Translations under genes and position numbers: made by a program
In this document: piece after piece, positions 1 through 64,000 of the stretch
Position numbering within the stretch: the stretch's first letter is position 1
Layout: each line of letters begins with the position of its first letter
Notes under the pieces: model-generated
Databases searched by the model: none
Seen by the model: the letters and a program-made list of their open reading frames with translations, nothing else
What the model was told of the DNA's origin: nothing
IMG/VR virus record: IMGVR_UViG_3300037089_000505
Span: 79,948 to 143,947 of that record
DNA: 64,000 bases
Direction: 5' to 3' (one strand)
Source of the DNA: a virus

Positions 1-2
1 AA

Positions 3-134
3 AGCGACAATCCTTTAGTAAATTTGCTACGCGAATGGGAATATGAAATGGCCAGCTTAGAACAACACGACTATGACGCTATGTGTAAAAAGACTGACCA
101 AGTTCTTGCGGAGTATAAGCAATGTCCAAAATGA
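3..134 (+). CDS. C-terminal end of an unrecognised gene cut by the window edge
   Basis: An open frame runs from the window edge to a TGA at 132-134 and gives about 43 acidic/polar residues ending EYKQCPK. Its stop overlaps the start of the next gene by 13 nt, the tight packing seen throughout this operon. No domain is recognisable in the visible part, and the true start lies outside the window. Confidence 0.6.
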   Translation, partial: SDNPLVNLLREWEYEMASLEQHDYDAMCKKTDQVLAEYKQCPK

Positions 135-340
135 AAGAACCCGAATTCCCCAAATGCAAAGTCACCATAGGTGTAGAATTCTTGGGTGACTATTTTGAAA
201 CTTGGGATGAAGAAATAGATTGGAATGACTTTTGTGATCAAGTCTATGACCTTTCGGCTGATGTAGAAGTTGAAGTAAGAGAGGCAGCTCAAAAGAGAAT
301 AGCCTTGAAAGATGCCCTAAAGAAAAAAGATGGCGACTAA
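122..340 (+). CDS. small acidic hypothetical protein (72 aa)
   Basis: The frame overlaps the previous gene's stop and the next gene's start, which argues for translational coupling. The product is acidic in the middle (WDEEIDWNDF) and ends in a lysine-rich tail. No family is recognised. Confidence 0.6.
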   Translation: MSKMKEPEFPKCKVTIGVEFLGDYFETWDEEIDWNDFCDQVYDLSADVEVEVREAAQKRIALKDALKKKDGD

Positions 341-515
341 AGAAGAAGTTTTAAAGCTACTCAAAGCAAAATCCAAAGTGATTATTGCCTGTCCAGAATG
401 CGGTTCAGATAAGATCAATCAATATCGTATGCCGACTGGACCAATCTGGTGCGAAGCGTGTGGACTAAGAGTTGAACAAAAAGAAAAGAACAATCCATTT
501 ATTACAAGGATATAA
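330..515 (+). CDS. small zinc-ribbon protein with an LLK leader
   Basis: The 61-residue product begins MATKEEVLKLLKAKS, the N-terminal helix pattern shared by about a dozen small proteins in this window (M-x-K-x-E-x-x-x-LLKG). It then has CPECGS (residues ~21-26) and WCEACG (~40-45), a CxxC...CxxC zinc ribbon. This suggests a nucleic-acid or protein interaction role; the function is unknown. Confidence 0.65.
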   Translation: MATKEEVLKLLKAKSKVIIACPECGSDKINQYRMPTGPIWCEACGLRVEQKEKNNPFITRI

Positions 516-516
516 A

Positions 517-981
517 ATGGTGTTAAAGTTTAGAATGTGGAATCCAACCACTAAAACAATGATTGATCTTAAAGCAATCACCCCCTTAGCCCTCGATTCT
601 AACTTGAAAGTAGATGGGATCTTTATTCCTTTCAACGGAATGCCCATCATGCAATATACGGGCATGACTGACAAGAACGGTAGAGAAATATATGACGGTG
701 ACATTCTAAGGAAAAGCGATCCTGAATATTGGGATCCAAAAGCTTGGGAAGGTTCAGATCTCTTCAGCCCACCAGACGAACATGATAAAAAACTATTTGG
801 TGGTGGAACTGGCTATGTAGAATCTTGTGCTTTTGGTTGGACAGTAATCGATATCAATTGTGGCGAGTGGGCCTTTAACGGTCCTGAGGGACCAGGGTGG
901 AATGGTTGGGATGTAGAGGTCATTGGCAACAGATACGAAAATCCTGAATTGATGGTGAAAAAAGATGGCCAGAAGATATAA
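517..981 (+). CDS. YopX-family protein
   Basis: The hallmarks of the YopX family, common in phages and of unknown function, are present: an early KFRMWN, a central MQYTGMTDKNGREIYDGDI block, and a late WDVEVIGNRYENPEL. The ATG at 517 has an AAGGA site about 7 nt upstream. An alternative TTG start at 472 would add a leader reading MNKKKRTIHLLQGYK. That resembles the LLKG leader of other small proteins here, notably the one starting at 15135, so the longer form is possible. Confidence 0.85.
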   Translation: MVLKFRMWNPTTKTMIDLKAITPLALDSNLKVDGIFIPFNGMPIMQYTGMTDKNGREIYDGDILRKSDPEYWDPKAWEGSDLFSPPDEHDKKLFGGGTGYVESCAFGWTVIDINCGEWAFNGPEGPGWNGWDVEVIGNRYENPELMVKKDGQKI

Positions 982-1279
982 GAGTTCAGAAGAGTGGAAA
1001 AAATTTGGCTTTGAGCCGACTGTTACTGGTTGGACGGATAGTCCTGAAGGGGCAATGCGATCTGATCCTAATGGAAAGTGGTTTCCAATTCACGTCCTTC
1101 AGGATTTTGCCGCCGCTGAATCTGATAGAGACGATATGGAAAAAATGTTATACTTACTAGTCAAGAGTCTTGAATCATGGTGGAGGCTTCCAAACGATAT
1201 GAGAAAGCTTGCCGACATAGAGCCTTTAATAATAACGGCATTGGATATAAAAGATGAGATGGATAAAAACTCTGTTTAG
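965..1279 (+). CDS. hypothetical protein (104 aa)
   Basis: Starts inside the tail of the YopX gene and overlaps the following frame, so it belongs to the same operon. It is Trp-rich at the N-terminus (SSEEWKKFGF, TGWTDSPEG). The second half is probably helical. No family is recognised. Confidence 0.6.
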   Translation: MARRYKSSEEWKKFGFEPTVTGWTDSPEGAMRSDPNGKWFPIHVLQDFAAAESDRDDMEKMLYLLVKSLESWWRLPNDMRKLADIEPLIITALDIKDEMDKNSV

Positions 1280-1697
1280 TTCAGTTGATGGTTCCTTAGC
1301 TAAAAAGCCAGAAGTAAAGATTGATCCTTCAAAGATTAAACTTTCTTCTACTGGCCAACTACGGTTTCCGTCATTGTCTGAACAGCTTAAAAAAGAAATA
1401 GAAAAGCTATCTGACAAGGATAAGAAATTATTCATTGATGTTGCCATACCAATTATAGCCAAACTCAGACGATTTAGCTACGAGAAAGCCTGTGTAGAAA
1501 CAGTCTGGGGTGAAAGCCTCTGGTTCAGTTTACATTTTGTTCCCGACATTACTGTTCATTTGCAAGTATACGTAAGGCCGCCTAAAAAAGTTTTGCGAAC
1601 TTTCTTTACTTTTTGGAAAGGCAAAATCATGTGGACAAATGGTTATGGTAAGATTGATGACTGTTTGGCCGATATTCAAGCGAACTTAAAGGAATAA
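1254..1697 (+). CDS. hypothetical protein (147 aa)
   Basis: Overlaps the preceding stop by 26 nt. The product has a charged, probably helical middle (SEQLKKEIEKLSDKDKK) followed by a beta-like hydrophobic C-terminal half rich in Trp and Phe. No catalytic motif or known domain is visible. Confidence 0.6.
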   Translation: MRWIKTLFSSVDGSLAKKPEVKIDPSKIKLSSTGQLRFPSLSEQLKKEIEKLSDKDKKLFIDVAIPIIAKLRRFSYEKACVETVWGESLWFSLHFVPDITVHLQVYVRPPKKVLRTFFTFWKGKIMWTNGYGKIDDCLADIQANLKE

Positions 1698-1698
1698 A

Positions 1699-2067
1699 AT
1701 GCTCCACGTAAAAACAGCTCTCAAAGAAAGCTCCATCCACGGCCTTGGATTGTTTGCGGCCGAGCCAATAAAGAAAGACACTTTAATATGGGAATTCAAT
1801 CCGTTGTTTGATAAAAGGATATATAACGGAATCCTAAACATGTTGCCCGCAGTGACTCAAGAATTTATCAAGCTATATGGTTTTTTGGATCTAGGTGGAT
1901 ATTGGATTTTATGTAGCGACAATGCTCGCTATATGAATCACTCAAATAATCCTACATGCGAAGATCGAAATCAAAAAGACTATGCCGCAAAAGATATTGA
2001 GATAGGCGAAGAGCTCACTTGCAACTATTACGTTTTTGATCGTTCGGTGAGTCATAGAAAAATATAA
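1699..2067 (+). CDS. SET-domain protein (protein lysine methyltransferase-like)
   Basis: Compact 122-residue SET domain. It has SSIHGLGLFA near residue 11, YMNHSNNPTCE near residue 77 (the NHS..P.C motif that binds AdoMet and forms part of the pseudoknot), and IGEELTCNYY near residue 103. No pre-SET or post-SET cysteine clusters follow. Family knowledge predicts AdoMet-dependent methylation of a lysine side chain; the target cannot be read from the sequence. It sits two bases after the previous stop. Confidence 0.8.
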   Translation: MLHVKTALKESSIHGLGLFAAEPIKKDTLIWEFNPLFDKRIYNGILNMLPAVTQEFIKLYGFLDLGGYWILCSDNARYMNHSNNPTCEDRNQKDYAAKDIEIGEELTCNYYVFDRSVSHRKI

Positions 2068-2076
2068 GGAGTTAAA

Positions 2077-2394
2077 ATGAAAAATTCAAAGAATCATTGG
2101 ACTGATGACGAAGGTTGGATGCATGATGATTTGACAAAGAGGCCGGGTAGTGTGGGTTATGCTATTGAAAAATACATGCGACAGATTACTTCAATAGATG
2201 ACGTAGATGAACTTAGAAAACTCTTTTTTGATGTAGTCATGGATCCAATAGAGATTCAGGGCACGAGCGAAGAGAAGAAGCAAGTCTATATGGAAAAGGC
2301 TAATAAGATTGACGATGTAGATGATTTGAGAGAGTTCATATTTGCTATTCATGGCCGAGCAAAAGATTACAAAAGAAAGCTGGCAAGAAAGTGA
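2077..2394 (+). CDS. hypothetical acidic helical protein (105 aa)
   Basis: Preceded by AAGGAG. The product contains two related segments, SIDDVDELRKLFFDVV and KIDDVDDLREFIFAIH, which look like an internal duplication of a helical unit. The function is unknown. Confidence 0.6.
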   Translation: MKNSKNHWTDDEGWMHDDLTKRPGSVGYAIEKYMRQITSIDDVDELRKLFFDVVMDPIEIQGTSEEKKQVYMEKANKIDDVDDLREFIFAIHGRAKDYKRKLARK

Positions 2395-2690
2395 CATTAG
2401 ACGCACAAGGTTTTAATCGGGAGCCGGGCTGGAGAACTTACACTCTAGTTGGACTTGACATCTTTTTAGGAGCAATCTTTATACTCCTAAAATGGTGTGG
2501 AATAATTAATTGGAGTTGGTTTATTGTGTTGCTACCCTTCTATTGGCTTCCGGCCATCTGCTTATTACTTCTTGCGATGGCCATGACAGCCATTCGGTTC
2601 GCCGACGCATATAGAGAAATAGAAAAGGTGGTGGCAAATGGAAAGACTAACGGCGGGACAACTAAAGAAAATTCTAGAAAGAGTCCCTGA
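2391..2690 (+). CDS. small membrane protein with two predicted TM helices
   Basis: ATG..TGA overlap with the upstream gene. Residues ~17-38 and ~43-67 form long hydrophobic stretches (LDIFLGAIFILL; FIVLLPFYWLPAICLLLL), followed by a polar tail. Probably an inner-membrane protein of the host-takeover gene set; no family is recognised. Confidence 0.65.
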   Translation: MTLDAQGFNREPGWRTYTLVGLDIFLGAIFILLKWCGIINWSWFIVLLPFYWLPAICLLLLAMAMTAIRFADAYREIEKVVANGKTNGGTTKENSRKSP

Positions 2691-2826
2691 TAACGCAGAT
2701 GTGGTCATTCGTGAAAGGGGTAAGGATCTTTTTATCAAATTGGCCTTCGCTTGGCAATATGAAAATAAGTGCGAAGCTTTGGTGTTAGTAGAGACAGAAA
2801 CATGCCCGTCTATACCAGATGTTTGA
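2638..2826 (+). CDS. small conserved phage protein (62 aa)
   Basis: Starts MERLTAGQLKKILERVPDNA, a pattern widely seen in short phage proteins (LTxGxLKxxLxxxPDDAxV). It overlaps the neighbours on both sides. The function is unknown. Confidence 0.6.
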   Translation: MERLTAGQLKKILERVPDNADVVIRERGKDLFIKLAFAWQYENKCEALVLVETETCPSIPDV

Positions 2827-3362
2827 AATGTCCCTTGGGACAATACCGCGAAGTAAATGGCTATAAAATCGTTTGGGGTGATGGTAATCTTTCGGCCCCT
2901 ATACTTATTATTGGGGAAGCACCCGGAGAATCGGAAGCAAAGCTTGGACGTCCCTTTGTTGGTAGATCGGGACAGTTCTTACGACACCGATTAGAGCCAT
3001 ATATTGAGTTTCCAAAAGGGTGCTTCATCTCTAACACTTGCCTATGTCGGCCTCCAGACAATCGTAAACCAACCATAGAAGAACAAACTTCTTGTTCTTC
3101 ACATATACACACCATGTTATTCACAATGCGACCAAAATTGATCATTACAGCGGTCAAAGTTGCATCAGATTATTTGAGCATACTTCTAGGTAGGTCATAC
3201 ACAATCTACTTGGCCGAAGCCGCTGAGCTAGAAGACTTAGTTTTTGTATGGTTGCCTATTTATCACCCGTCTTATGTAATGAGAGCCAAAGAGACGACGG
3301 CTACGTTTGAAAATACATTAAGATCATACGCAAAGCTATTCAAGAGTATAGGAGATTTCTAA
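2802..3362 (+). CDS. family 4-type uracil-DNA glycosylase
   Basis: Removes uracil from DNA as the first step of base excision repair. Motif A is GEAPGESEAKLGRPFVG (~residues 37-53) and motif B is HPSY near the C-terminus. The four cysteines expected for the 4Fe-4S cluster are present: CLKC at the start, then the Cys of CRPP and a second Cys after 15 intervening residues. The ATG at 2802 keeps the CxxC at residues ~7-10, as in family 4; a longer N-terminal extension is less likely. The stop overlaps the next start (TAATG). Confidence 0.9.
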   Translation: MPVYTRCLKCPLGQYREVNGYKIVWGDGNLSAPILIIGEAPGESEAKLGRPFVGRSGQFLRHRLEPYIEFPKGCFISNTCLCRPPDNRKPTIEEQTSCSSHIHTMLFTMRPKLIITAVKVASDYLSILLGRSYTIYLAEAAELEDLVFVWLPIYHPSYVMRAKETTATFENTLRSYAKLFKSIGDF

Positions 3363-3607
3363 TGAAGATAAGGATCTATAAGGTTGGAGAGCTATACGGT
3401 CTTCAAGTGAAAGATGGTTGGTTTGATTCTTGGCATTGCGGTTCTTGGATGATTCCACTAGCTGCAAGAACTGAAGAAGAAAAACAAGCTGGAAAGCATC
3501 CGACTGGTTTCAAGTCACCTGAAGAGGCTCAAGAGTGGGCTGAAGAACACCTTGGAATTAAGGTTGTAAAAGAGCTTAAAGTCAAGAGGGTGGAGCATGG
3601 CCACTAG
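3362..3607 (+). CDS. hypothetical protein (81 aa)
   Basis: Translationally coupled to the glycosylase through TAATG. The product starts with a short beta-like segment and a Trp-rich patch (DGWFDSWHCGSW) and ends with an EEAQEWAEEHLG helix. No family is recognised. Confidence 0.6.
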   Translation: MKIRIYKVGELYGLQVKDGWFDSWHCGSWMIPLAARTEEEKQAGKHPTGFKSPEEAQEWAEEHLGIKVVKELKVKRVEHGH

Positions 3608-3845
3608 AGGAGAGGGCCCTCTTAAAGAAGAATGGTATTCAATTTGCTCAATGCATCATGAGCGTGATGAAAATTGCGACATGTGCAATTGTGGGAAGTG
3701 GATAAACGTAGAAGAGCAGAAAAAAGAACACGAACTATTTGAGAGAAATCCAGAAGAGTGGAGAAGAATTCACGCCCGAGACAGATTAGAATTCTTCGAT
3801 TTTAAAACTGGTGAGAAGTTGAATCCCTTTCCGAATTTGAGGTGA
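3597..3845 (+). CDS. Cys/His-rich small protein
   Basis: Cysteines and histidines cluster as CSMHH and CDMCNCG (residues ~17-33), a possible metal site, followed by a charged helical tail. Overlaps the preceding gene by 11 nt. The function is unknown. Confidence 0.6.
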   Translation: MATRGEGPLKEEWYSICSMHHERDENCDMCNCGKWINVEEQKKEHELFERNPEEWRRIHARDRLEFFDFKTGEKLNPFPNLR

Positions 3846-3848
3846 AAG

Positions 3849-4361
3849 ATGATAGTTGAGAAGTGGCTCGAAAAAGATTGTGTTTGTATTGTCCATCAGC
3901 ACGACCAAATACCCAGCCTTGTTTGCGGCTATGTGGGTGTTGATGAAGAACATCCTCTTTACGGTGTTCGCTACGATGAAGAGTCGCTTATTCTTGAAAA
4001 AATGCTCAGACAATCTAAAGCATTTCGTAAAAAGCACGACGTGAAGGAAATGCTCAAGGATCGTAGCACAGACAACTGGGCTTATCCTATGGAAGATTTC
4101 TCTGCTACACCAGAAGGTTATTTTATTAAACATAGTATAAGCTTTGCTGATAAAGGTGATGTAGCTAACTTACGTGAATTCAATTGTCCCGCTATTTGGT
4201 TCTTTGGTTTTGATAGTGGCCACCCCGGCTATGAGTGGGAGAACGTAACCAAGCTAGATCTCCAAGCAAAAATCCATCGGCTTTGTTTTGAATTAGCCTA
4301 TGAGCTTGATCAAATCAAGTGGAACATATTACTTCCGAGTCAGGAATACAAACTACTATGA
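3849..4361 (+). CDS. hypothetical protein (170 aa)
   Basis: No catalytic signature is visible. Starts four bases after the previous stop and overlaps the next gene in ATGA. The C-terminal half contains aromatic-rich stretches (CPAIWFFGFDSGHPGYEW). Conserved phage protein of unknown function at best. Confidence 0.6.
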   Translation: MIVEKWLEKDCVCIVHQHDQIPSLVCGYVGVDEEHPLYGVRYDEESLILEKMLRQSKAFRKKHDVKEMLKDRSTDNWAYPMEDFSATPEGYFIKHSISFADKGDVANLREFNCPAIWFFGFDSGHPGYEWENVTKLDLQAKIHRLCFELAYELDQIKWNILLPSQEYKLL

Positions 4362-4588
4362 GAGCTATATATGAAATCGTTGAAGACATACCTGAAAAAC
4401 CTTTAGTGATTCGAGATATTGGTTGGCGAGACCATATGTCTGTGACTAACGATGCTGAAGCTGTAGTAGAAGATTTATGGAATAAGGGAAAACTATCTGA
4501 CAGACGCTTGTTCTATTATGATAGCGCAGGCGATTTAGATGAGCTTGTTCACATAGATGGTTCTTTTATAAGATTTCGACCAGGTTGA
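4358..4588 (+). CDS. hypothetical protein (76 aa)
   Basis: The ATGA overlap with the upstream stop fixes the start. The acidic product reads MRAIYEIVEDIPEKP at the start and contains DAEAVVEDLW. Unrecognised. Confidence 0.6.
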   Translation: MRAIYEIVEDIPEKPLVIRDIGWRDHMSVTNDAEAVVEDLWNKGKLSDRRLFYYDSAGDLDELVHIDGSFIRFRPG

Positions 4589-4600
4589 AAGGAGTTCTGA

Positions 4601-4942
4601 ATGAGGACGGTGTGTTTGGATTTTGATGGCGTCGTTCATAGCTACAAGAGCGGATGGAAAGGTTATTCGGTAATTCCTGATCCTCCAGTTCCCGGCGTCA
4701 AAGAAGCTATTGATGAGCTCCGTAAAACTTACATGGTCAAGATTTTTTCTACGCGTTGCAAGAAGGCTGAGGGCATCGCCGCCATTGAGAAGTATCTTGA
4801 GAAGTATGACATCAAGGTCAGTGCTATTTGCGAGAGCAAACCTTCAGCCTTCATTTACGTTGACGATCGCGGTTTTACATTCAACGGCGATTGGCCCGCA
4901 GCAGTCGCAGCAATCAAGGGCTTCAAGAGCTGGCTGGAATAG
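4601..4942 (+). CDS. HAD-superfamily phosphatase-like hydrolase
   Basis: Motif I is LDFDGVVHSY at the N-terminus (nucleophile Asp7, acid/base Asp9). The motif II-like IFSTRC, the KPSA lysine and the motif IV-like YVDDRG follow in order. At 113 residues with no cap domain it is a minimal HAD fold as found in many phages. The substrate cannot be inferred. It has its own AAGGAG site. Confidence 0.8.
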   Translation: MRTVCLDFDGVVHSYKSGWKGYSVIPDPPVPGVKEAIDELRKTYMVKIFSTRCKKAEGIAAIEKYLEKYDIKVSAICESKPSAFIYVDDRGFTFNGDWPAAVAAIKGFKSWLE

Positions 4943-4968
4943 GTTCGAGGAAGTCATAAGTTCTTTTT

Positions 4969-5826
4969 ATGTTTGCTCTCAAAGTAAATGACAGAAACTC
5001 CAAGGAGTCACAAGCTCTCGCCTATTACAACATGATGGATGGGGTGGGACTCCAATATTTTCGTAAAGCTGAAGAAGTCCCACCTGATGCTGTTCCTGCT
5101 GGTTCGGTAGAGTGGTTTCTTGAAGTCACAAGATGGAAAGTTATACCTGATTATTATCCAGAATTTCTCAGACCATATCTCGGCCGTAAAATATGGTGGA
5201 CAGACCAATGGCCGATGCATGGTGGGATCTTCGTCAAGCCAGCTGACAAGTATAAACGCTTCACAGGCAAAATAACTACTGGTGGATATCATGGCAAGAA
5301 GAAGGGCCCATACTGGTGCTCTGAGGTTGTAAGCTTCACCAATGAGTGGCGCTTCTATGTAGCGAATGGAAAGGTTCTATATATTGGTTGGTATTGTGGT
5401 CTTAACGACGATGCAATGCCACCCGATCTTAAAGTCGATTGGCCCCAAGACTATTGTGGTGCTGTAGATTTTGGGACCACACCTGAAGGCAAGCTACTTC
5501 TCATTGAAGCTAATGAACCATTTTCCTGCGGATGGTATGGTCACATTTCAGAGGGCCGCATTTATGGGAAGTGGTTAGAAATAGGCTACGAGTATATGAA
5601 GGAGAAAATGAAAAAGGGAACTGACGGCACTGCTGGTGCTTGGGCTTTAGAAAAAGGTGAAGACGGAAGAGTCTATATTAGCGCAGACGATCTTGGATTT
5701 TGGATCGAAGAAGCATTAAACTACACAGATGGTGCCGGAGCAAGTCTATCAGACGATGCTAAATCCAAATTACTCAAACATCTTTATGAGCGGATCAAAG
5801 AGATAGCAGAGAAGGCTGTTCTGTGA
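4969..5826 (+). CDS. ATP-grasp domain protein (R2K-like)
   Basis: A 285-residue protein with the ATP-grasp pattern of the small phage/bacterial R2K-type group: FVKPADKYKRFTG, SEVVSFTNEWRFYV, and a C-terminal GAVDFGTTPEGKLLLIEAN with the metal-binding E-x-N. Such enzymes ligate a carboxylate to an amine or thiol using ATP. In phages they are thought to make peptide-like tags or small metabolites, but the substrate is unknown. The extra C-terminal ~70 residues form a separate helical segment. The stop overlaps the Ogt-like gene by 4 nt. Confidence 0.75.
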   Translation: MFALKVNDRNSKESQALAYYNMMDGVGLQYFRKAEEVPPDAVPAGSVEWFLEVTRWKVIPDYYPEFLRPYLGRKIWWTDQWPMHGGIFVKPADKYKRFTGKITTGGYHGKKKGPYWCSEVVSFTNEWRFYVANGKVLYIGWYCGLNDDAMPPDLKVDWPQDYCGAVDFGTTPEGKLLLIEANEPFSCGWYGHISEGRIYGKWLEIGYEYMKEKMKKGTDGTAGAWALEKGEDGRVYISADDLGFWIEEALNYTDGAGASLSDDAKSKLLKHLYERIKEIAEKAVL

Positions 5827-6289
5827 AAATAAACTCTTACAAAGAACACCTCACATATACATTTATAGATAGCCCAGTAGGGCGTTTGCTACTCGCAGGA
5901 GACGATCGTGGTTTATGGCAATTAAGTTTCATGAGCACTAAACCAGATATTGGCGATGCGTGGTCTTTTTCAAAAAATGTTTTTCAGGGCACTCGATCAC
6001 AACTCAATGCATATTTTGCAGGAGACTTACATCAATTCGAAGAAATTCCTTTACATCTTGTAGGCACTGATTTCCAACTTGCTGTTTGGAATATTCTACT
6101 TTCTATTCCTTATGGGACGACATGGTCGTACAGCGATGTTGCCCGCGCGCTATAGGCAAAGACATCTATCCGGCCTTCAAGGCTTATCAAAAAGACGGAA
6201 CTACATTTCTCTATGATCACAAGTGGCAAAATCCAACAATCTATCAGGAACGACTCCCAGGGAGAAGTTTCGAAGGTATGGTAATATAA
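5823..6289 (+). pseudogene. truncated O6-alkylguanine-DNA methyltransferase (Ogt) lacking its active site
   Basis: Residues 1-110 match the N-terminal and helix-turn-helix part of Ogt: SPVGRLLLAGDDRG, then FQLAVWNILLSIPYGTTWSY and SDVARA. The frame stops at 6155, before the PCHR motif that carries the alkyl-accepting cysteine. In another frame RAIGK continues the Ogt reading, but the following ~40 residues (DIYPAFKAYQKDGTTF...) are not Ogt-like and end at 6289, just before the ligase gene. This suggests a deletion or recombination that joined the Ogt front to another gene's tail. Repair activity is not expected. Confidence 0.7.
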
Positions 6290-6292
6290 ACT

Positions 6293-7633
6293 ATGGACGA
6301 ACTTAAACAACTGAACAAACTGGTCACCGAACTCAACACCACGAACTCCACCACAGACAAAACTGAGATCCTGGCCAAGTATCCGGAATGCAAAAAACTC
6401 CTGAGCTGGACCTATGATCCCTTCATCCAGTTCTACGTCAGCTCGGACAACATTCTCAAGATGGAAAGCCAGATCAAACCCAACGGAGTTCATACCGACA
6501 TCTTCGGCCTCATGGCTGAACTCAACTCCAGAAAGTATACTGGCCACGATGCCATCGCCTACATCCTTCAGTTCATTTCCGAAAACAAGATTTACCGGGA
6601 TCTCATCCTCCGCATACTCGATCGGAACCTCAAGACTCGGGCCGATGCCAAACTCATCAACAAAGTTTGGCCGGGAACAGTCCCTTCTTTCGAAGTGGCT
6701 CTGGCCCACAAATACAACGACTTCAAACAGAAGGTGGATTTCACCAAAGACACTTGGTTCGCTTCCAGAAAACTGGACGGAGTCCGGGTCATCACGGTCA
6801 TCTCCTCAAACGGCGATATCAAATTTCTTTCCCGCAAAGGAAAAGAATTCACCACTCTGGACAATGTCCGCAAAGAGCTCCAGAAGAAACTCGAACCATA
6901 TCGCAATGACTTCGATTTCTTCAAGGGCGGCTTGGTTCTCGACGGAGAAATGTGCATCGTCAACCAGAACGGCGATGAAAACTTCACGGACATGATCAAG
7001 CTCATCCGCCGGAAGGACTACACGGTCGAACATCCCAAGTATAAGATCTTCGATATGATGCCTTTGGTAATCTTCGAAGAGAAAGAACCACCCAAAGGAA
7101 TTCGCAATATCAGGCTGACTCATCGAATCAATCTCATCAACCTCTTCAAAGATCAGGGCATCTTCAATGGGGGCATCTTGGACCCGGTGGAGCAGAGGAA
7201 GATCGGAACCGAGAAAGACCTCACTGACTTCATGGCTGAAGCCAATTCCAAGAATTGGGAAGGACTCATCCTCCGGAAGGATGTCCCCTACAAGGCCGGC
7301 CGCTCTTCGGATATGCTCAAGGTCAAGGAAATGCAGGACGATGAATTCGTGGTCCAGGACGTGGAGATGGGGCCCATCCGGATCATCAAGGGCGGCAAGG
7401 AAGTCACCGAGACAATGCTCTCCGCCATCAAGATCCCTTACAAAGGTAACGTGGTCTCGGTCGGATCTGGCTTCTCCATCCAGCAGAGACAGGAATTCTA
7501 CAAGGATCCTTCTAAGATCCTGGGCAAAACGGTCACCATCAAATACTTCGAGGAAACTATCAATGAGCAGGGGCTCTACTCCCTCCGGTTTCCGGTCCTC
7601 AAGACCATCTACGATGGAGACCGGGATGTTTAA
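6293..7633 (+). CDS. ATP-dependent DNA ligase (T4 gp30-like)
   Basis: Joins nicks in duplex DNA. Nucleotidyltransferase motif I is SRKLDGVR with catalytic Lys160. Motif III is LVLDGEM (~215-220), motif IV is NWEGLILRK and motif V is DMLKVK. At 446 residues it is the size of T4-type replication and repair ligases, with an N-terminal helical DNA-binding region before the catalytic core. The gene is clearly richer in G and C than its neighbours and uses mostly C/G-ending codons (ATC, CTC, TTC), which points to a separate origin or strong codon selection. Confidence 0.9.
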   Translation: MDELKQLNKLVTELNTTNSTTDKTEILAKYPECKKLLSWTYDPFIQFYVSSDNILKMESQIKPNGVHTDIFGLMAELNSRKYTGHDAIAYILQFISENKIYRDLILRILDRNLKTRADAKLINKVWPGTVPSFEVALAHKYNDFKQKVDFTKDTWFASRKLDGVRVITVISSNGDIKFLSRKGKEFTTLDNVRKELQKKLEPYRNDFDFFKGGLVLDGEMCIVNQNGDENFTDMIKLIRRKDYTVEHPKYKIFDMMPLVIFEEKEPPKGIRNIRLTHRINLINLFKDQGIFNGGILDPVEQRKIGTEKDLTDFMAEANSKNWEGLILRKDVPYKAGRSSDMLKVKEMQDDEFVVQDVEMGPIRIIKGGKEVTETMLSAIKIPYKGNVVSVGSGFSIQQRQEFYKDPSKILGKTVTIKYFEETINEQGLYSLRFPVLKTIYDGDRDV

Positions 7634-7769
7634 AGAAACTCTAAAAACAGTCCTTGCTATTTTTGCCATCGTAATAATGGCGGCGCTTCTCCTCTTTCTT
7701 CTTTGGACTGTTTTTCATCCAATCGACCGTTTTGTCGGGACAAAAATACAGGCAGTAGAAAATGTCTAA
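7626..7769 (+). CDS. small single-pass membrane protein (47 aa)
   Basis: The start overlaps the ligase stop; an in-frame ATG at 7614 would add four residues. One hydrophobic helix covers VLAIFAIVIMAALLLFLLW. The function is unknown. Confidence 0.55.
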   Translation: MFKETLKTVLAIFAIVIMAALLLFLLWTVFHPIDRFVGTKIQAVENV

Positions 7770-7881
7770 GGCAAAGCGATCTGAGCTCATCAAACTGATT
7801 GAGCGGGCAGTAATAGTTCAGGGCGTCACAAAGACTTGGCTTGAGGATGCGGTCCTCGTCTTAAAGAAGGAATCGAAATGA
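7762..7881 (+). CDS. 39-residue hypothetical protein
   Basis: A short frame bridged by overlaps on both sides (8 nt with the upstream gene, ATGA with the downstream gene). The continuous coupling is the main support. It reads as a single amphipathic helix (SELIKLIERAVI). Confidence 0.5.
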   Translation: MSKAKRSELIKLIERAVIVQGVTKTWLEDAVLVLKKESK

Positions 7882-8081
7882 AGATGAGAAATGGAATGGA
7901 AATCAAGGATCATATCAGTATCACTATGGACAAGGAAGAATATGAACAGGCAGCCGGGGTCGAGCTGACTGATCGGCAGTGGCAGTCGGTGGTCCGTAGG
8001 ATTCGGGATCCCAATCGGTCCGAGCTTTATAGCATCCTGAATCATATCACTGGCGTCATCAACGAAATGAGGAGGAAGTAA
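7878..8081 (+). CDS. hypothetical protein (67 aa)
   Basis: ATGA start and TAATG exit couplings. The product has a short helical core, ELTDRQWQSVVRRI. Unrecognised. Confidence 0.6.
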   Translation: MKMRNGMEIKDHISITMDKEEYEQAAGVELTDRQWQSVVRRIRDPNRSELYSILNHITGVINEMRRK

Positions 8082-8377
8082 TGGGGACTAGAACCAAGAT
8101 GCTTCGGCTCCAGAGAATGGGGCTGATGGAGGAAAGACGCCAGGATCGGCTCAGAGCATACTGGCTCGCCGAACGAGACCGCACTGAGAGAGAGCAGGGC
8201 TACGCAATGCACAAATTCTATGAAGATCAAGCGCAGAAGCGGCTCGCAGAGGAAAAGGCAAAGAGGTTGTCTACCCGCATTCGGAAGTGGTGGAATGGGC
8301 TCTTCTTCAAAGACGCCTCTATTCCTTGCGGCATCGGAATCGATCACAAAGAGGATATGCCTCCGGAGGGGAAATGA
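8081..8377 (+). CDS. basic helical hypothetical protein (98 aa)
   Basis: Very Arg/Glu-rich helix for residues 1-70, then a short hydrophobic/Trp segment. Coupled on both sides. A nucleic-acid-binding role is possible from composition only. Confidence 0.6.
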   Translation: MGTRTKMLRLQRMGLMEERRQDRLRAYWLAERDRTEREQGYAMHKFYEDQAQKRLAEEKAKRLSTRIRKWWNGLFFKDASIPCGIGIDHKEDMPPEGK

Positions 8378-8901
8378 CACTTTCAGACAAGATCTTCAGA
8401 TTCATAGCCGTCCTCATTGTCGTCGCTCTTTCTTTCGGCGGCGTCTTTTTTATCGACGGTCTCCTCACTGGAGATTGGCCGACCAAACACGATCCCAGTA
8501 TCACCTTCAACCTCATCGGCAGCCAGGTCTACACTTACCATTCGGTAGGTACTATTGTTATCAATCCTCATTTTACCGTAGAAGGAAGTGATAAGCCGGG
8601 AGTTCCTGCTATTCAATATAGCGACAAATATTGGTCAACCGATAAAGAACATCCCGAAAATGACAGTACGACTCTTCTCGTTTCTGACTCTGAAAAGGTA
8701 TTTATTCCTCGGCGTAATTACGTCTTGACTGACTCTAAGGGCAAAAGCTTTTATTCAAACGGACCTTTGGTTATCACGCCCAATGACGTCATAAATGGTC
8801 GAACAGCTCCGACCATTCGTTTTCAAGAGAAAGGCAAAAATCCGAACTACGCAGCCGTCTTTATTCTCAGAGGCAAAGCTTTTGTGGAGGTGGCAAAATG
8901 A
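8374..8901 (+). CDS. membrane-anchored extracytoplasmic protein
   Basis: ATGA overlap sets the start. Residues ~10-32 (FIAVLIVVALSFGGVFFIDGLL) act as an uncleaved signal anchor, and the remaining ~140 residues are beta-rich and polar. Probably exposed on the outer face of the inner membrane. No family is recognised. Confidence 0.65.
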   Translation: MTLSDKIFRFIAVLIVVALSFGGVFFIDGLLTGDWPTKHDPSITFNLIGSQVYTYHSVGTIVINPHFTVEGSDKPGVPAIQYSDKYWSTDKEHPENDSTTLLVSDSEKVFIPRRNYVLTDSKGKSFYSNGPLVITPNDVINGRTAPTIRFQEKGKNPNYAAVFILRGKAFVEVAK

Positions 8902-9116
8902 TGTTCTTAAAAATTCTTTGGGGCGTTGTAAAGATCGCCCTCATAGCACTACTCATAGCGCTAGCCGCAGTAGTATTCGTTGCCATCTTTGGCAGCCTAT
9001 CCTTTGTATGGTTTGCTGTTTTGGCGATCATCTACATCATACTGCTGATCACTGGCATAATTTTTCTTGTTCGGTGGTTGGCTGAAAAGGGCTGGTTCGA
9101 TGAGTTTCTTTTTTAA
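8898..9116 (+). CDS. small membrane protein with two TM helices
   Basis: Almost entirely hydrophobic (IALLIALAAVVFVAIFG; FAVLAIIYIILLITGIIFLV) with a short polar tail. Overlaps the upstream gene in ATGA. Confidence 0.6.
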   Translation: MMFLKILWGVVKIALIALLIALAAVVFVAIFGSLSFVWFAVLAIIYIILLITGIIFLVRWLAEKGWFDEFLF

Positions 9117-9129
9117 GAAAGGAAGGGAC

Positions 9130-9231
9130 ATGAAAGCTTTTTACTCGAATCACGAGAGCCGCATTTTGCACATTGCGGGGCTTGTAGCGATTGCTGTTAT
9201 ATTCATCGGTATCTTGGGACTCGTAATATGA
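9130..9231 (+). CDS. 33-residue single-pass membrane peptide
   Basis: A strong AAGGAAGGG ribosome site ends about 5 nt before the ATG at 9130. An in-frame ATG at 9100 would lengthen it by 10 residues. The C-terminal 18 residues (LVAIAVIFIGILGLVI) form one membrane helix. Confidence 0.55.
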   Translation: MKAFYSNHESRILHIAGLVAIAVIFIGILGLVI

Positions 9232-9404
9232 AAAGGCGCTACAGGATCTTTCTCGTAATTGTTATTTTGCTCACCTTGGGCAATATCTTCATGTTGGTCA
9301 TAAGCAATAATTGGCCAGGAAGAGTTTCCAGTATCATAGGATGCGCCGGCGGAACTGTAGCGGCAATAGCTTGTATTCGATTAATGAAGAGCGCAGTTGA
9401 CTGA
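9228..9404 (+). CDS. 58-residue small membrane protein
   Basis: ATGA overlap with the upstream peptide. Two hydrophobic segments (IFLVIVILLTLGNIFMLVI; a Gly/Ala-rich CAGGTVAAIACI) flank a short loop. The function is unknown. Confidence 0.55.
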   Translation: MKRRYRIFLVIVILLTLGNIFMLVISNNWPGRVSSIIGCAGGTVAAIACIRLMKSAVD

Positions 9405-9651
9405 TTTCTTTTTCAGAGAAAATCAATTAACGCTCCACAAATATTATCGCTTTCAGATTTCTAGATGGGAAGCTGATTGTAGAAAGTTAGCTGCATTTCG
9501 CATATGGAACTATAAGAAGACTGATCTTGCTGGATTTGGGTTTGTCCTTGAGTTACTTGGTTTGAACATCGTCCTTGAATTTTACGACAACAGGTATTGG
9601 GATCGCGAACACGACCGCTGGAAGAGGAATAAACATGAATCCGAATATTAA
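9397..9651 (+). CDS. hypothetical protein (84 aa), TTG start
   Basis: The frame opens with TTG at 9397, overlapping the previous stop. The aromatic-rich product contains FGFVLELLGLNIVLEFYD and WDREHDRW. Similar sequences occur as small phage proteins, but no function is known. Confidence 0.5.
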   Translation: MTDFFFRENQLTLHKYYRFQISRWEADCRKLAAFRIWNYKKTDLAGFGFVLELLGLNIVLEFYDNRYWDREHDRWKRNKHESEY

Positions 9652-9874
9652 ACCAGTCCTTGACGACGCAGCAAAACTGATCGACGCAGACTCTGGCGGA
9701 ATGAAGCTCATGGAGCTCTTGCCAGCTATTCTCGTGATTCATAGAAACATCGATCCTGATGACTTGATCGACGGGCTCAAATGCGATTCTCGTTTCAAGG
9801 TCTTTGAATACTATTGGCGGCTTGACGACAATACTTTGCGTCTCAAATATTTCGTGACCTTGACTTACAAATAG
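9635..9874 (+). CDS. hypothetical acidic protein (79 aa)
   Basis: The ATG lies inside the end of the previous gene, after GAAGAGG. The product resembles small helical domains with DPDDLIDGLKCD. Unrecognised. Confidence 0.55.
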   Translation: MNPNIKPVLDDAAKLIDADSGGMKLMELLPAILVIHRNIDPDDLIDGLKCDSRFKVFEYYWRLDDNTLRLKYFVTLTYK

Positions 9875-9882
9875 GAGAAACT

Positions 9883-10050
9883 ATGTCAAACTTGTTTTTT
9901 CAGCTTTTTTCCTTTTTCCTTTTTCTCTTCATTGTTGCTGTTGTCCTTTACTTGACGATAATGCTTTCAGCGATCTTTGCCGTAATTGTTCTTTGTGTTC
10001 TAGTTGTCATGTGCATTATTTATCCGATCTATCTTTGGTTTAAGAGGTAA
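9883..10050 (+). CDS. 55-residue hydrophobic membrane protein
   Basis: AGGAG site 6 nt upstream. Virtually the whole chain is hydrophobic (two likely TM helices) before an FKR end. Part of a run of small membrane proteins between 7.6 and 15.6 kb. Confidence 0.55.
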   Translation: MSNLFFQLFSFFLFLFIVAVVLYLTIMLSAIFAVIVLCVLVVMCIIYPIYLWFKR

Positions 10051-10052
10051 AA

Positions 10053-10472
10053 ATGGAGCAGCATCCAAGAAATCCATACGTAGCAGTAGACGCCATCATC
10101 CGGGTGAAAGGTGGCGCTAAAATCATTTGTATCAAGCGCAAGAACCCTCCATATGGTTTGGCTCTTCCTGGGGGTTTTGTCAATTACGGCGAAAGCGCCG
10201 AAGATGCAATCAAACGAGAAGTGATGGAAGAAGTCGGCGTCCGGTTAGATCTCCTGGCCCAGTTCCATACTTACTCGGCACCTGACAGGGATCCTCGTCA
10301 TCACACACTCAGCGTAGTATTCATCGCTTGGTCAGAGGATGAACCGAAAGCGGGAGACGACGCCGCTGAAGTCCTTCTTGTCAATACGCTTGATATTCCA
10401 AAGCTTGAGTTCGCTTTTGATCACGCAAAAATCCTAGAGGACTGGAGAGGACTCGGACAGTATCGACACTGA
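10053..10472 (+). CDS. Nudix hydrolase (ADP-ribose/NAD-type)
   Basis: Contains the full Nudix box: G-G-F-V-N-Y-G-E-S, then REVMEEVGV (G-x5-E-x7-R-E-U-x-E-E-x-G-U). It hydrolyses a nucleoside diphosphate linked to another moiety. The overall shape (PYGLALPGGF, 139 residues) is like ADP-ribose pyrophosphatases. The nicotinate phosphoribosyltransferase 3 kb downstream makes a role in NAD turnover plausible, but this is inference. Confidence 0.85.
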   Translation: MEQHPRNPYVAVDAIIRVKGGAKIICIKRKNPPYGLALPGGFVNYGESAEDAIKREVMEEVGVRLDLLAQFHTYSAPDRDPRHHTLSVVFIAWSEDEPKAGDDAAEVLLVNTLDIPKLEFAFDHAKILEDWRGLGQYRH

Positions 10473-10499
10473 TTTATTATAAAGGTAACGGAGGAAGCA

Positions 10500-10754
10500 A
10501 TGGTCAAAGATTTTTTCTGGAACCTGTTTTGGAAGCCGGTAAAGTCAAATCTGATACTGGCAGCTCTTTTCCTTGTAGAGATTTTCTGGTTTCTTGTCCT
10601 GGAATGGGAGCGATGGATCCACATCGCATTTCTCATCGGAACTGGCATTCTTTCAATCTACCTCAACGATGGCCGTTACTTCGTGGCGGCTGCCGGTGGG
10701 GCCACAGTCTACAGTCTCCTTTGGTTCAAGCTGGCCGTCTCGAAACGGTGGTAA
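10500..10754 (+). CDS. small membrane protein with three likely TM segments
   Basis: GGAGG ribosome site just upstream. Hydrophobic stretches at residues ~17-34, ~39-54 and ~60-76. The last gene before a clear intrinsic terminator. Confidence 0.6.
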   Translation: MVKDFFWNLFWKPVKSNLILAALFLVEIFWFLVLEWERWIHIAFLIGTGILSIYLNDGRYFVAAAGGATVYSLLWFKLAVSKRW

Positions 10755-10775
10755 ACTAGAGGCGGCAGAGATCTG

Positions 10776-10803
10776 GGCCGGTGGAAACACCGGCCTTCTT
10801 TTT
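10776..10803 (+). terminator. intrinsic terminator
   Basis: Perfect 8-bp stem GGCCGGTG/CACCGGCC with a GAAA tetraloop, followed by TTCTTTTT. It closes the operon that ends at 10754. Confidence 0.85.
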
Positions 10804-10819
10804 ACGAAAGGAAGCAGAG

Positions 10820-11011
10820 ATGGCTACCTTCTTACGTTTCATGGTTTTTATTGTCATGGGCGCTGGGGGTCTTTTCCTGGGCATCTTTTTAGTATATCTT
10901 GCCTGGACGTTTCTACCCTTGATACTTTCTATTTTCGCAACAGTCATAGCATTTGTGCTTTGGTGCTGGGGAGTAGTTGAAGTCGGGGCATGGGTCATAA
11001 TTTCGGCATAG
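10820..11011 (+). CDS. small membrane protein (63 aa)
   Basis: The AAAGGAAG ribosome site overlaps the T-tract end of the terminator. Two hydrophobic helices (FMVFIVMGAGGLFLGIFLVYL; LILSIFATVIAFVLWCW). Confidence 0.6.
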   Translation: MATFLRFMVFIVMGAGGLFLGIFLVYLAWTFLPLILSIFATVIAFVLWCWGVVEVGAWVIISA

Positions 11012-11019
11012 GAGAGACA

Positions 11020-11790
11020 ATGACTGATTCACTTGGCGATAGGATGAAAGGCAATTACGAAAACCGTTCTCGGTTTTACCTGACTCGAAGAACGCCTGTC
11101 ATCATTCGTGTAGATGGCCGAGCCTTTCACACTCTGACTCGCAACTGCGAAAAGCCCTTTGATGAGAGTTTGAGCAAATGCATGATCGAGACTACGATCG
11201 GACTCTGTGAAGAGATTCAAGGCGCAAAATGTGCCTACGTCCAAAGCGACGAGATCTCAATTCTGATTACCGATTATGATCGTCTTAGCTCTGGCGCCTG
11301 GTTCGACTACAACCTCCAGAAGATGGCTTCGGTCTCAGCTTCCATCGCCACTCTAGCTTTCGGTCTTTCTATAAGAAAAATCGCTGGCGATTGGAACGAT
11401 TGGAAAAGTCAAGCCAAAGCTACATTCGACTCTCGCGTTTTCAATATTCCGAGAGAAGAGGTGACCAACTATTTCGTTTGGAGACAGCAAGACTGGACTC
11501 GCAACAGCCTTGAAATGCTGGCTCGAGCCCACTATTCACACAAACAGCTGGACAAAAAGAATGGTGCAGCAATGCACGAGATGCTCCACGAGAGGGGCGT
11601 CAATTGGGCGGATCTCCCTGACAAGTGGAAGAATGGAAGTCTCATTGTCAAAGAGTCTATTCTCATAGACCTGAATCAGGACATGGTAGCTTCAAACATG
11701 CGGTCTGAGTGGAAGCCGAAAGATCCATGTCCCATTTTCAAGAACGACCGAGACGCTATCGAGAAGCTTCTCATACCTGAGGAGGTATAA
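11020..11790 (+). CDS. Thg1-like tRNA 5'-end repair polymerase
   Basis: A Thg1-superfamily nucleotidyltransferase adds nucleotides in the 3'-to-5' direction, to tRNA-His in eukaryotes or to damaged tRNA 5' ends in bacterial Thg1-like proteins. Visible motifs are PVIIRVDGRAFHTLTR (first metal-binding Asp) and QSDEISIL (second Asp/Glu pair), in the expected order and spacing in 256 residues. A GGAGAG site precedes ATG 11020; an upstream ATG at 10990 is less likely. The His tRNA at 58314 already encodes G-1, so a repair role fits better than G-1 addition. Confidence 0.88.
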   Translation: MTDSLGDRMKGNYENRSRFYLTRRTPVIIRVDGRAFHTLTRNCEKPFDESLSKCMIETTIGLCEEIQGAKCAYVQSDEISILITDYDRLSSGAWFDYNLQKMASVSASIATLAFGLSIRKIAGDWNDWKSQAKATFDSRVFNIPREEVTNYFVWRQQDWTRNSLEMLARAHYSHKQLDKKNGAAMHEMLHERGVNWADLPDKWKNGSLIVKESILIDLNQDMVASNMRSEWKPKDPCPIFKNDRDAIEKLLIPEEV

Positions 11791-11791
11791 C

Positions 11792-12004
11792 ATGTCAAAG
11801 AAAGAACTTGAACCGGTCGAGCTCATCGACATCACGATCAAGGCTTTCGCTCACGGAGCCCTCATTTTCGAGAAGAGCTACCGCAACATCCAATACACTC
11901 TCGACTATGATGATCAGCTCACTGAAATCCAGATCACTGATAGTCTCGGCAAGACAAAGACCCAGTCATTTTTCAACGTCGCCGTCATCGTCACAGAAGA
12001 CTGA
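11792..12004 (+). CDS. hypothetical protein (70 aa)
   Basis: One base after the Thg1 stop, with a GGAGG site. Beta-rich acidic protein; unrecognised. Confidence 0.55.
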   Translation: MSKKELEPVELIDITIKAFAHGALIFEKSYRNIQYTLDYDDQLTEIQITDSLGKTKTQSFFNVAVIVTED

Positions 12005-12005
12005 A

Positions 12006-12215
12006 ATGACTTTTGATTGGGTTAAAGGCGAGCCGCCGAAAGAATCAAATAAGAAATGGCTGATTGAAATTCGGCCAGAATTTTTCGGTGGTTCACAGAA
12101 GGATTCTGAATACATAGTCATTTCATGGAATCCCATAACACTTTACTATTTGGACTGGCTGGGACATGTAGTTGAGCCTTTCTATATCGCAAGACATGTA
12201 GAGTTGGAGGTCTAA
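12006..12215 (+). CDS. hypothetical protein (69 aa)
   Basis: Begins MTFDWVKGEPPKESNKKWLI, a pattern reminiscent of short DUF551-like phage/plasmid proteins (W..P...WLI). The assignment is weak. Flanking genes are one base away on each side. Confidence 0.55.
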   Translation: MTFDWVKGEPPKESNKKWLIEIRPEFFGGSQKDSEYIVISWNPITLYYLDWLGHVVEPFYIARHVELEV

Positions 12216-12216
12216 A

Positions 12217-12636
12217 ATGAAATGGCTTATGTATCGCGATCGCCATAGCTCTGGCGTCTCGCACTGGATTTATCGGCCACTCTACGTAGATAAGATCACA
12301 GACGATCTCAAAAAAGACTGTGAAGAAAGCATGCAGGAAAAGTCCAATGAATGGAATTGGTCTGATCACTTCCGAGGCATAGAGTGGAAAATCGTTGACA
12401 CTCGGCATGTCTCAATGAAAGCTATTGCAGCTACTTTGATCGGCATGAAACGATCGGTAAACTATCACAAGATTGCTATCAAAGACCTCAACGGTCAAAT
12501 CCCTCAGATCTTATCTCTACTGGATAACGGCAAGGGTCGCAAAACTGACCCTGATGATATCGAGCAGGCACGTCGAGACAAGCAGCGAGCCAAGAGCATG
12601 AGGGACTTTCAAAAGCGACAGGCGAAAGGAAAATAA
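12217..12636 (+). CDS. hypothetical basic protein (139 aa)
   Basis: Trp/His-rich first half and a strongly basic C-terminus (QARRDKQRAKSMRDFQKR), suggesting nucleic-acid contact. GGAGG site upstream. No family is recognised. Confidence 0.6.
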   Translation: MKWLMYRDRHSSGVSHWIYRPLYVDKITDDLKKDCEESMQEKSNEWNWSDHFRGIEWKIVDTRHVSMKAIAATLIGMKRSVNYHKIAIKDLNGQIPQILSLLDNGKGRKTDPDDIEQARRDKQRAKSMRDFQKRQAKGK

Positions 12637-12637
12637 C

Positions 12638-13036
12638 ATGGCAATATTCGGATGGATCCTTATAGCCCTTATCATTTTCTTTTTAGCCCTTTGGTTACCG
12701 AAGAACTTAGCCACTTATTTGGCAAAATCATGGTTTGAAAATAACTACCCAGATTGGGCTAATCTTCTCCCGTCCTATAATCGCATGTTCTGGAACCCTC
12801 GCCGATGGACAGTAATGTCGTGGTTGAGTTGGCTTCAGAAAAAATTGACCAAACAGCTTGCTGAAGTTGAAAAACAAATCAATCTTGCTGAAGTCATAAG
12901 CAAAGATCCCGAGTTTGCTTCACGACTTGTCAGCTCGGGTGTGTATGATCAAATCCAGCAATGGATCAAGTCTCCTGCAGGTCAAGAATTCAAGAAAGTC
13001 GTAGACGAAATCAACAAAAAGGGAAAAAATGACTAA
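12638..13036 (+). CDS. membrane-anchored protein (132 aa)
   Basis: The N-terminal 20 residues (FGWILIALIIFFLALWL) form a signal anchor. The rest is a soluble helical region. One base after the previous gene. Confidence 0.6.
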   Translation: MAIFGWILIALIIFFLALWLPKNLATYLAKSWFENNYPDWANLLPSYNRMFWNPRRWTVMSWLSWLQKKLTKQLAEVEKQINLAEVISKDPEFASRLVSSGVYDQIQQWIKSPAGQEFKKVVDEINKKGKND

Positions 13037-13238
13037 GATCATAAACTGGCTCTCTAAAAGAATTGATGAAATGAGCCAACAGGGCTATTGGTATTTTGTT
13101 CTCATAACTGCCTGGTGCATCGGCTGGATCATTGCCGATATTGCAACCGGTGGATGGCCTTGGGCTATTGGACTCGCAATCATCTATATACCCTTCGTGA
13201 TTGCTTTTTATAGAAAAATTCGCAAGAAGAAATCCTGA
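13029..13238 (+). CDS. small membrane protein (69 aa)
   Basis: Two TM segments (YWYFVLITAWCIGWIIADI; WAIGLAIIYIPFVIAFY) and a basic C-terminus. Overlaps the preceding gene by 8 nt. Confidence 0.6.
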   Translation: MTKIINWLSKRIDEMSQQGYWYFVLITAWCIGWIIADIATGGWPWAIGLAIIYIPFVIAFYRKIRKKKS

Positions 13239-13240
13239 GC

Positions 13241-13259
13241 TTCGACAAAACGATAGTAT
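13241..13259 (+). promoter_or_regulatory. class A promoter candidate (TTCGACAAA-N4-TAGTAT)
   Basis: Same layout as eight other sites in the window: TTCGA plus four bases, four spacer bases, then a -10-like hexamer. It lies 19 nt before the pncB start, in the gap after the preceding stop. Confidence 0.6.
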
Positions 13260-13277
13260 CAATCAAAGGAGAGCTAA

Positions 13278-14465
13278 ATGCCAATAACGCAGTCTCTGCT
13301 TAATACCGACCTTTATAAGCTGTCAATGGCTCAAGCGGCTCTTCATCAATTTCCTGGAGCAGAGGTTGAATATGCTTTTAAGTGTCGTAATAAAGCGCAT
13401 TGGACTCCAGAAATTGTAGCTGCTATCAACAAAGAAATAGACGATCTTTGCTCCCTACGATTTACACAAGAGGAGCTTGAATTTCTTTCCCGTATTCGGT
13501 ATCTCAAAAGAGACTTCCTTGATTTTTTGAGTCTCACACAATTGAATCGAAAGCATATCAAAGCATGGCTCGATGAAAATCAAGAACTTCAAATTCGTAT
13601 TAAAGGTAATTGGTTTTTGACTATCTTATTTGAAGTCCCCGTCCTTGCTATCGTCAATGAAATCTACAATCAATTCACCTATCCCAACGTTGGCCCATTT
13701 GTAGGTGGACGTGGTCGCCTTGAAGAAAAAGCAAAGCTGCTCAAAGCCTATCTTTCAAATGGAAATCTACTCTACTTTAGTGACTTTGGAACACGGCGAC
13801 GATACTCCTTCCATTGGCAAAAGGAAGTAGTCAAATTCTTGAAAGACGAATTTGGGCCGTCTGGAGTTTTCACTGGAACTTCAAACGTTCTTCTGGCAAA
13901 GACTTTCGGTCTCCGGCCTATTGGCACCATGGCCCACGAATGGATCCAGTGCGGTCAGGCAACTGGAGTCAGACTCATTGACTCGCAAAAAAGAATGCTT
14001 CAGGCCTGGGTAGACGAATACCGTGGCGACTTGGGCTATGCACTTTCAGATACACTCGGCACTGATGCTTTCGTCAAAGACTTCGACCAGTACTTTGCCA
14101 AGCTCTACGACGGAGTGAGACAAGACTCTGGTGATCCAATCGCTTGGGGGCACAGGATCATTCAGCACTACAAAAAATTGGGCGTTGACCCCAAGACAAA
14201 GTCGCTCATCTTTTCAGATTCATTGGATTTTCCAAAGGCCATCAATATCAATGAGACTTTCAAGAATCAAGCCAAAGTTTCATTCGGTATCGGCACTTAT
14301 CTGACCAATGATATTGAAGGAATTGAGCCACTCAACGTAGTAATCAAAGTGGTCAGGTGCAATGGCCAGCCGGTTGCAAAACTTTCTGACTCACCGGGCA
14401 AAGGCATGTGTGAGGATCAGGATCACGTCACATACCTCAAGAAGGTTTTTGGCATCAAGGAGTAA
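13278..14465 (+). CDS. pncB: nicotinate phosphoribosyltransferase
   Basis: Makes nicotinate mononucleotide from nicotinate and PRPP, the Preiss-Handler entry to NAD. The full bacterial PncB pattern is present: LLNTDLYKLSMAQA, FSDFGTRRRYSF, GTSNVLLA...IGTMAHEW, DGVRQDSGDP, and PVAKLSDSPGKGMCED. Length 395 matches the family (~400). AAAGGAG site and a class A promoter lie directly upstream. A phage copy would raise NAD during infection, possibly against NAD-depleting defences; that purpose is inferred. Confidence 0.92.
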   Translation: MPITQSLLNTDLYKLSMAQAALHQFPGAEVEYAFKCRNKAHWTPEIVAAINKEIDDLCSLRFTQEELEFLSRIRYLKRDFLDFLSLTQLNRKHIKAWLDENQELQIRIKGNWFLTILFEVPVLAIVNEIYNQFTYPNVGPFVGGRGRLEEKAKLLKAYLSNGNLLYFSDFGTRRRYSFHWQKEVVKFLKDEFGPSGVFTGTSNVLLAKTFGLRPIGTMAHEWIQCGQATGVRLIDSQKRMLQAWVDEYRGDLGYALSDTLGTDAFVKDFDQYFAKLYDGVRQDSGDPIAWGHRIIQHYKKLGVDPKTKSLIFSDSLDFPKAININETFKNQAKVSFGIGTYLTNDIEGIEPLNVVIKVVRCNGQPVAKLSDSPGKGMCEDQDHVTYLKKVFGIKE

Positions 14466-14468
14466 CAC

Positions 14469-14879
14469 ATGGTTATGCTTATTGGTCTCGGTCTTTTGTT
14501 TGCCGGCGGCTTTGTTTGGCTCTCCGTGACAAATGATAGGGCAAGTTTCGGGGAGATCGGCGTCCTGGTCATAATGGCAATAGCTATTGCCGGCTTTATC
14601 ACTATGGAAGTCTCGAAAGCAGTAAAGAGCCAGATCGTATCTGAGAAGATAAGTGTGACCATCCTCGATGACGACAAGGCTATCTTCCATGATAATGGCA
14701 AAGATATGGATATCAATACTACGAAGTTTGAAAGTATTGTGTTCACAGGCGACAAGCTCTTTGTCCAAAAGACTTCAAGAATGTATCCCAAAAATATTTG
14801 GCTTCTCGACATGACTTCGTCCAACTACGTTTTGATAATTCCAGAGGTGGCAACAAAATATGCTCCCAAAGGAGAATAG
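14469..14879 (+). CDS. membrane protein with cytoplasmic beta-rich domain
   Basis: Two N-terminal TM helices (LIGLGLLFAGGFVWLS; IGVLVIMAIAIAGFIT), then about 90 soluble residues. Three bases after pncB, so probably co-transcribed. Unrecognised. Confidence 0.6.
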   Translation: MVMLIGLGLLFAGGFVWLSVTNDRASFGEIGVLVIMAIAIAGFITMEVSKAVKSQIVSEKISVTILDDDKAIFHDNGKDMDINTTKFESIVFTGDKLFVQKTSRMYPKNIWLLDMTSSNYVLIIPEVATKYAPKGE

Positions 14880-14883
14880 AGAT

Positions 14884-15138
14884 ATGAGAGTCGGCGACAT
14901 GGTCAGAAACAGCAAAGAACAAAGACTTTATTGCGGATGTGGAATGTATCCATACGCTATAGTCATGTCCCTCGATCCCTTCATCTTGGTATCAGAGGAG
15001 ACTGATATGAGATGGGACCATGTTCTCAGAGAAGAGATGGACGAAATAGTTGGACGGGCAAAGACTTCCACTATTCTGCGATGTCTTTGCCGCCTTTCTC
15101 TAAAAGAAAAGATAAAATTTTTAAATTGGTCTAAATGA
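14884..15138 (+). CDS. hypothetical protein (84 aa)
   Basis: AAGGAG site. Begins MRVGDMVRNSKEQRLYCGCG, typical of short SH3-like phage proteins of the 'VGDxVR' type. The C-terminus is basic with two Cys. The function is unknown. Confidence 0.55.
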   Translation: MRVGDMVRNSKEQRLYCGCGMYPYAIVMSLDPFILVSEETDMRWDHVLREEMDEIVGRAKTSTILRCLCRLSLKEKIKFLNWSK

Positions 15139-15368
15139 ATAAGCGTAAGGTCATTCATCTTTTGAAAGGAGTACGCTACGCGAAGATAAGAGCTGATTTA
15201 TCGTTTTTGAATGGCGGTGAAATTCCTTACAAAAATCATTGGGGTAATTGGGTTTGGCGCGATCCTTCTGTACCAGAGGACAAAAATTGGGGCGGGCTAA
15301 AGCCTCCCAATAGTACTTGCATCCCAGTTCTCTATAATGGAATTTGGCACTGGAAACATTTTCTTTAA
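15135..15368 (+). CDS. LLKG-leader small protein without zinc cysteines
   Basis: Begins MNKRKVIHLLKGVRY, the same N-terminal leader as the Cys-rich family, but lacks the CxxC that normally follows. The remaining 60 residues are Trp/Pro-rich. Supports the idea that the leader is a separate module. ATGA overlap with the upstream gene. Confidence 0.6.
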   Translation: MNKRKVIHLLKGVRYAKIRADLSFLNGGEIPYKNHWGNWVWRDPSVPEDKNWGGLKPPNSTCIPVLYNGIWHWKHFL

Positions 15369-15378
15369 AGGAAACTCT

Positions 15379-15600
15379 ATGATAATTGCATTGAGCCTTT
15401 TTGCAGCTGTAGTAATAGTTGCACTTATTAGCTATGGGATCACATGGCTTAGTGATCTGTGGTGGAAACATGCAGTAAGTCGAATGCTTCACAAATTAGC
15501 CAAAAAATATTCAACAAAAGATCCTCACGTGCATGATGTCTTAGAAAAATTTGCCAAGGACTGGGATAAAGATCATTTGTTTGGTAAAGGAATAAAATGA
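15379..15600 (+). CDS. membrane protein (73 aa)
   Basis: AAAGGAAA site upstream. One N-terminal TM helix (IIALSLFAAVVIVALISYGI) followed by a charged His/Lys-rich helix. Confidence 0.6.
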   Translation: MIIALSLFAAVVIVALISYGITWLSDLWWKHAVSRMLHKLAKKYSTKDPHVHDVLEKFAKDWDKDHLFGKGIK

Positions 15601-15851
15601 AGCTTGAACAAATGTGTTCCTATAATAGCATGACTGGTATGTATCCAGATCATGTTTGGGGTGGGGAACCCCGATATGAAAAGGCACGGCGGGTACGATG
15701 CCCAACATGTGGGCGATCAATGATGGCCGCAGTACGTTATTGTCATGATGGCTGTTGCGCTTTTCAATGTATTCCGCCTCATAAGAAAAAGGGCTGGTGG
15801 AAAAAACCAAAACCCAAACCAGTTGAGCACAGACATCCGAGGAGAGTATGA
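15597..15851 (+). CDS. Cys-rich putative zinc-binding protein
   Basis: ATGA start. CPTCGRS and CHDGCCAFQC (residues ~35-57) could bind zinc, and the C-terminus is Lys/Pro/Trp-rich. Unrecognised. Confidence 0.6.
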   Translation: MKLEQMCSYNSMTGMYPDHVWGGEPRYEKARRVRCPTCGRSMMAAVRYCHDGCCAFQCIPPHKKKGWWKKPKPKPVEHRHPRRV

Positions 15852-16165
15852 AAAAATACGGCACAACTCCAGAGAAGACGCGAGAGATATGGCGTTCTAT
15901 CAATATCCGCAAAGTTCTCAAGAAACATATTGCTTGTCAAAGATGTGGTCTTTGTTGCAAAGCTGGAGTTTGTGGAGTTGGAAAAGAAGATAAAAATGGT
16001 CGATGTATTTTTCTTGTAAAACTAGAGGACAAATATTCTTGTAAACTCTACGCTCAAGGAAAAGTTGAAGGCGGCCGAATAGGCATAGGAAACGGTTGTG
16101 TTGTTCGAGCTTTGCCACGCGAGTTCTTCAGTTTTTATAGCGACAATTATGGGCCATTGCCATGA
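15848..16165 (+). CDS. YkgJ-like cysteine cluster protein
   Basis: Cysteines follow the YkgJ-type order: CQRCGLCCKAGVC, then GRCIFL, SCKLY and a later GNGC. YkgJ proteins are thought to hold a zinc or Fe-S cluster. Basic N-terminal helix. Coupled to both neighbours by 4-nt overlaps. Confidence 0.65.
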   Translation: MKKYGTTPEKTREIWRSINIRKVLKKHIACQRCGLCCKAGVCGVGKEDKNGRCIFLVKLEDKYSCKLYAQGKVEGGRIGIGNGCVVRALPREFFSFYSDNYGPLP

Positions 16166-16500
16166 TTAGTGAATTTCTTAAATTTTATGCGTCTCGGTTT
16201 CATCTCATAGATCTTCCGAATACAAGAAAACCTGGAGAAGAAGTTTATAAAGTAGACGATTGGTCTAAAGTAACGCCAGTTGATATTAAAGGAGATTACT
16301 TGGCAGTCTTTGCGGGCTTTGCCTATCCAAACGATACTGACTCTAGCCAGACAAATTTAATTCATATTAAAGAAGCATATGACCTTGTGGGGAATGGCGA
16401 GTGCGTTCGTATCATTTTGGATCCTGGTAAGATGAATAATTTTGCGACACTCGTAGAGGGTAGGGAAAAGACTTTGACTCTACTTAAACTTAAAAGCTGA
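16162..16500 (+). CDS. hypothetical protein (112 aa)
   Basis: ATGA overlap with the upstream stop. Mixed alpha/beta composition with no clear motif. Confidence 0.55.
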   Translation: MISEFLKFYASRFHLIDLPNTRKPGEEVYKVDDWSKVTPVDIKGDYLAVFAGFAYPNDTDSSQTNLIHIKEAYDLVGNGECVRIILDPGKMNNFATLVEGREKTLTLLKLKS

Positions 16501-16505
16501 TGGGC

Positions 16506-16524
16506 TTCGAAGTAAATCTATAAT
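16506..16524 (+). promoter_or_regulatory. class A promoter candidate (TTCGAAGTA-N4-TATAAT)
   Basis: The TATAAT ends 5 nt before the ATG at 16530, so transcription would begin at or near the start codon (leaderless). TTCGAAGTA is identical to the elements at 17013, 43134 and 50506. Confidence 0.7.
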
Positions 16525-16529
16525 CAATC

Positions 16530-16715
16530 ATGGCCAAATTCCGGGTCAGACTCAGAGCGAAAGTTCAACTTTCAACTGGGAAGAAATACTTAGACTTAGA
16601 GGATCTACTCGTTTTCTTCAAGTTAAGCAAAGAAGTCTGTTATGGTTTAACGGCTGATCAAGTTTACGATTACCTCATCAAAATTATGGAACGTTGGAAG
16701 GAAGAATCTCTATGA
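16530..16715 (+). CDS. hypothetical protein (61 aa)
   Basis: No Shine-Dalgarno precedes it; a TATAAT lies 5 nt upstream, which points to leaderless translation. Short basic/helical product. Confidence 0.55.
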   Translation: MAKFRVRLRAKVQLSTGKKYLDLEDLLVFFKLSKEVCYGLTADQVYDYLIKIMERWKEESL

Positions 16716-16903
16716 CAGAGCAAGAAGCAAATCAACTCGTTCGAGACTTATTTTCTGGTCTCACCTGCTATATTCGCAATATAGAAGTAGAAGCTATTTA
16801 TGGCGATTACGTTTTGGTACATCACAAAAGCCATCCCGAATGGTGTGGTCGAATGACGGGTCTGCAAACGAAGCATACCACGCTCTTGTTCACAAAGATA
16901 TGA
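16712..16903 (+). CDS. hypothetical protein (63 aa)
   Basis: ATGA overlap sets the start (MTEQEANQLVRDL). The centre is beta-like (YGDYVLVHHKSH). Unrecognised. Confidence 0.55.
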   Translation: MTEQEANQLVRDLFSGLTCYIRNIEVEAIYGDYVLVHHKSHPEWCGRMTGLQTKHTTLLFTKI

Positions 16904-17022
16904 AACGGGGTAGATCAATTAGCGCAGAACGCGAAGCAGTTCTTTACATTTCCGGACGGCTTAACAAAGAGAAACGAGCTCTAATTACCGAGAGAGTAAA
17001 GCAGCCTTTTGTTTCGAAGTAG
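16900..17022 (+). CDS. 40-residue basic protein
   Basis: ATGA overlap with the previous gene. Arg/Lys-rich helix (SAEREAVLYISGRL). The stop codon sits inside the TTTCGAAGTAG promoter element of the next gene. Confidence 0.5.
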   Translation: MKRGRSISAEREAVLYISGRLNKEKRALITERVKQPFVSK

Positions 17023-17031
17023 CTATATAAT
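17013..17031 (+). promoter_or_regulatory. class A promoter candidate (TTCGAAGTA-N4-TATAAT)
   Basis: Its TATAAT ends 6 nt before the ATG of the RNA ligase N-terminal gene at 17038, with no ribosome site between. Same spacing as the other class A elements. Confidence 0.7.
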
Positions 17032-17037
17032 TACTCT

Positions 17038-17616
17038 ATGGAACTCTTGAAATTCATCGACACCAATTCTGATTGGAAAGAAAAAATCCAAGCCGAACCT
17101 TTTTGTGTCAAGGTTGAGGAAGACGAACACTACGTCCTTCTGAAATACGATCAGATTCATTCTGACTTCAATATTCCCATGGTTCGGGAATGTCGGGGTA
17201 TCATCCTTACCAAAGACACTCATGAAGTGGTTTGCCATCCCTTCGACAAATTCGGCAACTATGGTGAGGGATACTGCCCAGAGATAGACTGGGCTACTGC
17301 TCGAGTTCAGTCCAAAATCGATGGCTGCTGTGATGCCGATGTTAAACTCATTACCAAAACCGGTGAAAAGGCTATAAAAGAAATCGTTGAGGGCGAAGAA
17401 GTCCTCACTTTCAATTTCGAAAAAGACCAACCAGAATTTAATGTTGTAAAGGCAACTTCCAAAAAATTCAACAACAACGATTGGTATGAAATAGAACTAG
17501 AAAATGACCAGAAAATAAAACTGACTGGTAATCATCGTGTTTGGGTAGAAAATCTGAAATGTTATCGCCAAGTAAAAGATCTGAAAGGCGATGAGGAGGA
17601 GGTTAAATTTATATGA
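17038..17616 (+). CDS. RNA ligase N-terminal fragment fused to an N-terminal split intein
   Basis: Residues 1-96 are the front of an ATP-dependent RNA ligase (Rnl1-like), reaching the active-site motif SKIDG with catalytic Lys93. At Cys97 an intein begins: CCDADVKLITKTGEK matches intein block A, and LTGNHRVWV matches block B with its conserved His. The frame stops after 96 intein residues, so this is a free N-intein half. The matching half lies at 19017. Splicing would join KIDG to SLIKVW and rebuild motif I. Extein codons look GC-richer than the intein part. Confidence 0.88.
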   Translation: MELLKFIDTNSDWKEKIQAEPFCVKVEEDEHYVLLKYDQIHSDFNIPMVRECRGIILTKDTHEVVCHPFDKFGNYGEGYCPEIDWATARVQSKIDGCCDADVKLITKTGEKAIKEIVEGEEVLTFNFEKDQPEFNVVKATSKKFNNNDWYEIELENDQKIKLTGNHRVWVENLKCYRQVKDLKGDEEEVKFI

Positions 17617-17996
17617 TTTTAAAAATAATTCTAACAGTAGTAATGTTAGTAGTTGCATTAGTAGTTGGATTTTTACTACCCAATAATATAAGCTTTTTAG
17701 GCTCGCTTATTTTATTGGTAGTATTCTATGTAGTCTATTTTGTTTTTATTAAGCCAGTTATAAAAATGATCGACAAAGAGCTTCATTCATTCGAGCGTAT
17801 AAGCAAAAAAATTATTGCAAAATATGGTACCCCAGATGAGCGAGGAATTTCTATTTTTCCAGAAGAAAAAATGAGAGACGTGGGAGTATTAGAAGAGATT
17901 ACGTGGACATGGCATAAAAAAGAGGGCGACTGGAAAGTCGTTTTTTATAGAGATAAAGATGGATGGGCAGATTATGATGATGCTGCAGAAAGTTAA
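17613..17996 (+). CDS. membrane protein gene inside the split-intein cassette
   Basis: ATGA overlap with the stop of the N-intein gene. Two long TM segments (IILTVVMLVVALVVGFLL; LILLVVFYVVYFVFI), then ~80 soluble residues with KKEGDWKVVFYRD. It is not part of known intein systems and seems to be cargo in the inserted DNA. The function is unknown. Confidence 0.65.
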   Translation: MILKIILTVVMLVVALVVGFLLPNNISFLGSLILLVVFYVVYFVFIKPVIKMIDKELHSFERISKKIIAKYGTPDERGISIFPEEKMRDVGVLEEITWTWHKKEGDWKVVFYRDKDGWADYDDAAES

Positions 17997-18026
17997 GCGT
18001 CCCATCAACTTTTCATTGAATTTGAC

Positions 18027-18035
18027 AAGATAACT
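18027..18035 (+). promoter_or_regulatory. class B upstream motif (AAGATAACT)
   Basis: Starts exactly 11 nt before the endonuclease ATG, as in seven other genes. TTTGACA directly precedes it. Confidence 0.6.
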
Positions 18036-18037
18036 CA

Positions 18038-19060
18038 ATGAGAAATATAAAAGAAAGTGTTTGTGTTTGCGGACAAAAAATTACAAACATATCAGCGATA
18101 AATCATAAAAGACATTGCCCGGTCTTTTTAAAATACCGTGATAAGTGTCTCACTAAAGAATTTATTCAAAAAGAATATATTGAAAAGGGTCGGTCTTTAG
18201 AAGAAATACACAGAGAGCTTTCGATCCCAAGAAAATATATTGAAAGCAAAGTTTTAGAGTTTGGTTTCCAATTAAGAAACATAAAACAATCTAAAGCAAC
18301 TCAATACACAAAGAACAAAACGATAGCGACTACTATTGATAGATACAGCGATGTAAATGTTTTGGGCAAGAATTCGCCAATTTACAATGAAAGAAATAAG
18401 ACAGTAAAGCAAAGGTATGGCGTAAATAACGTATTTCAGCTGGCTGCCGTGAAAGAACAAATCACCAATAGTCATCTTGAAAAATACGGCAAGAAAAGAA
18501 TTACTAATGGACAAAAAATATCAACAACGAGAAAAGAAAAATTTAAAGCAGGCGAATATAAATATTTCAGTAGAGCAATGTCAGAGACAGCCAAAAGCAC
18601 TTATAATAAATTAAGCGAAAAAGAAAAAGTAGACAAAATGGTTCATATGAGAAAGTTTATAGACGTGAATTCTTTTATGTCAAGACCAGAAGAGAAAGTG
18701 GCGTTGATATTAACAGAGCTTAAGATTGAATTTCAACATACACTTTTCATAGGTCCATTTTCTTACGATTTTCATATCAAACATACGCCCGTAGTAATTG
18801 AAGTTCAAGGAGATTATTGGCACGCTTCCCCAGACAGATATGAAGCTAAAGATTTACTTAGCAGACCGGGTAATAAGCTTGTTGAAGCTCAAGAGATATG
18901 GGTCAAAGATGCGGCTAAGAGGGCATACATCGAAAAATATGGATACAAAGTTTTTTACATTTGGGAACACGAACTCAAAGATTTGAAGAGTATCGAAGGT
19001 AGGTTAATATCTCTGTATGAAGAGCATAAAAATAAAAAGCATCAAGAAGATTACAAATAA
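18038..19060 (+). CDS. Vsr-like homing endonuclease between split-intein halves
   Basis: The C-terminal ~110 residues carry a Vsr/EDxHD-type nuclease fold: SRPEEKVALIL, FSYDFHIKH, VVIEVQGDYWHA, and a late KVFYIWEHEL. The middle has DNA-binding repeats of the 'RYGVNN.FQ...KE.I..' type, and the N-terminus has a Cys/His pair cluster. It cuts DNA to spread the cassette. Its 3' end overlaps the next gene by 44 nt. Endonucleases of this family are known from 'fractured genes', where split inteins flank a free-standing endonuclease gene. Confidence 0.85.
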   Translation: MRNIKESVCVCGQKITNISAINHKRHCPVFLKYRDKCLTKEFIQKEYIEKGRSLEEIHRELSIPRKYIESKVLEFGFQLRNIKQSKATQYTKNKTIATTIDRYSDVNVLGKNSPIYNERNKTVKQRYGVNNVFQLAAVKEQITNSHLEKYGKKRITNGQKISTTRKEKFKAGEYKYFSRAMSETAKSTYNKLSEKEKVDKMVHMRKFIDVNSFMSRPEEKVALILTELKIEFQHTLFIGPFSYDFHIKHTPVVIEVQGDYWHASPDRYEAKDLLSRPGNKLVEAQEIWVKDAAKRAYIEKYGYKVFYIWEHELKDLKSIEGRLISLYEEHKNKKHQEDYK

Positions 19061-19910
19061 CTCGAAGAGATATGATGTCCAAACTGACAACGGCAATTTC
19101 TTCGCGAATAATATCCTCGTCCACAACTCTCTCATCAAGGTTTGGTACCATAACTTCTGGCACGTCTCTTCCAACGGTATGATCGACGCTGGGTCTTGCG
19201 ATCTCTCTCTTCCGTTCGGAAGCTACAAGACGCTCGGCGATCTTTTCAGCCAGGCCTTTTTCTTCAAACACAAGAAGAGCTTGAATGATCTCAACAAGAA
19301 CTACACCTATATGTTCGAGCTCATCAGCCCCTACAATCGGGTAGTCATTCCTTACACCGAGATTGACATTTACCATATCGGCACCAGGGAAACGAAGACT
19401 GGAATAGAGCTTATCATTGATATCGGAATTCAGAGACCGAAAGAATTCAATCTTCATACTCTGGATGATGTAATCGCCGCGGCAAAAGTCCTCCCCTTCA
19501 ATGATGAAGGCTACGTGGTGGTTGACGGAAAATGGAATAGAGCGAAGATCAAGTCGCCAGCTTATGTCGCCGTCCATCATCTCAGGGGCGAAGGCAATCT
19601 TTCCTACAAGCGAGTCCTGGTCTTGATCATGTCCAATGAACATACTGAGTTTCTGAACTACTTCCCTGAGTATGTTGAAGTATTCGGTCAGGTAGAAAAG
19701 AAGTATAAAGACTACGTCGAGAAACTCCTTCAGTCTGCAACTGACGCAATTCAGTATAAGAGCTTGCCTCGAAAAGAATATGCCATGTGGGCAACCAAAC
19801 AGGTTGAGCCGGCCTTTCTTTTCCAACTCCTTGATGGAAGGATCAAGACGGCTGAGGAATACTTGGAACAGGTCGGGCCCGAAAAGGTTGCCAAGAAGTT
19901 GGGATACTAA
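19017..19910 (+). CDS. C-terminal split intein fused to RNA ligase C-terminal fragment
   Basis: The first 37 residues are a C-intein: KRYDVQTDNGNFFANNILVHN fits blocks F and G, ending His-Asn. Ser38 is the +1 nucleophile. The remaining ~260 residues continue the ligase from SLIKVWYHN through MFELISP (motif IIIa-like), DEGYVVVDG (motif IV-like) and AKIKSP (motif V-like). Together with the protein from 17038 it would give a ~356-residue Rnl1-type enzyme after trans-splicing. Confidence 0.88.
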   Translation: MKSIKIKSIKKITNNSKRYDVQTDNGNFFANNILVHNSLIKVWYHNFWHVSSNGMIDAGSCDLSLPFGSYKTLGDLFSQAFFFKHKKSLNDLNKNYTYMFELISPYNRVVIPYTEIDIYHIGTRETKTGIELIIDIGIQRPKEFNLHTLDDVIAAAKVLPFNDEGYVVVDGKWNRAKIKSPAYVAVHHLRGEGNLSYKRVLVLIMSNEHTEFLNYFPEYVEVFGQVEKKYKDYVEKLLQSATDAIQYKSLPRKEYAMWATKQVEPAFLFQLLDGRIKTAEEYLEQVGPEKVAKKLGY

Positions 19911-20140
19911 TGCTGAGCAAATTTCATACATTCATCTTGAAGCACTTTTTTAAAATATTAGTGCTGATGATGTCTATCTTTGGTATTGCAATTGGTCTTG
20001 GGTTGAACTACTTTTTCGGCCTCTCGCTTTTCGTATGTATTTGTTCAGGTGTAGTTCTCGGACCACACTTGACTTTCGTGATTTTATTTGCTATCTTTCT
20101 TTTGCCATATACTCAGGGTAAACTTAAACCTAACGCATAA
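19910..20140 (+). CDS. small membrane protein (76 aa)
   Basis: TAATG overlap with the ligase fragment. Two to three hydrophobic helices (ILVLMMSIFGIAIGLGL; LTFVILFAIFLL). Confidence 0.6.
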   Translation: MLSKFHTFILKHFFKILVLMMSIFGIAIGLGLNYFFGLSLFVCICSGVVLGPHLTFVILFAIFLLPYTQGKLKPNA

Positions 20141-20159
20141 TTGAAGGAGAGGTAAACAA

Positions 20160-20987
20160 ATGATTCCTGGTATCCCCCTTCATCATATTTTCGATTGGTT
20201 CTTTCAACCTGTCAAAGAGTCGCCTGAAGACGACGATATGCTCTACTACATGCACATTTCAAATCCCAAATATAAGACGCCCACCAATCTGGCCAAGCTT
20301 TGGGACGACCTCTGGAATGTAGTTTGGCATCGCAATTTCGGAACATATGGACGGTTCACTCACGATCTTTATTGGGGGACTCGTTATCTCCTTCAAAGAA
20401 TTTTCAGAGCTGATCACACTCCTGACATTGAGCTTTTTGATATGATCTATCCTATGACCAAGAGGATTCTACCCAAGCTCAAGGCCTTCAGAAGGTATGC
20501 TGGCGAACACGGTCATGGTTACCCTACATACTTTTGCGATTGGGCGCCCACCAAGCACGACCCCAAGTACGGCGGAATAGGCATGACCAAAGCTCAATAT
20601 GACAAAGCTAAGAAAGAAGGAAAGTTCGCCGGCGGAGGACCTAAAGCTTGGCTCAAGACCATTGATGAAATGATTTTCGGTTTTGAACGGATTCTCTGCT
20701 ACGACAACATCAAAACCAAAGAAGCTGAGGTTTTCCTCAAGAAATATCATCTCCCTAACATTTGGGCTAAGACCGCCAAAAATCGCCACATGTCCTATTA
20801 CTATAGGAGCAAGAGTGGCAACTTCATGAGCTCTGGTGCTCCCATCAAGAAGAGCGAAGAGAAGAAATACACTTTCTTGGGCAAACATACCTATTATCAT
20901 AACTACGACGCAGAGAATAAAATCTACGAAAGGGCACAGAAGGGTTTGGATCTTTTTGCTAAGCACTTCTTGTCGCTATGGGATTGA
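20160..20987 (+). CDS. hypothetical protein (275 aa)
   Basis: GGAGAGG site upstream. Rich in Tyr, Trp, His and Lys (HDLYWGTRYLLQRIF; HYHNYDAENK type runs). It resembles conserved phage proteins of unknown function with no recognisable catalytic motif. Confidence 0.65.
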   Translation: MIPGIPLHHIFDWFFQPVKESPEDDDMLYYMHISNPKYKTPTNLAKLWDDLWNVVWHRNFGTYGRFTHDLYWGTRYLLQRIFRADHTPDIELFDMIYPMTKRILPKLKAFRRYAGEHGHGYPTYFCDWAPTKHDPKYGGIGMTKAQYDKAKKEGKFAGGGPKAWLKTIDEMIFGFERILCYDNIKTKEAEVFLKKYHLPNIWAKTAKNRHMSYYYRSKSGNFMSSGAPIKKSEEKKYTFLGKHTYYHNYDAENKIYERAQKGLDLFAKHFLSLWD

Positions 20988-21196
20988 CCGAGTCAGCAAA
21001 GAAATTTACTCTTCATCTCCTCAAGGGTCATATTTGTTCTAACTGCAAATATGGTATAATTCATAACAGCTACCAAATGCGGGAAGGCAGACGTGTTCCG
21101 GGGTGGACGTGGTGTGTAACCAATAATATGGATGTAGATCCAAGCGATAGTTGTAAACGATATGACAGGAAAGAAAGAGATACTCCGCCTCCTTAA
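20978..21196 (+). CDS. LLKG-leader CxxC small protein
   Basis: Pattern: leader FTLHLLKGHICSNCKYG, then WTWC and CKRYDRKERDTPPP at the end. First of three tandem paralogs whose C-terminal (C-x-RYDRKER) and N-terminal (KKE-LRLLK) parts overlap in DNA. Four cysteines could bind one zinc. Confidence 0.7.
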   Translation: MGLTESAKKFTLHLLKGHICSNCKYGIIHNSYQMREGRRVPGWTWCVTNNMDVDPSDSCKRYDRKERDTPPP

Positions 21197-21425
21197 AGGT
21201 TGTAGTTGCGAAAATTGTCGCTTTTCTTTTGGACAAGAAAAGACAACTGTAAAAATTCCCTATGAACACGATCGTTCAATAGGCGGTAGAAAGAATGTTA
21301 CATCTTGGATTTGGTATTGCAATAATAAATTTCAACATCGAGATCTTGACAAAGTAGTTTGCATAGAACCTACTGAATATTGTGAAAGATATGACAGAAA
21401 AGAAAGAAACACTCCGTCTTCTTAA
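21162..21425 (+). CDS. LLKG-leader CxxC small protein
   Basis: MTGKKEILRLLKGCSCENC leader plus CxxC, later WYCNN and YCERYDRKERNTPSS. Nearly the same C-terminal signature as its upstream neighbour. Overlaps both neighbours by ~35 nt. Confidence 0.7.
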   Translation: MTGKKEILRLLKGCSCENCRFSFGQEKTTVKIPYEHDRSIGGRKNVTSWIWYCNNKFQHRDLDKVVCIEPTEYCERYDRKERNTPSS

Positions 21426-21636
21426 AGATCATTCTTGTCTCACCTGTAAATTTAGTTGGAAGTCTAAAGGAGTTCTTGTTCCTTTTTATGGTGACACTGG
21501 AATACCAATGCCTACTCCACGAATTTGTGATTACGATAACATAGTGATTCACCGTCCTCAAGGTAGAGAATATGCAATGACTAAAGAAGTAAACGATTTA
21601 TACTACTGTCCTTTATATGAAAAGCTTCGTGGCTAA
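21391..21636 (+). CDS. LLKG-leader CxxC small protein
   Basis: MTEKKETLRLLKDHSCLTC, then ICDYDN and YYCPLYEKL: the four-cysteine layout again. An in-frame ATG at 21382 exists, but the family alignment supports 21391. Confidence 0.7.
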   Translation: MTEKKETLRLLKDHSCLTCKFSWKSKGVLVPFYGDTGIPMPTPRICDYDNIVIHRPQGREYAMTKEVNDLYYCPLYEKLRG

Positions 21637-21644
21637 CATATATT
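21626..21644 (+). promoter_or_regulatory. class A promoter candidate (TTCGTGGCT-N4-TATATT)
   Basis: The hexamer ends 6 nt before the ATG at 21651. Spacing is identical to the other class A sites, and no ribosome site lies between. Confidence 0.6.
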
Positions 21645-21650
21645 AAACAC

Positions 21651-21890
21651 ATGGCTATTACATTAGGCATCATTGCTATACTCTATTTAGCAGGTGGCAT
21701 CACTTTCGGTATGATCTTTGATCGTGAAGCCGAAAACTTTTGCGACCTCTTCGAAGGCACTGCTGGTCGTTTCATGAATTGGATTTTCTGGGCTCATAAC
21801 GGTGGCACCTATTTGGTCTTCATCGGACTTGCTACTATGATATGGCCCATCTCGGCTATACTCACAGCTATTTGTTATTTCAGAGCATAG
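21651..21890 (+). CDS. small membrane protein, paralog of the next gene
   Basis: An N-terminal TM (LGIIAILYLAGGITFGMIF), an acidic loop and a C-terminal TM (ATMIWPISAILTAICYF). The same layout as the gene at 21900 suggests tandem duplication. Confidence 0.65.
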   Translation: MAITLGIIAILYLAGGITFGMIFDREAENFCDLFEGTAGRFMNWIFWAHNGGTYLVFIGLATMIWPISAILTAICYFRA

Positions 21891-21899
21891 GAGAAAACA

Positions 21900-22148
21900 A
21901 TGATTGCTATCGTTATTTTGGCTACAATCATCTATCTCTTTATCGGCTTTGTTGGAGTCATCTACTTGAACGAGGAAGAAATTCTTGACGGTGTCATCGA
22001 CGATGAAGACAGCGTCTTTTCTTGGATTTTGAGCTGGCTCATCTATACGACTCCGATCATCAAGTGGGCTTTCTATTTTTTACTTGCTTTGATCTGGCCT
22101 ATCGGAGCTGTGGTGGCGGCAATCATTTATCTGTCATACATCGTCTAA
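21900..22148 (+). CDS. small membrane protein, paralog of the previous gene
   Basis: TM-acidic loop-TM like its neighbour (LIWPIGAVVAAIIYL versus MIWPISAILTAICYF). GGAG site upstream. Confidence 0.65.
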   Translation: MIAIVILATIIYLFIGFVGVIYLNEEEILDGVIDDEDSVFSWILSWLIYTTPIIKWAFYFLLALIWPIGAVVAAIIYLSYIV

Positions 22149-22157
22149 GGAGATCAA

Positions 22158-22367
22158 ATGGACGACCTAATCAAAGCTCTTCAAATCATGCGGAAGTATT
22201 GTAAAAACGAATACGCTCCGTGTTCTTGTGAACACGATATTCTCTACGTCAATTGCGTGGATCCCGCTAACGTTTCTGAGGAAGACATAAAGGCACTCGA
22301 TGAATTGGGGTTCAGTCCGAATTCTTCTTGGCCAGCATTCTATTCTTTCAGATTCGGATCCTGCTAA
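22158..22367 (+). CDS. small conserved phage protein
   Basis: Recognisable phage pattern: CEHDILYVNCVDPANVSEED, then ALDELGF and a final FYSFRFGSC. Such 65-75 residue proteins occur in many phages; the function is unknown. AAGGAG site. Confidence 0.65.
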   Translation: MDDLIKALQIMRKYCKNEYAPCSCEHDILYVNCVDPANVSEEDIKALDELGFSPNSSWPAFYSFRFGSC

Positions 22368-22377
22368 GGAAAAACAT

Positions 22378-23682
22378 ATGGAACTTAAAGGAAAATACGC
22401 TAACGCAATCGTCTACAACGACTTAGTCGAGGCTACCTGTATCTCGCAGATTCTTGGCCTGTTAAACCATCCTCTGTCTGAAAACTCCAACCCTCGCTTC
22501 ATGCCAGATTTGCACGCGGGAAAAGGCTGTGTCATCGGCTATACTGCTATTCTTCCGCCTGATGGAAAGGTAGTTCCTAACCTCATCGGTGTAGATAAGG
22601 GATGTGGCGTCTATACCATTTGCCTTGGATTCTTGGCCGATATCGGCGAAAAGTTTGACAAGCTTGACAGGTTCATTCGCAACGAAATTCCTTCCGGGTT
22701 CAAGAGCAACGAACGAACCAATCAGGATCTGGAGGAAATTTTCCGAAAGGGACTTGCGAGCAATGGTCTTTATGCAAACATCCGTGATTTCGATGTCGCC
22801 CTTAAGGAAGTGTGCAAGCGTCAGGATCAGAGCTATGATGCGGTAATGAGACAGATTGGAACTCTCGGCGGTGGAAATCACTTCATTGAAGTTGGACTCG
22901 ACGAAGAGAATCGTCTTTGGCTGACGATCCACTCTGGCTCGAGACACTTCGGAAACATCAGCTGTCTCTTCCATCAGAAAAAGGCACAGAACAAATACCT
23001 CGGTCTCGATGATGAAACCTTCCGAGCAAAGGTGGAGGAAATCAAACGGACCAAGCACGGTAAAGGTATTGAAGCAGCAATTCAGAGACTCCGTTCAGAA
23101 GCCCGGAAGGGTGGCAAGAAACCCAACGGTCTTGAGTGGTTAGAGGGCAAAGATCGCGAAACTTACATTCACGACTTGAAAGTTGCTCAGTTGTATGCAA
23201 AACTCAATCGCCATACGATGGCCTACGCTATTGTGAACGGCTTCTACAAGCTGGACATTTTCAGCCTGAAGAGAATTGAGTCTGTCCACAACTACATCAA
23301 CTTCGAAGATAACATCGTTCGAAAGGGCGCGATCTCTGCTCATATCGGAGAAGAGGTTGTCATTCCCTTCAACATGAGAGACGGTTTGATCATTGGAATT
23401 GGAAAAGGAAATCCTGACTGGAACTTTTCTGCACCGCACGGGTCTGGAAGGAAGATGTCTCGTTCGGCCGCAAAAGGCCTGGACCTTGCTCATTTCGAGA
23501 AAGTTATGAAGGATGCGGGTATCTGGTCTACTTCAATAGGTAAAGACACACTCGATGAATCGCCCATGGCCTACAAGAACACTGAAGACATTGTGGCTCT
23601 TTTAGGGCCGACTGTAGAAATTAAGCATCGCGTGAAGCCAATCTACAATTTCAAGTCTGGCAAAGAAGAGGAAAGAGAATAA
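22378..23682 (+). CDS. rtcB: RtcB family RNA ligase
   Basis: Joins 2',3'-cyclic phosphate or 3'-phosphate RNA ends to 5'-OH ends using GTP and Mn. All signature blocks appear in order: DLHAGKGCVIG, GVDKGCGV (metal Asp/Cys), LGGGNHFIEV, HSGSRHFG, VHNYI, and APHGSGRKMSR with the guanylylated His. Length 434 is typical. In Archaea and animals RtcB seals tRNA exons after intron removal; in bacteria and phages it repairs cleaved tRNA. This is notable given the interrupted tRNA genes in the window. Confidence 0.93.
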   Translation: MELKGKYANAIVYNDLVEATCISQILGLLNHPLSENSNPRFMPDLHAGKGCVIGYTAILPPDGKVVPNLIGVDKGCGVYTICLGFLADIGEKFDKLDRFIRNEIPSGFKSNERTNQDLEEIFRKGLASNGLYANIRDFDVALKEVCKRQDQSYDAVMRQIGTLGGGNHFIEVGLDEENRLWLTIHSGSRHFGNISCLFHQKKAQNKYLGLDDETFRAKVEEIKRTKHGKGIEAAIQRLRSEARKGGKKPNGLEWLEGKDRETYIHDLKVAQLYAKLNRHTMAYAIVNGFYKLDIFSLKRIESVHNYINFEDNIVRKGAISAHIGEEVVIPFNMRDGLIIGIGKGNPDWNFSAPHGSGRKMSRSAAKGLDLAHFEKVMKDAGIWSTSIGKDTLDESPMAYKNTEDIVALLGPTVEIKHRVKPIYNFKSGKEEERE

Positions 23683-24017
23683 TGGTAATTACTTTGAATT
23701 TTGCAAGCGCGAAAGATTTGATGAGCTGGCATCATCACAAGCAGAACGTCAAGTTGTTCAAGCGGACACGAAGTTTTCAGGTGACAGGTTCTGATGGCCT
23801 GTACTACGGTTATATCACAGGCGTTCTTGATGGAGTTAGAGCTGCCAATCGGGATGTATATTTCAAGATCCCAGACGGAGCAAATATAAAAACTATTGGC
23901 AGTATAGTCGACGAGTTCATTACTAGGAACAAAGAAAACATCGACGAAAACGAATCAGCAGCATCTGTCGTCATTGCAGCGTTACAGGAGAAGTGGCCAC
24001 ACGTAGGAGGGAAATAA
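23682..24017 (+). CDS. hypothetical protein (111 aa)
   Basis: TAATG coupling to rtcB and to the next gene. Basic N-terminal half with HHHK. Unrecognised; co-expression with rtcB is its only clue. Confidence 0.6.
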   Translation: MVITLNFASAKDLMSWHHHKQNVKLFKRTRSFQVTGSDGLYYGYITGVLDGVRAANRDVYFKIPDGANIKTIGSIVDEFITRNKENIDENESAASVVIAALQEKWPHVGGK

Positions 24018-24217
24018 TGAACTCTATGAGATTGGCTAATGGCGTAGAAATCAAATTTCTTGACGAGCCTGAGGGTAGGTTTATTTGCATTGCCGACCTG
24101 ATTGTTGGTATCGAACGAGCTGAAAAAACTATGATGGAAAAACCATTCAACACTTGGGTTCAGAAAACTACCAAAGGTTTTATCGACAATCTCAAGCTCA
24201 TAAGAGATGTGAAATGA
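24017..24217 (+). CDS. hypothetical protein (66 aa)
   Basis: GGAGGG site and TAATG overlap. Helical C-terminus; unrecognised. Confidence 0.55.
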   Translation: MNSMRLANGVEIKFLDEPEGRFICIADLIVGIERAEKTMMEKPFNTWVQKTTKGFIDNLKLIRDVK

Positions 24218-24276
24218 CCAAAGAAATTCGCCATGCTCTTGAAGTATTCAAAGAAAGGCTGGTAAAGAATGGATGA
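24214..24276 (+). CDS. possible 20-residue peptide
   Basis: ATGA start on the previous stop and an 8-nt overlap with the next start. Reads as one basic helix (TKEIRHALEVFKERLV). It may be just a coupling element. Confidence 0.35.
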   Translation: MTKEIRHALEVFKERLVKNG

Positions 24277-24511
24277 TAGAACACTTGAGAAGACAGTAAA
24301 CCTCATGCTCACTCTTTACCATTGCTTAGACTGTGGCCTCAATGGTAACGATTGGGAAGAGTTCAAGAAGCTGAAGGCTGAATTTATGGGTCAAGCGGCT
24401 GATTCACTTTTTTTCAAATGCCCTAAGTGTGGTAACAAATGGGCTACAGTCAATCTCAACATTCTTGACAAACAAAGAAAAGAAAAGGAAGCGGCAAAGG
24501 CAAAGGAATGA
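24269..24511 (+). CDS. zinc-ribbon small protein (80 aa)
   Basis: CLDCG at residues ~19-23 and CPKCGN at ~51-56 form a zinc ribbon, followed by a Lys/Glu/Ala-rich tail. Coupled to the next gene by ATGA. Confidence 0.65.
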   Translation: MDDRTLEKTVNLMLTLYHCLDCGLNGNDWEEFKKLKAEFMGQAADSLFFKCPKCGNKWATVNLNILDKQRKEKEAAKAKE

Positions 24512-25014
24512 GTTGGCGAAAGATTGTAGTAGACGGAGAAGCTTATCGCTGGAAGTGCGGCGGTTCTAATGTTTCCATCCGTAACGAAAAAACTGGCAAA
24601 GGTGTCAATATTGCTATTACAGAGCTGAAGCCGATATCACCCGAAGACGTTGAAGAAATGCATTGGCACAACTTCAATGGTGGTATTACGCCTTCTGATG
24701 TTCATGCTTATATCAACGGCAATCTTCGTAGAGAGGAGCTTGGAATCGACACTATCAAAATTCTACAGGATATTTACTACGAAAAAGTACCTGCGGCATA
24801 CGCAGGTGGAACTTTGACAGTCAAAGATCACGACAAGCTTCTCATGTTTAATGTAGGAAAGGGTTCTTCAGACGAAGAAAATTGTTGGATTGCCCTCAAT
24901 TACGTCAAGAACAAGAATTCTAATTGCGCTTTTTGGGATCAAGCTGTCAGCACTTTACGACTGACGCCTGGCTTTAAGAAGATTGCCACAAAGGCAATGC
25001 TCAAGAGTTTCTAA
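24508..25014 (+). CDS. hypothetical protein (168 aa)
   Basis: ATGA start. Early cysteine (WKCGGS) and a mixed fold; no motif is recognised. Confidence 0.6.
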   Translation: MSWRKIVVDGEAYRWKCGGSNVSIRNEKTGKGVNIAITELKPISPEDVEEMHWHNFNGGITPSDVHAYINGNLRREELGIDTIKILQDIYYEKVPAAYAGGTLTVKDHDKLLMFNVGKGSSDEENCWIALNYVKNKNSNCAFWDQAVSTLRLTPGFKKIATKAMLKSF

Positions 25015-25042
25015 TACTGCATACTTTTTGAAAGGAGAGAAT

Positions 25043-25441
25043 ATGAAGCTGTTGAAGGTTTTCGCAATTCTTTTGGTGGTACTGGCTTTTGCTTCATGCG
25101 GTCAGGGGCAGAAGTTTGTCGACCACACAGTGGATGTCGATACGGCGTTTGGAAACTACGAGTGGTTCCACACTACCTATCAGGACATTCAAGCCATGTC
25201 CCCGAAAATCAAACTCGCTTATGATATGTATCAGGACAAAACGGTGTCTGGGGACACTAAGACAAACTACCAGACGAATTACACCGGCTTGGTGAACATC
25301 CTGAACAACTACGTGGCTGAGTACAACGCCAAGTCCTCCATGTGGAACAGAAGTCTTTTCAAGGACAAGAAATTGCCCTACAAAATCAAGGTAACAGTCA
25401 CCGGTGGTGATGTCAGATTCTCAGATCCAGACGAACAGTAA
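25043..25441 (+). CDS. secreted lipoprotein (132 aa)
   Basis: A signal peptide (KVFAILLVVLAF) ends in a lipobox-like FASC, so the mature protein would be lipidated at Cys20. The remainder is polar and Tyr/Asn-rich. AAAGGAGAG site. Phage lipoproteins often act in exclusion or surface change; that is inference only. Confidence 0.7.
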   Translation: MKLLKVFAILLVVLAFASCGQGQKFVDHTVDVDTAFGNYEWFHTTYQDIQAMSPKIKLAYDMYQDKTVSGDTKTNYQTNYTGLVNILNNYVAEYNAKSSMWNRSLFKDKKLPYKIKVTVTGGDVRFSDPDEQ

Positions 25442-25451
25442 AGGAGATCGT

Positions 25452-26021
25452 ATGAAGAAATTGCTTAGTGTCTTGGCATTCCTCGCGGTCGTAGCTGCAT
25501 TTGGGGCGGCCGAAGGTACGCCCGAGTCTTCAATGGCAAAGGGCCAGGCGGCGAAAGAGACCACAATGAAGGCTCTGATTCGCGCTGTGCCAGTCCCCGA
25601 GCTGAAGAACGCTCAGGAGCGCATGATGATCGCCCGCCGAGCTCTCATGTTCGACAAGCCCCACGTGGTCGGCTATGTTTACATTTTCATCGCCGGCACA
25701 TCGACGCCCCTGGGATACTACGTAGTGGATGGAAAGGTTGCCTCGCTGAAGAGCTACCTTGTTCCACAGCAGCGCATTACCGACGAAGCCGTCATTAACG
25801 GTCAGCTGCAGCATGTCAGTGGTTACTACATTGTAGACGACGCTGATATCGATGGAACTTACGGCGACAATATTGATGGAGTCTTTTTCTTCACCGATAA
25901 TGGGGTCTATGTCGAGCTTCCCACTAACGGCCCAGTTGGATACACTTACTCCACCCAGCCGCTTCCAATTCGCGTTCCGAAGCTTACTGTTCAGTACGCT
26001 GTTCCCGATAAGCCACAGTAA
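25452..26021 (+). CDS. secreted conserved hypothetical protein
   Basis: A signal peptide (LLSVLAFLAVVAAFGAA) is followed by a conserved region I recognise from many phage and metagenome proteins: a YVYIF...GYYVVDGKVASLKSYL stretch, then DGTYG, then a VFFFTDNGVYVEL segment. The function is unknown. AAAGGAG site; last gene before a terminator. Confidence 0.7.
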   Translation: MKKLLSVLAFLAVVAAFGAAEGTPESSMAKGQAAKETTMKALIRAVPVPELKNAQERMMIARRALMFDKPHVVGYVYIFIAGTSTPLGYYVVDGKVASLKSYLVPQQRITDEAVINGQLQHVSGYYIVDDADIDGTYGDNIDGVFFFTDNGVYVELPTNGPVGYTYSTQPLPIRVPKLTVQYAVPDKPQ

Positions 26022-26037
26022 GCCAAGAGTCCTCCAA

Positions 26038-26065
26038 GGGGCCCTGTGAATGGGCCCCTCTTTTG
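26038..26065 (+). terminator. intrinsic terminator
   Basis: 7-bp GGGGCCC/GGGCCCC stem with a 7-nt loop, followed by TCTTTTG. Confidence 0.85.
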
Positions 26066-26076
26066 TTTCCTAAAGC

Positions 26077-26095
26077 ATCGACATTGAGTTATTAT
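26077..26095 (+). promoter_or_regulatory. class A promoter candidate (ATCGACATT-N4-TATTAT)
   Basis: Lies just after the terminator and before the next operon, with the standard class A spacing. Confidence 0.6.
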
Positions 26096-26117
26096 GTATC
26101 TAAGGAGACAAAAGGCA

Positions 26118-26444
26118 ATGGTGTTTTATGGCATAGCTTTTATCTTGAGCTTCTTCATCGATGCATCTATTGAGTTCAGTGGGCACTTCCCCATCATCAT
26201 GGTTGCTATCTTCATTACTTTGATGATTTTGGGATTTCGCCGAGACTGGAGAATCAACGAGGTCAAAGGTAGCTGGCAGGTTTATGCCTTATTCATCATA
26301 CCGACTTTCCTTGTCATGATCATGGCTCCTTACCTTTGTACAGTCACTGCTTTTCTCATCGCTACAACAATGACCATTACTCACATCATCACTCAGCACA
26401 CCGATCGGCTTCGGTTCGATCAGGCGGCGGAAAAGAGGAGCTAA
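26118..26444 (+). CDS. membrane protein with 3-4 TM helices
   Basis: The chosen ATG lies 10 nt after AAGGAG; an earlier in-frame ATG at 26094 overlaps the promoter hexamer. Hydrophobic stretches include GIAFILSFFIDASI, IIMVAIFITLMILGF and LFIIPTFLVMIMAPYL. The function is unknown. Confidence 0.65.
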   Translation: MVFYGIAFILSFFIDASIEFSGHFPIIMVAIFITLMILGFRRDWRINEVKGSWQVYALFIIPTFLVMIMAPYLCTVTAFLIATTMTITHIITQHTDRLRFDQAAEKRS

Positions 26445-26813
26445 GTGGAACTCCTATTTATTTACAAAGATACCTTTTGGAAGATCTGGCTCCGCCTGGG
26501 CTACCTTCTATATCTGGTAGACCGTCTGATAGAGAAACTCTTTGACCTGACGACCAAGATAGGCTGGTTCAAAATTGCTGGTTTCATTCGGACCTATGGT
26601 ACAGGCAGCATGGATCCATCAACTAGAGCGTCAGCCTGGGCTGATACTGTGATTGATGTCCGAGACGAAGGGGAAAATTGGCTACTCTGGAGATGCTATT
26701 TTGGCTGGACGCTTTTCAAAGAGACCTTGATCTCTTATTTTCAAAGACGTCCTGCACTACCCCCAACAACTACTGTACTTACTGAAGAAGAAATTCGGCA
26801 ACTCTTAAGCTAA
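26445..26813 (+). CDS. hypothetical protein (122 aa), GTG start
   Basis: The GTG at 26445 directly follows the upstream stop and has a GAGGAG site. Trp-rich, probably membrane-associated (FWKIWLRLGYLLYLVDRL). Unrecognised. Confidence 0.6.
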   Translation: MELLFIYKDTFWKIWLRLGYLLYLVDRLIEKLFDLTTKIGWFKIAGFIRTYGTGSMDPSTRASAWADTVIDVRDEGENWLLWRCYFGWTLFKETLISYFQRRPALPPTTTVLTEEEIRQLLS

Positions 26814-26840
26814 ATGCATATTTTATGAGAGGAGAGGTGG

Positions 26841-26987
26841 ATGGCAAAGAACAAAGATAAGACGTGTGATAATTGTAGTTTCAAACACACGACTCACGAA
26901 CACTGCCGCCATGGGGAGTTCATCAACCCAATTCCGGAAGCGCGGATTTGTGACAGCTGGATCATCAAAGAGGAGGCGGCAAAATGA
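26841..26987 (+). CDS. 48-residue Cys/His small protein
   Basis: Layout CDNCSFKHTTHEHC...ICDSW: four cysteines with a terminal C-x-W, as in the LLKG/CxxC proteins but without their leader. GGAGAGG site; ATGA overlap with the next gene. Confidence 0.6.
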   Translation: MAKNKDKTCDNCSFKHTTHEHCRHGEFINPIPEARICDSWIIKEEAAK

Positions 26988-27316
26988 TGAAAATCATCGG
27001 TCTCACGCTTTTGGGCTTTATTGTGCTCTTGGGCTTTGTATGGATTGCTGAAGGCAACGACTTTTTCATGTACAAAGTCTTTGCTCCAGCCCAGGCCGCA
27101 GTAGAGCGTCAAACTTTCGAGCAAACCAAGTCTTACAATCAAGGCATGATCCAGACGCTGCGAAGCGAACAACTTCAGTATGAAAACGGCGATGATAAGA
27201 CCAAAGATATGGTCGCGGCCTACGTCTGGGGCCAGTATGCCGACTATAATCAGGACATGCTTCCTGGAGATTTAAAGAACTTCATGAGTGAAGTTCATAG
27301 CCGTCTTAAGAAATAG
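26984..27316 (+). CDS. membrane-anchored helical protein
   Basis: An N-terminal TM (GLTLLGFIVLLGFVWI) and a Gln/Glu-rich helix ending DMLPGDLKNFM. Similar layouts occur in phage proteins of unknown function. Confidence 0.65.
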   Translation: MMKIIGLTLLGFIVLLGFVWIAEGNDFFMYKVFAPAQAAVERQTFEQTKSYNQGMIQTLRSEQLQYENGDDKTKDMVAAYVWGQYADYNQDMLPGDLKNFMSEVHSRLKK

Positions 27317-27324
27317 GAGGACGT

Positions 27325-27888
27325 ATGAAGAGAGTTTTGTTTGTGCTTCTGACTGCTTCCCTTGTCTTTTTCCTTTTCGCTTGTGCGGATGAGACACCCT
27401 CAGCCGACAAGACCCAACGGGTGAGACAGGAACAGATCCAGCAAGAAGGCGTAGCACAGGTCGGGATGCCGGCTATTACTTCGTTTTTCGAAGCGAAGCA
27501 ACTGAAGCGCATCTACGAGATTCGTGATCACGGCTTTGACGGATCGGGGCCTATGCACACCTATACCTACACGGAGAACATGATACCGACTATCGTTCAC
27601 GGTCATACTGCGATGGGCGGCAAGTTTACTTTCATGTTCGACTCGGTTGGCTATGGATTCCCGTACGCCACTCAATTCTCAAACCCTTCAAAGCTAGAAA
27701 GGGTTTACAATGCCAGCGCTTATTATTTTGTCATGCCTCAGGCAGAACCGAATCTTTTGTTCACGCCGAGCGCAGCAGCTGGTACTTGGGTCCTCGTAGC
27801 AGACCCTACGGGCAAGTCTAAAGAGCTGATGCCTATCTACTGCGAGCCCAATGTCCTGGTTGTCCCTTTCAAGCTTCCGCTTGATTGA
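27325..27888 (+). CDS. secreted lipoprotein (187 aa)
   Basis: Signal peptide VLFVLLTASLVFFLFAC with lipobox LFAC (Cys20). The mature part has the phage-type 'SNPSKLERVYNASAYYFVMP' and PNLLF segments seen in conserved hypothetical proteins. AGGAGG site; last gene before a terminator. Confidence 0.7.
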   Translation: MKRVLFVLLTASLVFFLFACADETPSADKTQRVRQEQIQQEGVAQVGMPAITSFFEAKQLKRIYEIRDHGFDGSGPMHTYTYTENMIPTIVHGHTAMGGKFTFMFDSVGYGFPYATQFSNPSKLERVYNASAYYFVMPQAEPNLLFTPSAAAGTWVLVADPTGKSKELMPIYCEPNVLVVPFKLPLD

Positions 27889-27899
27889 TCTAACTACAC

Positions 27900-27932
27900 G
27901 GGGCTCTCTAACCGAGAGCCCCTCATTGTTTT
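27900..27932 (+). terminator. intrinsic terminator
   Basis: 9-bp GGGGCTCTC/GAGAGCCCC stem with a 5-nt loop, then TCATTGTTTT. Confidence 0.8.
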
Positions 27933-27945
27933 AATAGGAGTCTAC

Positions 27946-29085
27946 ATGGTAACTACAAATCAATTACAGGATCTAGCCAAAGAACATGGTACACCTTTGT
28001 TTATCGTTGATCACGACGAAATTCGTGAAAACTTCAAAATGTTTAGGGGGTGTCTTCCGCGAGTAAGGCCATTCTTTGCCATCAAGGCCAACTCTGATCC
28101 TGGTATTGTGCATACTCTTTTTCAAGAAGGTGCTGACTTCGATGTAGCCTCGCTACCAGAATTCAAAATCGTCTACGAGAACATAAAAGATTTGTCATGC
28201 AAAGAGCGCCACGATTGGGTCCACGATAAGGTCATTTACAGCAACACAATCAAAACTCCCTCAACTCTTCAAAAACTTGACGGCTACAAGCCGTTGGTCA
28301 CATTTGACAACAGCGATGAAATCCACAAAATCAAAGAGTACGCCCCGAACGCAAGGTTACTCTTGAGGCTTTGTGTTCCAAATCGTGGAGCTATGGTTGA
28401 GCTTTCTTCTAAGTTTGGGGCAAATCCAGACGAGGCAATTGATCTTATCTTCAAAGCCGTTAGTCTCGGTTTGGTAGTCGAAGGTATCAGCTTTCACGTT
28501 GGAAGTCAAACAAGCGACTTCAGCAACTATATAAACGCCCTGACACTAACTGATCATGTCTTTCAAGAGGCCAAGAAATGGGGATACTCTGGAATGCACG
28601 TGGTAGATATAGGAGGGGGCTTCCCTGCTGCTTACGACGACACTGTCAAACCACTTTGTGAATTATCGAGAACAATCAATACAGAATTGGCTTATCGCTT
28701 TGGCATGGACGTCCAGATCATTGCAGAACCTGGTAGGTTCATGGTCGCTTCAGCATGTTATGCTGTTTCAGAGGTCATCGGAGTTGCAACTCGTAACGGA
28801 AAGAAATGCTACTACGTCAATGACGGAGTCTATCATACTTATTCGGGGAAGATCTTTGATCATTGTCATTATCACATGAAGGCTTTCAAAGAAGGTCCTT
28901 CACAAATCAGTACGGTTTACGGACCTTGCTGCGATGCCCTCGACATGATTTCAAATGGGGATAGTCTGCCAGAATTGTTCAGGGGAGATCTTCTGTATAG
29001 CGACATGGTTGGAGCTTATACGACCGCTTCAGCTACACACTTCAACGGATTTCCGCCAGCAAAGATTGTTCACATCAATCAGTAA
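27946..29085 (+). CDS. ornithine/lysine/diaminopimelate-type decarboxylase (PLP, fold III)
   Basis: PLP-dependent alanine-racemase-fold decarboxylase. PFFAIKAN carries the PLP lysine (~Lys47). SFHVGSQ, VVDIGGGFP and AEPGRFM bind cofactor phosphate. YGPCCDALD carries the catalytic Cys and Asp, and YTTASATHFNGF closes the site. At 379 residues and with this motif set it is closest to eukaryote-type/short bacterial ornithine decarboxylases, giving putrescine. Exact substrate is uncertain. A ribosome site follows the terminator directly. Confidence 0.85.
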   Translation: MVTTNQLQDLAKEHGTPLFIVDHDEIRENFKMFRGCLPRVRPFFAIKANSDPGIVHTLFQEGADFDVASLPEFKIVYENIKDLSCKERHDWVHDKVIYSNTIKTPSTLQKLDGYKPLVTFDNSDEIHKIKEYAPNARLLLRLCVPNRGAMVELSSKFGANPDEAIDLIFKAVSLGLVVEGISFHVGSQTSDFSNYINALTLTDHVFQEAKKWGYSGMHVVDIGGGFPAAYDDTVKPLCELSRTINTELAYRFGMDVQIIAEPGRFMVASACYAVSEVIGVATRNGKKCYYVNDGVYHTYSGKIFDHCHYHMKAFKEGPSQISTVYGPCCDALDMISNGDSLPELFRGDLLYSDMVGAYTTASATHFNGFPPAKIVHINQ

Positions 29086-29088
29086 AAG

Positions 29089-29691
29089 TTATCGATTAGG
29101 ATTATCGTACCAATCAGCAACGGCAGAGTAAGCCTTGTCAATCTTTCGTAGTTGTTTTTTATCCCACTTAGTGATGCCTAATTTTTTAGCAGCTTTATAC
29201 CAATCCATACTTACTAATCCATATTTTATGTTAATATAAAGATTGCTTTCGAGTTCCGTAAATTCTCCAGATAGAGTTGGATCCTTATATTCGTCTTCTA
29301 TGTCGTAGGCATCACCATCAGCGCCATAACTGTATCGAAAATAATCTATATCATCATCACCATGAATATGTTTCTCGTATAGATTTTCTGTCGACATCCC
29401 GTCTAAAATGTCTTCTAAGAAATCGCGGTGGGCCGATTCATCCCAATCACTACCATTGCCAAAAATAGGAGTGTCTTTACCATTTAACATAGCGAGAAAA
29501 ATTGTTGCACCATGTCTTCTGATAAAGCTCTTCATATTTGTAGGCATATCTGGCGCGCCCTTAACTTCAAAACTTGGTCTACCTTTAAACTTTAATTTTT
29601 CTTCGCCTAATATGACTCTGATAAAAAAATGTTTGGTGAGGCTGTTGGCGGGGTAAAACCAAGGCGCTAACGGTAAATCTTTTAATTGCAT
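29089..29691 (-). CDS. hypothetical protein (200 aa)
   Basis: Last gene of a four-gene minus-strand block. Acidic centre (HGDDDIDYF; YDIEDEYKD) between a basic N-terminal and a helical C-terminal region. Its start overlaps the upstream stop by 1 nt. Unrecognised. Confidence 0.6.
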   Translation of the reverse strand: MQLKDLPLAPWFYPANSLTKHFFIRVILGEEKLKFKGRPSFEVKGAPDMPTNMKSFIRRHGATIFLAMLNGKDTPIFGNGSDWDESAHRDFLEDILDGMSTENLYEKHIHGDDDIDYFRYSYGADGDAYDIEDEYKDPTLSGEFTELESNLYINIKYGLVSMDWYKAAKKLGITKWDKKQLRKIDKAYSAVADWYDNPNR

Positions 29692-29960
29692 TATTTTTTC
29701 TTCTTTCTATTGTTTAAATAACGATTAAATATCTCTCGAGTTACTCTAGCCCAATCGTCTTCTGGTAAGTCGAACAACTCTTGTTCTATGTCTTCAACAG
29801 TATCGTTATAGAAGAACTCACTGTGTTCGCGCACAGGGTCGACACCTATCATTTTTGCTATTTGCGTTAATTGTCCATTAGTTAAATTTCTCAACGCCTC
29901 TTTGACGGCATCTTCAAAATTCTCGAAGATGCCTTTTATCTCATAACGATCGTTGTTCAT
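29691..29960 (-). CDS. hypothetical protein (89 aa)
   Basis: Minus-strand block, contiguous with neighbours. Helical, with GQLTQIAKMIGVDP and a basic end (NNRKKKK). Unrecognised. Confidence 0.6.
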   Translation of the reverse strand: MNNDRYEIKGIFENFEDAVKEALRNLTNGQLTQIAKMIGVDPVREHSEFFYNDTVEDIEQELFDLPEDDWARVTREIFNRYLNNRKKKK

Positions 29961-30407
29961 TTAGTCTTGGTTAGGAGCTCCAGACGGTTTTGCTTTATTG
30001 ATTATAGGAGCCCGAGCAGGAGCAGGATTTCTAGCAATTCTTTTTGCTTCTATTTCATGTTGCTGACCTTTAGCTTGTGCTTCTTTAGCAGCCAAATCTG
30101 CACCCTTTTCTTTCTGTTGAGTTGCAGCACCAACTTTTTGTTGATAGTTCGCGTCTACAACCTTAAATAATATTTCATCAGCTTTGTCTATTGGTATTTC
30201 TTGTTTTGCAAACTCAGCTTTTAGTTTATCTACGCCCTTATAACCTTCCATATTTGCCAGCCATTGAGCAGCATATTGATTAGCAGCTGCTTGACCCTTA
30301 GCTTGAACTAATTTGGCATACTGAGCTTTGAAGCCAGCCCAATCTCTTACTATCATGGGCAAGTTCCTTTCATTTAAAGGTTTTTCAATTGCATCATTTA
30401 ATTTCAT
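29961..30407 (-). CDS. hypothetical Ala/Gln/Lys-rich protein (148 aa)
   Basis: Low-complexity helical middle (AAKEAQAKGQQHEIEAK) and a Pro/Ala-rich basic tail (NPAPARAPIINKAKP). It looks like an internal or scaffold-type phage protein, but that is composition only. Confidence 0.6.
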   Translation of the reverse strand: MKLNDAIEKPLNERNLPMIVRDWAGFKAQYAKLVQAKGQAAANQYAAQWLANMEGYKGVDKLKAEFAKQEIPIDKADEILFKVVDANYQQKVGAATQQKEKGADLAAKEAQAKGQQHEIEAKRIARNPAPARAPIINKAKPSGAPNQD

Positions 30408-30410
30408 ATT

Positions 30411-30647
30411 TCATCCTCGTTTATTTAAGTTGAATGCGGGCTTTTTTAGTTTACTTACCCTATCATACCATTCTTTAAGTTCCTCTTCACCGACAGAATA
30501 TTCATCTCCGCCTCGAGGAGTGACATGGTATAAATTACCAACTTTCTTTACTTTGTTACCCTCTTTCTCTAGTGCTTTTATAACATCCGCCATATTTACA
30601 GCCTCAAAGTTTTCAGTCAAAAAATTAGCCCATTCCTTTAAAGTCAT
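30411..30647 (-). CDS. hypothetical protein (78 aa)
   Basis: First gene of the minus-strand block, with AGAGGAGAAG upstream. It contains NMADVIKALEKEGNKVKKVG then HVTPRGG, a fold resembling small HicA/HTH-like domains. The similarity is weak. AAGATAAGT occurs ~30 nt upstream on the same strand. Confidence 0.6.
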   Translation of the reverse strand: MTLKEWANFLTENFEAVNMADVIKALEKEGNKVKKVGNLYHVTPRGGDEYSVGEEELKEWYDRVSKLKKPAFNLNKRG

Positions 30648-30694
30648 ACTCTTCTCCTCTTATACTTATCTTTCGTTTGGCATACTTAAATCAA

Positions 30695-31261
30695 ATGACC
30701 ATTTTCATAGACCAAGACAACGTATTGAATAAATTCATTGATAATTGTGTGGTTTATATTAACAGACTATACAATTTTGATATAAAATTCACCGAGGAAG
30801 ATTGTAAGAATTGGGATGTATTTAAACAGATATTCCCATTTGCCTCTGAAAAATTCACAAATGAGATGGCCGAAAGAGTATTTAGTGCAACTGGCTTTTG
30901 GTCTACAATGAAAATCAAAGACAGCGCTGCTGAAGTCATGCAAAAACTAATAAACGATGGGCATGAAGTTTTTATTGCTACTATGCCCTGGGAAACGGCA
31001 AGAAATTGTATATCTGAAAAAATATCTTGGGTTGAAGAAAACTTACCCTTCTTCAGAACAAAAAACATAATCACCTGTCCTAATAAAAAATTTCTCACTG
31101 GCGATGTCATTTTAGACGATGCCCCACATATTATAGAAAATACACCACATTGTAAATATAGAATTATTTATGATTATCCATACAATCAAAATGTAGAAGC
31201 TAGCTTTCGTATTAAAAGCTGGAATGAAGCTTACTCAGTCATAAGCAACTTAGAACGATAA
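30695..31261 (+). CDS. 5'(3')-deoxyribonucleotidase-like HAD enzyme
   Basis: HAD nucleotidase of the NT5C type: IFIDQDNVLNKF at the start (catalytic Asp residues), FIATMPWETARN (motif II region) and a Lys/LTGDVILDDAPH late motif. Expected to dephosphorylate deoxynucleoside monophosphates and so tune dNTP pools. The second motif I position reads DQDNV rather than the common DMDGV. Confidence 0.8.
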   Translation: MTIFIDQDNVLNKFIDNCVVYINRLYNFDIKFTEEDCKNWDVFKQIFPFASEKFTNEMAERVFSATGFWSTMKIKDSAAEVMQKLINDGHEVFIATMPWETARNCISEKISWVEENLPFFRTKNIITCPNKKFLTGDVILDDAPHIIENTPHCKYRIIYDYPYNQNVEASFRIKSWNEAYSVISNLER

Positions 31262-31284
31262 GTTAACTTCAAGAGGTATTAATA

Positions 31285-31641
31285 TTGAGGCTCAGTAGTA
31301 GTCGGGACAATATAGCTGTTGATATTCAAGCGAAAATTTTTAACAAACATAATGTATGGTCACTCATCTTTAAGCCCACAGAAGGTCTGAAATTTATTAC
31401 AAGTGATTCCTTTACAAGCGGTAAGGATCTATATCAGAACATGACGCGTAATGTTATAGATAAAATTCAACCTTTTGGTGCGACCCTGAAGGAAACTTTT
31501 GTCCTTATTGAAGATGAAAAAATAAAATTAGATAGAGACAATGCTGAAAAATATATGAACAAAATTATCAAAGAAGATTTAACAATAGTTTTTCGAATCA
31601 TGATAAATAATAAGAACTATGAGTATCAAGTTAATTCATAG
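31285..31641 (+). CDS. hypothetical protein (118 aa), TTG start
   Basis: Opens with TTG at 31285 after AAGAGG. Beta-rich start and a lysine-rich helical end. Unrecognised. Confidence 0.5.
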   Translation: MRLSSSRDNIAVDIQAKIFNKHNVWSLIFKPTEGLKFITSDSFTSGKDLYQNMTRNVIDKIQPFGATLKETFVLIEDEKIKLDRDNAEKYMNKIIKEDLTIVFRIMINNKNYEYQVNS

Positions 31642-31650
31642 AGGTGCTAT

Positions 31651-31971
31651 ATGAAGTTAAATAAATTGTTTGAAATGCACGACGAAGAGCTTGATGAGAA
31701 AACTCGAAAAAAGATAGCTAAGTTATTCCCAGCAGCATGGAAAAAGGCCCCAGCTAAATTTCATGCAGAAGTTAAAAAAGAATATGACGGAGCCGATTTA
31801 TCAACTGATATAGATCCAGACGATATTGACAATGAAGATGGACCTATTGAAATAATGACTTCACCGGCTAATCCTCCTGAAACGGTAAATGATGATGATA
31901 CAGATGTAGCCGTTGAGGTCGAATTTGAGAATGGAGTGTTAACCGTAATTGGTTGGCGAATAATGAGTTGA
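31651..31971 (+). CDS. acidic hypothetical protein (106 aa)
   Basis: A helical N-terminus (KKIAKLFPAAWKKAPAKF) then a strongly acidic stretch (STDIDPDDIDNEDGP). GAGG site 6 nt upstream. Confidence 0.6.
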   Translation: MKLNKLFEMHDEELDEKTRKKIAKLFPAAWKKAPAKFHAEVKKEYDGADLSTDIDPDDIDNEDGPIEIMTSPANPPETVNDDDTDVAVEVEFENGVLTVIGWRIMS

Positions 31972-32219
31972 TTTATTATTTTACATCAAGCGACGAAAAA
32001 TTAACTAAAGACACGTGGGACATTTGGTCATTTTTTATTTCGTTCAAAAAAGAGAGACCAGTTGTTGGATCAAAAGGAATAATCTTTCGGTACAACGATG
32101 ACCTCTGTGAAGTAGAAGAATTAGTTTCTGGAGCTGAACTAATGCCGATACCTTTCTTGACTGAAGAAATGAAACACGCATTTATAGATGGATGCTTCAA
32201 AGCATTTAGAAGGGGATAA
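31953..32219 (+). CDS. small protein of the IYY/'KxIF' group (88 aa), TTG start
   Basis: TTG start overlapping the upstream gene. LIYYFTSSDEK...DIWSFFISFKK is like the MIYYYN...IEFLVTF and MIYYHKS starts of proteins at 39231 and 46247. The C-terminus ends in a FIDGCFKAF helix, as in other members of this group. Confidence 0.5.
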   Translation: MANNELIYYFTSSDEKLTKDTWDIWSFFISFKKERPVVGSKGIIFRYNDDLCEVEELVSGAELMPIPFLTEEMKHAFIDGCFKAFRRG

Positions 32220-32220
32220 T

Positions 32221-32421
32221 ATGGAAGAAATGGAAGCTAGAGAATTAGCAAAACAGCGCAATCTTAAACGTGCCGCTAAAAGATACGAACAAAACAAAAT
32301 GGCAATAGAAAAAGCCAACGAAGATTTACAAAGACGCATATCTAAAAGAACATTAGAGATATTAGATTCAAGTATGAAAAATTTTAAGAAAGGTAAAGTG
32401 AGTGATCCCATTGACATTTAG
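32221..32421 (+). CDS. basic coiled helical protein (66 aa)
   Basis: AAGGGG site upstream. Entirely charged helix (ARELAKQRNLKRAAKRYEQN). The TAG stop shares its G with the first base of the tmRNA. Confidence 0.55.
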   Translation: MEEMEARELAKQRNLKRAAKRYEQNKMAIEKANEDLQRRISKRTLEILDSSMKNFKKGKVSDPIDI

Positions 32422-32773
32422 GGGACGTTAAGGTTTCGACTGGAATTGGTTCGGTCTTGGATCGCAAGTAGAGTGCTAAACTCTTAAATTAGCAAAAACA
32501 CAACTGCCGAAAATTTTGACGCAGATTTTGCTCTGGCTGCTTAAACAGTCCTCGCACGGGTCTTCAGAGTCTAGTCTCCAACATCTGAATTAACCTGAAA
32601 CAAATCGAGACTTACTTATAGATGATTTCGTTACATCTCTAAGAAAACTATAACGAATTTGATAAAGAGCAGAAGTTGGCTCTTAACTCTTTATCGAGAA
32701 AACAATACCAACTAAACTTGTAGAAGTTCTTGATCAGCATTCCAACACGCGGGTCCGACTCCCGCCGTCTCCA
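32421..32773 (+). ncRNA. ssrA: tmRNA (transfer-messenger RNA)
   Basis: The 5' end GGGGACGTTAAGGTTTCGAC and 3' end GTCCGACTCCCGCCGTCTCC pair as the tRNA-like acceptor (GGGGACG with CGTCTCC) and T-arm. An internal reading frame at ~32494-32544 encodes a tag ending DFALAA then TAA, the classical protease tag; the visible tag is about KNTTAENFDADFALAA. Stalled ribosomes would be rescued and the product tagged for proteolysis. The 3' CCA is not encoded after the discriminator A. Phage-encoded tmRNA is rare but known from large phages. Confidence 0.92.
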
Positions 32774-32849
32774 TAAAGAAGATAAAATATTATCTCTTCT
32801 TGAAATTAGAAAGTGTCTAAAGATAAAATACACGAGGTAAAAAATAAAC

Positions 32850-33029
32850 ATGCAAATAGGCGATGTAGTTTTATTAAAAAGCGACATGAGACACGCTATG
32901 ACAATTGGTTTGAAGTCTAAAGATTATGAAGGATATTGGTGGTGCTACTTTTGGCCACTTGATGGCAGTACAGTAGCGCATATTCAATTACCTGAATCAG
33001 TACTAATACTAGTAAAACCGAATAAATAA
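32850..33029 (+). CDS. 59-residue hypothetical protein
   Basis: CGAGG site. Begins MQIGDVVLLKSDMRHAMTIG, a small beta-barrel (SH3/Tudor-like 'GDxVxLKS') pattern seen in phage proteins. Sits between tmRNA and the terminator. Confidence 0.6.
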   Translation: MQIGDVVLLKSDMRHAMTIGLKSKDYEGYWWCYFWPLDGSTVAHIQLPESVLILVKPNK

Positions 33030-33078
33030 AAAAGCTTAATTAAAAATGTTGTAAATCAATAAGTCTTATAAGCGCAGG

Positions 33079-33110
33079 GACCCTGGCAACAGGGTCTTTG
33101 CCTTTGTTTA
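33079..33110 (+). terminator. intrinsic terminator (weak T tract)
   Basis: 7-bp GACCCTG/CAGGGTC stem with a GCAA tetraloop, then TTTGCCTTTGTTT. The T tract is interrupted, so efficiency is uncertain. Confidence 0.7.
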
Positions 33111-33170
33111 AAGGAGGGTATTTATTGTCAATTGAATTTCTGTGTTAATTTAAATTATGTAGGAGGAAAA

Positions 33171-33176
33171 ATGTAA
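33171..33176 (+). promoter_or_regulatory. start-stop element ATGTAA directly before the RNR start
   Basis: AGGAGG at 33161-33166 is ideally spaced for ATG 33171, which is followed at once by TAA and then by the RNR ATG at 33177. A start-stop frame could hold an initiating ribosome and meter RNR translation. This is an inference. Confidence 0.5.
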
Positions 33177-35519
33177 ATGCCCTGGATTTGGAATCAACCC
33201 ATAAGCAAAGATGTATTTGATATTAAATATAAGTTTCACAGAGAATCTGTAGAACAGGTTTTCGATGATATATCTACCGTTGTTTCAACGGTAGAAAAAC
33301 CAGAAAAAAGAGAGGAGGTTAAAAAACTATTTTATGATACGATGATAGCTGGACGATTTATTCCAGCTGGTAGAATTTTGGCAAATGCTTGGCCGAAAAG
33401 TAAAATCAAAAACTTTATGAATTGTTTTACAATCGGAATTCAAGACGACATGAATGCCATATATGATTCCTTGAAAGAGGACGCTAAGATTAGTAAAGTA
33501 GGCGGGGGAGTTGGATTTGATATCTCACCGCTGAGACCGAAAGGAACTCCGCTTTCTGTAGGCGGAGAAGCTTCAGGCCCAATTTCATTTTTGAGAATTT
33601 TTGATGCTTCAGCAAAAATAATAATGACGGGTGGAGCTAGACGAGCCGCTCATATAGCCCTCTTAGCAGTAGACCATCCGGACGTTGAAGATTTTATTAC
33701 CTGTAAACAAGGTGATAAGAATCGTGCCCTCACTCAGTTTAACATTTCTGTAAAGATTACCAATAAATTCATAGATGCTGTCGAGAAAGATTTAGATTGG
33801 GACTTAGTGTTTGATGGCAAAAAGTACAAGACGGTCAAAGCAAAATATTTATATGACTTGATGGTCAAGAATGCTTATACTAATAACGAACCAGGCATGT
33901 TCAATGTTGATACAATCAACTTCTATAACAATGGCTGGTGGATTTTTGAGATTCACGAGTGCAATCCTTGTGGCGAGATTTCTATGGAAAAATATTCTTC
34001 TTGTAATCTTGCGTCACTAAATCTTACTACCTACATACTAGAAGCTTTTACACCAAAGGCTTCATTTGATTTTGATCTGTTCAAAAAAGATGCTGCAATG
34101 GGAATCAGATTTTTGGATGACGTATTAGATGCCGCCGACTATCCGTTACCAAAAATAGCCGAACGCATGATGCAGACTCGGCGAATTGGTTTGGGGATTA
34201 CTGGACTTGGGGATGCCTTCGCTATGATGGGCATGAAATATGGAAGCGAAGAATCAAAGAAGCTGACAAAGAAAATTGCTACAGTCTTTAGGAATGCCTC
34301 ATATGAAACTTCGGTAGGACTTGCTGCTGAAAAGGGTATGTTCACAGTTTGCGATAAAGAAAAGATTCTCCAATCTAATTTTGTTAAGAAGTTACCTGAA
34401 GCTATTCAAGAAGGAATTAAGCAATACGGCCTCAGAAACATAGCTTGTAATGCTATTGCGCCGACAGGTACAATTTCTTTGACCTTTGGCCAAAACTGTT
34501 CGTCGGGTATTGAACCCATCTTTTCCTTTGAATATAATCGACGCGTTCGCACAAAGAATGATCCAGATGTATATACTGAACAAAAAGTTATGGACTATGC
34601 GTGGCGCCTATGGACCGAGCAGAATAGTCATAGCAAAGAAGCGATTATCAACGCTTTGAAAGAAGAACCAAAACCCAAAGATGTATCAGCTCAAGCTTGG
34701 GAACCTCGCCGAGATCTGACTGATGTCGTGAAACATCCAGAGTTCTTTGTAACTACTAAAGACGTATCGGCCAAAGACTCAATAGATATACAAGCAATCT
34801 TCCAAGAGTATATTGATCAAAGTATTTCTAAGACTCTAAATCTTGCTCCAGGGACTACGTTTGAAGAGTATAAGGATCTTTTCATGTACGCTTACAAGAA
34901 AGGCCTTAAAGGGTTCACTACGTTCAATCCAGAAGGTTCTATGAAAGGTATTCTAGAGTACAATGAACCAGTTGAAACTAAAGATTCTGATTATGTAGTA
35001 AGACGTAACGCTCCTAAGCGTCCTGACGAGCTTGAATGCGACATACACCAAGTAACAGTTAAAGGGCAAAAGATCGTAGTCTTAGTTGGAAAACATAAAG
35101 GCTCTTTATATGAGATTTTTGCCGACGATGATCAATCTAATAAAATTGACATCAAGTATGACAAAGGCATCATAAGAAAAATAAGTCGTGGACGTTATGA
35201 TCTTATTGTCAAGAACGGCGAAGAGAAGCTCATAGTAGAAAATTTGAGTAAAAACTTTGGTGGAACCTACGGCGTGTTGGCTAGACTTGTTTCTATGTCA
35301 TTGAGGCATGGGACGCCGCTGCAATTCGTAGTAGACCAACTTGGAAAATCAAACGAGTTCGTTGGATTTGAAAAATCAGTATCACGTGTTCTTAAGAAAT
35401 ATATTAAAGACGGCGAGAAGGTCATGACTGGTGAAGTTTGTCCTGAGTGTGGAAACGAACTACAATTCAAAGAAGGTTGCGTAAGCTGTCCTAATTGCTC
35501 TTGGAGTCGATGTTTATAA
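33177..35519 (+). CDS. nrdJ: class II (B12-dependent) ribonucleotide reductase
   Basis: Reduces ribonucleotides to deoxynucleotides using adenosylcobalamin. Key regions: MNCFTIGI (first redox Cys), KVGGGVGFDIS, NPCGEIS (active-site Cys and Glu), APTGTISL and CSSGIEP, then a C-terminal zinc ribbon CPECGN...CVSCPNCSW ending in a redox Cys. At 780 residues this is the long NrdJ type with an extra C-terminal domain (~residues 600-750). No partner small subunit is present, as expected for class II. It needs cobalamin from the host. Confidence 0.93.
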   Translation: MPWIWNQPISKDVFDIKYKFHRESVEQVFDDISTVVSTVEKPEKREEVKKLFYDTMIAGRFIPAGRILANAWPKSKIKNFMNCFTIGIQDDMNAIYDSLKEDAKISKVGGGVGFDISPLRPKGTPLSVGGEASGPISFLRIFDASAKIIMTGGARRAAHIALLAVDHPDVEDFITCKQGDKNRALTQFNISVKITNKFIDAVEKDLDWDLVFDGKKYKTVKAKYLYDLMVKNAYTNNEPGMFNVDTINFYNNGWWIFEIHECNPCGEISMEKYSSCNLASLNLTTYILEAFTPKASFDFDLFKKDAAMGIRFLDDVLDAADYPLPKIAERMMQTRRIGLGITGLGDAFAMMGMKYGSEESKKLTKKIATVFRNASYETSVGLAAEKGMFTVCDKEKILQSNFVKKLPEAIQEGIKQYGLRNIACNAIAPTGTISLTFGQNCSSGIEPIFSFEYNRRVRTKNDPDVYTEQKVMDYAWRLWTEQNSHSKEAIINALKEEPKPKDVSAQAWEPRRDLTDVVKHPEFFVTTKDVSAKDSIDIQAIFQEYIDQSISKTLNLAPGTTFEEYKDLFMYAYKKGLKGFTTFNPEGSMKGILEYNEPVETKDSDYVVRRNAPKRPDELECDIHQVTVKGQKIVVLVGKHKGSLYEIFADDDQSNKIDIKYDKGIIRKISRGRYDLIVKNGEEKLIVENLSKNFGGTYGVLARLVSMSLRHGTPLQFVVDQLGKSNEFVGFEKSVSRVLKKYIKDGEKVMTGEVCPECGNELQFKEGCVSCPNCSWSRCL

Positions 35520-35523
35520 GCTC

Positions 35524-35532
35524 AAGATAATT
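35524..35532 (+). promoter_or_regulatory. class B upstream motif (AAGATAATT)
   Basis: Starts 11 nt before the ATG at 35535; there is no Shine-Dalgarno. Same geometry as the sites at 36249, 39220, 45200, 51864, 58435 and 63616. Confidence 0.65.
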
Positions 35533-35534
35533 AC

Positions 35535-35960
35535 ATGAAAGACACGAAGGCCATGAAGCCTGTTCCTCTAATTGGCGATCATTGGCGATCAACTTATGGC
35601 CTATTGTTTGAATCTATTTTCGCTGGCGATCCAGACGCAGAATTCGAAAATAGTCGAGAGGATCTTAAGAAAGGCAAACTCCGCTTTGATTTAGTATTGA
35701 CCACCGGAATATTGCGAGAGTTAAAGTCGGCAATCAAGAAAGTAGATTCCGATTTCAAATGCATTAACAAAACTGGCGAGATTGCTTATACTACTATAGA
35801 TCTTAAAAAGAACTTACTCTATACACAACTATTCACAGACAAGACTGCTTATGCTGATCCTGACGACTATAATTACGGCAACCAAGATTGGTACGCTGAA
35901 ATTGGAATCAATCTTAGCTCAGGTTCTATAGTAGATTTCAATGTGAGTTATGATACATGA
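35535..35960 (+). CDS. hypothetical protein (141 aa)
   Basis: Start supported by the class B motif. Acidic, beta-rich C-terminal half (IDLKKNLLYTQLF). Overlaps the next gene in ATGA. Unrecognised. Confidence 0.6.
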   Translation: MKDTKAMKPVPLIGDHWRSTYGLLFESIFAGDPDAEFENSREDLKKGKLRFDLVLTTGILRELKSAIKKVDSDFKCINKTGEIAYTTIDLKKNLLYTQLFTDKTAYADPDDYNYGNQDWYAEIGINLSSGSIVDFNVSYDT

Positions 35961-36244
35961 ACGTCTTGACTTTACAACAAAATGAGAGCTATTATTCAAA
36001 AAGCTTAAAGTGGTTCTTTACAGTAGTACGAAAAGAGCCGCTCGAAGTCCTAACCTTTTACTTTGATGATTATCCAAGAAACAGCGGATGGGATATAAAA
36101 CCCTTGAAAAAGTTACCAGGACTTCTAAGTGAAGTCATACGAAAATCTAATAACACTTTTCTTAAAGCTGCTAATAAAGACTGTGAAAGAATAGTCAAAC
36201 AGATATTTAGATCTAAGAATTTCACTTACGGCGAAGAATACTAA
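35957..36244 (+). CDS. small protein of the C-terminal 'KxIF' group
   Basis: ATGA start. Contains FTVVRKEPLEVLTFYFDDYP and ends CERIVKQIFRSKNF. The 'IVKQIF' helix recurs near the C-terminus of about ten neighbours, suggesting a paralogous set. Confidence 0.55.
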   Translation: MNVLTLQQNESYYSKSLKWFFTVVRKEPLEVLTFYFDDYPRNSGWDIKPLKKLPGLLSEVIRKSNNTFLKAANKDCERIVKQIFRSKNFTYGEEY

Positions 36245-36248
36245 ACTC

Positions 36249-36257
36249 AAGATAACT
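36249..36257 (+). promoter_or_regulatory. class B upstream motif (AAGATAACT)
   Basis: Starts 11 nt before ATG 36260, directly after the upstream stop codon. Confidence 0.65.
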
Positions 36258-36259
36258 AC

Positions 36260-36604
36260 ATGAACTTCCAACACTTACTCAAAGACTCAATATTTACGCG
36301 TCCAATAATTCGCTGGGTCTTTGAAAAAGATAAACTTAAGTGGGCTGCAACTATTTCTAGTGTAGAAAAAGCATGCCCATTAATGTGGGCTGCTATAGAT
36401 GAAGTGTTGCCACATGTAACACGTCGAGTAAAAGAAACATTAAAATCTACTACCAATCTTTTTGCAAGTAGTGTTGGCGACAATTTATGGCTTAGTTTTT
36501 CAAAGCCCAAACAATCGGCATTCGATAGTAAAATAAGTTTTTCTTCTCCAGCTATAACTTTCGTAATAGACAAAAACTTTGATGTGTCGGCGAGAATACC
36601 TTGA
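36260..36604 (+). CDS. hypothetical protein (114 aa)
   Basis: Start supported by the class B motif. Helical first half with IIRWVFEKDKLKW, beta-like second half. Overlaps the next gene's TTG. Confidence 0.55.
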   Translation: MNFQHLLKDSIFTRPIIRWVFEKDKLKWAATISSVEKACPLMWAAIDEVLPHVTRRVKETLKSTTNLFASSVGDNLWLSFSKPKQSAFDSKISFSSPAITFVIDKNFDVSARIP

Positions 36605-37026
36605 TAGAATATAGACAAAAAGGTTTACCAACTTACAGATATTATTTTATCAAAGATGTTTTCGAAAAAGAAGAAGACATAGTTGAGCGCTGGGATAAAG
36701 ATATAAAGCTTAAGCTTGATGGATATACAACTGAATGGATTTTGAAAATTAATAGACACAAGACTAACTATTCTAAGTTGTCCATAACACTCGCTCGAAC
36801 TTTCTACAACGAACATCAGATATATACTAATTTAGAAATAGGTCTTTACAGAGATGGTTTTCATATAACACTTGTAGATCTTAACGATACAGAGTTACGA
36901 AAATACCTATTTGGAGATATAAACAGGTCTACTGCATGGACACAAGAAGTGGCTAAAGTTGCTCTGATAGCTAATGAAATAACAACTGAGATTAAGAAAT
37001 TCATCGGCGAGAAAAATAAAGAATGA
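36601..37026 (+). CDS. hypothetical protein (141 aa), TTG start
   Basis: TTGA overlap with the previous stop. Alternating beta strands followed by a C-terminal helix (IANEITTEIKKFIGEKNKE). Unrecognised. Confidence 0.5.
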   Translation: MIEYRQKGLPTYRYYFIKDVFEKEEDIVERWDKDIKLKLDGYTTEWILKINRHKTNYSKLSITLARTFYNEHQIYTNLEIGLYRDGFHITLVDLNDTELRKYLFGDINRSTAWTQEVAKVALIANEITTEIKKFIGEKNKE

Positions 37027-37256
37027 AAATTCATGACAGCCGAGACAATAACGATTACATAGTCAGTCTCGATTTTGTAGGCAATGCAGCCACTCTAAAA
37101 TGGGATTCGTTTGCAGCCAAGGAGACTGCTCCTACAGATCAAAAGTTTTTCCTACATGATCTATTCTCTGAACTAAGAGCAGGTGAGACTACCATAATTT
37201 CAATTAATATTTTTGAACGCAGATTTTTGATTAAGAAGATTTGGGAAATGGAATGA
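37023..37256 (+). CDS. small 'KxIF'-group protein (77 aa)
   Basis: ATGA start. Ends FLIKKIWEME, the shared C-terminal helix pattern. Beta-rich N-terminus with ATLKWDSF. Confidence 0.55.
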   Translation: MKIHDSRDNNDYIVSLDFVGNAATLKWDSFAAKETAPTDQKFFLHDLFSELRAGETTIISINIFERRFLIKKIWEME

Positions 37257-37645
37257 AGCTTAAAATTTGGCAATATCCAGACGACTTTGACCAAGAAAAT
37301 TTACCTCGGAGCAAATGGAAGTATGATTACTTTATAACAGGCTTGGACAAAATTATTTCCCGTAATGCCATGCCGCGTATGATGCCAGTACATCTTTGGT
37401 ACAACTACCATGAAGAGAAATGGAATATTCAATTTTGTCAAAGAGCCTATAAAGTTGAACTAATAGTAAAACCAGAATTTAAATCAGAGATAAAACAATT
37501 GAAAGGTCTACCAGAAGAAGTTAGTTTCTTCTATAGGATTCTAATTTTGTTTGCTTTTGTCCATAACGATTATGAAGAAGTCCACAAAATTAGAGAGAAA
37601 TACTTTGGCAACAATGATACTACACTTATGAAAAGCGACGAATGA
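37253..37645 (+). CDS. hypothetical protein (130 aa)
   Basis: The ATGA overlap chooses ATG 37253 over 37241. Contains LWYNYHEEKWNIQFCQR in the middle. Part of the same small-protein run; unrecognised. Confidence 0.55.
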   Translation: MKLKIWQYPDDFDQENLPRSKWKYDYFITGLDKIISRNAMPRMMPVHLWYNYHEEKWNIQFCQRAYKVELIVKPEFKSEIKQLKGLPEEVSFFYRILILFAFVHNDYEEVHKIREKYFGNNDTTLMKSDE

Positions 37646-37646
37646 T

Positions 37647-37880
37647 ATGTGGATACAACGACGTGAGACTAATTATATCGCTGACGTCTATTTCAAACAT
37701 TCTTGGAAAGACAAGGTTACAGTCATGTGGACCAGCACAGGAACTGATCCAAAAGAACATGTTTGGACAATGACGTTTGATGAATTTGTATTGAACTACT
37801 TAAAGCATGCTAAACTAATAACACACGACACTAGCGCTGAAGACTATTTTGTTATAAAGAGCATCTTTCACAAAAGATAA
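37647..37880 (+). CDS. small 'KxIF'-group protein (77 aa)
   Basis: One base after the previous stop. Ends DYFVIKSIFHKR, matching the group signature. The N-terminal strands read YIADVYFKHSW and VTVMWTS. Confidence 0.55.
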   Translation: MWIQRRETNYIADVYFKHSWKDKVTVMWTSTGTDPKEHVWTMTFDEFVLNYLKHAKLITHDTSAEDYFVIKSIFHKR

Positions 37881-37890
37881 TCTAATGGGG

Positions 37891-38169
37891 ATGATCTGGT
37901 ATAAAAGAGCTGTTAGTTATAATGTACAAGTAGGAACTGGCGGTGCGGCTGTTCACTATTTATTGTATAAGGAAACTCCTCCAACATTAAAAACTATCAG
38001 ATTTGAATCTGGTGCAGAAGAACGTTATGCAGGCCAGAAAACTGGACTAACGACTTGGAAGGTTACTCCCGTCCTAGCTGGTAAATTAACACTAGCTGAC
38101 GATCCGCCAAAAATAGACGAAGAAGATTGCAGAAAATTTTTTCGTTGGATTTGGTGGGCTGACTTATGA
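37891..38169 (+). CDS. small 'KxIF'-group-like protein
   Basis: GGGG site just before ATG 37891; an in-frame ATG at 37885 adds two residues. Ends CRKFFRWIWWADL. Overlaps the next start in ATGA. Confidence 0.5.
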   Translation: MIWYKRAVSYNVQVGTGGAAVHYLLYKETPPTLKTIRFESGAEERYAGQKTGLTTWKVTPVLAGKLTLADDPPKIDEEDCRKFFRWIWWADL

Positions 38170-38378
38170 AGTTAAAACTATTAAAAGGAGCAACGGCCAA
38201 GTTTACTATAAACTTTAGTTCTGATGAAGTTGTTTTAAGGTGGTCAAGTGGCAGCGAGGGTTGGATTAACACTACGATAATGCTCAAACAGTACTTGACT
38301 CAAGATTTTAAAGTTTTAGAAGTAAGTGAAACAGAAGCTCGTTATTTAATTAAATCAGCATTCTCGTTAATCAACTAA
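38166..38378 (+). CDS. small 'KxIF'-group protein (70 aa)
   Basis: ATGA start. Begins MKLKLLKGAT and ends EARYLIKSAFSLIN. Core strands KFTINFSSDEVVLRW resemble ATLKWDSF of the 37023 product. Confidence 0.55.
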   Translation: MKLKLLKGATAKFTINFSSDEVVLRWSSGSEGWINTTIMLKQYLTQDFKVLEVSETEARYLIKSAFSLIN

Positions 38379-38385
38379 AGATAAT

Positions 38386-38404
38386 TTCGACACACATATA
38401 TACT
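38386..38404 (+). promoter_or_regulatory. class A promoter candidate (TTCGACACA-N4-TATACT)
   Basis: Standard class A spacing, 22 nt before the HNH gene. Preceded directly by AAAGATAAT, so both motif types touch here. Confidence 0.6.
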
Positions 38405-38426
38405 ATACACAAGGTGGTAACGTATC

Positions 38427-39053
38427 ATGGCTGACGTTTTAGCGCAGAGAGTCCTTGTGCTTAACAAGGGCTACAATCCAATCAGAATCATCAGCGTGCG
38501 CGAAGCGTTCATAAAACTCTACGCAGAAGTCGCTGAAGTAGTCACCGTCGAAGAAGGTAACTACTGCAACTATGATTTCAACTCTTGGGCAGAAGTCTCT
38601 GAGTTGAAAGAAAAGTTGGAAGATCTTGGAGAGCTCGATGATGTAGTCTACACTGCTAGATTCATACTCATCGTGCCCAGGATCATCAGACTTCTGGCTT
38701 ATGACAAGGTTCCAAAGAGGACGCTCAAGCTGACCCGAAAAAACATTTACGCACGAGACTTGAGTACTTGTCAGTATTGCGGTAAGGAGTTACCAACTGA
38801 AGACTTGAATCTCGACCACGTCATGCCAAAGTCTCAAGGTGGTCAGGCGACTTGGACAAACCTTGTTTGTTCTTGTATCGTTTGTAACACTAAGAAAGCA
38901 GGCAGGAGTCCGAAGGAAGCTCACATGAAATTGATCAAGCTTCCGGTCGAGCCAAAGTATAATCCAATGCTCCAGGTCCACATCGAGAGCGAGAAGTATG
39001 GTGCCTGGAAGAGCTTCATCAGCGAAGCTTATTGGACCACTGAATTGCATTAG
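38427..39053 (+). CDS. HNH endonuclease (208 aa)
   Basis: HNH core: CQYCGKELP, then LNLDHVMPKSQGG and TWTNLVCSCIVCNTKK, with two CxxC pairs holding a structural zinc. The N-terminal ~110 residues match the common bacterial/phage HNH protein layout (VLVLNKGYNPIRIISVREAF). May be a homing or DNA-processing nuclease. GGTGG site upstream. Confidence 0.85.
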   Translation: MADVLAQRVLVLNKGYNPIRIISVREAFIKLYAEVAEVVTVEEGNYCNYDFNSWAEVSELKEKLEDLGELDDVVYTARFILIVPRIIRLLAYDKVPKRTLKLTRKNIYARDLSTCQYCGKELPTEDLNLDHVMPKSQGGQATWTNLVCSCIVCNTKKAGRSPKEAHMKLIKLPVEPKYNPMLQVHIESEKYGAWKSFISEAYWTTELH

Positions 39054-39060
39054 GGAAGAC

Positions 39061-39124
39061 AGCGGGAAGATAAAATCTCTTAAAGAGATAATGAAGCATC
39101 GGTTTGCTATTCAATCTTCCCGCT
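39061..39124 (+). other. long stem enclosing a small hairpin
   Basis: AGCGGGAAGAT at 39061-39071 pairs perfectly with ATCTTCCCGCT at 39114-39124 (11 bp). Inside, ATCTCT/AGAGAT forms a second hairpin. There is no T tract. It lies between the HNH gene and tRNA-Thr and may be a processing or mRNA-end structure. Confidence 0.55.
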
Positions 39125-39138
39125 AATTCTCCATATAC

Positions 39139-39211
39139 GCCGGCTTAGCTTATTTGGCAAAGCGCCTGATCCGTAATCAGGAGAGGCCCGGTTCGAGCCC
39201 GGGAGTCGGCT
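39139..39211 (+). tRNA. tRNA-Thr(CGT), C33 variant
   Basis: Full cloverleaf: acceptor GCCGGCT/AGTCGGC, D-stem GCTT/AAGC, anticodon arm CCTGA-TCCGTAA-TCAGG, T-arm CCCGG-TTCGAGC-CCGGG. Position 33 is C where nearly all tRNAs have T. Discriminator is T; CCA is not encoded. Confidence 0.88.
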
Positions 39212-39219
39212 TTCTACAC

Positions 39220-39228
39220 AAGATAATT
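39220..39228 (+). promoter_or_regulatory. class B upstream motif (AAGATAATT)
   Basis: Starts 11 nt before ATG 39231, only 9 nt after tRNA-Thr. Confidence 0.65.
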
Positions 39229-39230
39229 AA

Positions 39231-39500
39231 ATGATCTACTATTACAATAGGGGCGCATCGCACGGCACTGGCGTCGATAAAGGCAAACACTGGATAGAGT
39301 TTTTAGTGACGTTCGACGGGGGCATGGGTGGTACTGAACTTACTCAGCAAGAATTAATCAAAGAAGTATTTAGTTACGCTCAGCGCGGATATATAATAGA
39401 ACTAAACATATCAAAAAGTTTTTTGATACAACAGCAAGCTAAAAGTCAAGGCCTTAAGTATGTAGATCTTAAATTGGAAAAAATGTGTGACTTACTATAG
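39231..39500 (+). CDS. small IYYY-group protein (89 aa)
   Basis: Class B motif directly upstream. Begins MIYYYNRGASHGTG and has WIEFLVTFDGG. It shares the start pattern with proteins at 31953 and 46247. Confidence 0.55.
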   Translation: MIYYYNRGASHGTGVDKGKHWIEFLVTFDGGMGGTELTQQELIKEVFSYAQRGYIIELNISKSFLIQQQAKSQGLKYVDLKLEKMCDLL

Positions 39501-39669
39501 AGAATTTTGGACAGAAGGCAATAAACATATAGCTGATTTTTATGCTACCTATGGAGAGGCGCCAAATATTTTTGCAGCTTTAAGCGAACAGAAATTCATA
39601 CGGAGAATATTTAAATACGCTGCTGATGGTATGATCCTTCGACTTCATATTGATGACAGGCTAAAATGA
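39487..39669 (+). CDS. small hypothetical protein (60 aa), GTG start
   Basis: GTG start overlapping the previous gene by 14 nt. Begins MTYYREFWTEGNKHIADFYA and has a KFIRRIF helix, so it is probably another member of the same group. Confidence 0.5.
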   Translation: MTYYREFWTEGNKHIADFYATYGEAPNIFAALSEQKFIRRIFKYAADGMILRLHIDDRLK

Positions 39670-39980
39670 AAATGGTTAAATCATTTACTTGGTTCGGTAA
39701 TAAACTTTTCAGGGTCTTTCTCTATAAACGCATATCTGCTACTACAAAAGCAAAAGCTATTTGGGCAGAAAGGAATTTTTTGGGTTGGGAAAAGGGTGAA
39801 TTACTTCACACAAAGTATGGTTGGAGTTTAGAGTATCATTCTACGGGACAAGGACCGGGCTCTATACATAAACATATTTCCTTAAACTCAGTAGAGCTAC
39901 CAACAGAGACGCTTCCGAAGCTAAAAGAAATTTCTTGTCAAAACTTAATGAAGCAAATTTTTGAATGGGAGTGGCAATGA
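39666..39980 (+). CDS. small 'KxIF'-group protein (104 aa)
   Basis: ATGA start. Trp-rich core and C-terminal NLMKQIFEWEWQ. Confidence 0.55.
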   Translation: MKMVKSFTWFGNKLFRVFLYKRISATTKAKAIWAERNFLGWEKGELLHTKYGWSLEYHSTGQGPGSIHKHISLNSVELPTETLPKLKEISCQNLMKQIFEWEWQ

Positions 39981-40285
39981 AATTCACAAGAATGGACCCA
40001 CAATATTATAGTAAAAATATTTTTGCTTTTAACTATGGGGAGTATAAGACTGGACAGGGCTTGGCCGCCTATTATGACTATGATCTTCCGAGCCGCAATA
40101 AATGGTCTTGGGGTATAATGATGTCCCATAATGAGTTAACTAAAAATAATTTATTGCCGCCAATTAAATATGATGAAATACCCAGTCAAGCCCTTCATAG
40201 TTTGATAGTAGACTTATTTACTTTACCAAAAATAAAATTTAATCCGGCTCAAGATCCTGTCCATAGTAAATTTGAATGGTCTTAG
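39977..40285 (+). CDS. small 'KxIF'-group-like protein (102 aa)
   Basis: ATGA overlap selects ATG 39977. Tyr-rich start (PQYYSKNIFAFNYGEY) and LHSLIVDLF helix. Unrecognised. Confidence 0.55.
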   Translation: MKFTRMDPQYYSKNIFAFNYGEYKTGQGLAAYYDYDLPSRNKWSWGIMMSHNELTKNNLLPPIKYDEIPSQALHSLIVDLFTLPKIKFNPAQDPVHSKFEWS

Positions 40286-40292
40286 CGAAATT

Positions 40293-40490
40293 ATGAAAGT
40301 GGCCTACGGAAAATATAGCAAATGGTATAAGCCCAGCGACCACATGGTTATTGGTTGCTCAACAAAAGAAAAGTCCATATTGATTCTTCCGAGTCTTTTA
40401 GATATAACTTGGTATATAGCTAGTATAAAAGAATATCAGATGTTAATAAAAAATATATTTGAGGCCATAAAAATAGAGAACAAAACTTAG
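40293..40490 (+). CDS. small 'KxIF'-group protein (65 aa)
   Basis: ATG 7 nt after the previous stop. Ends QMLIKNIFEAIKIENKT. Last member of the run from 35.9 kb. Confidence 0.5.
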   Translation: MKVAYGKYSKWYKPSDHMVIGCSTKEKSILILPSLLDITWYIASIKEYQMLIKNIFEAIKIENKT

Positions 40491-40491
40491 T

Positions 40492-40510
40492 TTCGATCAC
40501 AAGATAAATT
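40492..40510 (+). promoter_or_regulatory. class A-like promoter candidate (TTCGATCAC-N4-TAAATT)
   Basis: Class A spacing holds, and an AAGATAAAT string (class B-like) is embedded. It lies 4 nt before the ATG at 40515. Confidence 0.5.
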
Positions 40511-40514
40511 ACCA

Positions 40515-40589
40515 ATGAAAGGCATAGATATGTATATGAATCAGTCGCTCGCAACATTCCAACAGACCCAAACTACAGATACTGTTTGA
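40515..40589 (+). CDS. possible 24-residue peptide
   Basis: Short frame between a promoter-like element and a strong terminator (MKGIDMYMNQSLATFQQTQT...). The isolated unit suggests a real short transcript; whether it is translated is open. Confidence 0.4.
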   Translation: MKGIDMYMNQSLATFQQTQTTDTV

Positions 40590-40613
40590 ACTTTTGCGGG
40601 GAGTGCGTAATAC

Positions 40614-40641
40614 AGACTTCCCAAAGTGGAAGTCTTTTTTG
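40614..40641 (+). terminator. intrinsic terminator
   Basis: 8-bp AGACTTCC/GGAAGTCT stem, 6-nt loop, then TTTTTG. Confidence 0.85.
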
Positions 40642-40654
40642 TTGAAGGTGGCAT

Positions 40655-40858
40655 ATGAGGAGGAAAAAGAAAAGGATTCAGCGTTGGAGACAGAATTCTT
40701 GCGAAGGCAAGGTTGACTTCAAATCTATCGAGACGGCGGAGAAAGCAGCAGCCAGGTTGAATGAAAAGAAGAACAGACCTGGATATCATGAATTAGAAGC
40801 TTACCAATGTTCCTTCTGTAAAGGATGGCATATTGGTAAAAAGTATACGCCGGCGTAG
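40655..40858 (+). CDS. small Cys-containing conserved protein (67 aa)
   Basis: Known short pattern: helical AEKAAARLNEKKN, then YQCSFCKGWHIGKK, common in phage and bacterial proteins of unknown function. Its TAG stop is formed by bases 8-10 of the following tRNA. GAGGA site at the start. Confidence 0.65.
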   Translation: MRRKKKRIQRWRQNSCEGKVDFKSIETAEKAAARLNEKKNRPGYHELEAYQCSFCKGWHIGKKYTPA

Positions 40859-40920
40859 CTCAATGGCAGAGCGGTACCTTTGTAAGGTAAGGGTTGGGGG
40901 TTCAAGTCCCTCCGTCGGCT
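40849..40920 (+). tRNA. tRNA-Thr(TGT)
   Basis: Acceptor GCCGGCG/CGTCGGC, D-stem GCTC/GAGC, anticodon loop TTTGTAA, T-arm GGGGG-TTCAAGT-CCCTC. Discriminator T as in the other Thr tRNA. Its first bases overlap the end of the upstream gene. Confidence 0.88.
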
Positions 40921-40927
40921 TAAACAT

Positions 40928-41000
40928 AGAGCCGTAGTGTATCGGTTTAGCACGCGAGACCGTCAATCTCGAAGGGCGGGTTCAACTCCCGTCGGTTCTG
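40928..41000 (+). tRNA. tRNA-Asp(GTC), C33 variant
   Basis: Acceptor AGAGCCG/CGGTTCT, anticodon arm CGAGA-CCGTCAA-TCTCG, T-loop TTCAACT, discriminator G. Position 33 is C. Confidence 0.87.
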
Positions 41001-41001
41001 T

Positions 41002-41610
41002 ATGAGAAAATTATTTCTTGTTTTGTTTTTATTCGTAGCTGCTCTTTCATTTGCTAATAAGAGCTGGTATGTAGATCAGAATGGAACTGGCATAGGAAAC
41101 TGTGGACCGGCAACGGTAGCTATGATGATTTCTTATACAGAACACGTTCGCATTCCAGTACAAGTAATTCGGGAAGAGATAGGATATACAAGAGATGATG
41201 GCAGTACAGATCTTGAAGAGTTATCAGGTGTTCTTGAGCGTCATAAAATTCGTTATTCTAAAACAGAAATAAAGACGAAGGTTGATTTGGATGAGCTTTT
41301 GGAAACTCATCACATAGTTTTAGTTGACGTAGATATGAGCTATATCCCTAATAAGAGCAACTATGATAAAGGTCACTACTTGATTCTGTCTAGCTATAGT
41401 GAAGGGACTTATGAGGCTCAAGATCCTCTTAATGGATCTGATGTTCATTACAACGCTGATGCAATATGGTCAGCTATGAAAACGAGAGAAGTACTTGTAA
41501 CTGGTAATGGAAGACTGCCACTAGTAGGTTTTGGATTTATTACCCAAATACTATTAGTCATCGACATTAGTGCTATCGTAGTTCCGAAGAAAATTATTTT
41601 GCCGTGTTAG
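41002..41610 (+). CDS. secreted C39-like cysteine peptidase
   Basis: A signal peptide (KLFLVLFLFVAALSFA) is followed by WYVDQNGTGIGNCGPATVAM with the catalytic Cys, later GHYLILSS (His) and DPLNG (Asp/Asn): the papain-like peptidase C39-like family. A periplasmic or cell-surface role is likely. It begins one base after tRNA-Asp without a ribosome site and ends inside the next tRNA, whose bases 8-10 supply its TAG stop. Confidence 0.75.
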   Translation: MRKLFLVLFLFVAALSFANKSWYVDQNGTGIGNCGPATVAMMISYTEHVRIPVQVIREEIGYTRDDGSTDLEELSGVLERHKIRYSKTEIKTKVDLDELLETHHIVLVDVDMSYIPNKSNYDKGHYLILSSYSEGTYEAQDPLNGSDVHYNADAIWSAMKTREVLVTGNGRLPLVGFGFITQILLVIDISAIVVPKKIILPC

Positions 41611-41702
41611 CTCAGTTGGTAGCAGCGTTTCCTTGGAGAATGCTTTTTTAAGAGAGCACTGTCCTAAGGAAAAGGTCCCCAGTTCAATTCTGGGACACGG
41701 CT
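41601..41702 (+). tRNA. tRNA with a 28-nt hairpin insert in the anticodon loop (probably Thr GGT)
   Basis: All arms are canonical except the anticodon loop: acceptor GCCGTGT/ACACGGC, anticodon stem TTTCC/GGAAA, 5-nt variable loop, T-arm CCCAG-TTCAATT-CTGGG. The loop from 41633 to 41667 is 35 nt instead of 7. It contains a 7-bp hairpin (41641-41647 with 41652-41658), and GGA near the 5' side can pair with TCC near the 3' side. Removing 28 nt could leave loop TTGGTAA (Thr), TTCCTAA (Arg) or Ser anticodons. The short variable loop and T discriminator favour Thr. Confidence 0.8.
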
Positions 41703-41875
41703 CTCGTCTCGACACATAGACGCATGGGTAAAACTCGAGTCAAGACCCAAGTATTCTAAAGTCTAATAGAGCAGCTTTCTAGAAAGCTATCGAGTACTTA
41801 ATTAGACATTAGCTGAACGATATCGCATTGCGATAGTAGGCGAAGTATTCAATGGCAAAGCGGTAAAGGTGCGAC
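41703..41875 (+). other. structured non-coding leader before the BMP gene
   Basis: No gene. Several perfect stems are visible: GTCTAAT/ATTAGAC enclosing AGCTTT/AAAGCT, and TATCGC/GCGATA. GGGT/ACCC encloses an ACTCGAGT palindrome. Might be a processed RNA or a set of degenerate tRNA-like folds. Confidence 0.5.
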
Positions 41876-41899
41876 AGCCGGGAGAGACCGGCTTTATTT
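41876..41899 (+). terminator. probable terminator or attenuator hairpin
   Basis: AGCCGG/CCGGCT stem with a GAGAGA loop, then TTATTT. It lies ~45 nt upstream of the BMP gene start, so it may end the tRNA transcript or attenuate the BMP gene. Confidence 0.6.
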
Positions 41900-41946
41900 G
41901 GAATCATTGCTCGTTGAGCAAAAGTAATATTTATAGAGGAGTTAAA

Positions 41947-43143
41947 ATGAAAAGATTCAAGAATCTGTTCTTGTTTTTGGCTGTTCTTGTATTAGCGTCA
42001 GCTAGTGCTTGGGCGATGCCAGCGGCAGGTAAGACTCTTACCATCGGATTGGTACTGGTCGGACCTTACAATGATCTAGGATGGAGTCAGGCAAATTATG
42101 ATGGCGTTCAATACGTCGTCAAGAATGTTCCTGGAGTTCAGTTCATTTATATTGACAAGGCTAATCCAGCAGACAGGCCGGGAACGACAGTGTCTCAACT
42201 AGCTGAAAGTTTGGTTGCAAAGGGCGCGAAGCTAATTATCTTCAGCTCAGATGATATGGGTGATGAGGCAGTTAAGTTTGCTACAGCGCATCCTGATATT
42301 TTCGTTGTTATGACTTCTGGTAGCCAGGTATGGAATGCTGGAAAAACCTATCAGAACCTACCGAACATGATTAACATCATGGGTCGTATGGAATTTGGCA
42401 AGATGATCGCAGGAGTTGCCGCCGCCATGACGACAAAGACTGGTAAAATTGGTTACCTCGGACCACTTATCAATGATGAAACGAGGCGATTGTGTTCTTC
42501 AGTATATCTTGGAGCCAAGTACGCTTGGACAAATTACTTGAAGAAAGATGCTGCTAAGCTTCAATTCAAGGTAACTTGGATTGGATTCTGGTTTAACATT
42601 CCGGGTATCACTTCAGATCCCTCACAAGTGGCCGATGCATTTTTCAATGATGGTTACGACGTGGTAGTTTCTGGTATTGATACTAGCGAAGTTGTTACAG
42701 AGGCAGCAAAGTTTACGGCTCAAGGCAAGAAAGTTTTCGCAATTCCTTACGATTACTCAAGCGCCTTCGCCGCTTCACCTGAGGTTAATTTGGGCGTTCC
42801 TTATTTTAATTGGGGTCCTGCTTATGTAGTAGCTGCAAAAGCTGCAATGGGTGGTTCTTGGGTTTCCCACTTTGAGTGGAACTCCCCCGACTGGAAGAAT
42901 GTTAACAACCCTGATACATCAGCGGTTGGTTTCAACAAGGGCAAGGCACTTTCACCTAAGGCTTCGGCTGCAGTTGATAAGTTTCTTTCCGAACTTGCAT
43001 CAGGACTTAACCTATGGAAAGGTCCTATGAAGCTTCAAGATGGTAAGACCTACTTGGTCGATGACCAGAAGGCAACAGATCAGCAGATCTGGTATTTGCC
43101 TCAACTCTTGGAAAATATGCAAGGACAGAGCGTTTCGAAGTAG
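41947..43143 (+). CDS. BMP/PnrA-family periplasmic solute-binding protein
   Basis: A signal peptide (FLFLAVLVLASASAWA) and a ~375-residue two-lobe binding protein of the basic membrane protein (BMP) group: KTLTIGLVLVGPYNDLGWSQ at the start, then KGAKLIIFSSDDMG, KTGKIGYLGPL and GYDVVVSGIDTSE. BMP proteins bind purine nucleosides or related ligands for ABC importers. No lipobox Cys is present, unlike most BMP lipoproteins, and no permease genes follow. A viral copy is unusual. GAGGAG site at 41936. Confidence 0.85.
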   Translation: MKRFKNLFLFLAVLVLASASAWAMPAAGKTLTIGLVLVGPYNDLGWSQANYDGVQYVVKNVPGVQFIYIDKANPADRPGTTVSQLAESLVAKGAKLIIFSSDDMGDEAVKFATAHPDIFVVMTSGSQVWNAGKTYQNLPNMINIMGRMEFGKMIAGVAAAMTTKTGKIGYLGPLINDETRRLCSSVYLGAKYAWTNYLKKDAAKLQFKVTWIGFWFNIPGITSDPSQVADAFFNDGYDVVVSGIDTSEVVTEAAKFTAQGKKVFAIPYDYSSAFAASPEVNLGVPYFNWGPAYVVAAKAAMGGSWVSHFEWNSPDWKNVNNPDTSAVGFNKGKALSPKASAAVDKFLSELASGLNLWKGPMKLQDGKTYLVDDQKATDQQIWYLPQLLENMQGQSVSK

Positions 43144-43152
43144 TATTACAAT
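43134..43152 (+). promoter_or_regulatory. class A-like element (TTCGAAGTA-N4-TACAAT) at the BMP stop codon
   Basis: Same string and spacing as the class A promoters, here overlapping the TAG stop and just before a terminator. A start point would fall inside the terminator stem, so activity is doubtful. Confidence 0.4.
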
Positions 43153-43154
43153 TA

Positions 43155-43179
43155 GAGGGCAAGGCTTCTTGCCCTCTTT
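43155..43179 (+). terminator. intrinsic terminator
   Basis: 9-bp GAGGGCAAG/CTTGCCCTC stem with a GCTT loop and a short T tract. Confidence 0.8.
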
Positions 43180-43182
43180 CAC

Positions 43183-43256
43183 TCGCCCTTGGCCAAGTGG
43201 ATTAAGGCAGAAGACTTTGGATCTTCTATGCGCAGGTTCGAATCCTGCAGGGCGAA
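43183..43256 (+). tRNA. tRNA-Gln(TTG)
   Basis: Acceptor TCGCCCT/AGGGCGA, anticodon arm GAAGA-CTTTGGA-TCTTC, T-arm GCAGG-TTCGAAT-CCTGC, discriminator A. U1-A72 is typical of Gln. Confidence 0.9.
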
Positions 43257-43265
43257 TATTTACAC

Positions 43266-43340
43266 TGTCCCGTAGCTTAGCTGGCCGAAAGCGTCTGTCT
43301 CTGGAACAGAAGAGCCTCCGTTCAAATCGGAGCGGGACAA
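43266..43340 (+). tRNA. tRNA-Gln(CTG)
   Basis: Acceptor TGTCCCG/CGGGACA, anticodon arm TCTGT-CTCTGGA-ACAGA, T-arm CTCCG-TTCAAAT-CGGAG, discriminator A. Confidence 0.9.
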
Positions 43341-43354
43341 AAAGAAAGGGAAAC

Positions 43355-43771
43355 ATGGAACTAATAATTTCAATCGGTCTCCCCGGCTCTGGCAAATCTA
43401 CTTACTATCGCACAGCGCTTGCGAAAAGTCACACACAAATCTCCAAGGATCTAATGAGCGGCTCTCCAACTAGAAAAAATCAGATTCAGATTGACATGAT
43501 TACTCAATCTCTAACTAAAGGATTGAATGCAGTAATCGACAATACTAGTGTCACAGCTGAAGTTCGGAGGCCTTTAATTGAGCTCGGCCACAAACTTGGC
43601 GCAAAGGTAATTGCGTATTACTTTCCGACTTCAGTCAAAGATTGTATTGCTCGCAATGCTCAGCGAACGGGTAGGGCTAAAGTACCAAATGTGGCTATCT
43701 ACACTATGGCAAAGAAGCTTCAAGGGCCAACAAAAGCTGAAGGCTTTGACGACATAATTACGATCAATTGA
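43355..43771 (+). CDS. polynucleotide-kinase-like P-loop protein
   Basis: GLPGSGKSTYY at residues ~8-18 is a Walker A loop of the T4 Pnkp kinase-domain type. VIDNTSVTAEVRRPL carries the Walker B-like Asp. The rest (KVIAYYFPTSVKDCIARNAQR, then a lid Arg pair) matches small phage/bacterial AAA kinases. It would phosphorylate 5'-OH ends of nucleic acid, feeding the RNA or DNA ligases. There is no phosphatase domain. AAAGGGAAA site. Confidence 0.8.
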   Translation: MELIISIGLPGSGKSTYYRTALAKSHTQISKDLMSGSPTRKNQIQIDMITQSLTKGLNAVIDNTSVTAEVRRPLIELGHKLGAKVIAYYFPTSVKDCIARNAQRTGRAKVPNVAIYTMAKKLQGPTKAEGFDDIITIN

Positions 43772-43778
43772 GGCATCT

Positions 43779-44042
43779 ATGAATGAAACTGATCATCCTA
43801 TTTTTCAAAGCTTGACTGATTTTAATTGGTATAAGTCTTCGCTAGACGTTGCCAGTCGTTACCATTTCCGCCACCGTGGAGAGCCTAAGAAATATCCTTG
43901 CAAGCTTCTTCACTCCGAATTTGATTCAGATTCTAACGGACCTGACGGTTATAATCATTCTTTCATTTACTTACAGGAAGTCAAGTGTCCGATGTGTGAA
44001 CACAAAGAGTTTGTGTGGCCACAAATTGAGGACGAAACATGA
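43779..44042 (+). CDS. hypothetical protein with CxxC (87 aa)
   Basis: Contains HFRHRG, YPCKLLH and a late CPMCEH, which may form a zinc site. Overlaps the next gene in ATGA. Confidence 0.6.
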   Translation: MNETDHPIFQSLTDFNWYKSSLDVASRYHFRHRGEPKKYPCKLLHSEFDSDSNGPDGYNHSFIYLQEVKCPMCEHKEFVWPQIEDET

Positions 44043-44569
44043 ACCAAGAAAATACAAAAAAGCTTTTAGATCGATTCAATTTCTTTCAGCCCACTATGCA
44101 TAATCCAAGAAGATTTTGGGGCTTTGAATGCGGAGACGGTTGGTTTGAGTTGATTTGGAAGCTATGTGAAGATTTAGATGAAATGCGAAAGCATTTAATC
44201 ATTATTCCAGAAGATCCATTTCAGGCTCTTCAAGTCAAAGAAAAATTCGGCGGATTAAGATTTTACATCAATGGGTGTAGCAATGACATGTTCCAGCGAA
44301 TTCTCAAAGCTGAACATGATTCTTTTTCAATTTGTGAAAATTGCGGAAAGGCAGGCGAGCTCAGACCGGGCGGATGGGTTAAAACTCTTTGTGATGAATG
44401 CTGCGAAGCTCGCTATGTAGAAGATTGTAGCATGTGTCATTTGTGCCATGATCCAAACGAAGAAACTATTCAAGCTATTCAAGAAGCTCGTGGAAGCGAA
44501 AATATTTCTCCCGAGCCATTAGAGCCTATTGAAAAACTACTTGAGGACTATGATAAGAGGAATCCATGA
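44039..44569 (+). CDS. conserved phage zinc protein (176 aa)
   Basis: Recognisable phage pattern: WFELIWKLCEDL...VKEKFGGLRFY, followed by CENCGKAGELRPGGW and TLCDECC. Another Cys cluster (CSMCHLCH) follows. Widespread in phages; function unknown. ATGA start and exit. Confidence 0.75.
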   Translation: MNQENTKKLLDRFNFFQPTMHNPRRFWGFECGDGWFELIWKLCEDLDEMRKHLIIIPEDPFQALQVKEKFGGLRFYINGCSNDMFQRILKAEHDSFSICENCGKAGELRPGGWVKTLCDECCEARYVEDCSMCHLCHDPNEETIQAIQEARGSENISPEPLEPIEKLLEDYDKRNP

Positions 44570-44868
44570 TCTTAGCGTTTAAACTAACAATGCCTGGTTC
44601 GCCAAGTTGGAATGGAAAATGGAGCGGCGAAGGTCGACTCTATGCACGAACTCGAACAGTCACAAAGAAAAAAGGCGAAGAGGTTTTGGGCGGATCTGAC
44701 AAGAAATTCTTCGGCTATCGCTGGTCTGATGGTTGGTTTGCTAGTGTTGAAGTTGAACAAGTGAACAGCAACGAAAAAAGAAAACTCACAAAAGATTCAG
44801 TTGGATTTGCTAGCTATGATTGGATGATAGATTCAATTCTAACTCACGGCAAAATCTTAGCCTCTTAG
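44566..44868 (+). CDS. hypothetical protein (100 aa)
   Basis: ATGA start. Begins ILAFKLTMPGSPSWNGKWSG, resembling small phage proteins of unknown function. Confidence 0.6.
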   Translation: MILAFKLTMPGSPSWNGKWSGEGRLYARTRTVTKKKGEEVLGGSDKKFFGYRWSDGWFASVEVEQVNSNEKRKLTKDSVGFASYDWMIDSILTHGKILAS

Positions 44869-44935
44869 CTTTTTCAAAAACGTACCAAACATTGGCAGTA
44901 AAGACGCAAAGATAAAAGCGAAGGAGGGACCGCTA

Positions 44936-45148
44936 ATGAGTGATTTCAATGTTGAAGATGATCTAGTATATAAGGTGTCCGATGGCGACCCAGATACTGA
45001 CGACAGCGATGATTTGGATCCATCCGATTTTCCTGATTTCGACATTCCAGATGATTTTGATCCCGATGATGACGATGCTTTCGATGACGACAACGTCCTT
45101 GATGATTTTGAGGATGACGATATCGACATCGATATAGACGAGCAGTAA
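44936..45148 (+). CDS. hyperacidic protein (70 aa)
   Basis: More than half of the residues are Asp or Glu (DDSDDLDPSDFPDFDIPDDF and similar), with no lysine beyond the first 15 residues. GGAGGG site and its own terminator. DNA-mimic proteins (for example anti-restriction proteins) look like this, but so do disordered acidic tails; function unknown. Confidence 0.7.
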   Translation: MSDFNVEDDLVYKVSDGDPDTDDSDDLDPSDFPDFDIPDDFDPDDDDAFDDDNVLDDFEDDDIDIDIDEQ

Positions 45149-45162
45149 AAACAAAACAATTG

Positions 45163-45187
45163 GCCAGCTTTGTCGCTGGCTTTTTTG
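45163..45187 (+). terminator. intrinsic terminator
   Basis: GCCAGC/GCTGGC stem with a 6-nt loop, then TTTTTTGT. Confidence 0.85.
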
Positions 45188-45199
45188 TGTGTAGTAAGA

Positions 45200-45208
45200 A
45201 AGATAATT
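45200..45208 (+). promoter_or_regulatory. class B upstream motif (AAGATAATT)
   Basis: 11 nt before ATG 45211, directly after the terminator, which is the expected place for a promoter. Confidence 0.7.
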
Positions 45209-45210
45209 CT

Positions 45211-45492
45211 ATGGCAAGAGCAGTAAAGAGATTAGTCGTCGGTCAACAATATATAGATAAATCGCCAAGTGTACCAAAGGCCTTTTTCTTAATAAAAGTT
45301 AAATATATTGATAAACGTACTCGCCGACCAGCTATAAGTCGATTAGCTAAAATAACTCGTAAAGGTGTCACTTCAGACATATACCCTTTGAGTGGCGGCT
45401 ATGAGTTTCAAGATGACGCTCATACCAAACGCACATACAACAAACATGAGTTCATCAAATTCATTTACAAAAAAATAGATACGGAGTTTTAA
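45211..45492 (+). CDS. basic hypothetical protein (93 aa)
   Basis: Start fixed by the class B motif. Very basic, beta-rich (AFFLIKVKYIDKRTRRP). Unrecognised. Confidence 0.6.
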   Translation: MARAVKRLVVGQQYIDKSPSVPKAFFLIKVKYIDKRTRRPAISRLAKITRKGVTSDIYPLSGGYEFQDDAHTKRTYNKHEFIKFIYKKIDTEF

Positions 45493-45493
45493 T

Positions 45494-45925
45494 ATGAAGA
45501 AGCTATTATTAACCTTAGCCTTATTATTAGTAGCAGCAATAAGTTTTGCTACTTCAACTGTTACCGACTGGAGCAAATATTGGACTAATAGACTCACTAC
45601 TGTCGGCGTAGTAGCTGGCGTAACTAAAGTCAATGCGTTATATTTAGTGAACTTTGTAGGAACACCAACAAATAACGAACTTAGAATAATAGTAACCTGT
45701 AGTGATCCTACTGTTGTGTTTACTAAGTATGATAATATAGCTATATCAGCCGCTATCATAAAGAATTTGAGTGCCATCAAAACATATAATGGATTGACAA
45801 CAATATACATAGTCACTTTTCCTTACACGAGAGCTATGTTTGTCAAAGATTTATTAGCACCACCGAAGAAACAAAATTTAATGAGTATAACGGTATTAAA
45901 AGATGAAACCCAAAAAAAGAAATAA
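45494..45925 (+). CDS. secreted hypothetical protein (143 aa)
   Basis: Signal peptide KLLLTLALLLVAAISFA, then ~120 mature residues rich in Thr/Val. One base after the previous stop. Confidence 0.65.
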   Translation: MKKLLLTLALLLVAAISFATSTVTDWSKYWTNRLTTVGVVAGVTKVNALYLVNFVGTPTNNELRIIVTCSDPTVVFTKYDNIAISAAIIKNLSAIKTYNGLTTIYIVTFPYTRAMFVKDLLAPPKKQNLMSITVLKDETQKKK

Positions 45926-46250
45926 TACTCGAAAACCTCGAACGACACTACCAGCAGCACCAGTCATTGTTCAACTTCAACAACCGCCAGCTCTCATTGA
46001 AGAAAAAAAGTCTCCTCTTAGAAATTTATTTGAAAAGTGGATTGCTCCTCTTATCTTAGCAATTATTGTGGCAGCTGTTAGCTACACATTTTTAGATCGA
46101 CTAACTAAAGTTGAAAATATTCTGGCCGATTTACAAAAAACTGTAACTGAATTAGATACTAGTTATTCCAAAGACTCTGAAACTAAAGGGTCGATGGCTG
46201 CTGACGTTAAGCAATTAGATAGATGTTGGCATCTTGAAGGACGAAGATGA
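45903..46250 (+). CDS. single-pass membrane protein with coiled tail
   Basis: Basic Pro-rich N-terminus, TM helix (WIAPLILAIIVAAVSYTFL), then a heptad-like tail (VENILADLQKTVTELD). A layout like phage inner-membrane accessory proteins; not assigned. Overlaps neighbours on both sides. Confidence 0.6.
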   Translation: MKPKKRNNTRKPRTTLPAAPVIVQLQQPPALIEEKKSPLRNLFEKWIAPLILAIIVAAVSYTFLDRLTKVENILADLQKTVTELDTSYSKDSETKGSMAADVKQLDRCWHLEGRR

Positions 46251-46519
46251 TTTATTACCACAAGAGCGATAAAGAATGGTATGAAACATGGGCGTGGCCG
46301 AAAGCTGACGTTCAAATTTATGTAGAAACACTAGGCCACGTGAGTGCTTCATTTAAGCGTTCTCTTATTATTGATGAATGGAATTATGAATATATAGTTT
46401 CTCACTTTGATTATGAAGAAGAACGTTTCGTTCAAGCCGCTGATCATCAATTAGAAACACTTGTTAAAATGATCTTCAATCCAAAATGGACTATCGAAGA
46501 TCAAAGACCCGCAAAATAG
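46247..46519 (+). CDS. small IYY/'KxIF'-group protein (90 aa)
   Basis: ATGA start. Begins MIYYHKSDKEWYETW and contains LVKMIFNPKW near the C-terminus: both group signatures in one protein. Confidence 0.55.
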   Translation: MIYYHKSDKEWYETWAWPKADVQIYVETLGHVSASFKRSLIIDEWNYEYIVSHFDYEEERFVQAADHQLETLVKMIFNPKWTIEDQRPAK

Positions 46520-46550
46520 CATATTTTATTTCATTAAGGAAGTAATATAA

Positions 46551-47459
46551 ATGTCGACTAATATACCTGTAATTAACGTCAAAGGAAAAACTTTACCTGA
46601 AGCTTATGAAAAAGCAATCATGGCTCTTTATGATAATGGTTGCCGTATGAAGACTCAATATGATAATCCAGATTCGCCACCTTCAATAGATGCTACTGCC
46701 AACATCACAATTGAAGATCCCGAGGCTGAGCCCATGATTTATAAATTCTTTCCGGGCGGAATTGAAGACCTTCATGAATACGTGATTGAACTTCAGGGAG
46801 CTAAAAATCATTGGGTCAGGGCTATGGACGATCCAAATGACAAACGATGGGAATATACTTACAATCAAAGGTTGACTAAGTGGGGCGAGTGGAAAGAAAA
46901 GTCGGGCCAGATGACGCCCACATATACTGCAAAAGCATTTGAACAAAATGGTCCAATTAATCAAATCAAGTTAGCTGTCAAGAAATTGATCGAAACGCCA
47001 CATTCGCGAAGAGTTCAAGCAATCACTTGGATGCCTTTTATAGATAATGAAGTAAGTGATCCGCCATGTCTACAGTCGATGTGGTTTAGAATGCTCAAAG
47101 AAGATGATGTTTATTACCTTAACTCTAATATTCGATTTAGAAGTAATGACGCGTGGGGAGCTGCATTTCTAAACATGTTTGGTCTCACTATGTTCATTCG
47201 AAAGGAAGTAGCCAATCCAATTGCAGTTGGTCTAAACGCAACTGTAAAACTAGGAAGAATCAATTGGCAAGCTGATAGTTTTCACATATATGGAAAAGAC
47301 ATTAAAGGCGTAGAGCAAAAATTGCTTCCAAGACTCTCCCCCTATAGTTTTAATGATAGAGTTTGGAACTTTAATGATCCTATAGTGCAAGATATCTGGA
47401 AAGACGCTAAAGATGAAGTTTTGAACAAAATAAAAGAATACGACAAAACTCACCAATGA
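46551..47459 (+). CDS. thyA: thymidylate synthase
   Basis: Converts dUMP to dTMP. HSRRVQAITWMP (phosphate-binding Arg pair), DPPCLQSMWFRM (nucleophilic Cys), RFRSNDAWGAAFLNMFGL and WQADSFHIYGKD are ThyA-fold motifs, in the divergent form seen in phages and archaea. AAGGAAG site. The last bases overlap a GIY-YIG endonuclease gene by 4 nt. Confidence 0.88.
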   Translation: MSTNIPVINVKGKTLPEAYEKAIMALYDNGCRMKTQYDNPDSPPSIDATANITIEDPEAEPMIYKFFPGGIEDLHEYVIELQGAKNHWVRAMDDPNDKRWEYTYNQRLTKWGEWKEKSGQMTPTYTAKAFEQNGPINQIKLAVKKLIETPHSRRVQAITWMPFIDNEVSDPPCLQSMWFRMLKEDDVYYLNSNIRFRSNDAWGAAFLNMFGLTMFIRKEVANPIAVGLNATVKLGRINWQADSFHIYGKDIKGVEQKLLPRLSPYSFNDRVWNFNDPIVQDIWKDAKDEVLNKIKEYDKTHQ

Positions 47460-48109
47460 CAGGAATTTATATACTAACAAACAAAATAAACAATAAAAAA
47501 TACGTGGGACAAAGTGTAAATATAGACCTAAGAAATAAACGACACCATAAGGACTCTATAATCGATCGGGCAGTCAGGAAGTATGGTCGCATTAATTTTT
47601 CAATAGAAAAATTTGCTTGCTCTGAAAATAACTTAGATTGGTTAGAAAAAGAGTGGATTAAATACTTAGATTGTTTAATACCAAAAGGCTATAATATTCT
47701 TGAGGGCGGCCAAAATAATAAACACCATCTTACAAAAAATCAGAAAGAAAATTTAAGCTTAAAATTAAAAGGCGTAAGAAAATCAGAAATTACTCGGCTG
47801 TCAATGAAAGAAAATCATGCCGATTTTTCGGGAGAGAAAAACCCTATGTTTGGTAAAAAACAATCTGAAAAAACAAAAAGTGAGATTAGAGAAAAGAACA
47901 AAGACAAAACTTTTTCTAATGAAGCTCTTTCAAAAATGAGCGTCTCTGCAAAAGTTCGGACCAAAAGATCTTCAAGAGATGAAAAAGGTAGATATTGCCA
48001 AAAGCCAATAGAAATTATAGCTAAAACACCAGGGGCCATTAGGAAGATTGAATATTCTGGCTCAGCCGCAGTTGAGGTAGAAACCTTTGGCAACCAAGGA
48101 ACTAACTAA
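47456..48109 (+). CDS. GIY-YIG homing endonuclease
   Basis: GIYILTNKINNKKYVGQS at the N-terminus is the GIY-YIG core, with RHHKDS and a Glu in the LEKEWI helix. NUMOD3-type DNA-binding repeats follow (GEKNPMFGKKQSEKTKSEI). Directly abuts the thyA gene; thymidylate synthase genes are classical homing targets. Confidence 0.88.
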   Translation: MTGIYILTNKINNKKYVGQSVNIDLRNKRHHKDSIIDRAVRKYGRINFSIEKFACSENNLDWLEKEWIKYLDCLIPKGYNILEGGQNNKHHLTKNQKENLSLKLKGVRKSEITRLSMKENHADFSGEKNPMFGKKQSEKTKSEIREKNKDKTFSNEALSKMSVSAKVRTKRSSRDEKGRYCQKPIEIIAKTPGAIRKIEYSGSAAVEVETFGNQGTN

Positions 48110-48473
48110 ACGACTTCTTAGGGGTCTAGGTACTTGTGAGAGCTGTAAGTTCGGTATTAAAATAGAGTTTTGGACTAACATAAAATGGCCAGCTCATTCA
48201 AACCCAGGTAATTGGAAAATAGAAAAAGACGGTTATTCTTGTCTTAAGAAAGAGAGCCCAGAAATTGATAGAATCTTTTGTGAGACAGAGTGGGAAAAAC
48301 ACGACATTGAACCTTCAAAAGAATTTATGGGAGCATCTTCAAATGAGAGGTATGCAATAAGAACTACGTTTAATCGCAATCTTTTAAACCAAAGAAGGTT
48401 CTGTAAAAGAATTGATGACCTTAGGTATAGTGCTCACGATTATCTTAAATGGAAAGAAGAAAATGACAATTAA
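48087..48473 (+). CDS. LLKG-leader CxxC protein (128 aa)
   Basis: MATKELTKRLLRGLGTCESC plus later YSCLK and FCKRID: the same leader and cysteine layout as the 21-kb and 55-kb family members, with a longer insert. Confidence 0.65.
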   Translation: MATKELTKRLLRGLGTCESCKFGIKIEFWTNIKWPAHSNPGNWKIEKDGYSCLKKESPEIDRIFCETEWEKHDIEPSKEFMGASSNERYAIRTTFNRNLLNQRRFCKRIDDLRYSAHDYLKWKEENDN

Positions 48474-48783
48474 TGATTTTCTATTTGAAGTAAAAAATGC
48501 ACTTAATAAGTTAAACGACGAAGATAAAGACTACATAAAGTCTACTAAAGATGGCGGCGAATTACACTTCAGTCTTGGAATGTGGCTTCGAAATAATTGG
48601 AACTTATGGCGTGGTGGCCCAATGGTAGATTTCTTTAAAGAGCATGGAATTTGGCATGCCGACGACATGAGCGCAATTATACTTTGTTCCTATACGCGAA
48701 TGCTTAAGAACGAAGATGTAAAATTTGAGGAACAAGTCCAATTCTATAAAGACTATTGGGCTAAAAATAAGGTACAAGAATAA
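48463..48783 (+). CDS. DUF6794-like protein (106 aa)
   Basis: The phrase LHFSLGMWLRNNWNLWRGG and the IWHADDMSAIIL block are typical of a small domain common in phages and bacteria (DUF6794 as I recall it). Function unknown. ATG overlaps the upstream gene. Confidence 0.7.
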   Translation: MTINDFLFEVKNALNKLNDEDKDYIKSTKDGGELHFSLGMWLRNNWNLWRGGPMVDFFKEHGIWHADDMSAIILCSYTRMLKNEDVKFEEQVQFYKDYWAKNKVQE

Positions 48784-48993
48784 ATGACTCTACAAGAAGC
48801 AGAAAGATTTGTCGGCAAAGAAGTCAACTATATGAATTTGACTGGCGTCTTACAAAGAGTAAGCGAATTAAATAACACCCAGATGATTCTTGGTTATACT
48901 GATAATGGCATTGTAATCAACATAGTTCTTTATAGGTGCAAAGATGAAAAGGGTGATTGGGTAGACATCGAACAACTACCAAAGGAAGCATAA
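48784..48993 (+). CDS. hypothetical protein (69 aa)
   Basis: Starts at the base after the previous stop. Beta-rich (VNYMNLTGVLQRV; GIVINIVLYRC). TAATG exit coupling. Confidence 0.55.
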   Translation: MTLQEAERFVGKEVNYMNLTGVLQRVSELNNTQMILGYTDNGIVINIVLYRCKDEKGDWVDIEQLPKEA

Positions 48994-49316
48994 TGGACTT
49001 TAATAAATTTCCCGTAAGCAAAGAACCATTTACGAAAACATTTACTGATGAGCAAAAAATAGATTGGCCAGAAAATTTGAGTGCTCGATTAAAGAGTTGG
49101 ATGATTCTTCTTATGCAGTCAAAAGCTGATGAACTAGGCATCACTGAAGATAATTTAGACTTCATGTATATGTTTAAGCTCGAAGATAATTACGGCGTCA
49201 TTGCACGTTGGAGAAAGACACCAGACAGACCAATTACAGTCAAGATGCCATTTGATTTGATCAAGACGGCTTATAGTTGGAAATTGACAATAGAAGAATA
49301 TTTTTCGCCAGTCTAA
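48993..49316 (+). CDS. hypothetical protein (107 aa)
   Basis: TAATG start after GGAAG. Helical; contains RLKSWMILLMQSKADELG. Unrecognised. Confidence 0.55.
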   Translation: MDFNKFPVSKEPFTKTFTDEQKIDWPENLSARLKSWMILLMQSKADELGITEDNLDFMYMFKLEDNYGVIARWRKTPDRPITVKMPFDLIKTAYSWKLTIEEYFSPV

Positions 49317-49321
49317 TAACT

Positions 49322-49579
49322 CTATTCACTACCATGTTTTCCGCCGCCGAATATAATGTCTATTAATTTAAGCTTAGCGTAGCGTGGAATTTTGCTTGAG
49401 GAATTTATAAATTTTACAGCAGGGTTGTTGCCAAGGCTATCTACGTCGTGCCCGCCGCCACTAAAACCACCATCTGCATAATAAGCAACAAAATAATAGC
49501 CAAAGTCTTTTGTATCTATACCATAGCCCGGACTTTGGATGCCATTATCGGTTTGCCATCCATAAATAAAGAGTCTCAT
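49322..49579 (-). CDS. hypothetical Gly/Tyr-rich protein (85 aa)
   Basis: Single minus-strand gene, 5 nt from the end of its neighbour. Gly/Asp/Tyr-rich (YYADGGFSGGGHDVD). A class B motif sits on the same strand 12 nt before its ATG. Confidence 0.55.
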   Translation of the reverse strand: MRLFIYGWQTDNGIQSPGYGIDTKDFGYYFVAYYADGGFSGGGHDVDSLGNNPAVKFINSSSKIPRYAKLKLIDIIFGGGKHGSE

Positions 49580-49582
49580 TTT

Positions 49583-49591
49583 AATTATCTT
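49583..49591 (-). promoter_or_regulatory. class B upstream motif (AAGATAATT), minus strand
   Basis: 12 nt before the minus-strand ATG at 49579. Shares a 30-bp divergent region with a plus-strand TATAAT at 49598. Confidence 0.65.
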
Positions 49592-49597
49592 TGCATA

Positions 49598-49603
49598 TAT
49601 AAT
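49598..49603 (+). promoter_or_regulatory. TATAAT 6 nt before ATG 49610 (leaderless promoter candidate)
   Basis: TATAAT followed by CCTGTT and ATG; no ribosome site fits. A TTCGA element is not seen upstream. Confidence 0.5.
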
Positions 49604-49609
49604 CCTGTT

Positions 49610-49882
49610 ATGACTCCTATTGAAAATGAAGTTTATGTAATAGATGTGTTGAAAGCAGCTAAACTATTGGGGAAAGAAGGAACGCCTAAAGTGGCTCAAC
49701 TATTTTTCCTCTACAAAGATTTTAAAGATGGCGATTTCGTTTTCAAGGAGAAAGAGGCAGATAAAAAGATATATGAAGTTAGAGTAACACCTGATCAACT
49801 TCAAAAACTCATTAAACTTAAAGCAATATCCAAAGCAGAAAAAGGACCAGATAGAACGAAAACACTTCTATCACTAATGTAA
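49610..49882 (+). CDS. hypothetical protein (90 aa)
   Basis: Start set by the TATAAT geometry. Lys/Glu-rich with VIDVLKAAKLLGKEG. Unrecognised. Confidence 0.55.
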   Translation: MTPIENEVYVIDVLKAAKLLGKEGTPKVAQLFFLYKDFKDGDFVFKEKEADKKIYEVRVTPDQLQKLIKLKAISKAEKGPDRTKTLLSLM

Positions 49883-49902
49883 CAAAGAAAAGGAGAAAGA
49901 CA

Positions 49903-50091
49903 ATGATAACGATTCCAGAATTGATCAAGAAAGACAGAGAGGTTAAGAGGACCCCAATCGGCAAGATCGCAATCCGCGATTTGGTTGGTAACAAGAAAAG
50001 GGTTTTCGGTGGTGGCAAAATTACAATCGAGTCACTAATTCGCAAAGAAGGCCGTGAGCCAGGCGGTGAACCATACGGTTATAAGATCTAG
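49903..50091 (+). CDS. basic hypothetical protein (62 aa)
   Basis: AAGGAGAAAG site. Contains two related segments, ITIPELIKKDREV and ITIESLIRKEGRE, suggesting an internal duplication. Confidence 0.6.
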   Translation: MITIPELIKKDREVKRTPIGKIAIRDLVGNKKRVFGGGKITIESLIRKEGREPGGEPYGYKI

Positions 50092-50101
50092 CCTGATGGT
50101 A

Positions 50102-50144
50102 ATTGTGGTCGCTTCTCTCAAGATAACTAAGAAGCGACCACAAT
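50102..50144 (+). repeat. perfect 15-bp inverted repeat with a class B motif in its loop
   Basis: 50102-50116 and 50130-50144 are exact reverse complements (core GTGGTCGCTTCT). The 13-nt loop is CTCAAGATAACTA and carries AAGATAACT. It could be a hairpin terminator-like structure, or an operator flanking a promoter for the gene at 50158. Confidence 0.75.
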
Positions 50145-50157
50145 AGAGAGGACACTA

Positions 50158-50460
50158 ATGACACAGGATATGTATAATTTACTTAAGCAGATAGACGAAG
50201 AGACCAAGCCCACTGGCAAAAAGAAATTGAACGAGGCTAAAGGCGGCGATCCTAGAAAAATAGCAAAGAAGATTTTTATAGAATTAATGGATCCCGATAT
50301 TGTCGAGGGCGGAATGGAAAACATGGAAGACAATCTAGACGATGTGATGGTTGGAAGCGATCCAAATAGTCCAGAAAGCTCAGCGCTTCGAAAAGAAGTT
50401 AAGAAAGCCATAATGGACTATATTAAACAGACCAAAGCTTTTATAAAAACTTTGAAATAA
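50158..50460 (+). CDS. hypothetical acidic/basic protein (100 aa)
   Basis: GAGAGGAC site. Helical N-terminus (NLLKQIDEETKPTGKKKLNE), acidic middle (MENMEDNLDDVM), helical Lys-rich end. Small proteins like this occur in large phages; function unknown. Confidence 0.6.
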   Translation: MTQDMYNLLKQIDEETKPTGKKKLNEAKGGDPRKIAKKIFIELMDPDIVEGGMENMEDNLDDVMVGSDPNSPESSALRKEVKKAIMDYIKQTKAFIKTLK

Positions 50461-50505
50461 TTTCTAACTTATCCGCATAAGTAATAAGATAAAACAAACA
50501 CAAGT

Positions 50506-50524
50506 TTCGAAGTAGAGTTATACT
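50506..50524 (+). promoter_or_regulatory. class A promoter candidate (TTCGAAGTA-N4-TATACT)
   Basis: Same string and spacing as at 16506 and 17013. Drives the short unit 50545-50690, which ends in a strong terminator. Confidence 0.65.
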
Positions 50525-50544
50525 TCAAACTGAAGAAGGAGCAA

Positions 50545-50622
50545 ATGACAAAACTTTCTTGGCCGATCAGACACCCCATATACCCAGTAGCAGCCTTTAA
50601 TTATGAAGGAGAAGGTGTGTAG
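50545..50622 (+). CDS. 25-residue peptide in its own transcription unit
   Basis: GAAGGAG site 5 nt before the ATG, a class A promoter ~20 nt upstream, a terminator directly downstream. The peptide reads MTKLSWPIRHPIYPVAAFNY and five more residues. The complete unit argues for a real gene. Confidence 0.6.
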   Translation: MTKLSWPIRHPIYPVAAFNYEGEGV

Positions 50623-50650
50623 CAGGCGCGGCTGACTTTGTCACTTGGAA

Positions 50651-50690
50651 AGCCCCCTGCTAGGTTCAAACCTGGTAGAGGGCTTTTTTA
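50651..50690 (+). terminator. strong intrinsic terminator
   Basis: 14-position stem from AGCCC to GGGCT with one mismatch, a TTCAAA loop and six T residues. Confidence 0.85.
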
Positions 50691-50899
50691 TTGCCCGGAA
50701 ATCGGGGAGAAGTTAAGGCCTGGTCAATCAATGAGAATGACCTGAGAGCCGCTTTATTGACAAACAGTGAACTTAGGCCAGAGGCACGGTAAAACGGAGT
50801 CGTTACCTAATTCACTCATATCGTATTCCTAAAGGGAATACGGCTAGACAATTAGTAATTAATCAGGGGCTCAGTGCACTAGACTGGGTCCCTTCTATT
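50691..50899 (+). other. structured non-coding stretch
   Basis: No gene. Hairpins include GGTCA/TGACC, AGTGAA (50766) with TTCACT (50811) enclosing GGTAA/TTACC, CGTATTCC/GGAATACG at 50822-50842, and an 11-bp terminator-like stem at 50865-50893 followed by TCTATTC. It might encode a small RNA ending just before tRNA-Pro. Confidence 0.5.
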
Positions 50900-50971
50900 C
50901 AGGGTGTGGCCTAGTGGTAAGGCGCGACGTTCGGGACGTCGACATCGGTGGTCCGAATCCACTCACCCTGA
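50900..50971 (+). tRNA. tRNA-Pro(CGG)
   Basis: Acceptor CAGGGTG/CACCCTG (C1-G72 as in bacterial Pro), anticodon arm CGACG-TTCGGGA-CGTCG, T-arm GGTGG-TCCGAAT-CCACT. The T-loop begins TCC instead of TTC. Confidence 0.85.
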
Positions 50972-50975
50972 CTTT

Positions 50976-51050
50976 CGGGATGTAGACCAGTTGGTAGGTC
51001 GCCTGCGTTGGAAGCAGGACGTCGCGGCGGTCCGAATCCGCCCATCCCGA
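50976..51050 (+). tRNA. tRNA-Pro(TGG)
   Basis: Acceptor CGGGATG/CATCCCG, D-stem GACC/GGTC, anticodon arm CCTGC-GTTGGAA-GCAGG, T-arm GGCGG-TCCGAAT-CCGCC, 7-nt variable loop. A second Pro(TGG) lies at 55066. Confidence 0.82.
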
Positions 51051-51082
51051 AATCGAGACTCAAGCTTTCGACTCGAACCCGC

Positions 51083-51091
51083 AAGATAATT
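51083..51091 (+). promoter_or_regulatory. class B motif (AAGATAATT) with a leader
   Basis: Here the motif is 22 nt before the ATG at 51105, and a TAGGAG ribosome site lies between, unlike the 11-nt cases. Confidence 0.5.
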
Positions 51092-51104
51092 TTAGGAGTC
51101 GAAA

Positions 51105-51482
51105 ATGAGTCAAACAAAAGATAAGCATCACGAATATATGGTTGAACGTCTCAAAGATGTCGAAGCTCGTAATAGAAGAAATAAGATACATAATGAAAGA
51201 AGACGCGAATTAAAACAATGGTTTTTTGATTATAAGAGTAAACTGAAATGTATCAAGTGTGGCGAAAATCCACATCCTGTTGCTATGGATTTTCATCATC
51301 CAAATCGCGATAATGAAAAAGGAATTTACAAACTGAAAATTCGCTCAGATAGAACAGAACTTCTAAAAGAGCTTAGTAAATGTATCCCAGTCTGCGCCAA
51401 TTGTCATAGAATAATACATTGGGAAGACAAAACACTAGGTAGAAGTCGTAAGAACTTAATGGTCCCATCGAATATCAGCTAG
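51105..51482 (+). CDS. HNH endonuclease (125 aa)
   Basis: CIKCGENPHPVAMDFHHPN and CIPVCANCHRIIHWED form an HNH/zinc-finger nuclease of the small homing type. The N-terminal half is a basic helix. It lies between tRNA-Pro and the next tRNA, a typical insertion site for mobile endonucleases. Confidence 0.82.
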   Translation: MSQTKDKHHEYMVERLKDVEARNRRNKIHNERRRELKQWFFDYKSKLKCIKCGENPHPVAMDFHHPNRDNEKGIYKLKIRSDRTELLKELSKCIPVCANCHRIIHWEDKTLGRSRKNLMVPSNIS

Positions 51483-51698
51483 TTCGCCAGCCCTTCAAGT
51501 TGGAGAAGGCGGGTCGGCACCGCCTGGGACTATACATGCTGCTGAACGGTTCGAAAAGACATTGAACGTTATGGCCCGCTTATTTAAAAGCCGTCTATAA
51601 AATCAGTCTCCTGCTCTATCCCCTAGTCAGCCGAAGGGCTTCTTAGGCCTCTCAGGTCATGAGCAAGGATGGTTCTAGATAAGTAAGTAGCATTTCTT
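51483..51698 (+). other. structured non-coding stretch between HNH gene and tRNA-Tyr
   Basis: No gene. AGGCGG/CCGCCT (51507, 51520), a GCGGG...CCCGC closing helix, an AACG-TTC...GAACGTT hairpin (51545-51570) and AGCC-GAAG-GGCT followed by TCTT are visible. Could be a degenerate tRNA array or a small RNA. Confidence 0.45.
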
Positions 51699-51783
51699 GG
51701 GAGAGCGGCGAAGTTGGAGAGTCGCGGGAGTCCGTAAAATTCTTGCCGTTCGGCTGAGTCGGGTTCGAATCCCACCTCTCCCA
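51699..51783 (+). tRNA. tRNA-Tyr(GTA), class II, C33 variant
   Basis: Acceptor GGGAGAG/CTCTCCC, D-stem GCGA/TCGC, anticodon loop CCGTAAA, long variable arm with GCCG-TT-CGGC, discriminator A. The T-stem fits GTGGG/CCCAC only with one bulged C, so it may be imperfect. Confidence 0.75.
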
Positions 51784-51791
51784 TATTTCAT

Positions 51792-51859
51792 GCGTCGGTG
51801 GGTGAGTGGTCAATGCCGGCCGTAACCCGGCTGCCTCGAGCGGAGTTGGGTTCTCCAAT
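51792..51859 (+). pseudogene. truncated tRNA-like remnant
   Basis: Begins GCGTCGGT like the tRNA at 52198 and has an anticodon-type stem GCCGG/CCGGC with GTA in the loop, then a partial T-arm. The 3' acceptor strand is missing where the next gene's class B motif begins. Confidence 0.5.
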
Positions 51860-51863
51860 ATAC

Positions 51864-51872
51864 AAGATAATA
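51864..51872 (+). promoter_or_regulatory. class B upstream motif (AAGATAATA)
   Basis: 11 nt before ATG 51875, no ribosome site. Confidence 0.6.
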
Positions 51873-51874
51873 TT

Positions 51875-52207
51875 ATGAAAATGAAATTTGAAGATTTAAA
51901 GACAGGCCAAATTGGCCATGCTACTTATGGGCAGTTATCTTATTATTTGTATGTCAAACAGAAAACTGCTAACTCTGTGTTAATCTGGACTAACTTCAGA
52001 GACGCACTCAAAAAGAATACGCCGCCTAACTTATTACCACCAGCAATGTTGAGTAGTCCAAAACCAACAAAATTCATTTACGAATTGAATAATAACGAAT
52101 GGCATCAAAGCTATTTTATTACATTCAAGCCTTCTAAGTCGATTAAGAAACTAATCATTGATATTTGGGAAGATCCACCAGATGGTCTTTCTCTCCTGCG
52201 TCGGTAG
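51875..52207 (+). CDS. hypothetical protein (110 aa)
   Basis: Start set by the class B motif. Tyr/Lys-rich with FEDLKTGQIGHATYG. Its TAG stop is formed by bases 8-10 of the downstream tRNA. Confidence 0.6.
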   Translation: MKMKFEDLKTGQIGHATYGQLSYYLYVKQKTANSVLIWTNFRDALKKNTPPNLLPPAMLSSPKPTKFIYELNNNEWHQSYFITFKPSKSIKKLIIDIWEDPPDGLSLLRR

Positions 52208-52279
52208 TGTAGCGGCGAGCACAAGTGCCTGTAAAGCACCCACAAAGAAACACCGTTGGTTCGAGTCCAACCCGGCGCA
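52198..52279 (+). tRNA. tRNA-Tyr-like (GTA)
   Basis: Acceptor GCGTCGG/CCGGCGC, D-stem GTG/CAC, anticodon arm GTGC-CTGTAAA-GCAC, T-arm GTTGG-TTCGAGT-CCAAC. The ~14-nt variable region is A-rich and has no clear stem, unusual for Tyr. A second GTA tRNA at 51699 makes it redundant. Confidence 0.75.
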
Positions 52280-52307
52280 TACTTAAAAGTGAGAATATTA
52301 AAAACTT

Positions 52308-52380
52308 CCGGCGGCAGCTTAGGTGGTCAAGCAACGGTCTGAAGAACCGAAGAGCGCCCGTTCAAATCGGGCCCGCCGGA
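52308..52380 (+). tRNA. tRNA-Phe(GAA)
   Basis: Acceptor CCGGCGG/CCGCCGG, anticodon loop CTGAAGA, T-arm GCCCG-TTCAAAT-CGGGC, discriminator A. Confidence 0.88.
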
Positions 52381-52385
52381 CTTAC

Positions 52386-53162
52386 ATGAGAAAATATTTA
52401 AGACAAAAGAAAGAGTGCTCAACTTGTCATCGACTGATTAGTTTGTCAAATTTTGAAAGACACGTTCATACAAATAAAGTTCACATTCACTTAGATGCAT
52501 CTTGGCTCAAAGAGAGTGGTCTTTATTCATGTCCTTACTGTCAAAAAGAATTTGTGAAAAAGGGTATTTCAACTCACATTTGGAAAAATCATGGAGAAGG
52601 CATAGATAAGTCGCCTATAACTAAAGGTAGTGGTTTTGAACCTTGGAACAAAGGTCAAACTAAAGAGACTAATAAGAAAATAGCTGAATATAGTCAGACA
52701 TTAAAAGATTTTATTAAAACGAATGGTCATACTTGGCTAGGGCGACATCTCGAAGAAGAACACAAACAAAAAATTAGTAAGAAGCTTTCAATAAACAACA
52801 AAGGTGGTCGCTGTAGTTGGTTTGAGGTTGAAGGACAAAAAGTTCAAGGCACATGGGAAAAGAATTTAGCTGAACACATGACAAAGTTAAAAATTACTTG
52901 GCAAAAACTAAAAGTGAATAACTATACTTTGAAATTCATAGACGATGAAAATAAAGTGAGAAGTTATACGCCAGATTTCCTTATCGAAAATACACACCTA
53001 CTTGAAGTCAAAGGTTTTTGGTGGGGAGATGATGAAAGAAAAATGCAGCTCGTTTTAGAACAAACAGTAACTAAAATTCTCGTTATAAGAAAACAAAAAT
53101 ATAAGGACCTTCTAAAAATTGAAAATAGAGAAGTTTTCTTAAGCTTTTTGCTGTCGGACTAA
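52386..53162 (+). CDS. homing endonuclease-like protein (PDDEXK type with zinc fingers)
   Basis: Six bases after tRNA-Phe. N-terminal zinc fingers (CSTCHRLISLSNFERHVH; CPYCQKEFVKKGISTHIWKNH), a NUMOD-like LEEEHKQKISKKLS helix, then SYTPDFLIENTHLLEVKGF, the PD-(D/E)xK nuclease core. Related in layout to the protein at 58446. Probably mobile and targeting tRNA-region DNA. Confidence 0.75.
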   Translation: MRKYLRQKKECSTCHRLISLSNFERHVHTNKVHIHLDASWLKESGLYSCPYCQKEFVKKGISTHIWKNHGEGIDKSPITKGSGFEPWNKGQTKETNKKIAEYSQTLKDFIKTNGHTWLGRHLEEEHKQKISKKLSINNKGGRCSWFEVEGQKVQGTWEKNLAEHMTKLKITWQKLKVNNYTLKFIDDENKVRSYTPDFLIENTHLLEVKGFWWGDDERKMQLVLEQTVTKILVIRKQKYKDLLKIENREVFLSFLLSD

Positions 53163-53171
53163 GGAACAAAA

Positions 53172-53729
53172 TTGTATACAAACAATATTGATGACTGGAT
53201 GGCTGTATCAGATCTTGAATTAGATTACTTATATGAGACAGCCAAAACTATGGACTCTATTGTTGAAATAGGATCTTATAGAGGGCGAAGCACAGACGCC
53301 TTACTAAATGGTTGCAAAGGCACTGTATATGCAATAGATCCTTTTATAATTCCCACAGTAGGTCCTAACGCAAATAGTTATGAGATATTCGTAAAGAATG
53401 TAGGTCACTATCCAAATCTTAAAGTGCTCAAGATGCAAAGCCAAAGTGCATTAGCCCACTTTATGGATCAATCCGTCGATATGGTTTTTATTGATGGATG
53501 CCACATTTTTTCCGAGTGTCGATTTGACATTACACATTGGTTGCCCAAAACTCGTAAGTTAATTTGTGGGCACGACTATTACCCAGAATCTTTCCGCGAA
53601 ACAATGTCACAGACGCTTCCACTATGGCGTTATACTATACAAGTAAGTCAAGCAGTGAATAGTGTATTCAACCCTACAGAAGTAAATTTACCAGTCGGGA
53701 CAATTTGGGCAGTTAAACTTGGAAAGTGA
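53172..53729 (+). CDS. class I SAM-dependent methyltransferase
   Basis: TTG start after AAGGAAC. SIVEIGSYRGRSTDAL is the AdoMet-binding loop (motif I). VYAIDPF is motif II, and VDMVFIDGCH plus KLICGHDYY complete a Methyltransf_24-type fold. The substrate is unknown. Adjacent to a radical SAM gene, so both may act on one small molecule or glycan. Confidence 0.75.
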   Translation: MYTNNIDDWMAVSDLELDYLYETAKTMDSIVEIGSYRGRSTDALLNGCKGTVYAIDPFIIPTVGPNANSYEIFVKNVGHYPNLKVLKMQSQSALAHFMDQSVDMVFIDGCHIFSECRFDITHWLPKTRKLICGHDYYPESFRETMSQTLPLWRYTIQVSQAVNSVFNPTEVNLPVGTIWAVKLGK

Positions 53730-53735
53730 GCTTAT

Positions 53736-55046
53736 ATGGCATTTGATGTAATCCTTATCGTTGGAAGTAGAGTTATGAACAACGATTACGGACACACACT
53801 TCCTATTGGGGCAATCTACAATAAGCTATTAAACAAATGTGATATGAAAGTGTGTAACGTCGAAGATGGCAGCAGTAAAATTCCTGAAGCTAAATTTTAT
53901 GGCATATCGGCTTATTACCATGAATGGGACAGAACTCAGAAAATTATTGAAAAATTGAAATCAAAATATCCTAAATCAACTGTTATTGTTGGGGGATGTT
54001 TTGCAACAGCTTTTCCAGAAATGATCCTTGAGTGTTCTTTTGTTGATTATGTGTGTCTTGGTGAAGGCGCATTTACCATGGAAAAATTGGTATTGAAAAA
54101 TATACCGCCGGAGTCTATACCAAATATTCAATCGAGGACAAAAAAAGGAATTTTGGATATATACGAAATAGCTGATTGTTCGAACATCATCAGAGAAAAC
54201 ATAAAAGGCACTTGGAGAAATGTATGGCTACCCACAATGAGAGGATGTCCTTTCAAATGTTCTTATTGTAGTGCATCCGCATCAGAGTTTATGTCAAGAA
54301 ATTTTTTCTATCCGATTAACCAAATAGAAAAGGATGTAGAGTTTCTATCACAAAATCAAGAAAATTTTCAACACGTATTTTTCACTTCAGCCAATGGATG
54401 GTTACCAAGTCTTGATAGTTTCGTAAGATCCGTTTTAGATTTATTTGTTAAATATAAAGTATATGTTCCTATCTGTTTTATGATAAGACCAGAATGTTGT
54501 GTACACAGTAAATTTCGAAAATTACTTAGCGACTATTCTAGTCTAAGATTTGGGCTATACACCGGAGTTGAAAATTTTGACGATAAAATACTTGCTGATT
54601 TCAATAAGGGTTACACAGCACAACGAGTCTATAGCTGGTTAACTGAAATAGCAAAATACGATAACGTTGATATGTTAATGGTAAATTTAATTGTAGATAC
54701 TCCAAAAGAAAATGCTGAGTCTATTCAAATAAACAAATATTGGGTGCAGAAAATTTACAAAGACATCTTTAATAAAGAAGAGTATCTCCCGAAGAACTAT
54801 GCTTTTTCGAGTGCTACTTCGATTATTCCTTTACCTGGAACAAAATACTTTGGATATCAAAAGACAAACATTTATATTGGACTTCAAAGACTTCCAGACG
54901 ACGAAAATGAGAAGAGAAAGAACATTCATTTTGGACTTCAACGAATCATCAATGAAGAAAACGAAAAGAGAAAAAACTTGATTTTATCAAAAGGAATTTC
55001 ATCAAAAATGTTGTTAATTCAGCGGGAGAAAAACCTCATGATATAA
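53736..55046 (+). CDS. B12-binding radical SAM protein
   Basis: The N-terminal ~130 residues form a B12-binding-like domain (VIVGGCFATAFPEM; VDYVCLGEGAFTME). MRGCPFKCSYCSA (CxxxCxxC) binds the radical SAM 4Fe-4S cluster. The layout is that of class B radical SAM enzymes (often methyltransferases). The end has a tandem repeat, IGLQRLPDDENEKRKN and FGLQRIINEENEKRKN (~residues 380-418). The pathway is unknown. Confidence 0.8.
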   Translation: MAFDVILIVGSRVMNNDYGHTLPIGAIYNKLLNKCDMKVCNVEDGSSKIPEAKFYGISAYYHEWDRTQKIIEKLKSKYPKSTVIVGGCFATAFPEMILECSFVDYVCLGEGAFTMEKLVLKNIPPESIPNIQSRTKKGILDIYEIADCSNIIRENIKGTWRNVWLPTMRGCPFKCSYCSASASEFMSRNFFYPINQIEKDVEFLSQNQENFQHVFFTSANGWLPSLDSFVRSVLDLFVKYKVYVPICFMIRPECCVHSKFRKLLSDYSSLRFGLYTGVENFDDKILADFNKGYTAQRVYSWLTEIAKYDNVDMLMVNLIVDTPKENAESIQINKYWVQKIYKDIFNKEEYLPKNYAFSSATSIIPLPGTKYFGYQKTNIYIGLQRLPDDENEKRKNIHFGLQRIINEENEKRKNLILSKGISSKMLLIQREKNLMI

Positions 55047-55065
55047 TTCGCATATTTCTTTCTTT

Positions 55066-55138
55066 CGGGGTGTAGCCCAGTGGCTAAGGCGCTTGGTTTG
55101 GGACCAAGAAATCGGCGGTTCAAATCCGCCCACCCCGA
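55066..55138 (+). tRNA. tRNA-Pro(TGG)
   Basis: Textbook Pro: acceptor CGGGGTG/CACCCCG, anticodon arm CTTGG-TTTGGGA-CCAAG, T-arm GGCGG-TTCAAAT-CCGCC, discriminator A. Confidence 0.9.
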
Positions 55139-55140
55139 CA

Positions 55141-55305
55141 ATGGATAAACGAGAGGTCATTGAACTACTGAAATATCCACGATGTAAAAATTGCTATCTA
55201 TATGACAAACATGGAATAGTAACGACCGGCCTTAACCGAACAATATGTTATGAGCGGTCGCCCGATGAACCAGCTTGTAATCATTGGTGGGACAAAAATG
55301 GATAA
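55141..55305 (+). CDS. LLK-leader CxxC small protein (54 aa)
   Basis: Two bases after tRNA-Pro. MDKREVIELLKYPRCKNC leader, then TICYERS and ACNHWWDKNG. First of six tandem family members at 55.1-56.7 kb. Confidence 0.7.
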   Translation: MDKREVIELLKYPRCKNCYLYDKHGIVTTGLNRTICYERSPDEPACNHWWDKNG

Positions 55306-55460
55306 GCGGAAAATTATTGACCTATTAAAATCTCACACTTGCGACAATTGCTACTATCACTCTATTCATTGCCATTATTTACAGTTACTCGGAGGCACCT
55401 GAGCGCGGTAGAGAATTACCACCAGAACATATTTGTATTCATTGGTCTAAAGATGGATAA
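55298..55460 (+). pseudogene. frameshifted LLK-leader CxxC gene
   Basis: MDKRKIIDLLKSHTCDNCYY starts a normal family member, but this frame stops at 55402. The +1 frame from about 55360 gives YSEAPERGRELPPEHICIHW, the expected C-terminal part ending SKDG like the upstream paralog's WDKNG. A one-base indel, real or a sequencing error, splits the gene. Confidence 0.65.
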
Positions 55461-55677
55461 ACGAGAAGTTATTGATTTACTAAAGCCTCATATCTGTGAA
55501 AACTGTTATTTTTACGGTTTTGTGTCTTATCGCAAGGATGTCGATCCCACGCCTTGGTGTGGCGGAAGTGCTTTTCATGTTAATCATCCTATACCTAAAA
55601 GTCATACTTGCTCTAAATGGTCAACTGAAACAATGATCAAAGCTATTGATAGGCAACTCAATGAATCTAACAAATAA
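55453..55677 (+). CDS. LLK-leader CxxC small protein (74 aa)
   Basis: MDKREVIDLLKPHICENCYF leader, WCGGS and HTCSKW cysteines. ATG lies in the end of the frameshifted neighbour. Confidence 0.7.
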   Translation: MDKREVIDLLKPHICENCYFYGFVSYRKDVDPTPWCGGSAFHVNHPIPKSHTCSKWSTETMIKAIDRQLNESNK

Positions 55678-55933
55678 TAAAGAAACTACTCTCGGCCTTT
55701 TACGCGGAGGATGCTGCTACGATTGTAAGCATTGCGTAACCGATGTAGATCCCAAGACTGATTCTTACTTTGCCTATTGCGACTTGAGACCTTCTATTCA
55801 CTTTCCTGAAAGGCAAAACTTACCAGACGTCATACATAGATCCTGTAGAAAATTTGTGAAATACCCAATGTTGCAACATGCAACTACGCAAATTAAGTTA
55901 AGCGAAGCATTGATTGACTTATTCAAAATATGA
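55661..55933 (+). CDS. LLRG-leader CxxC small protein (90 aa)
   Basis: ETTLGLLRGGCCYDCKHC leader, later YCDLR and SCRKF. Overlaps both neighbours. Confidence 0.7.
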   Translation: MNLTNNKETTLGLLRGGCCYDCKHCVTDVDPKTDSYFAYCDLRPSIHFPERQNLPDVIHRSCRKFVKYPMLQHATTQIKLSEALIDLFKI

Positions 55934-56076
55934 CCAAAAAAGAAACAACTAAGTCAGCACTAAAAGGCTATATTTGTCTTTGGTGCCTCAATCTTTTTAA
56001 TAGAACTAAAGCTGAATGCATACGCGAATTAGAATATGGACATCGCTGCATACATATCCGAATGGAAATGAAATGA
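55930..56076 (+). CDS. LKG-leader CxxC small protein (48 aa)
   Basis: MTKKETTKSALKGYICLWC, then AECIRE and HRCIHI: the shortest family member with all four cysteines. ATGA start and exit. Confidence 0.65.
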   Translation: MTKKETTKSALKGYICLWCLNLFNRTKAECIRELEYGHRCIHIRMEMK

Positions 56077-56294
56077 CTAAAAAAGAAATAACGAAGTCAG
56101 TCCTAAGCAATAACGTTTGCGTTGAATGTGCCAGAAAGTTAAAGTCAAAAATCAACGCTGATGTAAAGTATGGGTGGATTTGCGTACACTCAGTCAAGCA
56201 ATCATCATTCGTTCGAACAGTACATGCTGTTGCGGAACAAAATGCCAAAGCAGGTAGAGTTTTTCCACCATTATCCTGGAGTAAAGATGACTAA
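56073..56294 (+). CDS. LLKG-leader family protein (73 aa)
   Basis: MTKKEITKSVLSNNVCVEC leader nearly identical to its neighbour, then WICVHS. The second half is different (VRTVHAVAEQNAKAG) and lacks the final Cys. Confidence 0.65.
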   Translation: MTKKEITKSVLSNNVCVECARKLKSKINADVKYGWICVHSVKQSSFVRTVHAVAEQNAKAGRVFPPLSWSKDD

Positions 56295-56664
56295 AGAAGA
56301 AGTCATTAAAATGCTCAAGACGTTCACACCACTAGAAAGAGCATTAGAGTTTGAAAAACTCTTTCTTTTAGAGTGCTCTAAGTTGAACGTCAAACCAATG
56401 TATTCTAAGCCGATAATTTGTGGGGATGGCTCCTTCATGATTGAGGTTTACTACGGCAAACAAGGTGCTTGGAATAGTAAACGATTGGGATTTGATTTTG
56501 AACCAGATGGTGGAAATTTCTTTTGGTATATTGGTCGAGGTCGTTTCAAACACTCTGATTTTCGAGGTGATGGTCATATAGAAGACTTGAGTCTACCAAG
56601 ACTATTGAAGCTATTTTACAAAGAAGCTCTTTGGAGGCAACTCACAATAGGTAATCACTACTGA
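56287..56664 (+). CDS. protein with the LLK leader but no CxxC (125 aa)
   Basis: MTKEEVIKMLKTFTP leader followed by an unrelated ~110-residue domain (FMIEVYYGKQGAWNSKRLG; GRFKHSDFRGDG). Supports a detachable leader. Confidence 0.6.
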   Translation: MTKEEVIKMLKTFTPLERALEFEKLFLLECSKLNVKPMYSKPIICGDGSFMIEVYYGKQGAWNSKRLGFDFEPDGGNFFWYIGRGRFKHSDFRGDGHIEDLSLPRLLKLFYKEALWRQLTIGNHY

Positions 56665-56678
56665 GCATAGTTCTTAAT

Positions 56679-56834
56679 ATGACATACAAGATCAAGTTGA
56701 TGAAACGCTTTAACATCAGTGAAGGCGATATTGAAAATCCTTTTCTTTGGCTTTCCCTTGAAGAGGAATTCAACTTCGTTCCGTTTCATGATCTTGAACT
56801 TACATGGGGCAACTTAGTGATAGAGTTGACGTAG
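56679..56834 (+). CDS. hypothetical protein (51 aa)
   Basis: TTAATATG context without a ribosome site. Acidic with NPFLWLSLEEEFNF. Weakly supported. Confidence 0.45.
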   Translation: MTYKIKLMKRFNISEGDIENPFLWLSLEEEFNFVPFHDLELTWGNLVIELT

Positions 56835-56952
56835 TATCTTACGATCTAAAGTGTGATTTATTTACTGTCACACTACGCCCAGATACAATTACATATATGA
56901 CTCCTCTCGAGCAAAGAATCAAGCCTTATACACTTAGAGGTTGGAAAAAGAT

Positions 56953-57408
56953 ATGACGCACCAAGAAGAAATAGAATCCACCGAAAGAGCCAAAAGGTGG
57001 CTTCTGGGCCGTCTCAAGAAAATCGACAAACCAGTTTCCCTCATGAAGCTAGAACAAAATGGTCTACCAGAAGATGTTGAGTCGACTACCCTTCACAGAT
57101 GCTTCTGGTATCTCTTGGAAGATAGACTCATTAAGTTGACTGATGAGAATTTAGTCTACATCACTGAAAAAGGAAAACGTCAAACTCCAGATGAAGAAGA
57201 TGTCATGGGCTATGCGGAGCTTGCAAAATGTCCACCTGGGAAAAAGAAAGCTAGAGATTATGCGATCCACGGCCTCATGACAGACGGGGCTCATCATAAG
57301 CAATGGATCCTTGAGCAAATCCTTATTGCTCTTGGCTATGATTTAGAAGAAATTCACGAACAATTACATAATGTAGATTACGATTGGGAGCCGGGCATCC
57401 CGCCGTAA
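56953..57408 (+). CDS. putative winged-helix protein (151 aa)
   Basis: RAKRWLLGRLKKIDKPVSLMKLE... with a following LYITEKGKR-like strand (VYITEKGKR) is a winged-helix pattern, so a transcriptional role is possible. The C-terminal helical region (WILEQILIALGYDLEEIHEQ) could dimerise. No exact family. Confidence 0.55.
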   Translation: MTHQEEIESTERAKRWLLGRLKKIDKPVSLMKLEQNGLPEDVESTTLHRCFWYLLEDRLIKLTDENLVYITEKGKRQTPDEEDVMGYAELAKCPPGKKKARDYAIHGLMTDGAHHKQWILEQILIALGYDLEEIHEQLHNVDYDWEPGIPP

Positions 57409-57415
57409 AATATTT

Positions 57416-57541
57416 GGGAGTGTAGCTTAGAGTGCATAGTAAGGGCGCTACAGCATTGATCACACTACTGTAGAAGAGCTACTATGACGGCAGAGCGGTC
57501 TCTAACCGGGGCGAACGCTGGTTCGAATCCAGCCACTTCCG
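57416..57541 (+). tRNA. tRNA with a ~57-nt structured insert in the D-loop (anticodon probably TCT, Arg)
   Basis: Acceptor GGGAGTG/CACTTCC, D-stem GCTT/GAGC and T-arm GCTGG-TTCGAAT-CCAGC frame a tRNA. Between the D-stem halves lies an insert with CATAGTA (57435) pairing TACTATG (57480), and inside it CTACAG (57448) pairing CTGTAG (57468). The anticodon arm is weak (CGG-TCTCTAA-CCG, 3 bp) and would read TCT with C33. Could be a processed precursor or a decaying gene. Confidence 0.6.
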
Positions 57542-57639
57542 CGATCTTAACAGGAGGTAGAGTAATGCCACCGCCTAGTTGAAATTTTTATTGTTATGTG
57601 AACTAATTATGATTTAAGCCGAAATGATAGTAGGTGAGA

Positions 57640-57677
57640 CCTTGTCCCATACCTTTTTATGGGACAAGGTTTTATTT
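57640..57677 (+). terminator. intrinsic terminator
   Basis: 11-bp CCTTGTCCCAT/ATGGGACAAGG stem, T-rich loop, then TTTTATTTT. Ends the tRNA transcript. A five-codon frame (MPPPS) with an AGGAGG site lies upstream at 57563. Confidence 0.85.
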
Positions 57678-57690
57678 TCAGGAGAACAAA

Positions 57691-57846
57691 ATGCTTATTG
57701 GGGCTTGTAATTGCGAATCTTGTAATGCTTATTATGAGATGCAAAAAAGACTATATGAGAATGAAAAGAAAAATGAAGCCATAAGGCTTTCTCTTCAAAA
57801 AAAGAAAAAACTTTCAGCTCGGAAAAAGAAACATGACAATACGTAG
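57691..57846 (+). CDS. small basic protein with CxxC (51 aa)
   Basis: CNCESCNAYYEM near the start and a Lys-rich coiled end. CAGGAG site after the terminator. Overlaps the next gene by 14 nt. Confidence 0.55.
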   Translation: MLIGACNCESCNAYYEMQKRLYENEKKNEAIRLSLQKKKKLSARKKKHDNT

Positions 57847-58306
57847 CACAGTTTTTCCAAGTGATATAGAGAAGGTCAGAGCAATTCTTCAATCGACAAA
57901 CTTCTTTCGGCCAGACGAAATCAAAATAGCAGAAGAGCTCGTAGAAGACGCAGAGAAATACTCACAGTCTGGGTATCATTTTTTCTTCGCCGAAGAAGAC
58001 AAAGAGATGATAGGGTTTACCTGCTATGGTCCTATTGCTTGCACGCTTAGTAGCTTTGATCTTTTTTGGATAGCAGTATCTAGCTCTTCTCAAAACAAGG
58101 GCGTTGGCAAACAATTACTTAAGATCACTGAAGACGCTATTAAAGAAGCATCCAAAGGAACTCGAGTATATATTGAAACTTCAATGAAGGAACTTTACGA
58201 ATCGACAAGAAGTTTCTATGTTAAACAAGGCTATAGAACAGTATCAGTCATATACGATTTCTATGCACCGGGCGACGACAAAGTCACTTACGAAAAAATC
58301 CTTTAA
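57833..58306 (+). CDS. GNAT-family N-acetyltransferase
   Basis: Acetyl-CoA loop QNKGVGKQLLKI (R/Q-x-x-G-x-G/A) at ~residues 86-97, preceded by strand LFWIAVSSS and followed by YIETS and SFYVKQGYR, the standard GNAT order. The acceptor is unknown. Confidence 0.85.
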   Translation: MTIRSTVFPSDIEKVRAILQSTNFFRPDEIKIAEELVEDAEKYSQSGYHFFFAEEDKEMIGFTCYGPIACTLSSFDLFWIAVSSSSQNKGVGKQLLKITEDAIKEASKGTRVYIETSMKELYESTRSFYVKQGYRTVSVIYDFYAPGDDKVTYEKIL

Positions 58307-58313
58307 TCACATG

Positions 58314-58385
58314 GTGGATATGGCCTATCGGTTGGGCGCCAGACTGTGGATCTGGTCCAGGCGGGTTCAACTCCCGCTATCCACC
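58314..58385 (+). tRNA. tRNA-His(GTG)
   Basis: Acceptor GTGGATA/TATCCAC, anticodon arm CCAGA-CTGTGGA-TCTGG, T-arm GCGGG-TTCAACT-CCCGC, discriminator C. The base before (58313) is G, so G-1 is genome-encoded as in bacteria. Confidence 0.9.
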
Positions 58386-58434
58386 CAAATTATTCTACTA
58401 CTCTTGGGAACTGCATTTTTACTCTGAACTAAGA

Positions 58435-58443
58435 AAGATAATT
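58435..58443 (+). promoter_or_regulatory. class B upstream motif (AAGATAATT)
   Basis: 11 nt before ATG 58446. Confidence 0.65.
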
Positions 58444-58445
58444 TT

Positions 58446-59249
58446 ATGAAAAAAGTAAAATACATTTGCGATGGATGCGGTGTAGAAAAAGAAACTCAAA
58501 TAGGGCATCTCAAAGAAAACGAAAAAAGACATAATGGGAAAATATATTGTATTTCTTGTTCAGCCAAACTTAGCGCTATAGAAAAACATAAGAAGCTTAA
58601 TAAACATCCCCGACTAAAAAATAAATGGAAAAATTCGATAAAGAAAGCTTCGCATAAACGAAAGTCGTTTGCAATCTGTGAAAAATGTGGAAGAAAATTA
58701 TCTTCAAATCAAAAAAATCAACACTTCGTAACATGTGATGGTAATCCAATTCCTAAGAAAAAGAGACACGAAAAACTAAACGGCAAAACAGTTTGGAATA
58801 AAGGGCTTACTTGCGAAACAGATGAAAGAGTTTTAAAAGGAACTATAAATGCTAAGGCTGCGTGGCGGAAAGCTTATGAAAATGGAACGTTCATACCATA
58901 CAGAGCCAAAAACAATTCATTCTTTCGAGGTAAATGTGGTTGGCATAAAACTTGGAATGGTAAAGACGTATTCTATCGAAGTTTATTGGAAAAGAATTAT
59001 TACATAGTCCTTGATAATCAGAAAGTTGATTATGATGTTGAAAATCTTAGAATCAAATACTTTCATCCTAAGCTTAATAGAATTCGATTTGCTATTCCAG
59101 ATATTTATATTCCGTCTACTAATACTATAGTAGAAATAAAACATAAAAATACATTAGACGTAGATATAATGAAGATTAAGAAAATAGCATATATAAACGA
59201 GGGATACAACTTTAAACTTATTTTAGAAGGTAAAGAAATACCTTTTTAA
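58446..59249 (+). CDS. homing endonuclease-like protein (PDDEXK type)
   Basis: Zinc fingers at the N-terminus (CDGCGVEKE...CISCS; CEKCGRKLS), NUMOD-like helices, then FAIPDIYIPSTNTIVEIKHK with the nuclease Asp, Glu and Lys. It sits between tRNA-His and tRNA-Asn, and its C-terminal part parallels the protein at 52386. Confidence 0.75.
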   Translation: MKKVKYICDGCGVEKETQIGHLKENEKRHNGKIYCISCSAKLSAIEKHKKLNKHPRLKNKWKNSIKKASHKRKSFAICEKCGRKLSSNQKNQHFVTCDGNPIPKKKRHEKLNGKTVWNKGLTCETDERVLKGTINAKAAWRKAYENGTFIPYRAKNNSFFRGKCGWHKTWNGKDVFYRSLLEKNYYIVLDNQKVDYDVENLRIKYFHPKLNRIRFAIPDIYIPSTNTIVEIKHKNTLDVDIMKIKKIAYINEGYNFKLILEGKEIPF

Positions 59250-59256
59250 AACACAT

Positions 59257-59328
59257 TCCTTCTTGGTGAAATAGGCATCACAGTAGACTGTTAATCTATT
59301 ATTCCCAGTTCGAGTCTGGGGGAAGGAG
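59257..59328 (+). tRNA. tRNA-Asn(GTT)
   Basis: Acceptor TCCTTCT/GGAAGGA, D-stem GTG/CAC, anticodon arm GTAGA-CTGTTAA-TCTAT, T-arm CCCAG-TTCGAGT-CTGGG, discriminator G. Confidence 0.88.
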
Positions 59329-59332
59329 CTAA

Positions 59333-59413
59333 GGCTCTATAAGTAGGCGACCCAACGCTACATAAAGAGTTGTTAATTCTCGTGTATTAATTAGATAAGT
59401 AAAGGTAGAGCCA
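59333..59413 (+). other. tRNA-like fold with an Asn-type anticodon arm and no normal T-arm
   Basis: GGCTCTA (59333) pairs TAGAGCC (59406). GTAG/CTAC makes a D-like stem, and AGAG-TTGTTAA-TTCT an anticodon arm reading GTT. The 24 nt before the 3' strand have no T-loop consensus. Confidence 0.5.
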
Positions 59414-59437
59414 CTTACAGATATGAGGAGGCTAACT

Positions 59438-59467
59438 ATGTTAGGCTACTACTTCATATCATTGTAG
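59438..59467 (+). CDS. possible 9-residue leader peptide
   Basis: AGGAGG sits 7 nt before ATG in an otherwise gene-free stretch; the peptide is MLGYYFISL. Followed ~80 nt later by a terminator, so a leader/attenuator is conceivable. Confidence 0.3.
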   Translation: MLGYYFISL

Positions 59468-59545
59468 TGGCCTTACAAATTATGGCGTATACTACAATGA
59501 TTGTGGCGTATGTCGTAGTTGCAAGACACTACAGATAAGGCGCCT

Positions 59546-59573
59546 GAGCCTGGGAAGTTCAGGCTCTTTATCT
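59546..59573 (+). terminator. terminator-like hairpin
   Basis: GAGCCTG/CAGGCTC stem with a 7-nt loop, then TTTATCT. Confidence 0.6.
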
Positions 59574-59574
59574 A

Positions 59575-59663
59575 ACTGACGGAGATGGGTTTCTCCGCCC
59601 GATATGGCGAAGGCAGTTCGAGTCTGCCTCTGGTTAAACTGGGTTCGAGGCCCAGCGTCAGTT
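59575..59663 (+). other. tRNA-like element with two T-arm-like hairpins
   Basis: ACTGACG/CGTCAGT closes an 89-nt fold. Inside are GGAGA/TCTCC, CGCC/GGCG, GGCAG-TTCGAGT-CTGCC and a canonical T-arm CTGGG-TTCGAGG-CCCAG. One arm more than a tRNA; if GGCAG...CTGCC is the anticodon arm it would read CGA. Confidence 0.5.
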
Positions 59664-59668
59664 ATATC

Positions 59669-59770
59669 GTTGAGTGCCTAATGATGACTCTGAATCTACA
59701 TTATATCGCCGAAAGGACTTTAAATAGCCACAGCTTAATTCTGTTGGTTTTGCAAGTAGGTGGCCTCAAC
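59669..59770 (+). other. weak tRNA-like fold
   Basis: GTTGAG (59669) pairs CTCAAC (59765). Inside, ACAG-CTTAATT-CTGT looks like an anticodon arm reading TAA. No D- or T-arm consensus. Low support. Confidence 0.35.
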
Positions 59771-59796
59771 ATTTTCACATACTTATCTCTAGTAAT

Positions 59797-59868
59797 GCGG
59801 TATTGGCCGAACGGTAAGGTGGTAGACCTCCAATCTACTCTTCGTGGGTTCAACTCCCACATACCGCT
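59797..59868 (+). tRNA. tRNA-Gly(TCC), C33 variant
   Basis: Acceptor GCGGTAT/ATACCGC, anticodon arm GTAGA-CCTCCAA-TCTAC, T-arm GTGGG-TTCAACT-CCCAC. Position 33 is C. Confidence 0.88.
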
Positions 59869-59876
59869 TGAGTTAT

Positions 59877-59994
59877 TAGACTTTGGAACCAGGCTCATAA
59901 CCTGGGCTGAAAGGTCCGCTATCCCGAGAGGGGGTCTATTTAATTAGAGACAATCGGTGCGACTCCGATAGGTAAGTAAGTGAGCCAAAGTCTA
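59877..59994 (+). other. tRNA-like element with a CAT-type anticodon arm
   Basis: A 10-bp closing helix TAGACTTTGG/CCAAAGTCTA encloses CCAGG-CTCATAA-CCTGG (Met/Ile2-like anticodon arm), CCC-GAGA-GGG, and ATCGG-TGCGACT-CCGAT (T-arm-like). No D-arm is found and spacing is not tRNA-like. Confidence 0.5.
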
Positions 59995-60039
59995 GTAACT
60001 TTTCTTTATGCCTCTAAGCTAACTATATGGAGGCAACAC

Positions 60040-60231
60040 ATGACAGAGAACTTAGAAGTATTTTTAGTTTTGAAAGACGGGACGACTATTAAGATTAGTG
60101 GCGAGGCTTCTGTTCTCGTCGTCGAAGAAAATGGAAAGCCTTTATCTACAATAGAAGAATGGTTTAAGAATGCTAACCCTGGCGATATGCGAATTGAAAA
60201 AGACGCTAAGGTAGCACTGAAGAAACTATGA
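60040..60231 (+). CDS. hypothetical protein (63 aa), paralog of the next gene
   Basis: GGAGG site. LEVFLVLKDGTTIKISGEASVLV resembles LTIFIRLKDGTDIMFKGETQIVL of the following gene, indicating tandem duplication. Confidence 0.6.
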   Translation: MTENLEVFLVLKDGTTIKISGEASVLVVEENGKPLSTIEEWFKNANPGDMRIEKDAKVALKKL

Positions 60232-60350
60232 AAGACAATCTAACCATCTTTATACGCTTAAAAGATGGAACAGACATCATGTTTAAGGGCGAAACACAAA
60301 TCGTTTTAGGTAAAGAAAATGACGGTAGTTTACTTAAAGCAGAATTTTAA
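60228..60350 (+). CDS. hypothetical protein (40 aa), paralog of the previous gene
   Basis: ATGA start; a shorter copy of the same beta-type domain with KDGTDIMFKGE. Confidence 0.55.
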   Translation: MKDNLTIFIRLKDGTDIMFKGETQIVLGKENDGSLLKAEF

Positions 60351-60393
60351 TTTATGGCAATGATGAGTTATCAGTTTCTTTACATCATATTGA

Positions 60394-60687
60394 TTAAACT
60401 ACATCAATCCAATGATTGAAGAGCTCGCCATCTAAGTAAGCAGTTACTCTAAATTTGTAATCTATTGGGAAGCTACCTACAGTAGCACAAAAACCAGTTA
60501 TATGAATTAGATCATCTATAGTTACCCATACTCTTTTGTCAACTTTCTTGTCGAGGTAATTGCTCAATTTATTGGCAAGTTCAACACTTTTAAGCTCGCC
60601 ACCAGCACCAGGCCTAGTATCGAAAATAGTCAACATCAATTTATGTTTATCAGTTATTTTTGAAACGACTTCTTTGAGTATGTTCAT
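60394..60687 (-). CDS. hypothetical protein (97 aa)
   Basis: Second gene of a minus-strand pair, 4-nt overlap with the first. Mixed alpha/beta, ends FNHWIDVV. Unrecognised. Confidence 0.55.
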   Translation of the reverse strand: MNILKEVVSKITDKHKLMLTIFDTRPGAGGELKSVELANKLSNYLDKKVDKRVWVTIDDLIHITGFCATVGSFPIDYKFRVTAYLDGELFNHWIDVV

Positions 60688-60992
60688 CCTACGCGCTCAT
60701 CAAATATGTTACCTTGGAAGTCAATCATTACTTGAAAATCTTTGTCACCATCATCGCCCCAAGTTCCGGTGACGGCCATGTAATCATCCTGTATCTCAAA
60801 GAAGAAATCATTAGGCACATCTATTTCATAGCCTTTAGATCTGAAGAATATTTTAAGCTTCTTGGAAAGTGAAGTGCTTACTAGATCATCATCTTCTATA
60901 TAATCATTTGAGCCAAAAATGATTTTGATGAATTTTCGCTTTTTAGTTTCATCAAGTTCGTTAAGTCTTAAATCTGTGAAGGTTATTCTCAT
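60684..60992 (-). CDS. hypothetical protein (102 aa)
   Basis: First gene of the minus-strand pair, with a class B motif 12 nt before its ATG. Lys/Asp-rich (KKLKIFFRSKGYEIDVPND). Unrecognised. Confidence 0.55.
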   Translation of the reverse strand: MRITFTDLRLNELDETKKRKFIKIIFGSNDYIEDDDLVSTSLSKKLKIFFRSKGYEIDVPNDFFFEIQDDYMAVTGTWGDDGDKDFQVMIDFQGNIFDERVG

Positions 60993-60995
60993 CTA

Positions 60996-61004
60996 AGTTA
61001 TCTT
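60996..61004 (-). promoter_or_regulatory. class B upstream motif (AAGATAACT), minus strand
   Basis: 12 nt before the minus-strand ATG at 60992, no ribosome site. Confidence 0.6.
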
Positions 61005-61033
61005 TCGAGATAGACTTAGTATCAACTAAACAT

Positions 61034-61119
61034 TGTGGTATAGCTCAGCCTGGTCAGAGCGGCCGCCTGTTAAGCGGAAGGCCGAAAGGTTCACGGGGGT
61101 TCGAATCCCTCTACCACAG
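61034..61119 (+). tRNA. tRNA-Asn(GTT) with a hairpin in the variable loop
   Basis: Acceptor TGTGGTA/TACCACA, D-stem GCTC/GAGC, anticodon arm CCGC-CTGTTAA-GCGG, T-arm GGGGG-TTCGAAT-CCCTC, discriminator G. The variable region is 16 nt (AGGCCGAAAGGTTCAC) with a GGCC-GAAA-GGTT hairpin; Asn tRNAs normally have 4-5 nt here. Confidence 0.8.
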
Positions 61120-61138
61120 CGAAGAAGGAGCTTTTGTT

Positions 61139-61786
61139 ATGATTGAGTATCCATCAATAATCAATAGTTCAAAAGCTCCACGTAAGCCAATGATAGCTTT
61201 TGAAAAAATCGATGGCAGCAATATCCGCATTAAATGGACACACAAAAGGGGCTTTGACCTTTTTGGTAGCCGGCAACAGTTGCTTGACTCTAGTCATCCT
61301 AGTCTGGGCGGAGTAGTCCAGATCTTCAACGAGCGCTACAAAGATGCTCTTGAGGAAACTTTCAGACATGAGTATGGGAAAGAGAATGAGATCATTGTCT
61401 TCGGCGAATACTTTGGACCCAGCTCTTTCGCCGGAATACATAGCGATCCAATTTCAGCAATGAATTTCTATCTGTTTGATATCCTTTTTGTAAAAAAGAG
61501 CTACACAGAATTTCTTTTGCCACAAGATCTCGTCAAGATCTTCCCCAAATTCGAAAGATTTGGGATGCCTGTACCAAGAGTTGTCTATGAGGGGAACCTC
61601 ACTGATGATTTTATCAGACGGGTCCGCGAAAATGAATTCAATTTGAATGAGGGCGTCGTCTGCAAAGGCACTCAACGTCTTGGATCTTTCCGTGGCAAAG
61701 TCTGGATGTGCAAAATCAAAACGAACGCCTATCTTCAACGTCTCAAAACTAGATTCCAGGAGGACTGGAACAAGTATTACGAATAG
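61139..61786 (+). CDS. ATP-dependent RNA ligase (Rnl2-like)
   Basis: Motif I is AFEKIDGSNIRIKW (catalytic Lys ~23). GEYFGPSSFAG is motif III/IIIa, LNEGVVCKG motif IV and WMCKIKT motif V. At 215 residues it is a minimal nucleotidyltransferase domain with little beyond the core. Seals 3'-OH/5'-PO4 RNA nicks. GAAGGAG site follows tRNA-Asn directly. Confidence 0.88.
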   Translation: MIEYPSIINSSKAPRKPMIAFEKIDGSNIRIKWTHKRGFDLFGSRQQLLDSSHPSLGGVVQIFNERYKDALEETFRHEYGKENEIIVFGEYFGPSSFAGIHSDPISAMNFYLFDILFVKKSYTEFLLPQDLVKIFPKFERFGMPVPRVVYEGNLTDDFIRRVRENEFNLNEGVVCKGTQRLGSFRGKVWMCKIKTNAYLQRLKTRFQEDWNKYYE

Positions 61787-61799
61787 CATAATTGATCTT

Positions 61800-62177
61800 A
61801 TGCCCAAGTTCATAGTTGAATTAGAATTAGATGGATACACAGATAAAGAAGAAATGACGAAAGCTTGCAAAATCTTTATAGAAGATCAGCTTAACTTTTC
61901 TGCTTCATCCGTTAAGGTTGAACGATTTGAATTAGACCACTGTGCAAAATGCGGGAGAGTAATGGACTTGGTTCTTACTTGTCCATTATGCGGTGAGCAC
62001 ATGCCAGACCTAAAGAAACGAAAAAAACACAAGCAACAAGATACTGCCACTAGTTTTTGTCCGAAGTGCTGTCGTTATTTTACTCCTCAAGGATACAAGA
62101 CACACGCAAAAACTTGTAAAGCAATTCGTCCTAGAACAGCAGCAGAAATCGATGGCATACCCGATTGTTTTGGATAA
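61800..62177 (+). CDS. zinc-finger protein (125 aa)
   Basis: CAKCGRVMDLVLTCPLCGEHM forms a CxxC...CxxC ribbon, and FCPKCCRYFTPQGYKTHAKTC a C2HC finger. Basic; probably nucleic-acid binding. CATAAT lies 7 nt before the ATG, a leaderless-type start. Confidence 0.65.
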   Translation: MPKFIVELELDGYTDKEEMTKACKIFIEDQLNFSASSVKVERFELDHCAKCGRVMDLVLTCPLCGEHMPDLKKRKKHKQQDTATSFCPKCCRYFTPQGYKTHAKTCKAIRPRTAAEIDGIPDCFG

Positions 62178-62181
62178 GAAA

Positions 62182-62550
62182 ATGAAACTTAGAATTGGAA
62201 CTAATAACAATTTTTATTGGGTAGAGCAAAGACGCTGGTATGGTAGCTGGAAGCTTTGTCATGTTTATCCAGGACGTGATCTATTTGAATCAGGCCAACG
62301 TTGGCCTAATATCCGTTTTTACGAAACTTCTAGAAGCAAAGATCATTTTGAGTCTCATGAAGCAGCATTAAAATACTCAGAAGTATGGTGGCTGACTTTT
62401 TCTTTTGCAGCCCAGAAACTTCGAAGAATAGAAAACATGAAAAGGGGCAATAAGATAAGCCGTCTCAATTACGAAACGTTTTCTACACCCTTTTTCAGAA
62501 AACAAATAACTATCGACAATTTGAAGGAGAAAGCAAATGGACATTTTTGA
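62182..62550 (+). CDS. hypothetical protein (122 aa)
   Basis: Chosen ATG follows GGATAAG; an in-frame ATG at 62152 overlaps the upstream gene. Trp/Arg-rich (NFYWVEQRRWYGSWKLC). Unrecognised. Confidence 0.55.
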   Translation: MKLRIGTNNNFYWVEQRRWYGSWKLCHVYPGRDLFESGQRWPNIRFYETSRSKDHFESHEAALKYSEVWWLTFSFAAQKLRRIENMKRGNKISRLNYETFSTPFFRKQITIDNLKEKANGHF

Positions 62551-62734
62551 GGCAGCAAAACTTCTTGATCAGCAGATCAATCCAGCTGGTTGCGACAAGA
62601 GATACGTAATTGGCATTGGCGATGGTGAACTCTTCATCTATTACCATGACCATAGATCGGCTTTCTTAAAAGAGACAACTGAGATCGAAGGTATCCCAGT
62701 TCGGCACAAATACGCTGGAAGAATGATGGGATAG
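62537..62734 (+). CDS. hypothetical protein (65 aa)
   Basis: AAGGAG site. Begins MDIFEAAKLLDQQINPAG and has GIGDGELFIYYHD. Small conserved-type phage protein. Confidence 0.6.
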   Translation: MDIFEAAKLLDQQINPAGCDKRYVIGIGDGELFIYYHDHRSAFLKETTEIEGIPVRHKYAGRMMG

Positions 62735-62800
62735 ATAGATTTGAAGATTTGAACCCCAGACGAAAGATAAATACATTATCTGATATGGGGGTTCAAATCT

Positions 62801-63361
62801 ATGATTTGCGAAAATTGCAGCAAAGATTTCTCTGAAGATTGGCGAATAGGTAAAAAGAGAGGACTATTACGGTTCTGCTCTTCACGATGTGCAAAGCGTC
62901 GAAAACAAACTGATGCGATTAGAGAGGCAAAAAGTAAAGCTAGCAAAGCTGCTTGGAAAAGAGGTGTCTATAAAAATCAATACAATCACACTTTTTCAAA
63001 AGCAGACAGAAAAAAGGGCATTGATACTTGTATAGAAAAAGCTAAAACAAGAAACGCAGAACTATTAGCCACTCATCAATATGAAAAAATGAGCAATGAG
63101 GTTAGAAGACGATTTATCCTCGACGAAGTTAATCATGCCTGTGAGTCATGTCATAATTCAGAGTGGCTTGGAAAACCAATATGGTTAGAAATACATCACA
63201 AGGATGATGATAATACGAACAATAAACGCGACAATCTTTTAGTTCTTTGTCCAAATTGTCATTCAGCAATAGATGAGAAATATAGGTTTAGAGGGCGAAG
63301 TAGAAAAAAGACCGAAAGTAGCTCAGTTTGGCTTAGAGCATCTGCCTTATCGGAAGCATAG
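62801..63361 (+). CDS. HNH homing endonuclease (186 aa)
   Basis: N-terminal zinc motif CENCSKDF...CSSRC, then CESCHNSEWLGKPIWLEIHH and NLLVLCPNCHS, the HNH core. The C-terminal 16 codons run into the interrupted tRNA-Ile gene, and its TAG stop lies in the tRNA insert. A free-standing endonuclease abutting an interrupted tRNA suggests it moves with, or targets, that locus. Confidence 0.82.
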   Translation: MICENCSKDFSEDWRIGKKRGLLRFCSSRCAKRRKQTDAIREAKSKASKAAWKRGVYKNQYNHTFSKADRKKGIDTCIEKAKTRNAELLATHQYEKMSNEVRRRFILDEVNHACESCHNSEWLGKPIWLEIHHKDDDNTNNKRDNLLVLCPNCHSAIDEKYRFRGRSRKKTESSSVWLRASALSEA

Positions 63362-63414
63362 GTTGAGTGCTTCAGATAAGCAGGGGGTCGGTGGTTCAAA
63401 TCCACCCTTTCGGA
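63312..63414 (+). tRNA. tRNA-Ile with a 27-nt hairpin insert in the anticodon loop
   Basis: Canonical otherwise: acceptor CCGAAAG/CTTTCGG, D-stem GCTC/GAGC, anticodon stem TCTGC/GCAGG, variable GGGTC, T-arm GGTGG-TTCAAAT-CCACC. The loop (63346-63379) is 34 nt. CTTATC pairs GATAAG and inside it GAAGCA pairs TGCTTC. Removing 27 nt leaves CTGATAA (anticodon GAT) or CTTATAA (TAT), both Ile. Confidence 0.85.
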
Positions 63415-63417
63415 TAC

Positions 63418-63488
63418 CTTCGAGTGGTTTAACGGTAGAACACTTTTTTCACACGAAAGACGTGGCAGTTCAACTCTGTCCTCGAAGA
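63418..63488 (+). tRNA. tRNA-Val(CAC), unusual stem
   Basis: Acceptor CTTCGAG/CTCGAAG, D-stem GTTT/GAAC, anticodon arm CTTTT-TTCACAC-GAAAG, T-arm GGCAG-TTCAACT-CTGTC. The A/T-rich anticodon stem leaves some doubt about the exact anticodon (TTC, Glu, is the alternative). Confidence 0.7.
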
Positions 63489-63491
63489 AGG

Positions 63492-63562
63492 CCCCAAATA
63501 ATTTAACGGAAGAATATCTGTTCGACATACAGGAGGAAGTAGTTCAACTCTACTTTTGGGGA
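63492..63562 (+). tRNA. tRNA-Val(GAC), C33 variant
   Basis: Acceptor CCCCAAA/TTTGGGG, D-stem ATTT/GAAT, anticodon arm TCTGT-TCGACAT-ACAGG, T-arm AGTAG-TTCAACT-CTACT. D-arm closely resembles that of the preceding tRNA. Confidence 0.75.
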
Positions 63563-63567
63563 TATTA

Positions 63568-63611
63568 GACGGAAGGTTCAACTCCTTCTTCGAAGAAAGA
63601 TTTCGTCCGTC
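63568..63611 (+). other. tRNA remnant or hairpin
   Basis: GACGGA/TCCGTC encloses GAAGG-TTCAACT-CCTTC, a T-arm-like hairpin, and a TTCTTCGAAGAA palindrome. No complete tRNA. Confidence 0.4.
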
Positions 63612-63615
63612 AGTA

Positions 63616-63624
63616 AAGATAATT
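63616..63624 (+). promoter_or_regulatory. class B upstream motif (AAGATAATT)
   Basis: 11 nt before ATG 63627; no ribosome site. Confidence 0.65.
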
Positions 63625-63626
63625 CA

Positions 63627-64000
63627 ATGAACGAATTTACTAACGGATTCATTGGTCTATTTGGCCAACTTAAGAAGGACCTCATAACTGAGGCTTTTTC
63701 AAACTTTGAATATGCTCTTCCCGACGACCCTGAAAAAATGCTGTATGACTTCTATTTTCTTACATGGGCCGGCAGTTTAGAAACATCCGATATTAAATTC
63801 AACTACGCCATAAAAGATGCCAAAGACACTATAGTAGAGTCGCTAACTAAGCACATGTTGGCAGCCGTCAAGTTTTCAATGCTTGCTGAAGTTCTCGTTT
63901 ATATGAGTATAGACGTTAAACTCTCATCTGATGCAAAGGCCTTCTTTCAACTTTGGAATGAGAATTGTAGAAAAAATAAAGTTCAGAAAGATGAATCGCC
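63627..64000 (+). CDS. hypothetical protein, cut by the window end
   Basis: At least 124 residues, helical and acidic (MLYDFYFLTWAGSLETSD; MLAEVLVYMSIDVKLS). Start fixed by the class B motif. Unrecognised. Confidence 0.6.
   Translation, partial: MNEFTNGFIGLFGQLKKDLITEAFSNFEYALPDDPEKMLYDFYFLTWAGSLETSDIKFNYAIKDAKDTIVESLTKHMLAAVKFSMLAEVLVYMSIDVKLSSDAKAFFQLWNENCRKNKVQKDES

What the first reader, a model, noticed from the sequence alone, without database searches (positions are those of the whole stretch)
41601..41702. tRNA gene with an intron-like 28-nt hairpin in the anticodon loop (Thr)
Every other arm is canonical, yet the anticodon loop is 35 nt. The insert folds into its own 7-bp hairpin and its ends can pair with the anticodon (GGA with TCC), much as introns pair with the anticodon in eukaryotic and archaeal pre-tRNAs. 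It is far too short for a group I intron. The same phage encodes RtcB, the ligase of archaeal and animal tRNA splicing. If removed, the loop could be TTGGTAA (Thr GGT), completing a Thr set with the CGT and TGT tRNAs.
Basis: partly seen in the sequence, partly recalled or inferred. Interest (0 to 1): 0.92.

Follow-up and report, generated by a model that had tools for sequence, protein, structure and literature searches.

The report
Phage tRNA genes with mini-introns
Two transfer-RNA genes of this bacterial virus are interrupted in the anticodon loop by 27-28 letters that fold into a hairpin, belonging to a structurally conserved family also found in cultured Aeromonas phages and one bacterial chromosome, which suggests bacteria and their viruses can splice tRNAs by a route that is neither the archaeal enzyme nor a self-splicing ribozyme.

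Summary
The tRNA at 41601-41702 is intact apart from a 28-nt hairpin in its anticodon loop. A second tRNA in the same phage (63312-63414, Ile) has a 27-nt one. These are not degraded pseudogenes. A structure model built only from relatives finds the Ile arm at E=5e-6 and the Thr hairpin more weakly.

Twelve family members keep one hairpin through compensatory changes (94% of cells paired, 15 of 18 pairs changed on both sides). In cultured T4-like Aeromonas phages the same tRNA-Arg(UCU) locus carries the insert in PX29, AsFcp_2, AsFcp_4, Aeh1, Ah1, avDM12 and phiWae14, but phiAS5 has the clean intronless gene. That places the insert exactly between nucleotides 36 and 37. One member is a chromosomal Treponema tRNA gene.

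I conclude it is an intron, most likely removed before the tRNA works. T4-type RNA ligases are commoner in carriers (not significant); this phage has three plus a kinase. Introns in phage tRNAs were reported in Lak megaphages (2019) without mechanism. Splicing itself is unproven.

The parts
41601..41702 (+). tRNA-Thr(GGU) gene interrupted by a mini-intron (window A)
   Evidence: Rfam RF00005 48.1 bits; ARAGORN -i; joined exons best match tRNA-Thr
41637..41664 (+). 28-nt insert AGAATGCTTTTTTAAGAGAGCACTGTCC; joining after G35 and before U36 gives loop TTGGTAA; conserved core CUUU..GAGAG
   Evidence: fold, R1 46.5 bits, R2 core only 15.5 bits; 21 of 28 letters identical to the insert of tRNA-Thr in L263
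63312..63414 (+). second interrupted tRNA, tRNA-Ile(UAU) (window B)
   Evidence: Rfam 53.2 bits; ARAGORN -i 27-nt insert; joined exons best full-length match tRNA-Ile
63351..63377 (+). 27-nt insert CGGAAGCATAGGTTGAGTGCTTCAGAT between U36 and A37 (boundary could also lie 1-2 nt earlier with the same product CTTATAA; one further step earlier would give Ile-GAU)
   Evidence: R2 (no window sequences in training) 29.1 bits, E=4.7e-6
17038..17616 (+). N-terminal half of a T4 Rnl1-type RNA ligase ending after motif KIDG, fused to an N-intein
   Evidence: phrog_562 E=2e-11; sequence
19017..19910 (+). C-intein plus C-terminal half of the same Rnl1-type RNA ligase
   Evidence: phrog_562 E=2e-31; Intein_splicing
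43040..43771 (+). polynucleotide-kinase-like protein inside the tRNA cluster (true start probably near 43350)
   Evidence: PF13671, phrog_505 polynucleotide kinase
61139..61786 (+). Rnl2-family RNA ligase; a second one lies outside the window at contig 63198-63713
   Evidence: PF09414 59.7 bits
22300..23682 (+). RtcB-type RNA ligase
   Evidence: PF01139 192.9 bits
10990..11790 (+). Thg1-like tRNA 5'-end (3'-5') polymerase
   Evidence: PF04446 99.3 bits
32421..32776 (+). tmRNA gene, indicating a bacterial host
   Evidence: RF00023 127.9 bits

Best explanation
The insert is a tRNA mini-intron of a conserved family (26-28 nt, one 34 nt). The anticodon stem continues into a helix in which the anticodon pairs with the 3' end of the insert, capped by a hairpin with a C-W-U-U / (G)AGWG core and a nearly invariant U.G wobble. 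An endoribonuclease (identity unknown; RNase III-like is my favourite) cuts after nt 36 and before A37 (35/36 in window A). In the paired form these two cuts are staggered like a 2-nt 3' overhang. The halves are then joined by a phage RNA ligase, most likely the T4-type anticodon-repair set (Rnl1/Rnl2 with a kinase), giving 7-nt-loop tRNA-Thr(GGU) and tRNA-Ile(UAU). Shown: structure, conservation, exact site, intronless allele, presence of the ligases. Inferred: that it is removed, and by what. My confidence by step: intron removed before use 0.8; T4-type ligase rather than RtcB 0.5; RNase III-like cut 0.3.
For: Empty-site allele: phiAS5 CTTCTAA against PX29, Aeh1, Ah1, avDM12, AsFcp2, AsFcp4 and phiWae14 with inserts exactly at CTTCT|AA. 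Covariation: 94% of cells paired, 15 of 18 pairs changed on both sides, score 0.73 against 0.11-0.20 for slid controls; 0.69 without the window sequences. Independent detection of window B. Exon identities agree with the reconstructed anticodons. The same insert occurs in a chromosomal Treponema tRNA-Arg(UCU) between V-ATPase and FlaA genes, in genomes that also hold a PF09414 RNA ligase. RNA ligases PF09414/PF09511 in 8 of 11 carriers over 50 kb against 2 of 9 controls. This phage holds Rnl1-type, two Rnl2-type, a kinase and RtcB.
Against: No RNA evidence of splicing. The ligase association is not significant (p=0.07; p=0.21 when looser candidates are added), the sets are small and mostly fragments, and large phages carry RNA ligases anyway. 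Two carriers (39 and 122 kb fragments) show none. Window A fits the independent model only in its hairpin core (E=0.1) and needs a one-nucleotide register shift (35/36). The 2-nt stagger follows from the pairing and the assumed 7-nt loop, so it does not independently support RNase III. No cutting enzyme was identified.
Confidence: 0.72

Rival explanations
1. Archaeal/animal-like splicing: an EndA-like endonuclease cuts a bulge-helix-bulge and RtcB joins the halves.
For: RtcB is encoded; insert pairs with anticodon.
Against: No PF01974 in this phage or 36 other records; RtcB in none of the other anticodon-loop carriers; site 36/37, not 37/38; tmRNA implies a bacterial host; no two 3-nt bulges.
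Confidence: 0.12
2. The insert is never removed: the RNA is a non-translating decoy, for instance a sponge for host anticodon nucleases, or a variant insensitive to them.
For: Phage tRNAs with altered anticodon loops are proposed to evade anticodon nucleases (PMC10264068); the helix would hide the anticodon.
Against: The intronless ortholog at the same locus is an ordinary tRNA-Arg(UCU); reconstructed anticodons agree with the exons; a chromosomal tRNA gene carries one.
Confidence: 0.12
3. Decaying or recombination-damaged tRNA genes.
For: Window A has a D-stem mismatch; some other inserts in the collection contain stray T-arms.
Against: Compensatory changes on both sides in 15 of 18 pairs; acceptor, T and AC stems paired; same position kept across genera of Aeromonas phages.
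Confidence: 0.04
4. Self-splicing or self-cleaving ribozyme (group I or a small ribozyme).
For: Group I introns do occur in bacterial tRNA anticodon loops (established knowledge).
Against: 26-34 nt, no catalytic core; Rfam reports nothing but tRNA here.
Confidence: 0.02

Closest known systems
'Enigmatic' tRNA introns of Lak megaphages (Devoto et al. 2019, PMC6784885)
   Same: Short introns in tRNA genes of a phage of bacteria; no mechanism assigned; one of them may itself encode a tRNA.
   Different: Model R1 finds no member in the 292 kb of Lak-A1 that I could read, and the reported Lak intron tRNAs were not located there, so kinship is untested. That paper (main text) gives no family structure, no 36/37 site in cultured phages, no bacterial chromosomal case.
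Archaeal pre-tRNA introns (EndA, bulge-helix-bulge, RtcB)
   Same: Short insert in the anticodon loop that can pair with the anticodon.
   Different: Insert before A37 rather than after it; no bulge-helix-bulge; no EndA; bacterial host.
T4 anticodon-loop repair (PrrC nuclease, Pnkp, Rnl1)
   Same: Phage enzymes that seal tRNAs broken in the anticodon loop; this phage and PX29 encode Rnl1 and a kinase-like protein.
   Different: T4 repairs host tRNA-Lys after a defence cut; here an insert would have to be excised first.
Group I introns of bacterial and cyanobacterial tRNAs
   Same: Interrupt the anticodon loop of bacterial tRNA genes.
   Different: Those are autocatalytic and over 200 nt; this is 27-28 nt without a core.

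Membership tests
Phage mini-intron family defined here (R1/R2) | Matches the covariance model built without window sequences | tested here: met
   Window B 29.1 bits, E=4.7e-6 full length
Phage mini-intron family defined here (R1/R2) | Same test for window A | tested here: inconclusive
   Only the hairpin core, 15.5 bits, E=0.1; exon register shifted by one; insert 21/28 identical to L263
Phage mini-intron family defined here (R1/R2) | Insert exactly between nt 36 and 37 | tested here: inconclusive
   Unambiguous in Aeromonas phages through the phiAS5 empty site; window B compatible; window A requires 35/36
Archaeal/eukaryotic tRNA intron | Located at 37/38 with A37 before the insert | tested here: not met
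   71/74 archaeal hits have A at 37 before the insert; window A and B do not
Archaeal/eukaryotic tRNA intron | EndA-type endonuclease in the genome | tested here: not met
   PF01974 absent from this contig and 36 other records; host not known and contig incomplete
Archaeal/eukaryotic tRNA intron | Removed in vivo by endonuclease and ligase | not testable with these tools
   needs RNA from infected cells
Group I intron | Catalytic core of over 200 nt | tested here: not met
   27-28 nt; no Rfam intron hit
Lak megaphage tRNA introns | Same sequence/structure family | tested here: inconclusive
   No R1 hit in 292 kb of Lak-A1, but the published intron tRNAs were not located in those stretches
tRNA pseudogene | Loss of pairing and of covariation | tested here: not met
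   94% of cells paired, 15/18 pairs with compensatory changes

The most novel reading that the evidence does not exclude
Bacteria and their phages have a protein-based tRNA splicing route unrelated to EndA: a double-strand-type endonuclease excises a 26-34-nt hairpin from the anticodon loop at 36/37 and a T4-type RNA ligase joins the halves, so the T4 'tRNA repair' enzymes also serve as a splicing system. It is used even by a chromosomal tRNA-Arg(UCU) of Treponema.
Probability: 0.4. Interest if true: 0.92.

Novelty: new variant of a known kind. Interest (0 to 1): 0.8.

Why it matters
Bacterial tRNAs are taught to be intronless except for self-splicing introns. A conserved, compensatory, precisely placed mini-intron in phage tRNAs and in one chromosomal gene implies an undescribed bacterial splicing step, offers a role for the RNA ligases and kinases that large phages carry, and explains tRNAs that annotation tools miscall: PX29 is annotated as a joined tRNA-Lys and Aeh1 as tRNA-Glu, where the sequence indicates Arg(UCU). 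It is directly testable in cultured phages.

Tried and rejected
Close relatives of the window region: none in the phage collection or by the neighbouring protein. RtcB as the common factor: rejected. EndA: absent. 2H phosphoesterase as common factor: only weak hits in two carriers. Shared genes among carriers: only generic phage genes plus Thg1 in three of six. Core-motif hairpins outside tRNAs: G065 59730-59763 (24.2 bits) looks real, other weak R1 hits look like chance. Core-anchored pattern scans gave no new members beyond Aeh1/Ah1/PX29/L263, so the tight family is rare. U36 enrichment as a signature: not specific, since ordinary tRNAs in the same scan show it too. ARAGORN's Ser(GGA) call for window A: rejected because the variable loop is short. 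Literature: no paper in the searched library describes this family; only Lak introns.

Full report
WHAT IS THERE. The tRNA at 41601-41702 is real (Rfam 48.1 bits) and its anticodon loop is 35 nt. The 28-nt insert (41637-41664) extends the anticodon stem into one long hairpin (z=-4.3). Rfam and ARAGORN in intron mode reveal a second, unreported case in the same phage, tRNA-Ile at 63312-63414 with a 27-nt insert. The contig is a 144-kb IMG/VR virus record. It carries a tmRNA, so the host is almost certainly a bacterium.

WHICH tRNAs. For the first, only joining after G35 and before U36 gives a non-serine tRNA with a 7-nt loop that agrees with the body: TTGGTAA, Thr-GGU. Serine is excluded by the short variable loop. 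All the annotated records among the best listed matches of the joined exons are tRNA-Thr. For the second, CTTATAA (Ile-UAU) is obtained for three neighbouring boundaries, and the best full-length match is tRNA-Ile.

A FAMILY. IMG/VR pattern scans show that 20-50-nt inserts in phage tRNAs are common and of several kinds. A tight subset shares the window architecture: U33-N34-N35-U36 plus one base pair with the last bases of the insert and A37-A38, then a hairpin whose upper part is C-W-U-U / AGWG with a U.G wobble in 11 of 12 members. Members reconstruct Thr-UGU, Arg-UCU and Ile-UAU tRNAs. On 12 aligned arms, 94% of cells pair and 15 of 18 pairs have changes on both sides; slid controls give 42-51% and a covariation score of 0.11-0.20 against 0.73. 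Without the window sequences the result holds, and that model finds window B at E=4.7e-6. Window A is found only through its hairpin core (E=0.1, second-best in 144 kb, inside the tRNA), so I call window B a clear member and window A a divergent one. Two further members with unpaired anticodons (apparently Gly-GCC and Val-GAC) turned up in carrier contigs.

THE EMPTY SITE. One member, L175, is the cultured T4-like Aeromonas phage PX29. At the same locus, next to gene 57B, seven isolates (PX29, AsFcp_2, AsFcp_4, Aeh1, Ah1, avDM12-TAAL, phiWae14) carry a 26-28-nt insert and phiAS5 carries none: GTGC CTTCTAA GCAC, a normal tRNA-Arg(UCU). This fixes the insertion between nucleotides 36 and 37, with no ambiguity in PX29. 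The inserts differ greatly in sequence but not in structure. The PX29 record already annotates a two-piece tRNA there (as Lys), and Aeh1 a 105-nt tRNA-Glu.

A CHROMOSOMAL CASE. L368 and L377 are two Treponema MAGs with nearly identical sequence (99.96%), so one species. The interrupted tRNA-Arg(UCU) lies between V-ATPase subunit genes and RelA/FlaA genes, i.e. bacterial chromosome rather than phage. Each genome has a PF09414 RNA ligase, in L446 next to but convergent with an RNase III gene (RNase III named from the sequence, not from a profile search). Whether it is the only Arg(UCU) gene could not be tested.

MECHANISM. Not archaeal: in the same scan of GTDB genomes 71 of 74 archaeal introns have A37 before the insert; phage inserts do not. 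No EndA family protein was found. RtcB was found in none of 27 other records with anticodon-loop inserts. T4-type RNA ligases are more frequent in carriers over 50 kb than in controls (8/11 versus 2/9, p=0.07; 9/16 versus 2/9, p=0.21 with looser candidates), which is suggestive only. This phage encodes an Rnl1-type ligase, two Rnl2-type ligases, a kinase-like protein and RtcB. The cutting enzyme is unknown. The long helix and a stagger equivalent to a 2-nt 3' overhang would suit an RNase III-like cut, but the stagger follows from pairing plus the 7-nt loop and is not independent evidence. Removal itself is inferred, not shown.

COMPARISON. Introns in phage tRNAs were first reported in Lak megaphages as 'enigmatic', including one that may encode a tRNA (PMC6784885). 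I therefore do not claim the kind is new. What I did not find described in the searched library is the family structure, the 36/37 site, the intronless allele, the chromosomal member, or the separation from archaeal splicing.

Noticed in passing
L046, L055 (two tRNAs), L077, L092, L122, L034-L036, PX29 83774-83893, LR756501 (L443): A second, much commoner class of 40-50-nt inserts in the 5' strand of the anticodon stem (about 28/29-29/30, typically after ACG|T) with a conserved hairpin (CTT-GNNN-AAG type) followed by CAGCAA; found in cultured Aeromonas phages and a 735-kb huge phage. No covariation test was run.
   Followed up: partly
L073 and L058; also L053, L060, L064, L066, L068, L123: Complete tRNA genes nested inside another tRNA; in L073 a tRNA-Asn with encoded CCA sits exactly between U36 and A37 of tRNA-Lys. 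A possible tRNA inside a tRNA intron was reported for Lak phages (PMC6784885).
   Followed up: partly
L060, L104, L188, L211, L272, PX29 84043-84162: Anticodon-loop inserts that contain a lone T-arm (GGTTCRANTCC), as if derived from tRNA fragments.
   Followed up: no
window 17038-19910: The Rnl1-type RNA ligase appears to be encoded as split-intein halves: N-half ends right after the active-site motif KIDG, C-half starts with a C-intein ending VHN|S, with a homing endonuclease (18038-19060) and a small ORF in between.
   Followed up: partly
window 57416-57541: tRNA-like gene (33.8 bits) with a ~55-nt nested hairpin insert apparently in the D loop and a poor anticodon arm; may be a pseudogene or a third kind of insert.
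   Followed up: no
window 63563-63600: Orphan tRNA 3'-half-like sequence after two Val tRNAs; ARAGORN can pair it with the 5' part of 63418 as an interrupted Lys tRNA.
   Followed up: no
G065 59730-59763 (L423:19730-19763): The same hairpin core (CAUUUCUAAGAGUG) as a free-standing perfect hairpin just upstream of a tRNA-His, outside any recognised intron.
   Followed up: no

What the first reader, a model, noticed from the sequence alone, without database searches (positions are those of the whole stretch)
57416..57541. tRNA gene with a ~57-nt folded insert in the D-loop
Acceptor and T arms are intact and D-stem halves flank an insert with a two-tier stem (CATAGTA/TACTATG enclosing CTACAG/CTGTAG). 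D-loop insertions of this kind are not normal in bacterial or phage tRNAs. The weak 3-bp anticodon stem leaves open whether this is decay.
Basis: partly seen in the sequence, partly recalled or inferred. Interest (0 to 1): 0.7.

Follow-up and report, generated by a model that had tools for sequence, protein, structure and literature searches.

The report
Broken phage tRNA with D-loop hairpin
A large bacterial virus carries a tRNA gene whose ends are intact but whose D-loop holds a 55-base hairpin and whose anticodon arm is too short to work, so it is most likely a decaying tRNA gene; two other tRNAs of the same virus carry small, cleanly removable inserts in the anticodon loop.

Summary
At 57416-57541 (+) there is a tRNA-shaped sequence (Rfam tRNA 33.8 bits, cut-off 29): 7/7 acceptor pairs, 5/5 T-stem pairs, canonical T-loop, U8, A14, and D-stem halves separated by 64 nt instead of about 9. 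The insert is 55 nt and forms the two-tier stem described. Finding the 3' D-stem half, A21, GG and an arm at the right spacing is unlikely by chance (1 of 5000 shuffles).

It is not a normal tRNA with an intron. The stretch between D-stem and T-stem is 20 nt instead of 23, and neither removal of the insert nor any other single excision gives a canonical tRNA (best score 6.5, equal to shuffles; intact tRNAs of this phage score 9.9-14.4). The same test restores two other tRNAs of the window, 41601-41702 and 63312-63414, which carry 28- and 27-nt anticodon-loop inserts that ARAGORN missed in default mode. Three pattern scans (IMG/VR, GTDB) gave no other D-loop insert but many anticodon-arm inserts in phage tRNAs, a kind first reported in Lak megaphages.

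Best reading: a decaying tRNA gene (or tRNA-derived RNA without decoding function) in a tRNA-rich jumbo-phage relative. Modest interest; the anticodon inserts deserve more.

The parts
57416..57422 (+). acceptor stem, 5' strand GGGAGTG
   Evidence: 7/7 pairs with 57534-57540, G-U at 3:70
57425..57428 (+). D-stem 5' half GCTT (nt 10-13)
   Evidence: 4/4 pairs with 57493-57496
57429..57492 (+). expanded D-loop, 64 nt (normal about 9)
57435..57489 (+). 55-nt insert between G18 and G19 (register ambiguous by 1 base)
   Evidence: outside it the D-loop reads AGAGTG-GCA; insert unique in 3.26 Mb of held sequence
57435..57441 (+). outer insert stem 5' strand CATAGTA (pairs 57480-57486)
   Evidence: MFE fold
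57448..57453 (+). inner insert stem 5' strand CTACAG (pairs 57468-57473), 14-nt loop
   Evidence: MFE fold
57493..57496 (+). D-stem 3' half GAGC
57497..57516 (+). remnant of anticodon arm and variable region, 20 nt instead of 23; best fold GTCTC-TAACC-GGGGC
57517..57533 (+). T arm GCTGG-TTCGAAT-CCAGC
57534..57541 (+). acceptor stem 3' strand CACTTCC and discriminator G; no encoded CCA
41601..41702 (+). context: tRNA with 28-nt anticodon-loop insert; reads Thr(GGU) if the insert lies between nt 35 and 36
63312..63414 (+). context: tRNA-Ile(UAU) with 27-nt anticodon-loop insert
   Evidence: Rfam 53.2 bits
22300..23682 (+). context: RtcB RNA ligase gene
   Evidence: Pfam PF01139 1.5e-56
61139..61786 (+). 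context: RNA ligase gene (PF09414)
   Evidence: Pfam 5.3e-16

Best explanation
The locus is a decaying tRNA gene of a tRNA-rich, tailed jumbo-phage-like virus. A normal tRNA gene suffered two lesions: gain of a 55-nt imperfect-palindrome insert in the D-loop, and loss of about 3 nt from the anticodon arm. Shown: the intact acceptor, T and D halves, the insert, the short anticodon region, and the failure of every single excision to give a canonical tRNA. Inferred: that the RNA does not decode. If transcribed it may still fold into the acceptor/T half and be trimmed by RNase P, but no aminoacyl-tRNA useful to the ribosome is expected. The origin of the insert is unknown.
For: Only 20 nt between D-stem and T-stem instead of 23; every register lacks a 5-bp stem with a 7-nt U33 loop. 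Exhaustive single excisions: best 6.5, equal to shuffled interiors (mean 6.2; 60 of 150 at least as good); excision of the insert itself 4.0; intact tRNAs of the window 9.9-14.4. Positive controls: the same procedure gives 11.0 and 13.9 for the two anticodon-insert tRNAs (0 of 150 shuffles each). No homologue of the insert in GenBank phages or in related records, and no other D-loop insert in the pattern scans, as expected for a one-off lesion. The 3' part resembles phage tRNA anticodon arms with bases missing (SalR7 tRNA-Arg GCGGTCTTCTAAACCGC against GCGGTCTCTAACCG).
Against: All 16 pairs of acceptor, T and D stems are intact and the insert is itself well paired, which free decay would erode with time; decay must then be recent. 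The excision score was hand-made and requires canonical geometry. No transcript data.
Confidence: 0.62

Rival explanations
1. A tRNA-derived RNA with a non-decoding role: the tRNA ends are kept so that host RNase P, the CCA enzyme or tRNA-binding proteins recognise it, while D-loop hairpin and lost anticodon serve another purpose, for example a decoy for tRNA-cutting host defences, or an alanine-chargeable RNA through G3-U70.
For: All end-defining pairs and T-loop residues intact with the decoding part lost; G3-U70 present; other tRNA-like oddities lie close by (59575-59667, 59876-59996); the phage carries RtcB and two RNA ligases.
Against: No homologue or covariation; G73 rather than A73 for an alanine acceptor; a recently broken gene explains the same facts with fewer assumptions.
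Confidence: 0.2
2. An intron in the D-loop of a functional tRNA, cut out by an unknown endonuclease and sealed by the phage's RtcB or RNA ligase.
For: The D-loop left after removal of the 55 nt (AGAGTGGCA) is textbook; the phage has RNA ligases; its genome holds convincing anticodon-loop inserts.
Against: The joined product still has a broken anticodon arm (score 4.0); the junctions show no bulge-helix-bulge; pattern scans of viral and bacterial contigs gave no other D-loop insert.
Confidence: 0.06
3. Not a tRNA at all, or an assembly artefact: a chance T-arm plus acceptor pairing.
For: The covariance model leaves 68 nt unaligned and the score is low.
Against: 7 + 5 + 4 pairs with U8, A14, A21, GG and the T-loop consensus; 1 of 5000 shuffles reproduces the D/anticodon layout; the locus lies in a tRNA cluster.
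Confidence: 0.04

Closest known systems
Introns in tRNAs of Lak megaphages (Devoto et al. 2019, PMC6784885)
   Same: Extra sequence inside phage tRNA genes of a very large phage; described as enigmatic, some introns said to encode a possible tRNA. The two anticodon-loop inserts of this window appear to be of this kind.
   Different: Those were called with the eukaryote setting of tRNAscan-SE and checked against intronless copies; here the insert is in the D-loop and its removal does not give a working tRNA.
Archaeal and eukaryal protein-spliced tRNA introns (review PMC4090602)
   Same: Short inserts in tRNA genes, some at non-canonical positions.
   Different: No bulge-helix-bulge at the junctions; exons do not form a canonical tRNA; bacteria are not known to carry the splicing endonuclease (own knowledge).
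Group I introns of bacterial tRNA genes
   Same: Insertions in bacterial-type tRNA genes.
   Different: Those lie in the anticodon region and are several times longer (own knowledge on length); no group I match in Rfam.
Degenerate phage tRNA genes
   Same: tRNA body with broken decoding arm inside a phage tRNA array.
   Different: The long, well-folded D-loop insert is unusual.

Membership tests
canonical tRNA | 7-bp acceptor stem and 5-bp T arm with TTCRANY loop | tested here: met
canonical tRNA | D arm with short loop, A14, G18G19, A21 | tested here: not met
   64-nt loop; met only if the 55-nt insert is taken out
canonical tRNA | 5-bp anticodon stem with 7-nt loop and U33 | tested here: not met
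   20-nt region, no canonical register
functional intron-containing tRNA | removal of one contiguous insert gives a canonical tRNA | tested here: not met
   best 6.5 against 9.9-14.4 for intact tRNAs, equal to shuffles
archaeal-type tRNA intron | bulge-helix-bulge at the junctions (3-nt bulges, 4-bp helix) | tested here: not met
   fold shows an uninterrupted 7-bp outer stem and a 6x6 internal loop
Lak-type phage tRNA intron | same insert in related phage tRNAs, with intronless copies for comparison | tested here: not met
   no homologue of the insert
group I intron | group I covariance-model match | tested here: not met
   no such Rfam hit; 55 nt is too short
tRNA pseudogene | tRNA body with lesions that prevent decoding | tested here: met
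tRNA pseudogene | no mature charged product | not testable with these tools
   needs RNA from infected cells

The most novel reading that the evidence does not exclude
The locus makes a tRNA-shaped, non-decoding RNA whose D-loop hairpin and shortened anticodon arm were selected, for example as a decoy for tRNA-targeting host defences or as a chargeable non-ribosomal RNA.
Probability: 0.13. Interest if true: 0.7.

Novelty: new member of a known kind. Interest (0 to 1): 0.32.

Why it matters
By itself the locus is probably a broken gene and a caution: a tRNA covariance hit with intact ends can hide a lost decoding arm. Its use lies in the contrast. The same excision test that fails here succeeds for two other tRNAs of this phage, and pattern scans show that small anticodon-arm inserts are frequent in phage tRNAs and missed by default annotation. 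Some of those inserts are mini-tRNAs with an encoded CCA whose exact removal leaves a canonical 7-nt anticodon loop, which makes a splicing route by host RNase P plus 3' processing plus phage RNA ligase directly testable.

Tried and rejected
Close relatives through flanking protein 56941-57408 gave only a shared C-terminal domain in unrelated phages. An exact pattern from the 5' junction gave nothing. The 84.7-kb record with a 100% identical tail-sheath protein (G003) does not contain this region. Alternative D-arms (GCTT/GGGC, GCTT/TAGT) and an anticodon arm made of the inner hairpin were considered: they lose G18G19 or leave a 14-16-nt anticodon loop and a 43-nt variable region. A mini-tRNA reading of the insert (7-bp stem, ACG tail) fails because there is no T-arm. 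A Trp-like amber-suppressor ancestry (CUCUAA) was considered but needs bases that are absent. The one search hits that looked like D-loop inserts were tandem tRNA pairs, non-tRNA matches or an anticodon insert; the GTDB hits were one tandem pair and three sequences without a matching acceptor stem.

Full report
What was checked. The window is the last 64 kb of a 143,947-base IMG/VR virus record that encodes a contractile-tail sheath, UvsX-like recombinase, DnaB-like helicase, ribonucleotide reductase, RtcB, two RNA ligases, a tmRNA and many tRNAs. Its RNA ligase at 61139-61786 is 68% identical to one in a 305.8-kb phage contig with 54 tRNA matches (G001) and 47% identical to one in a 214.7-kb contig (G002).

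The locus. At 57416-57541 (+) Rfam finds a tRNA at 33.8 bits, the weakest match above the cut-off in the window (others 52-67). The acceptor stem (7/7), T arm (5/5), U8, A14 and D-stem halves GCTT/GAGC are intact. The D-loop is 64 nt. The insert is 55 nt between G18 and G19; without it the loop would be AGAGTGGCA. It folds into a 7-bp stem, a 6x6 internal loop, a 6-bp stem and a 14-nt loop. The D-loop placement, judged by D-stem 3' half, A21, GG and a following 5-bp arm at the right spacing, is reached by 1 of 5000 shuffles. The two-tier stem is reached by 5 of 200,000 mononucleotide shuffles, although by free energy the insert is only moderately unusual (z -1.9). The Rfam model itself does not choose this layout: it takes a weak local D-arm and leaves 68 nt out.

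The anticodon region. Between GAGC and the T-stem are 20 nt, GGTCTCTAACCGGGGCGAAC, where a tRNA has 23. Aligned with phage tRNAs, this stretch looks like an anticodon arm that has lost bases. Possible registers are 3 bp with a 7-nt loop and C33, 4 bp with a 7-nt loop (ARAGORN calls the joined flanks Val(AAC) with a G-G mismatch and no nt 26), or 5 bp with a 5-nt loop. None is canonical.

Could it be an intron-bearing tRNA? All single excisions were scored for tRNA features. Normal tRNAs of the window score 9.9-14.4. The best excision for this locus scores 6.5, no better than shuffled interiors (60 of 150 at least as good), and excision of the insert itself scores 4.0. As positive controls, 41601-41702 (28-nt anticodon-loop insert) reaches 11.0 and 63312-63414 (27 nt) reaches 13.9, above all shuffles.

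Is the D-loop insert recurrent? The insert has no relative in GenBank phages, in 18 related records, or in 3.26 Mb of held loci. Pattern scans for 40-70-nt D-loop inserts in consensus tRNAs gave none in IMG/VR (40 matches, all explained otherwise) and none in GTDB genomes (4 matches). A scan for target-like bodies with 40-70 extra nt anywhere gave about 13 distinct tRNA-like bodies with acceptor and T-arm pairing; in those that are single tRNAs the extra sequence follows a normal D-arm. These scans require exact consensus words and so miss divergent tRNAs; records very near the window may be left out.

Literature. Introns in phage tRNAs were reported for Lak megaphages in 2019 (PMC6784885). 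No paper on D-loop inserts in phage tRNAs was found in the library searched; the library is incomplete.

Verdict. The sequence feature is real and unusual, but the simplest account is a recently broken tRNA gene. A retained non-decoding tRNA-like RNA is possible and cannot be excluded without transcripts or sister genomes.

Noticed in passing
window 41601-41702: tRNA with a 28-nt hairpin insert in the anticodon loop, missed by ARAGORN in default mode; TTGG^AGAATGC...GTCC^TAA gives Thr(GGU), complementing tRNA-Thr CGT (39139) and TGT (40849). ARAGORN's intron mode places it differently, as Ser(GGA).
   Followed up: partly
window 63312-63414: tRNA-Ile(UAU) with a 27-nt hairpin insert in the anticodon loop; an HNH endonuclease ORF (62801-63361) ends inside the insert.
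   Followed up: partly
L255:4254-4297 (+), L272:3776-3819 (- strand coordinates), L288:6288-6336 (- strand coordinates): Anticodon-loop inserts that are mini-tRNAs (7-bp acceptor + T arm + encoded NCCA, 44-49 nt); exact removal leaves canonical loops CUUAUAA, CUUUUAA, CUUUUAA. This suggests excision by RNase P and 3' processing, then ligation.
   Followed up: partly
L144:12811-12936, L159:8413-8537, L164 (-) 9282-9400, L229, L251, L260, L266, L267, L296: Anticodon-arm inserts sharing a hairpin followed by a CAGCA(A) motif: by eye a possible homologous insert family.
   Followed up: no
L259, L304, L233, L238: Inserts that seem to interrupt the 5' strand of the anticodon stem (CG^TAAAA...GGGTTACTT^AGC), restoring CGAGC-CTGTTAA-GCTCG if removed (by eye).
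   Followed up: no
G001:C1:55611-55721 (L053), G002:C1:173650-173745 (L056): tRNAs of the two nearest phages with 28- and 24-nt anticodon-loop inserts; read Leu(UAA) and Met(CAU) if the insert lies between nt 35 and 36.
   Followed up: partly
window 59575-59667; L021:11122-11214: tRNA-like sequences each with two T-arm-like hairpins and a closing 6-7-bp stem.
   Followed up: no
window 59871-60001: Sequence closed by a ~16-bp stem (AGTTATTAGACTTTGG/CCAAAGTCTAGTAACT) holding a Met-like anticodon arm CCAGG-CTCATAA-CCTGG and a T-arm-like hairpin; no Rfam match.
   Followed up: no
window 61034-61120: tRNA-Asn(GTT) with a long variable arm, just upstream of the RNA ligase gene.
   Followed up: no
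L184:61-135 (Salmonella phage SPLA5a): Annotated tRNA-Ile whose best anticodon loop is TCGATAA, with C at position 33.
   Followed up: no
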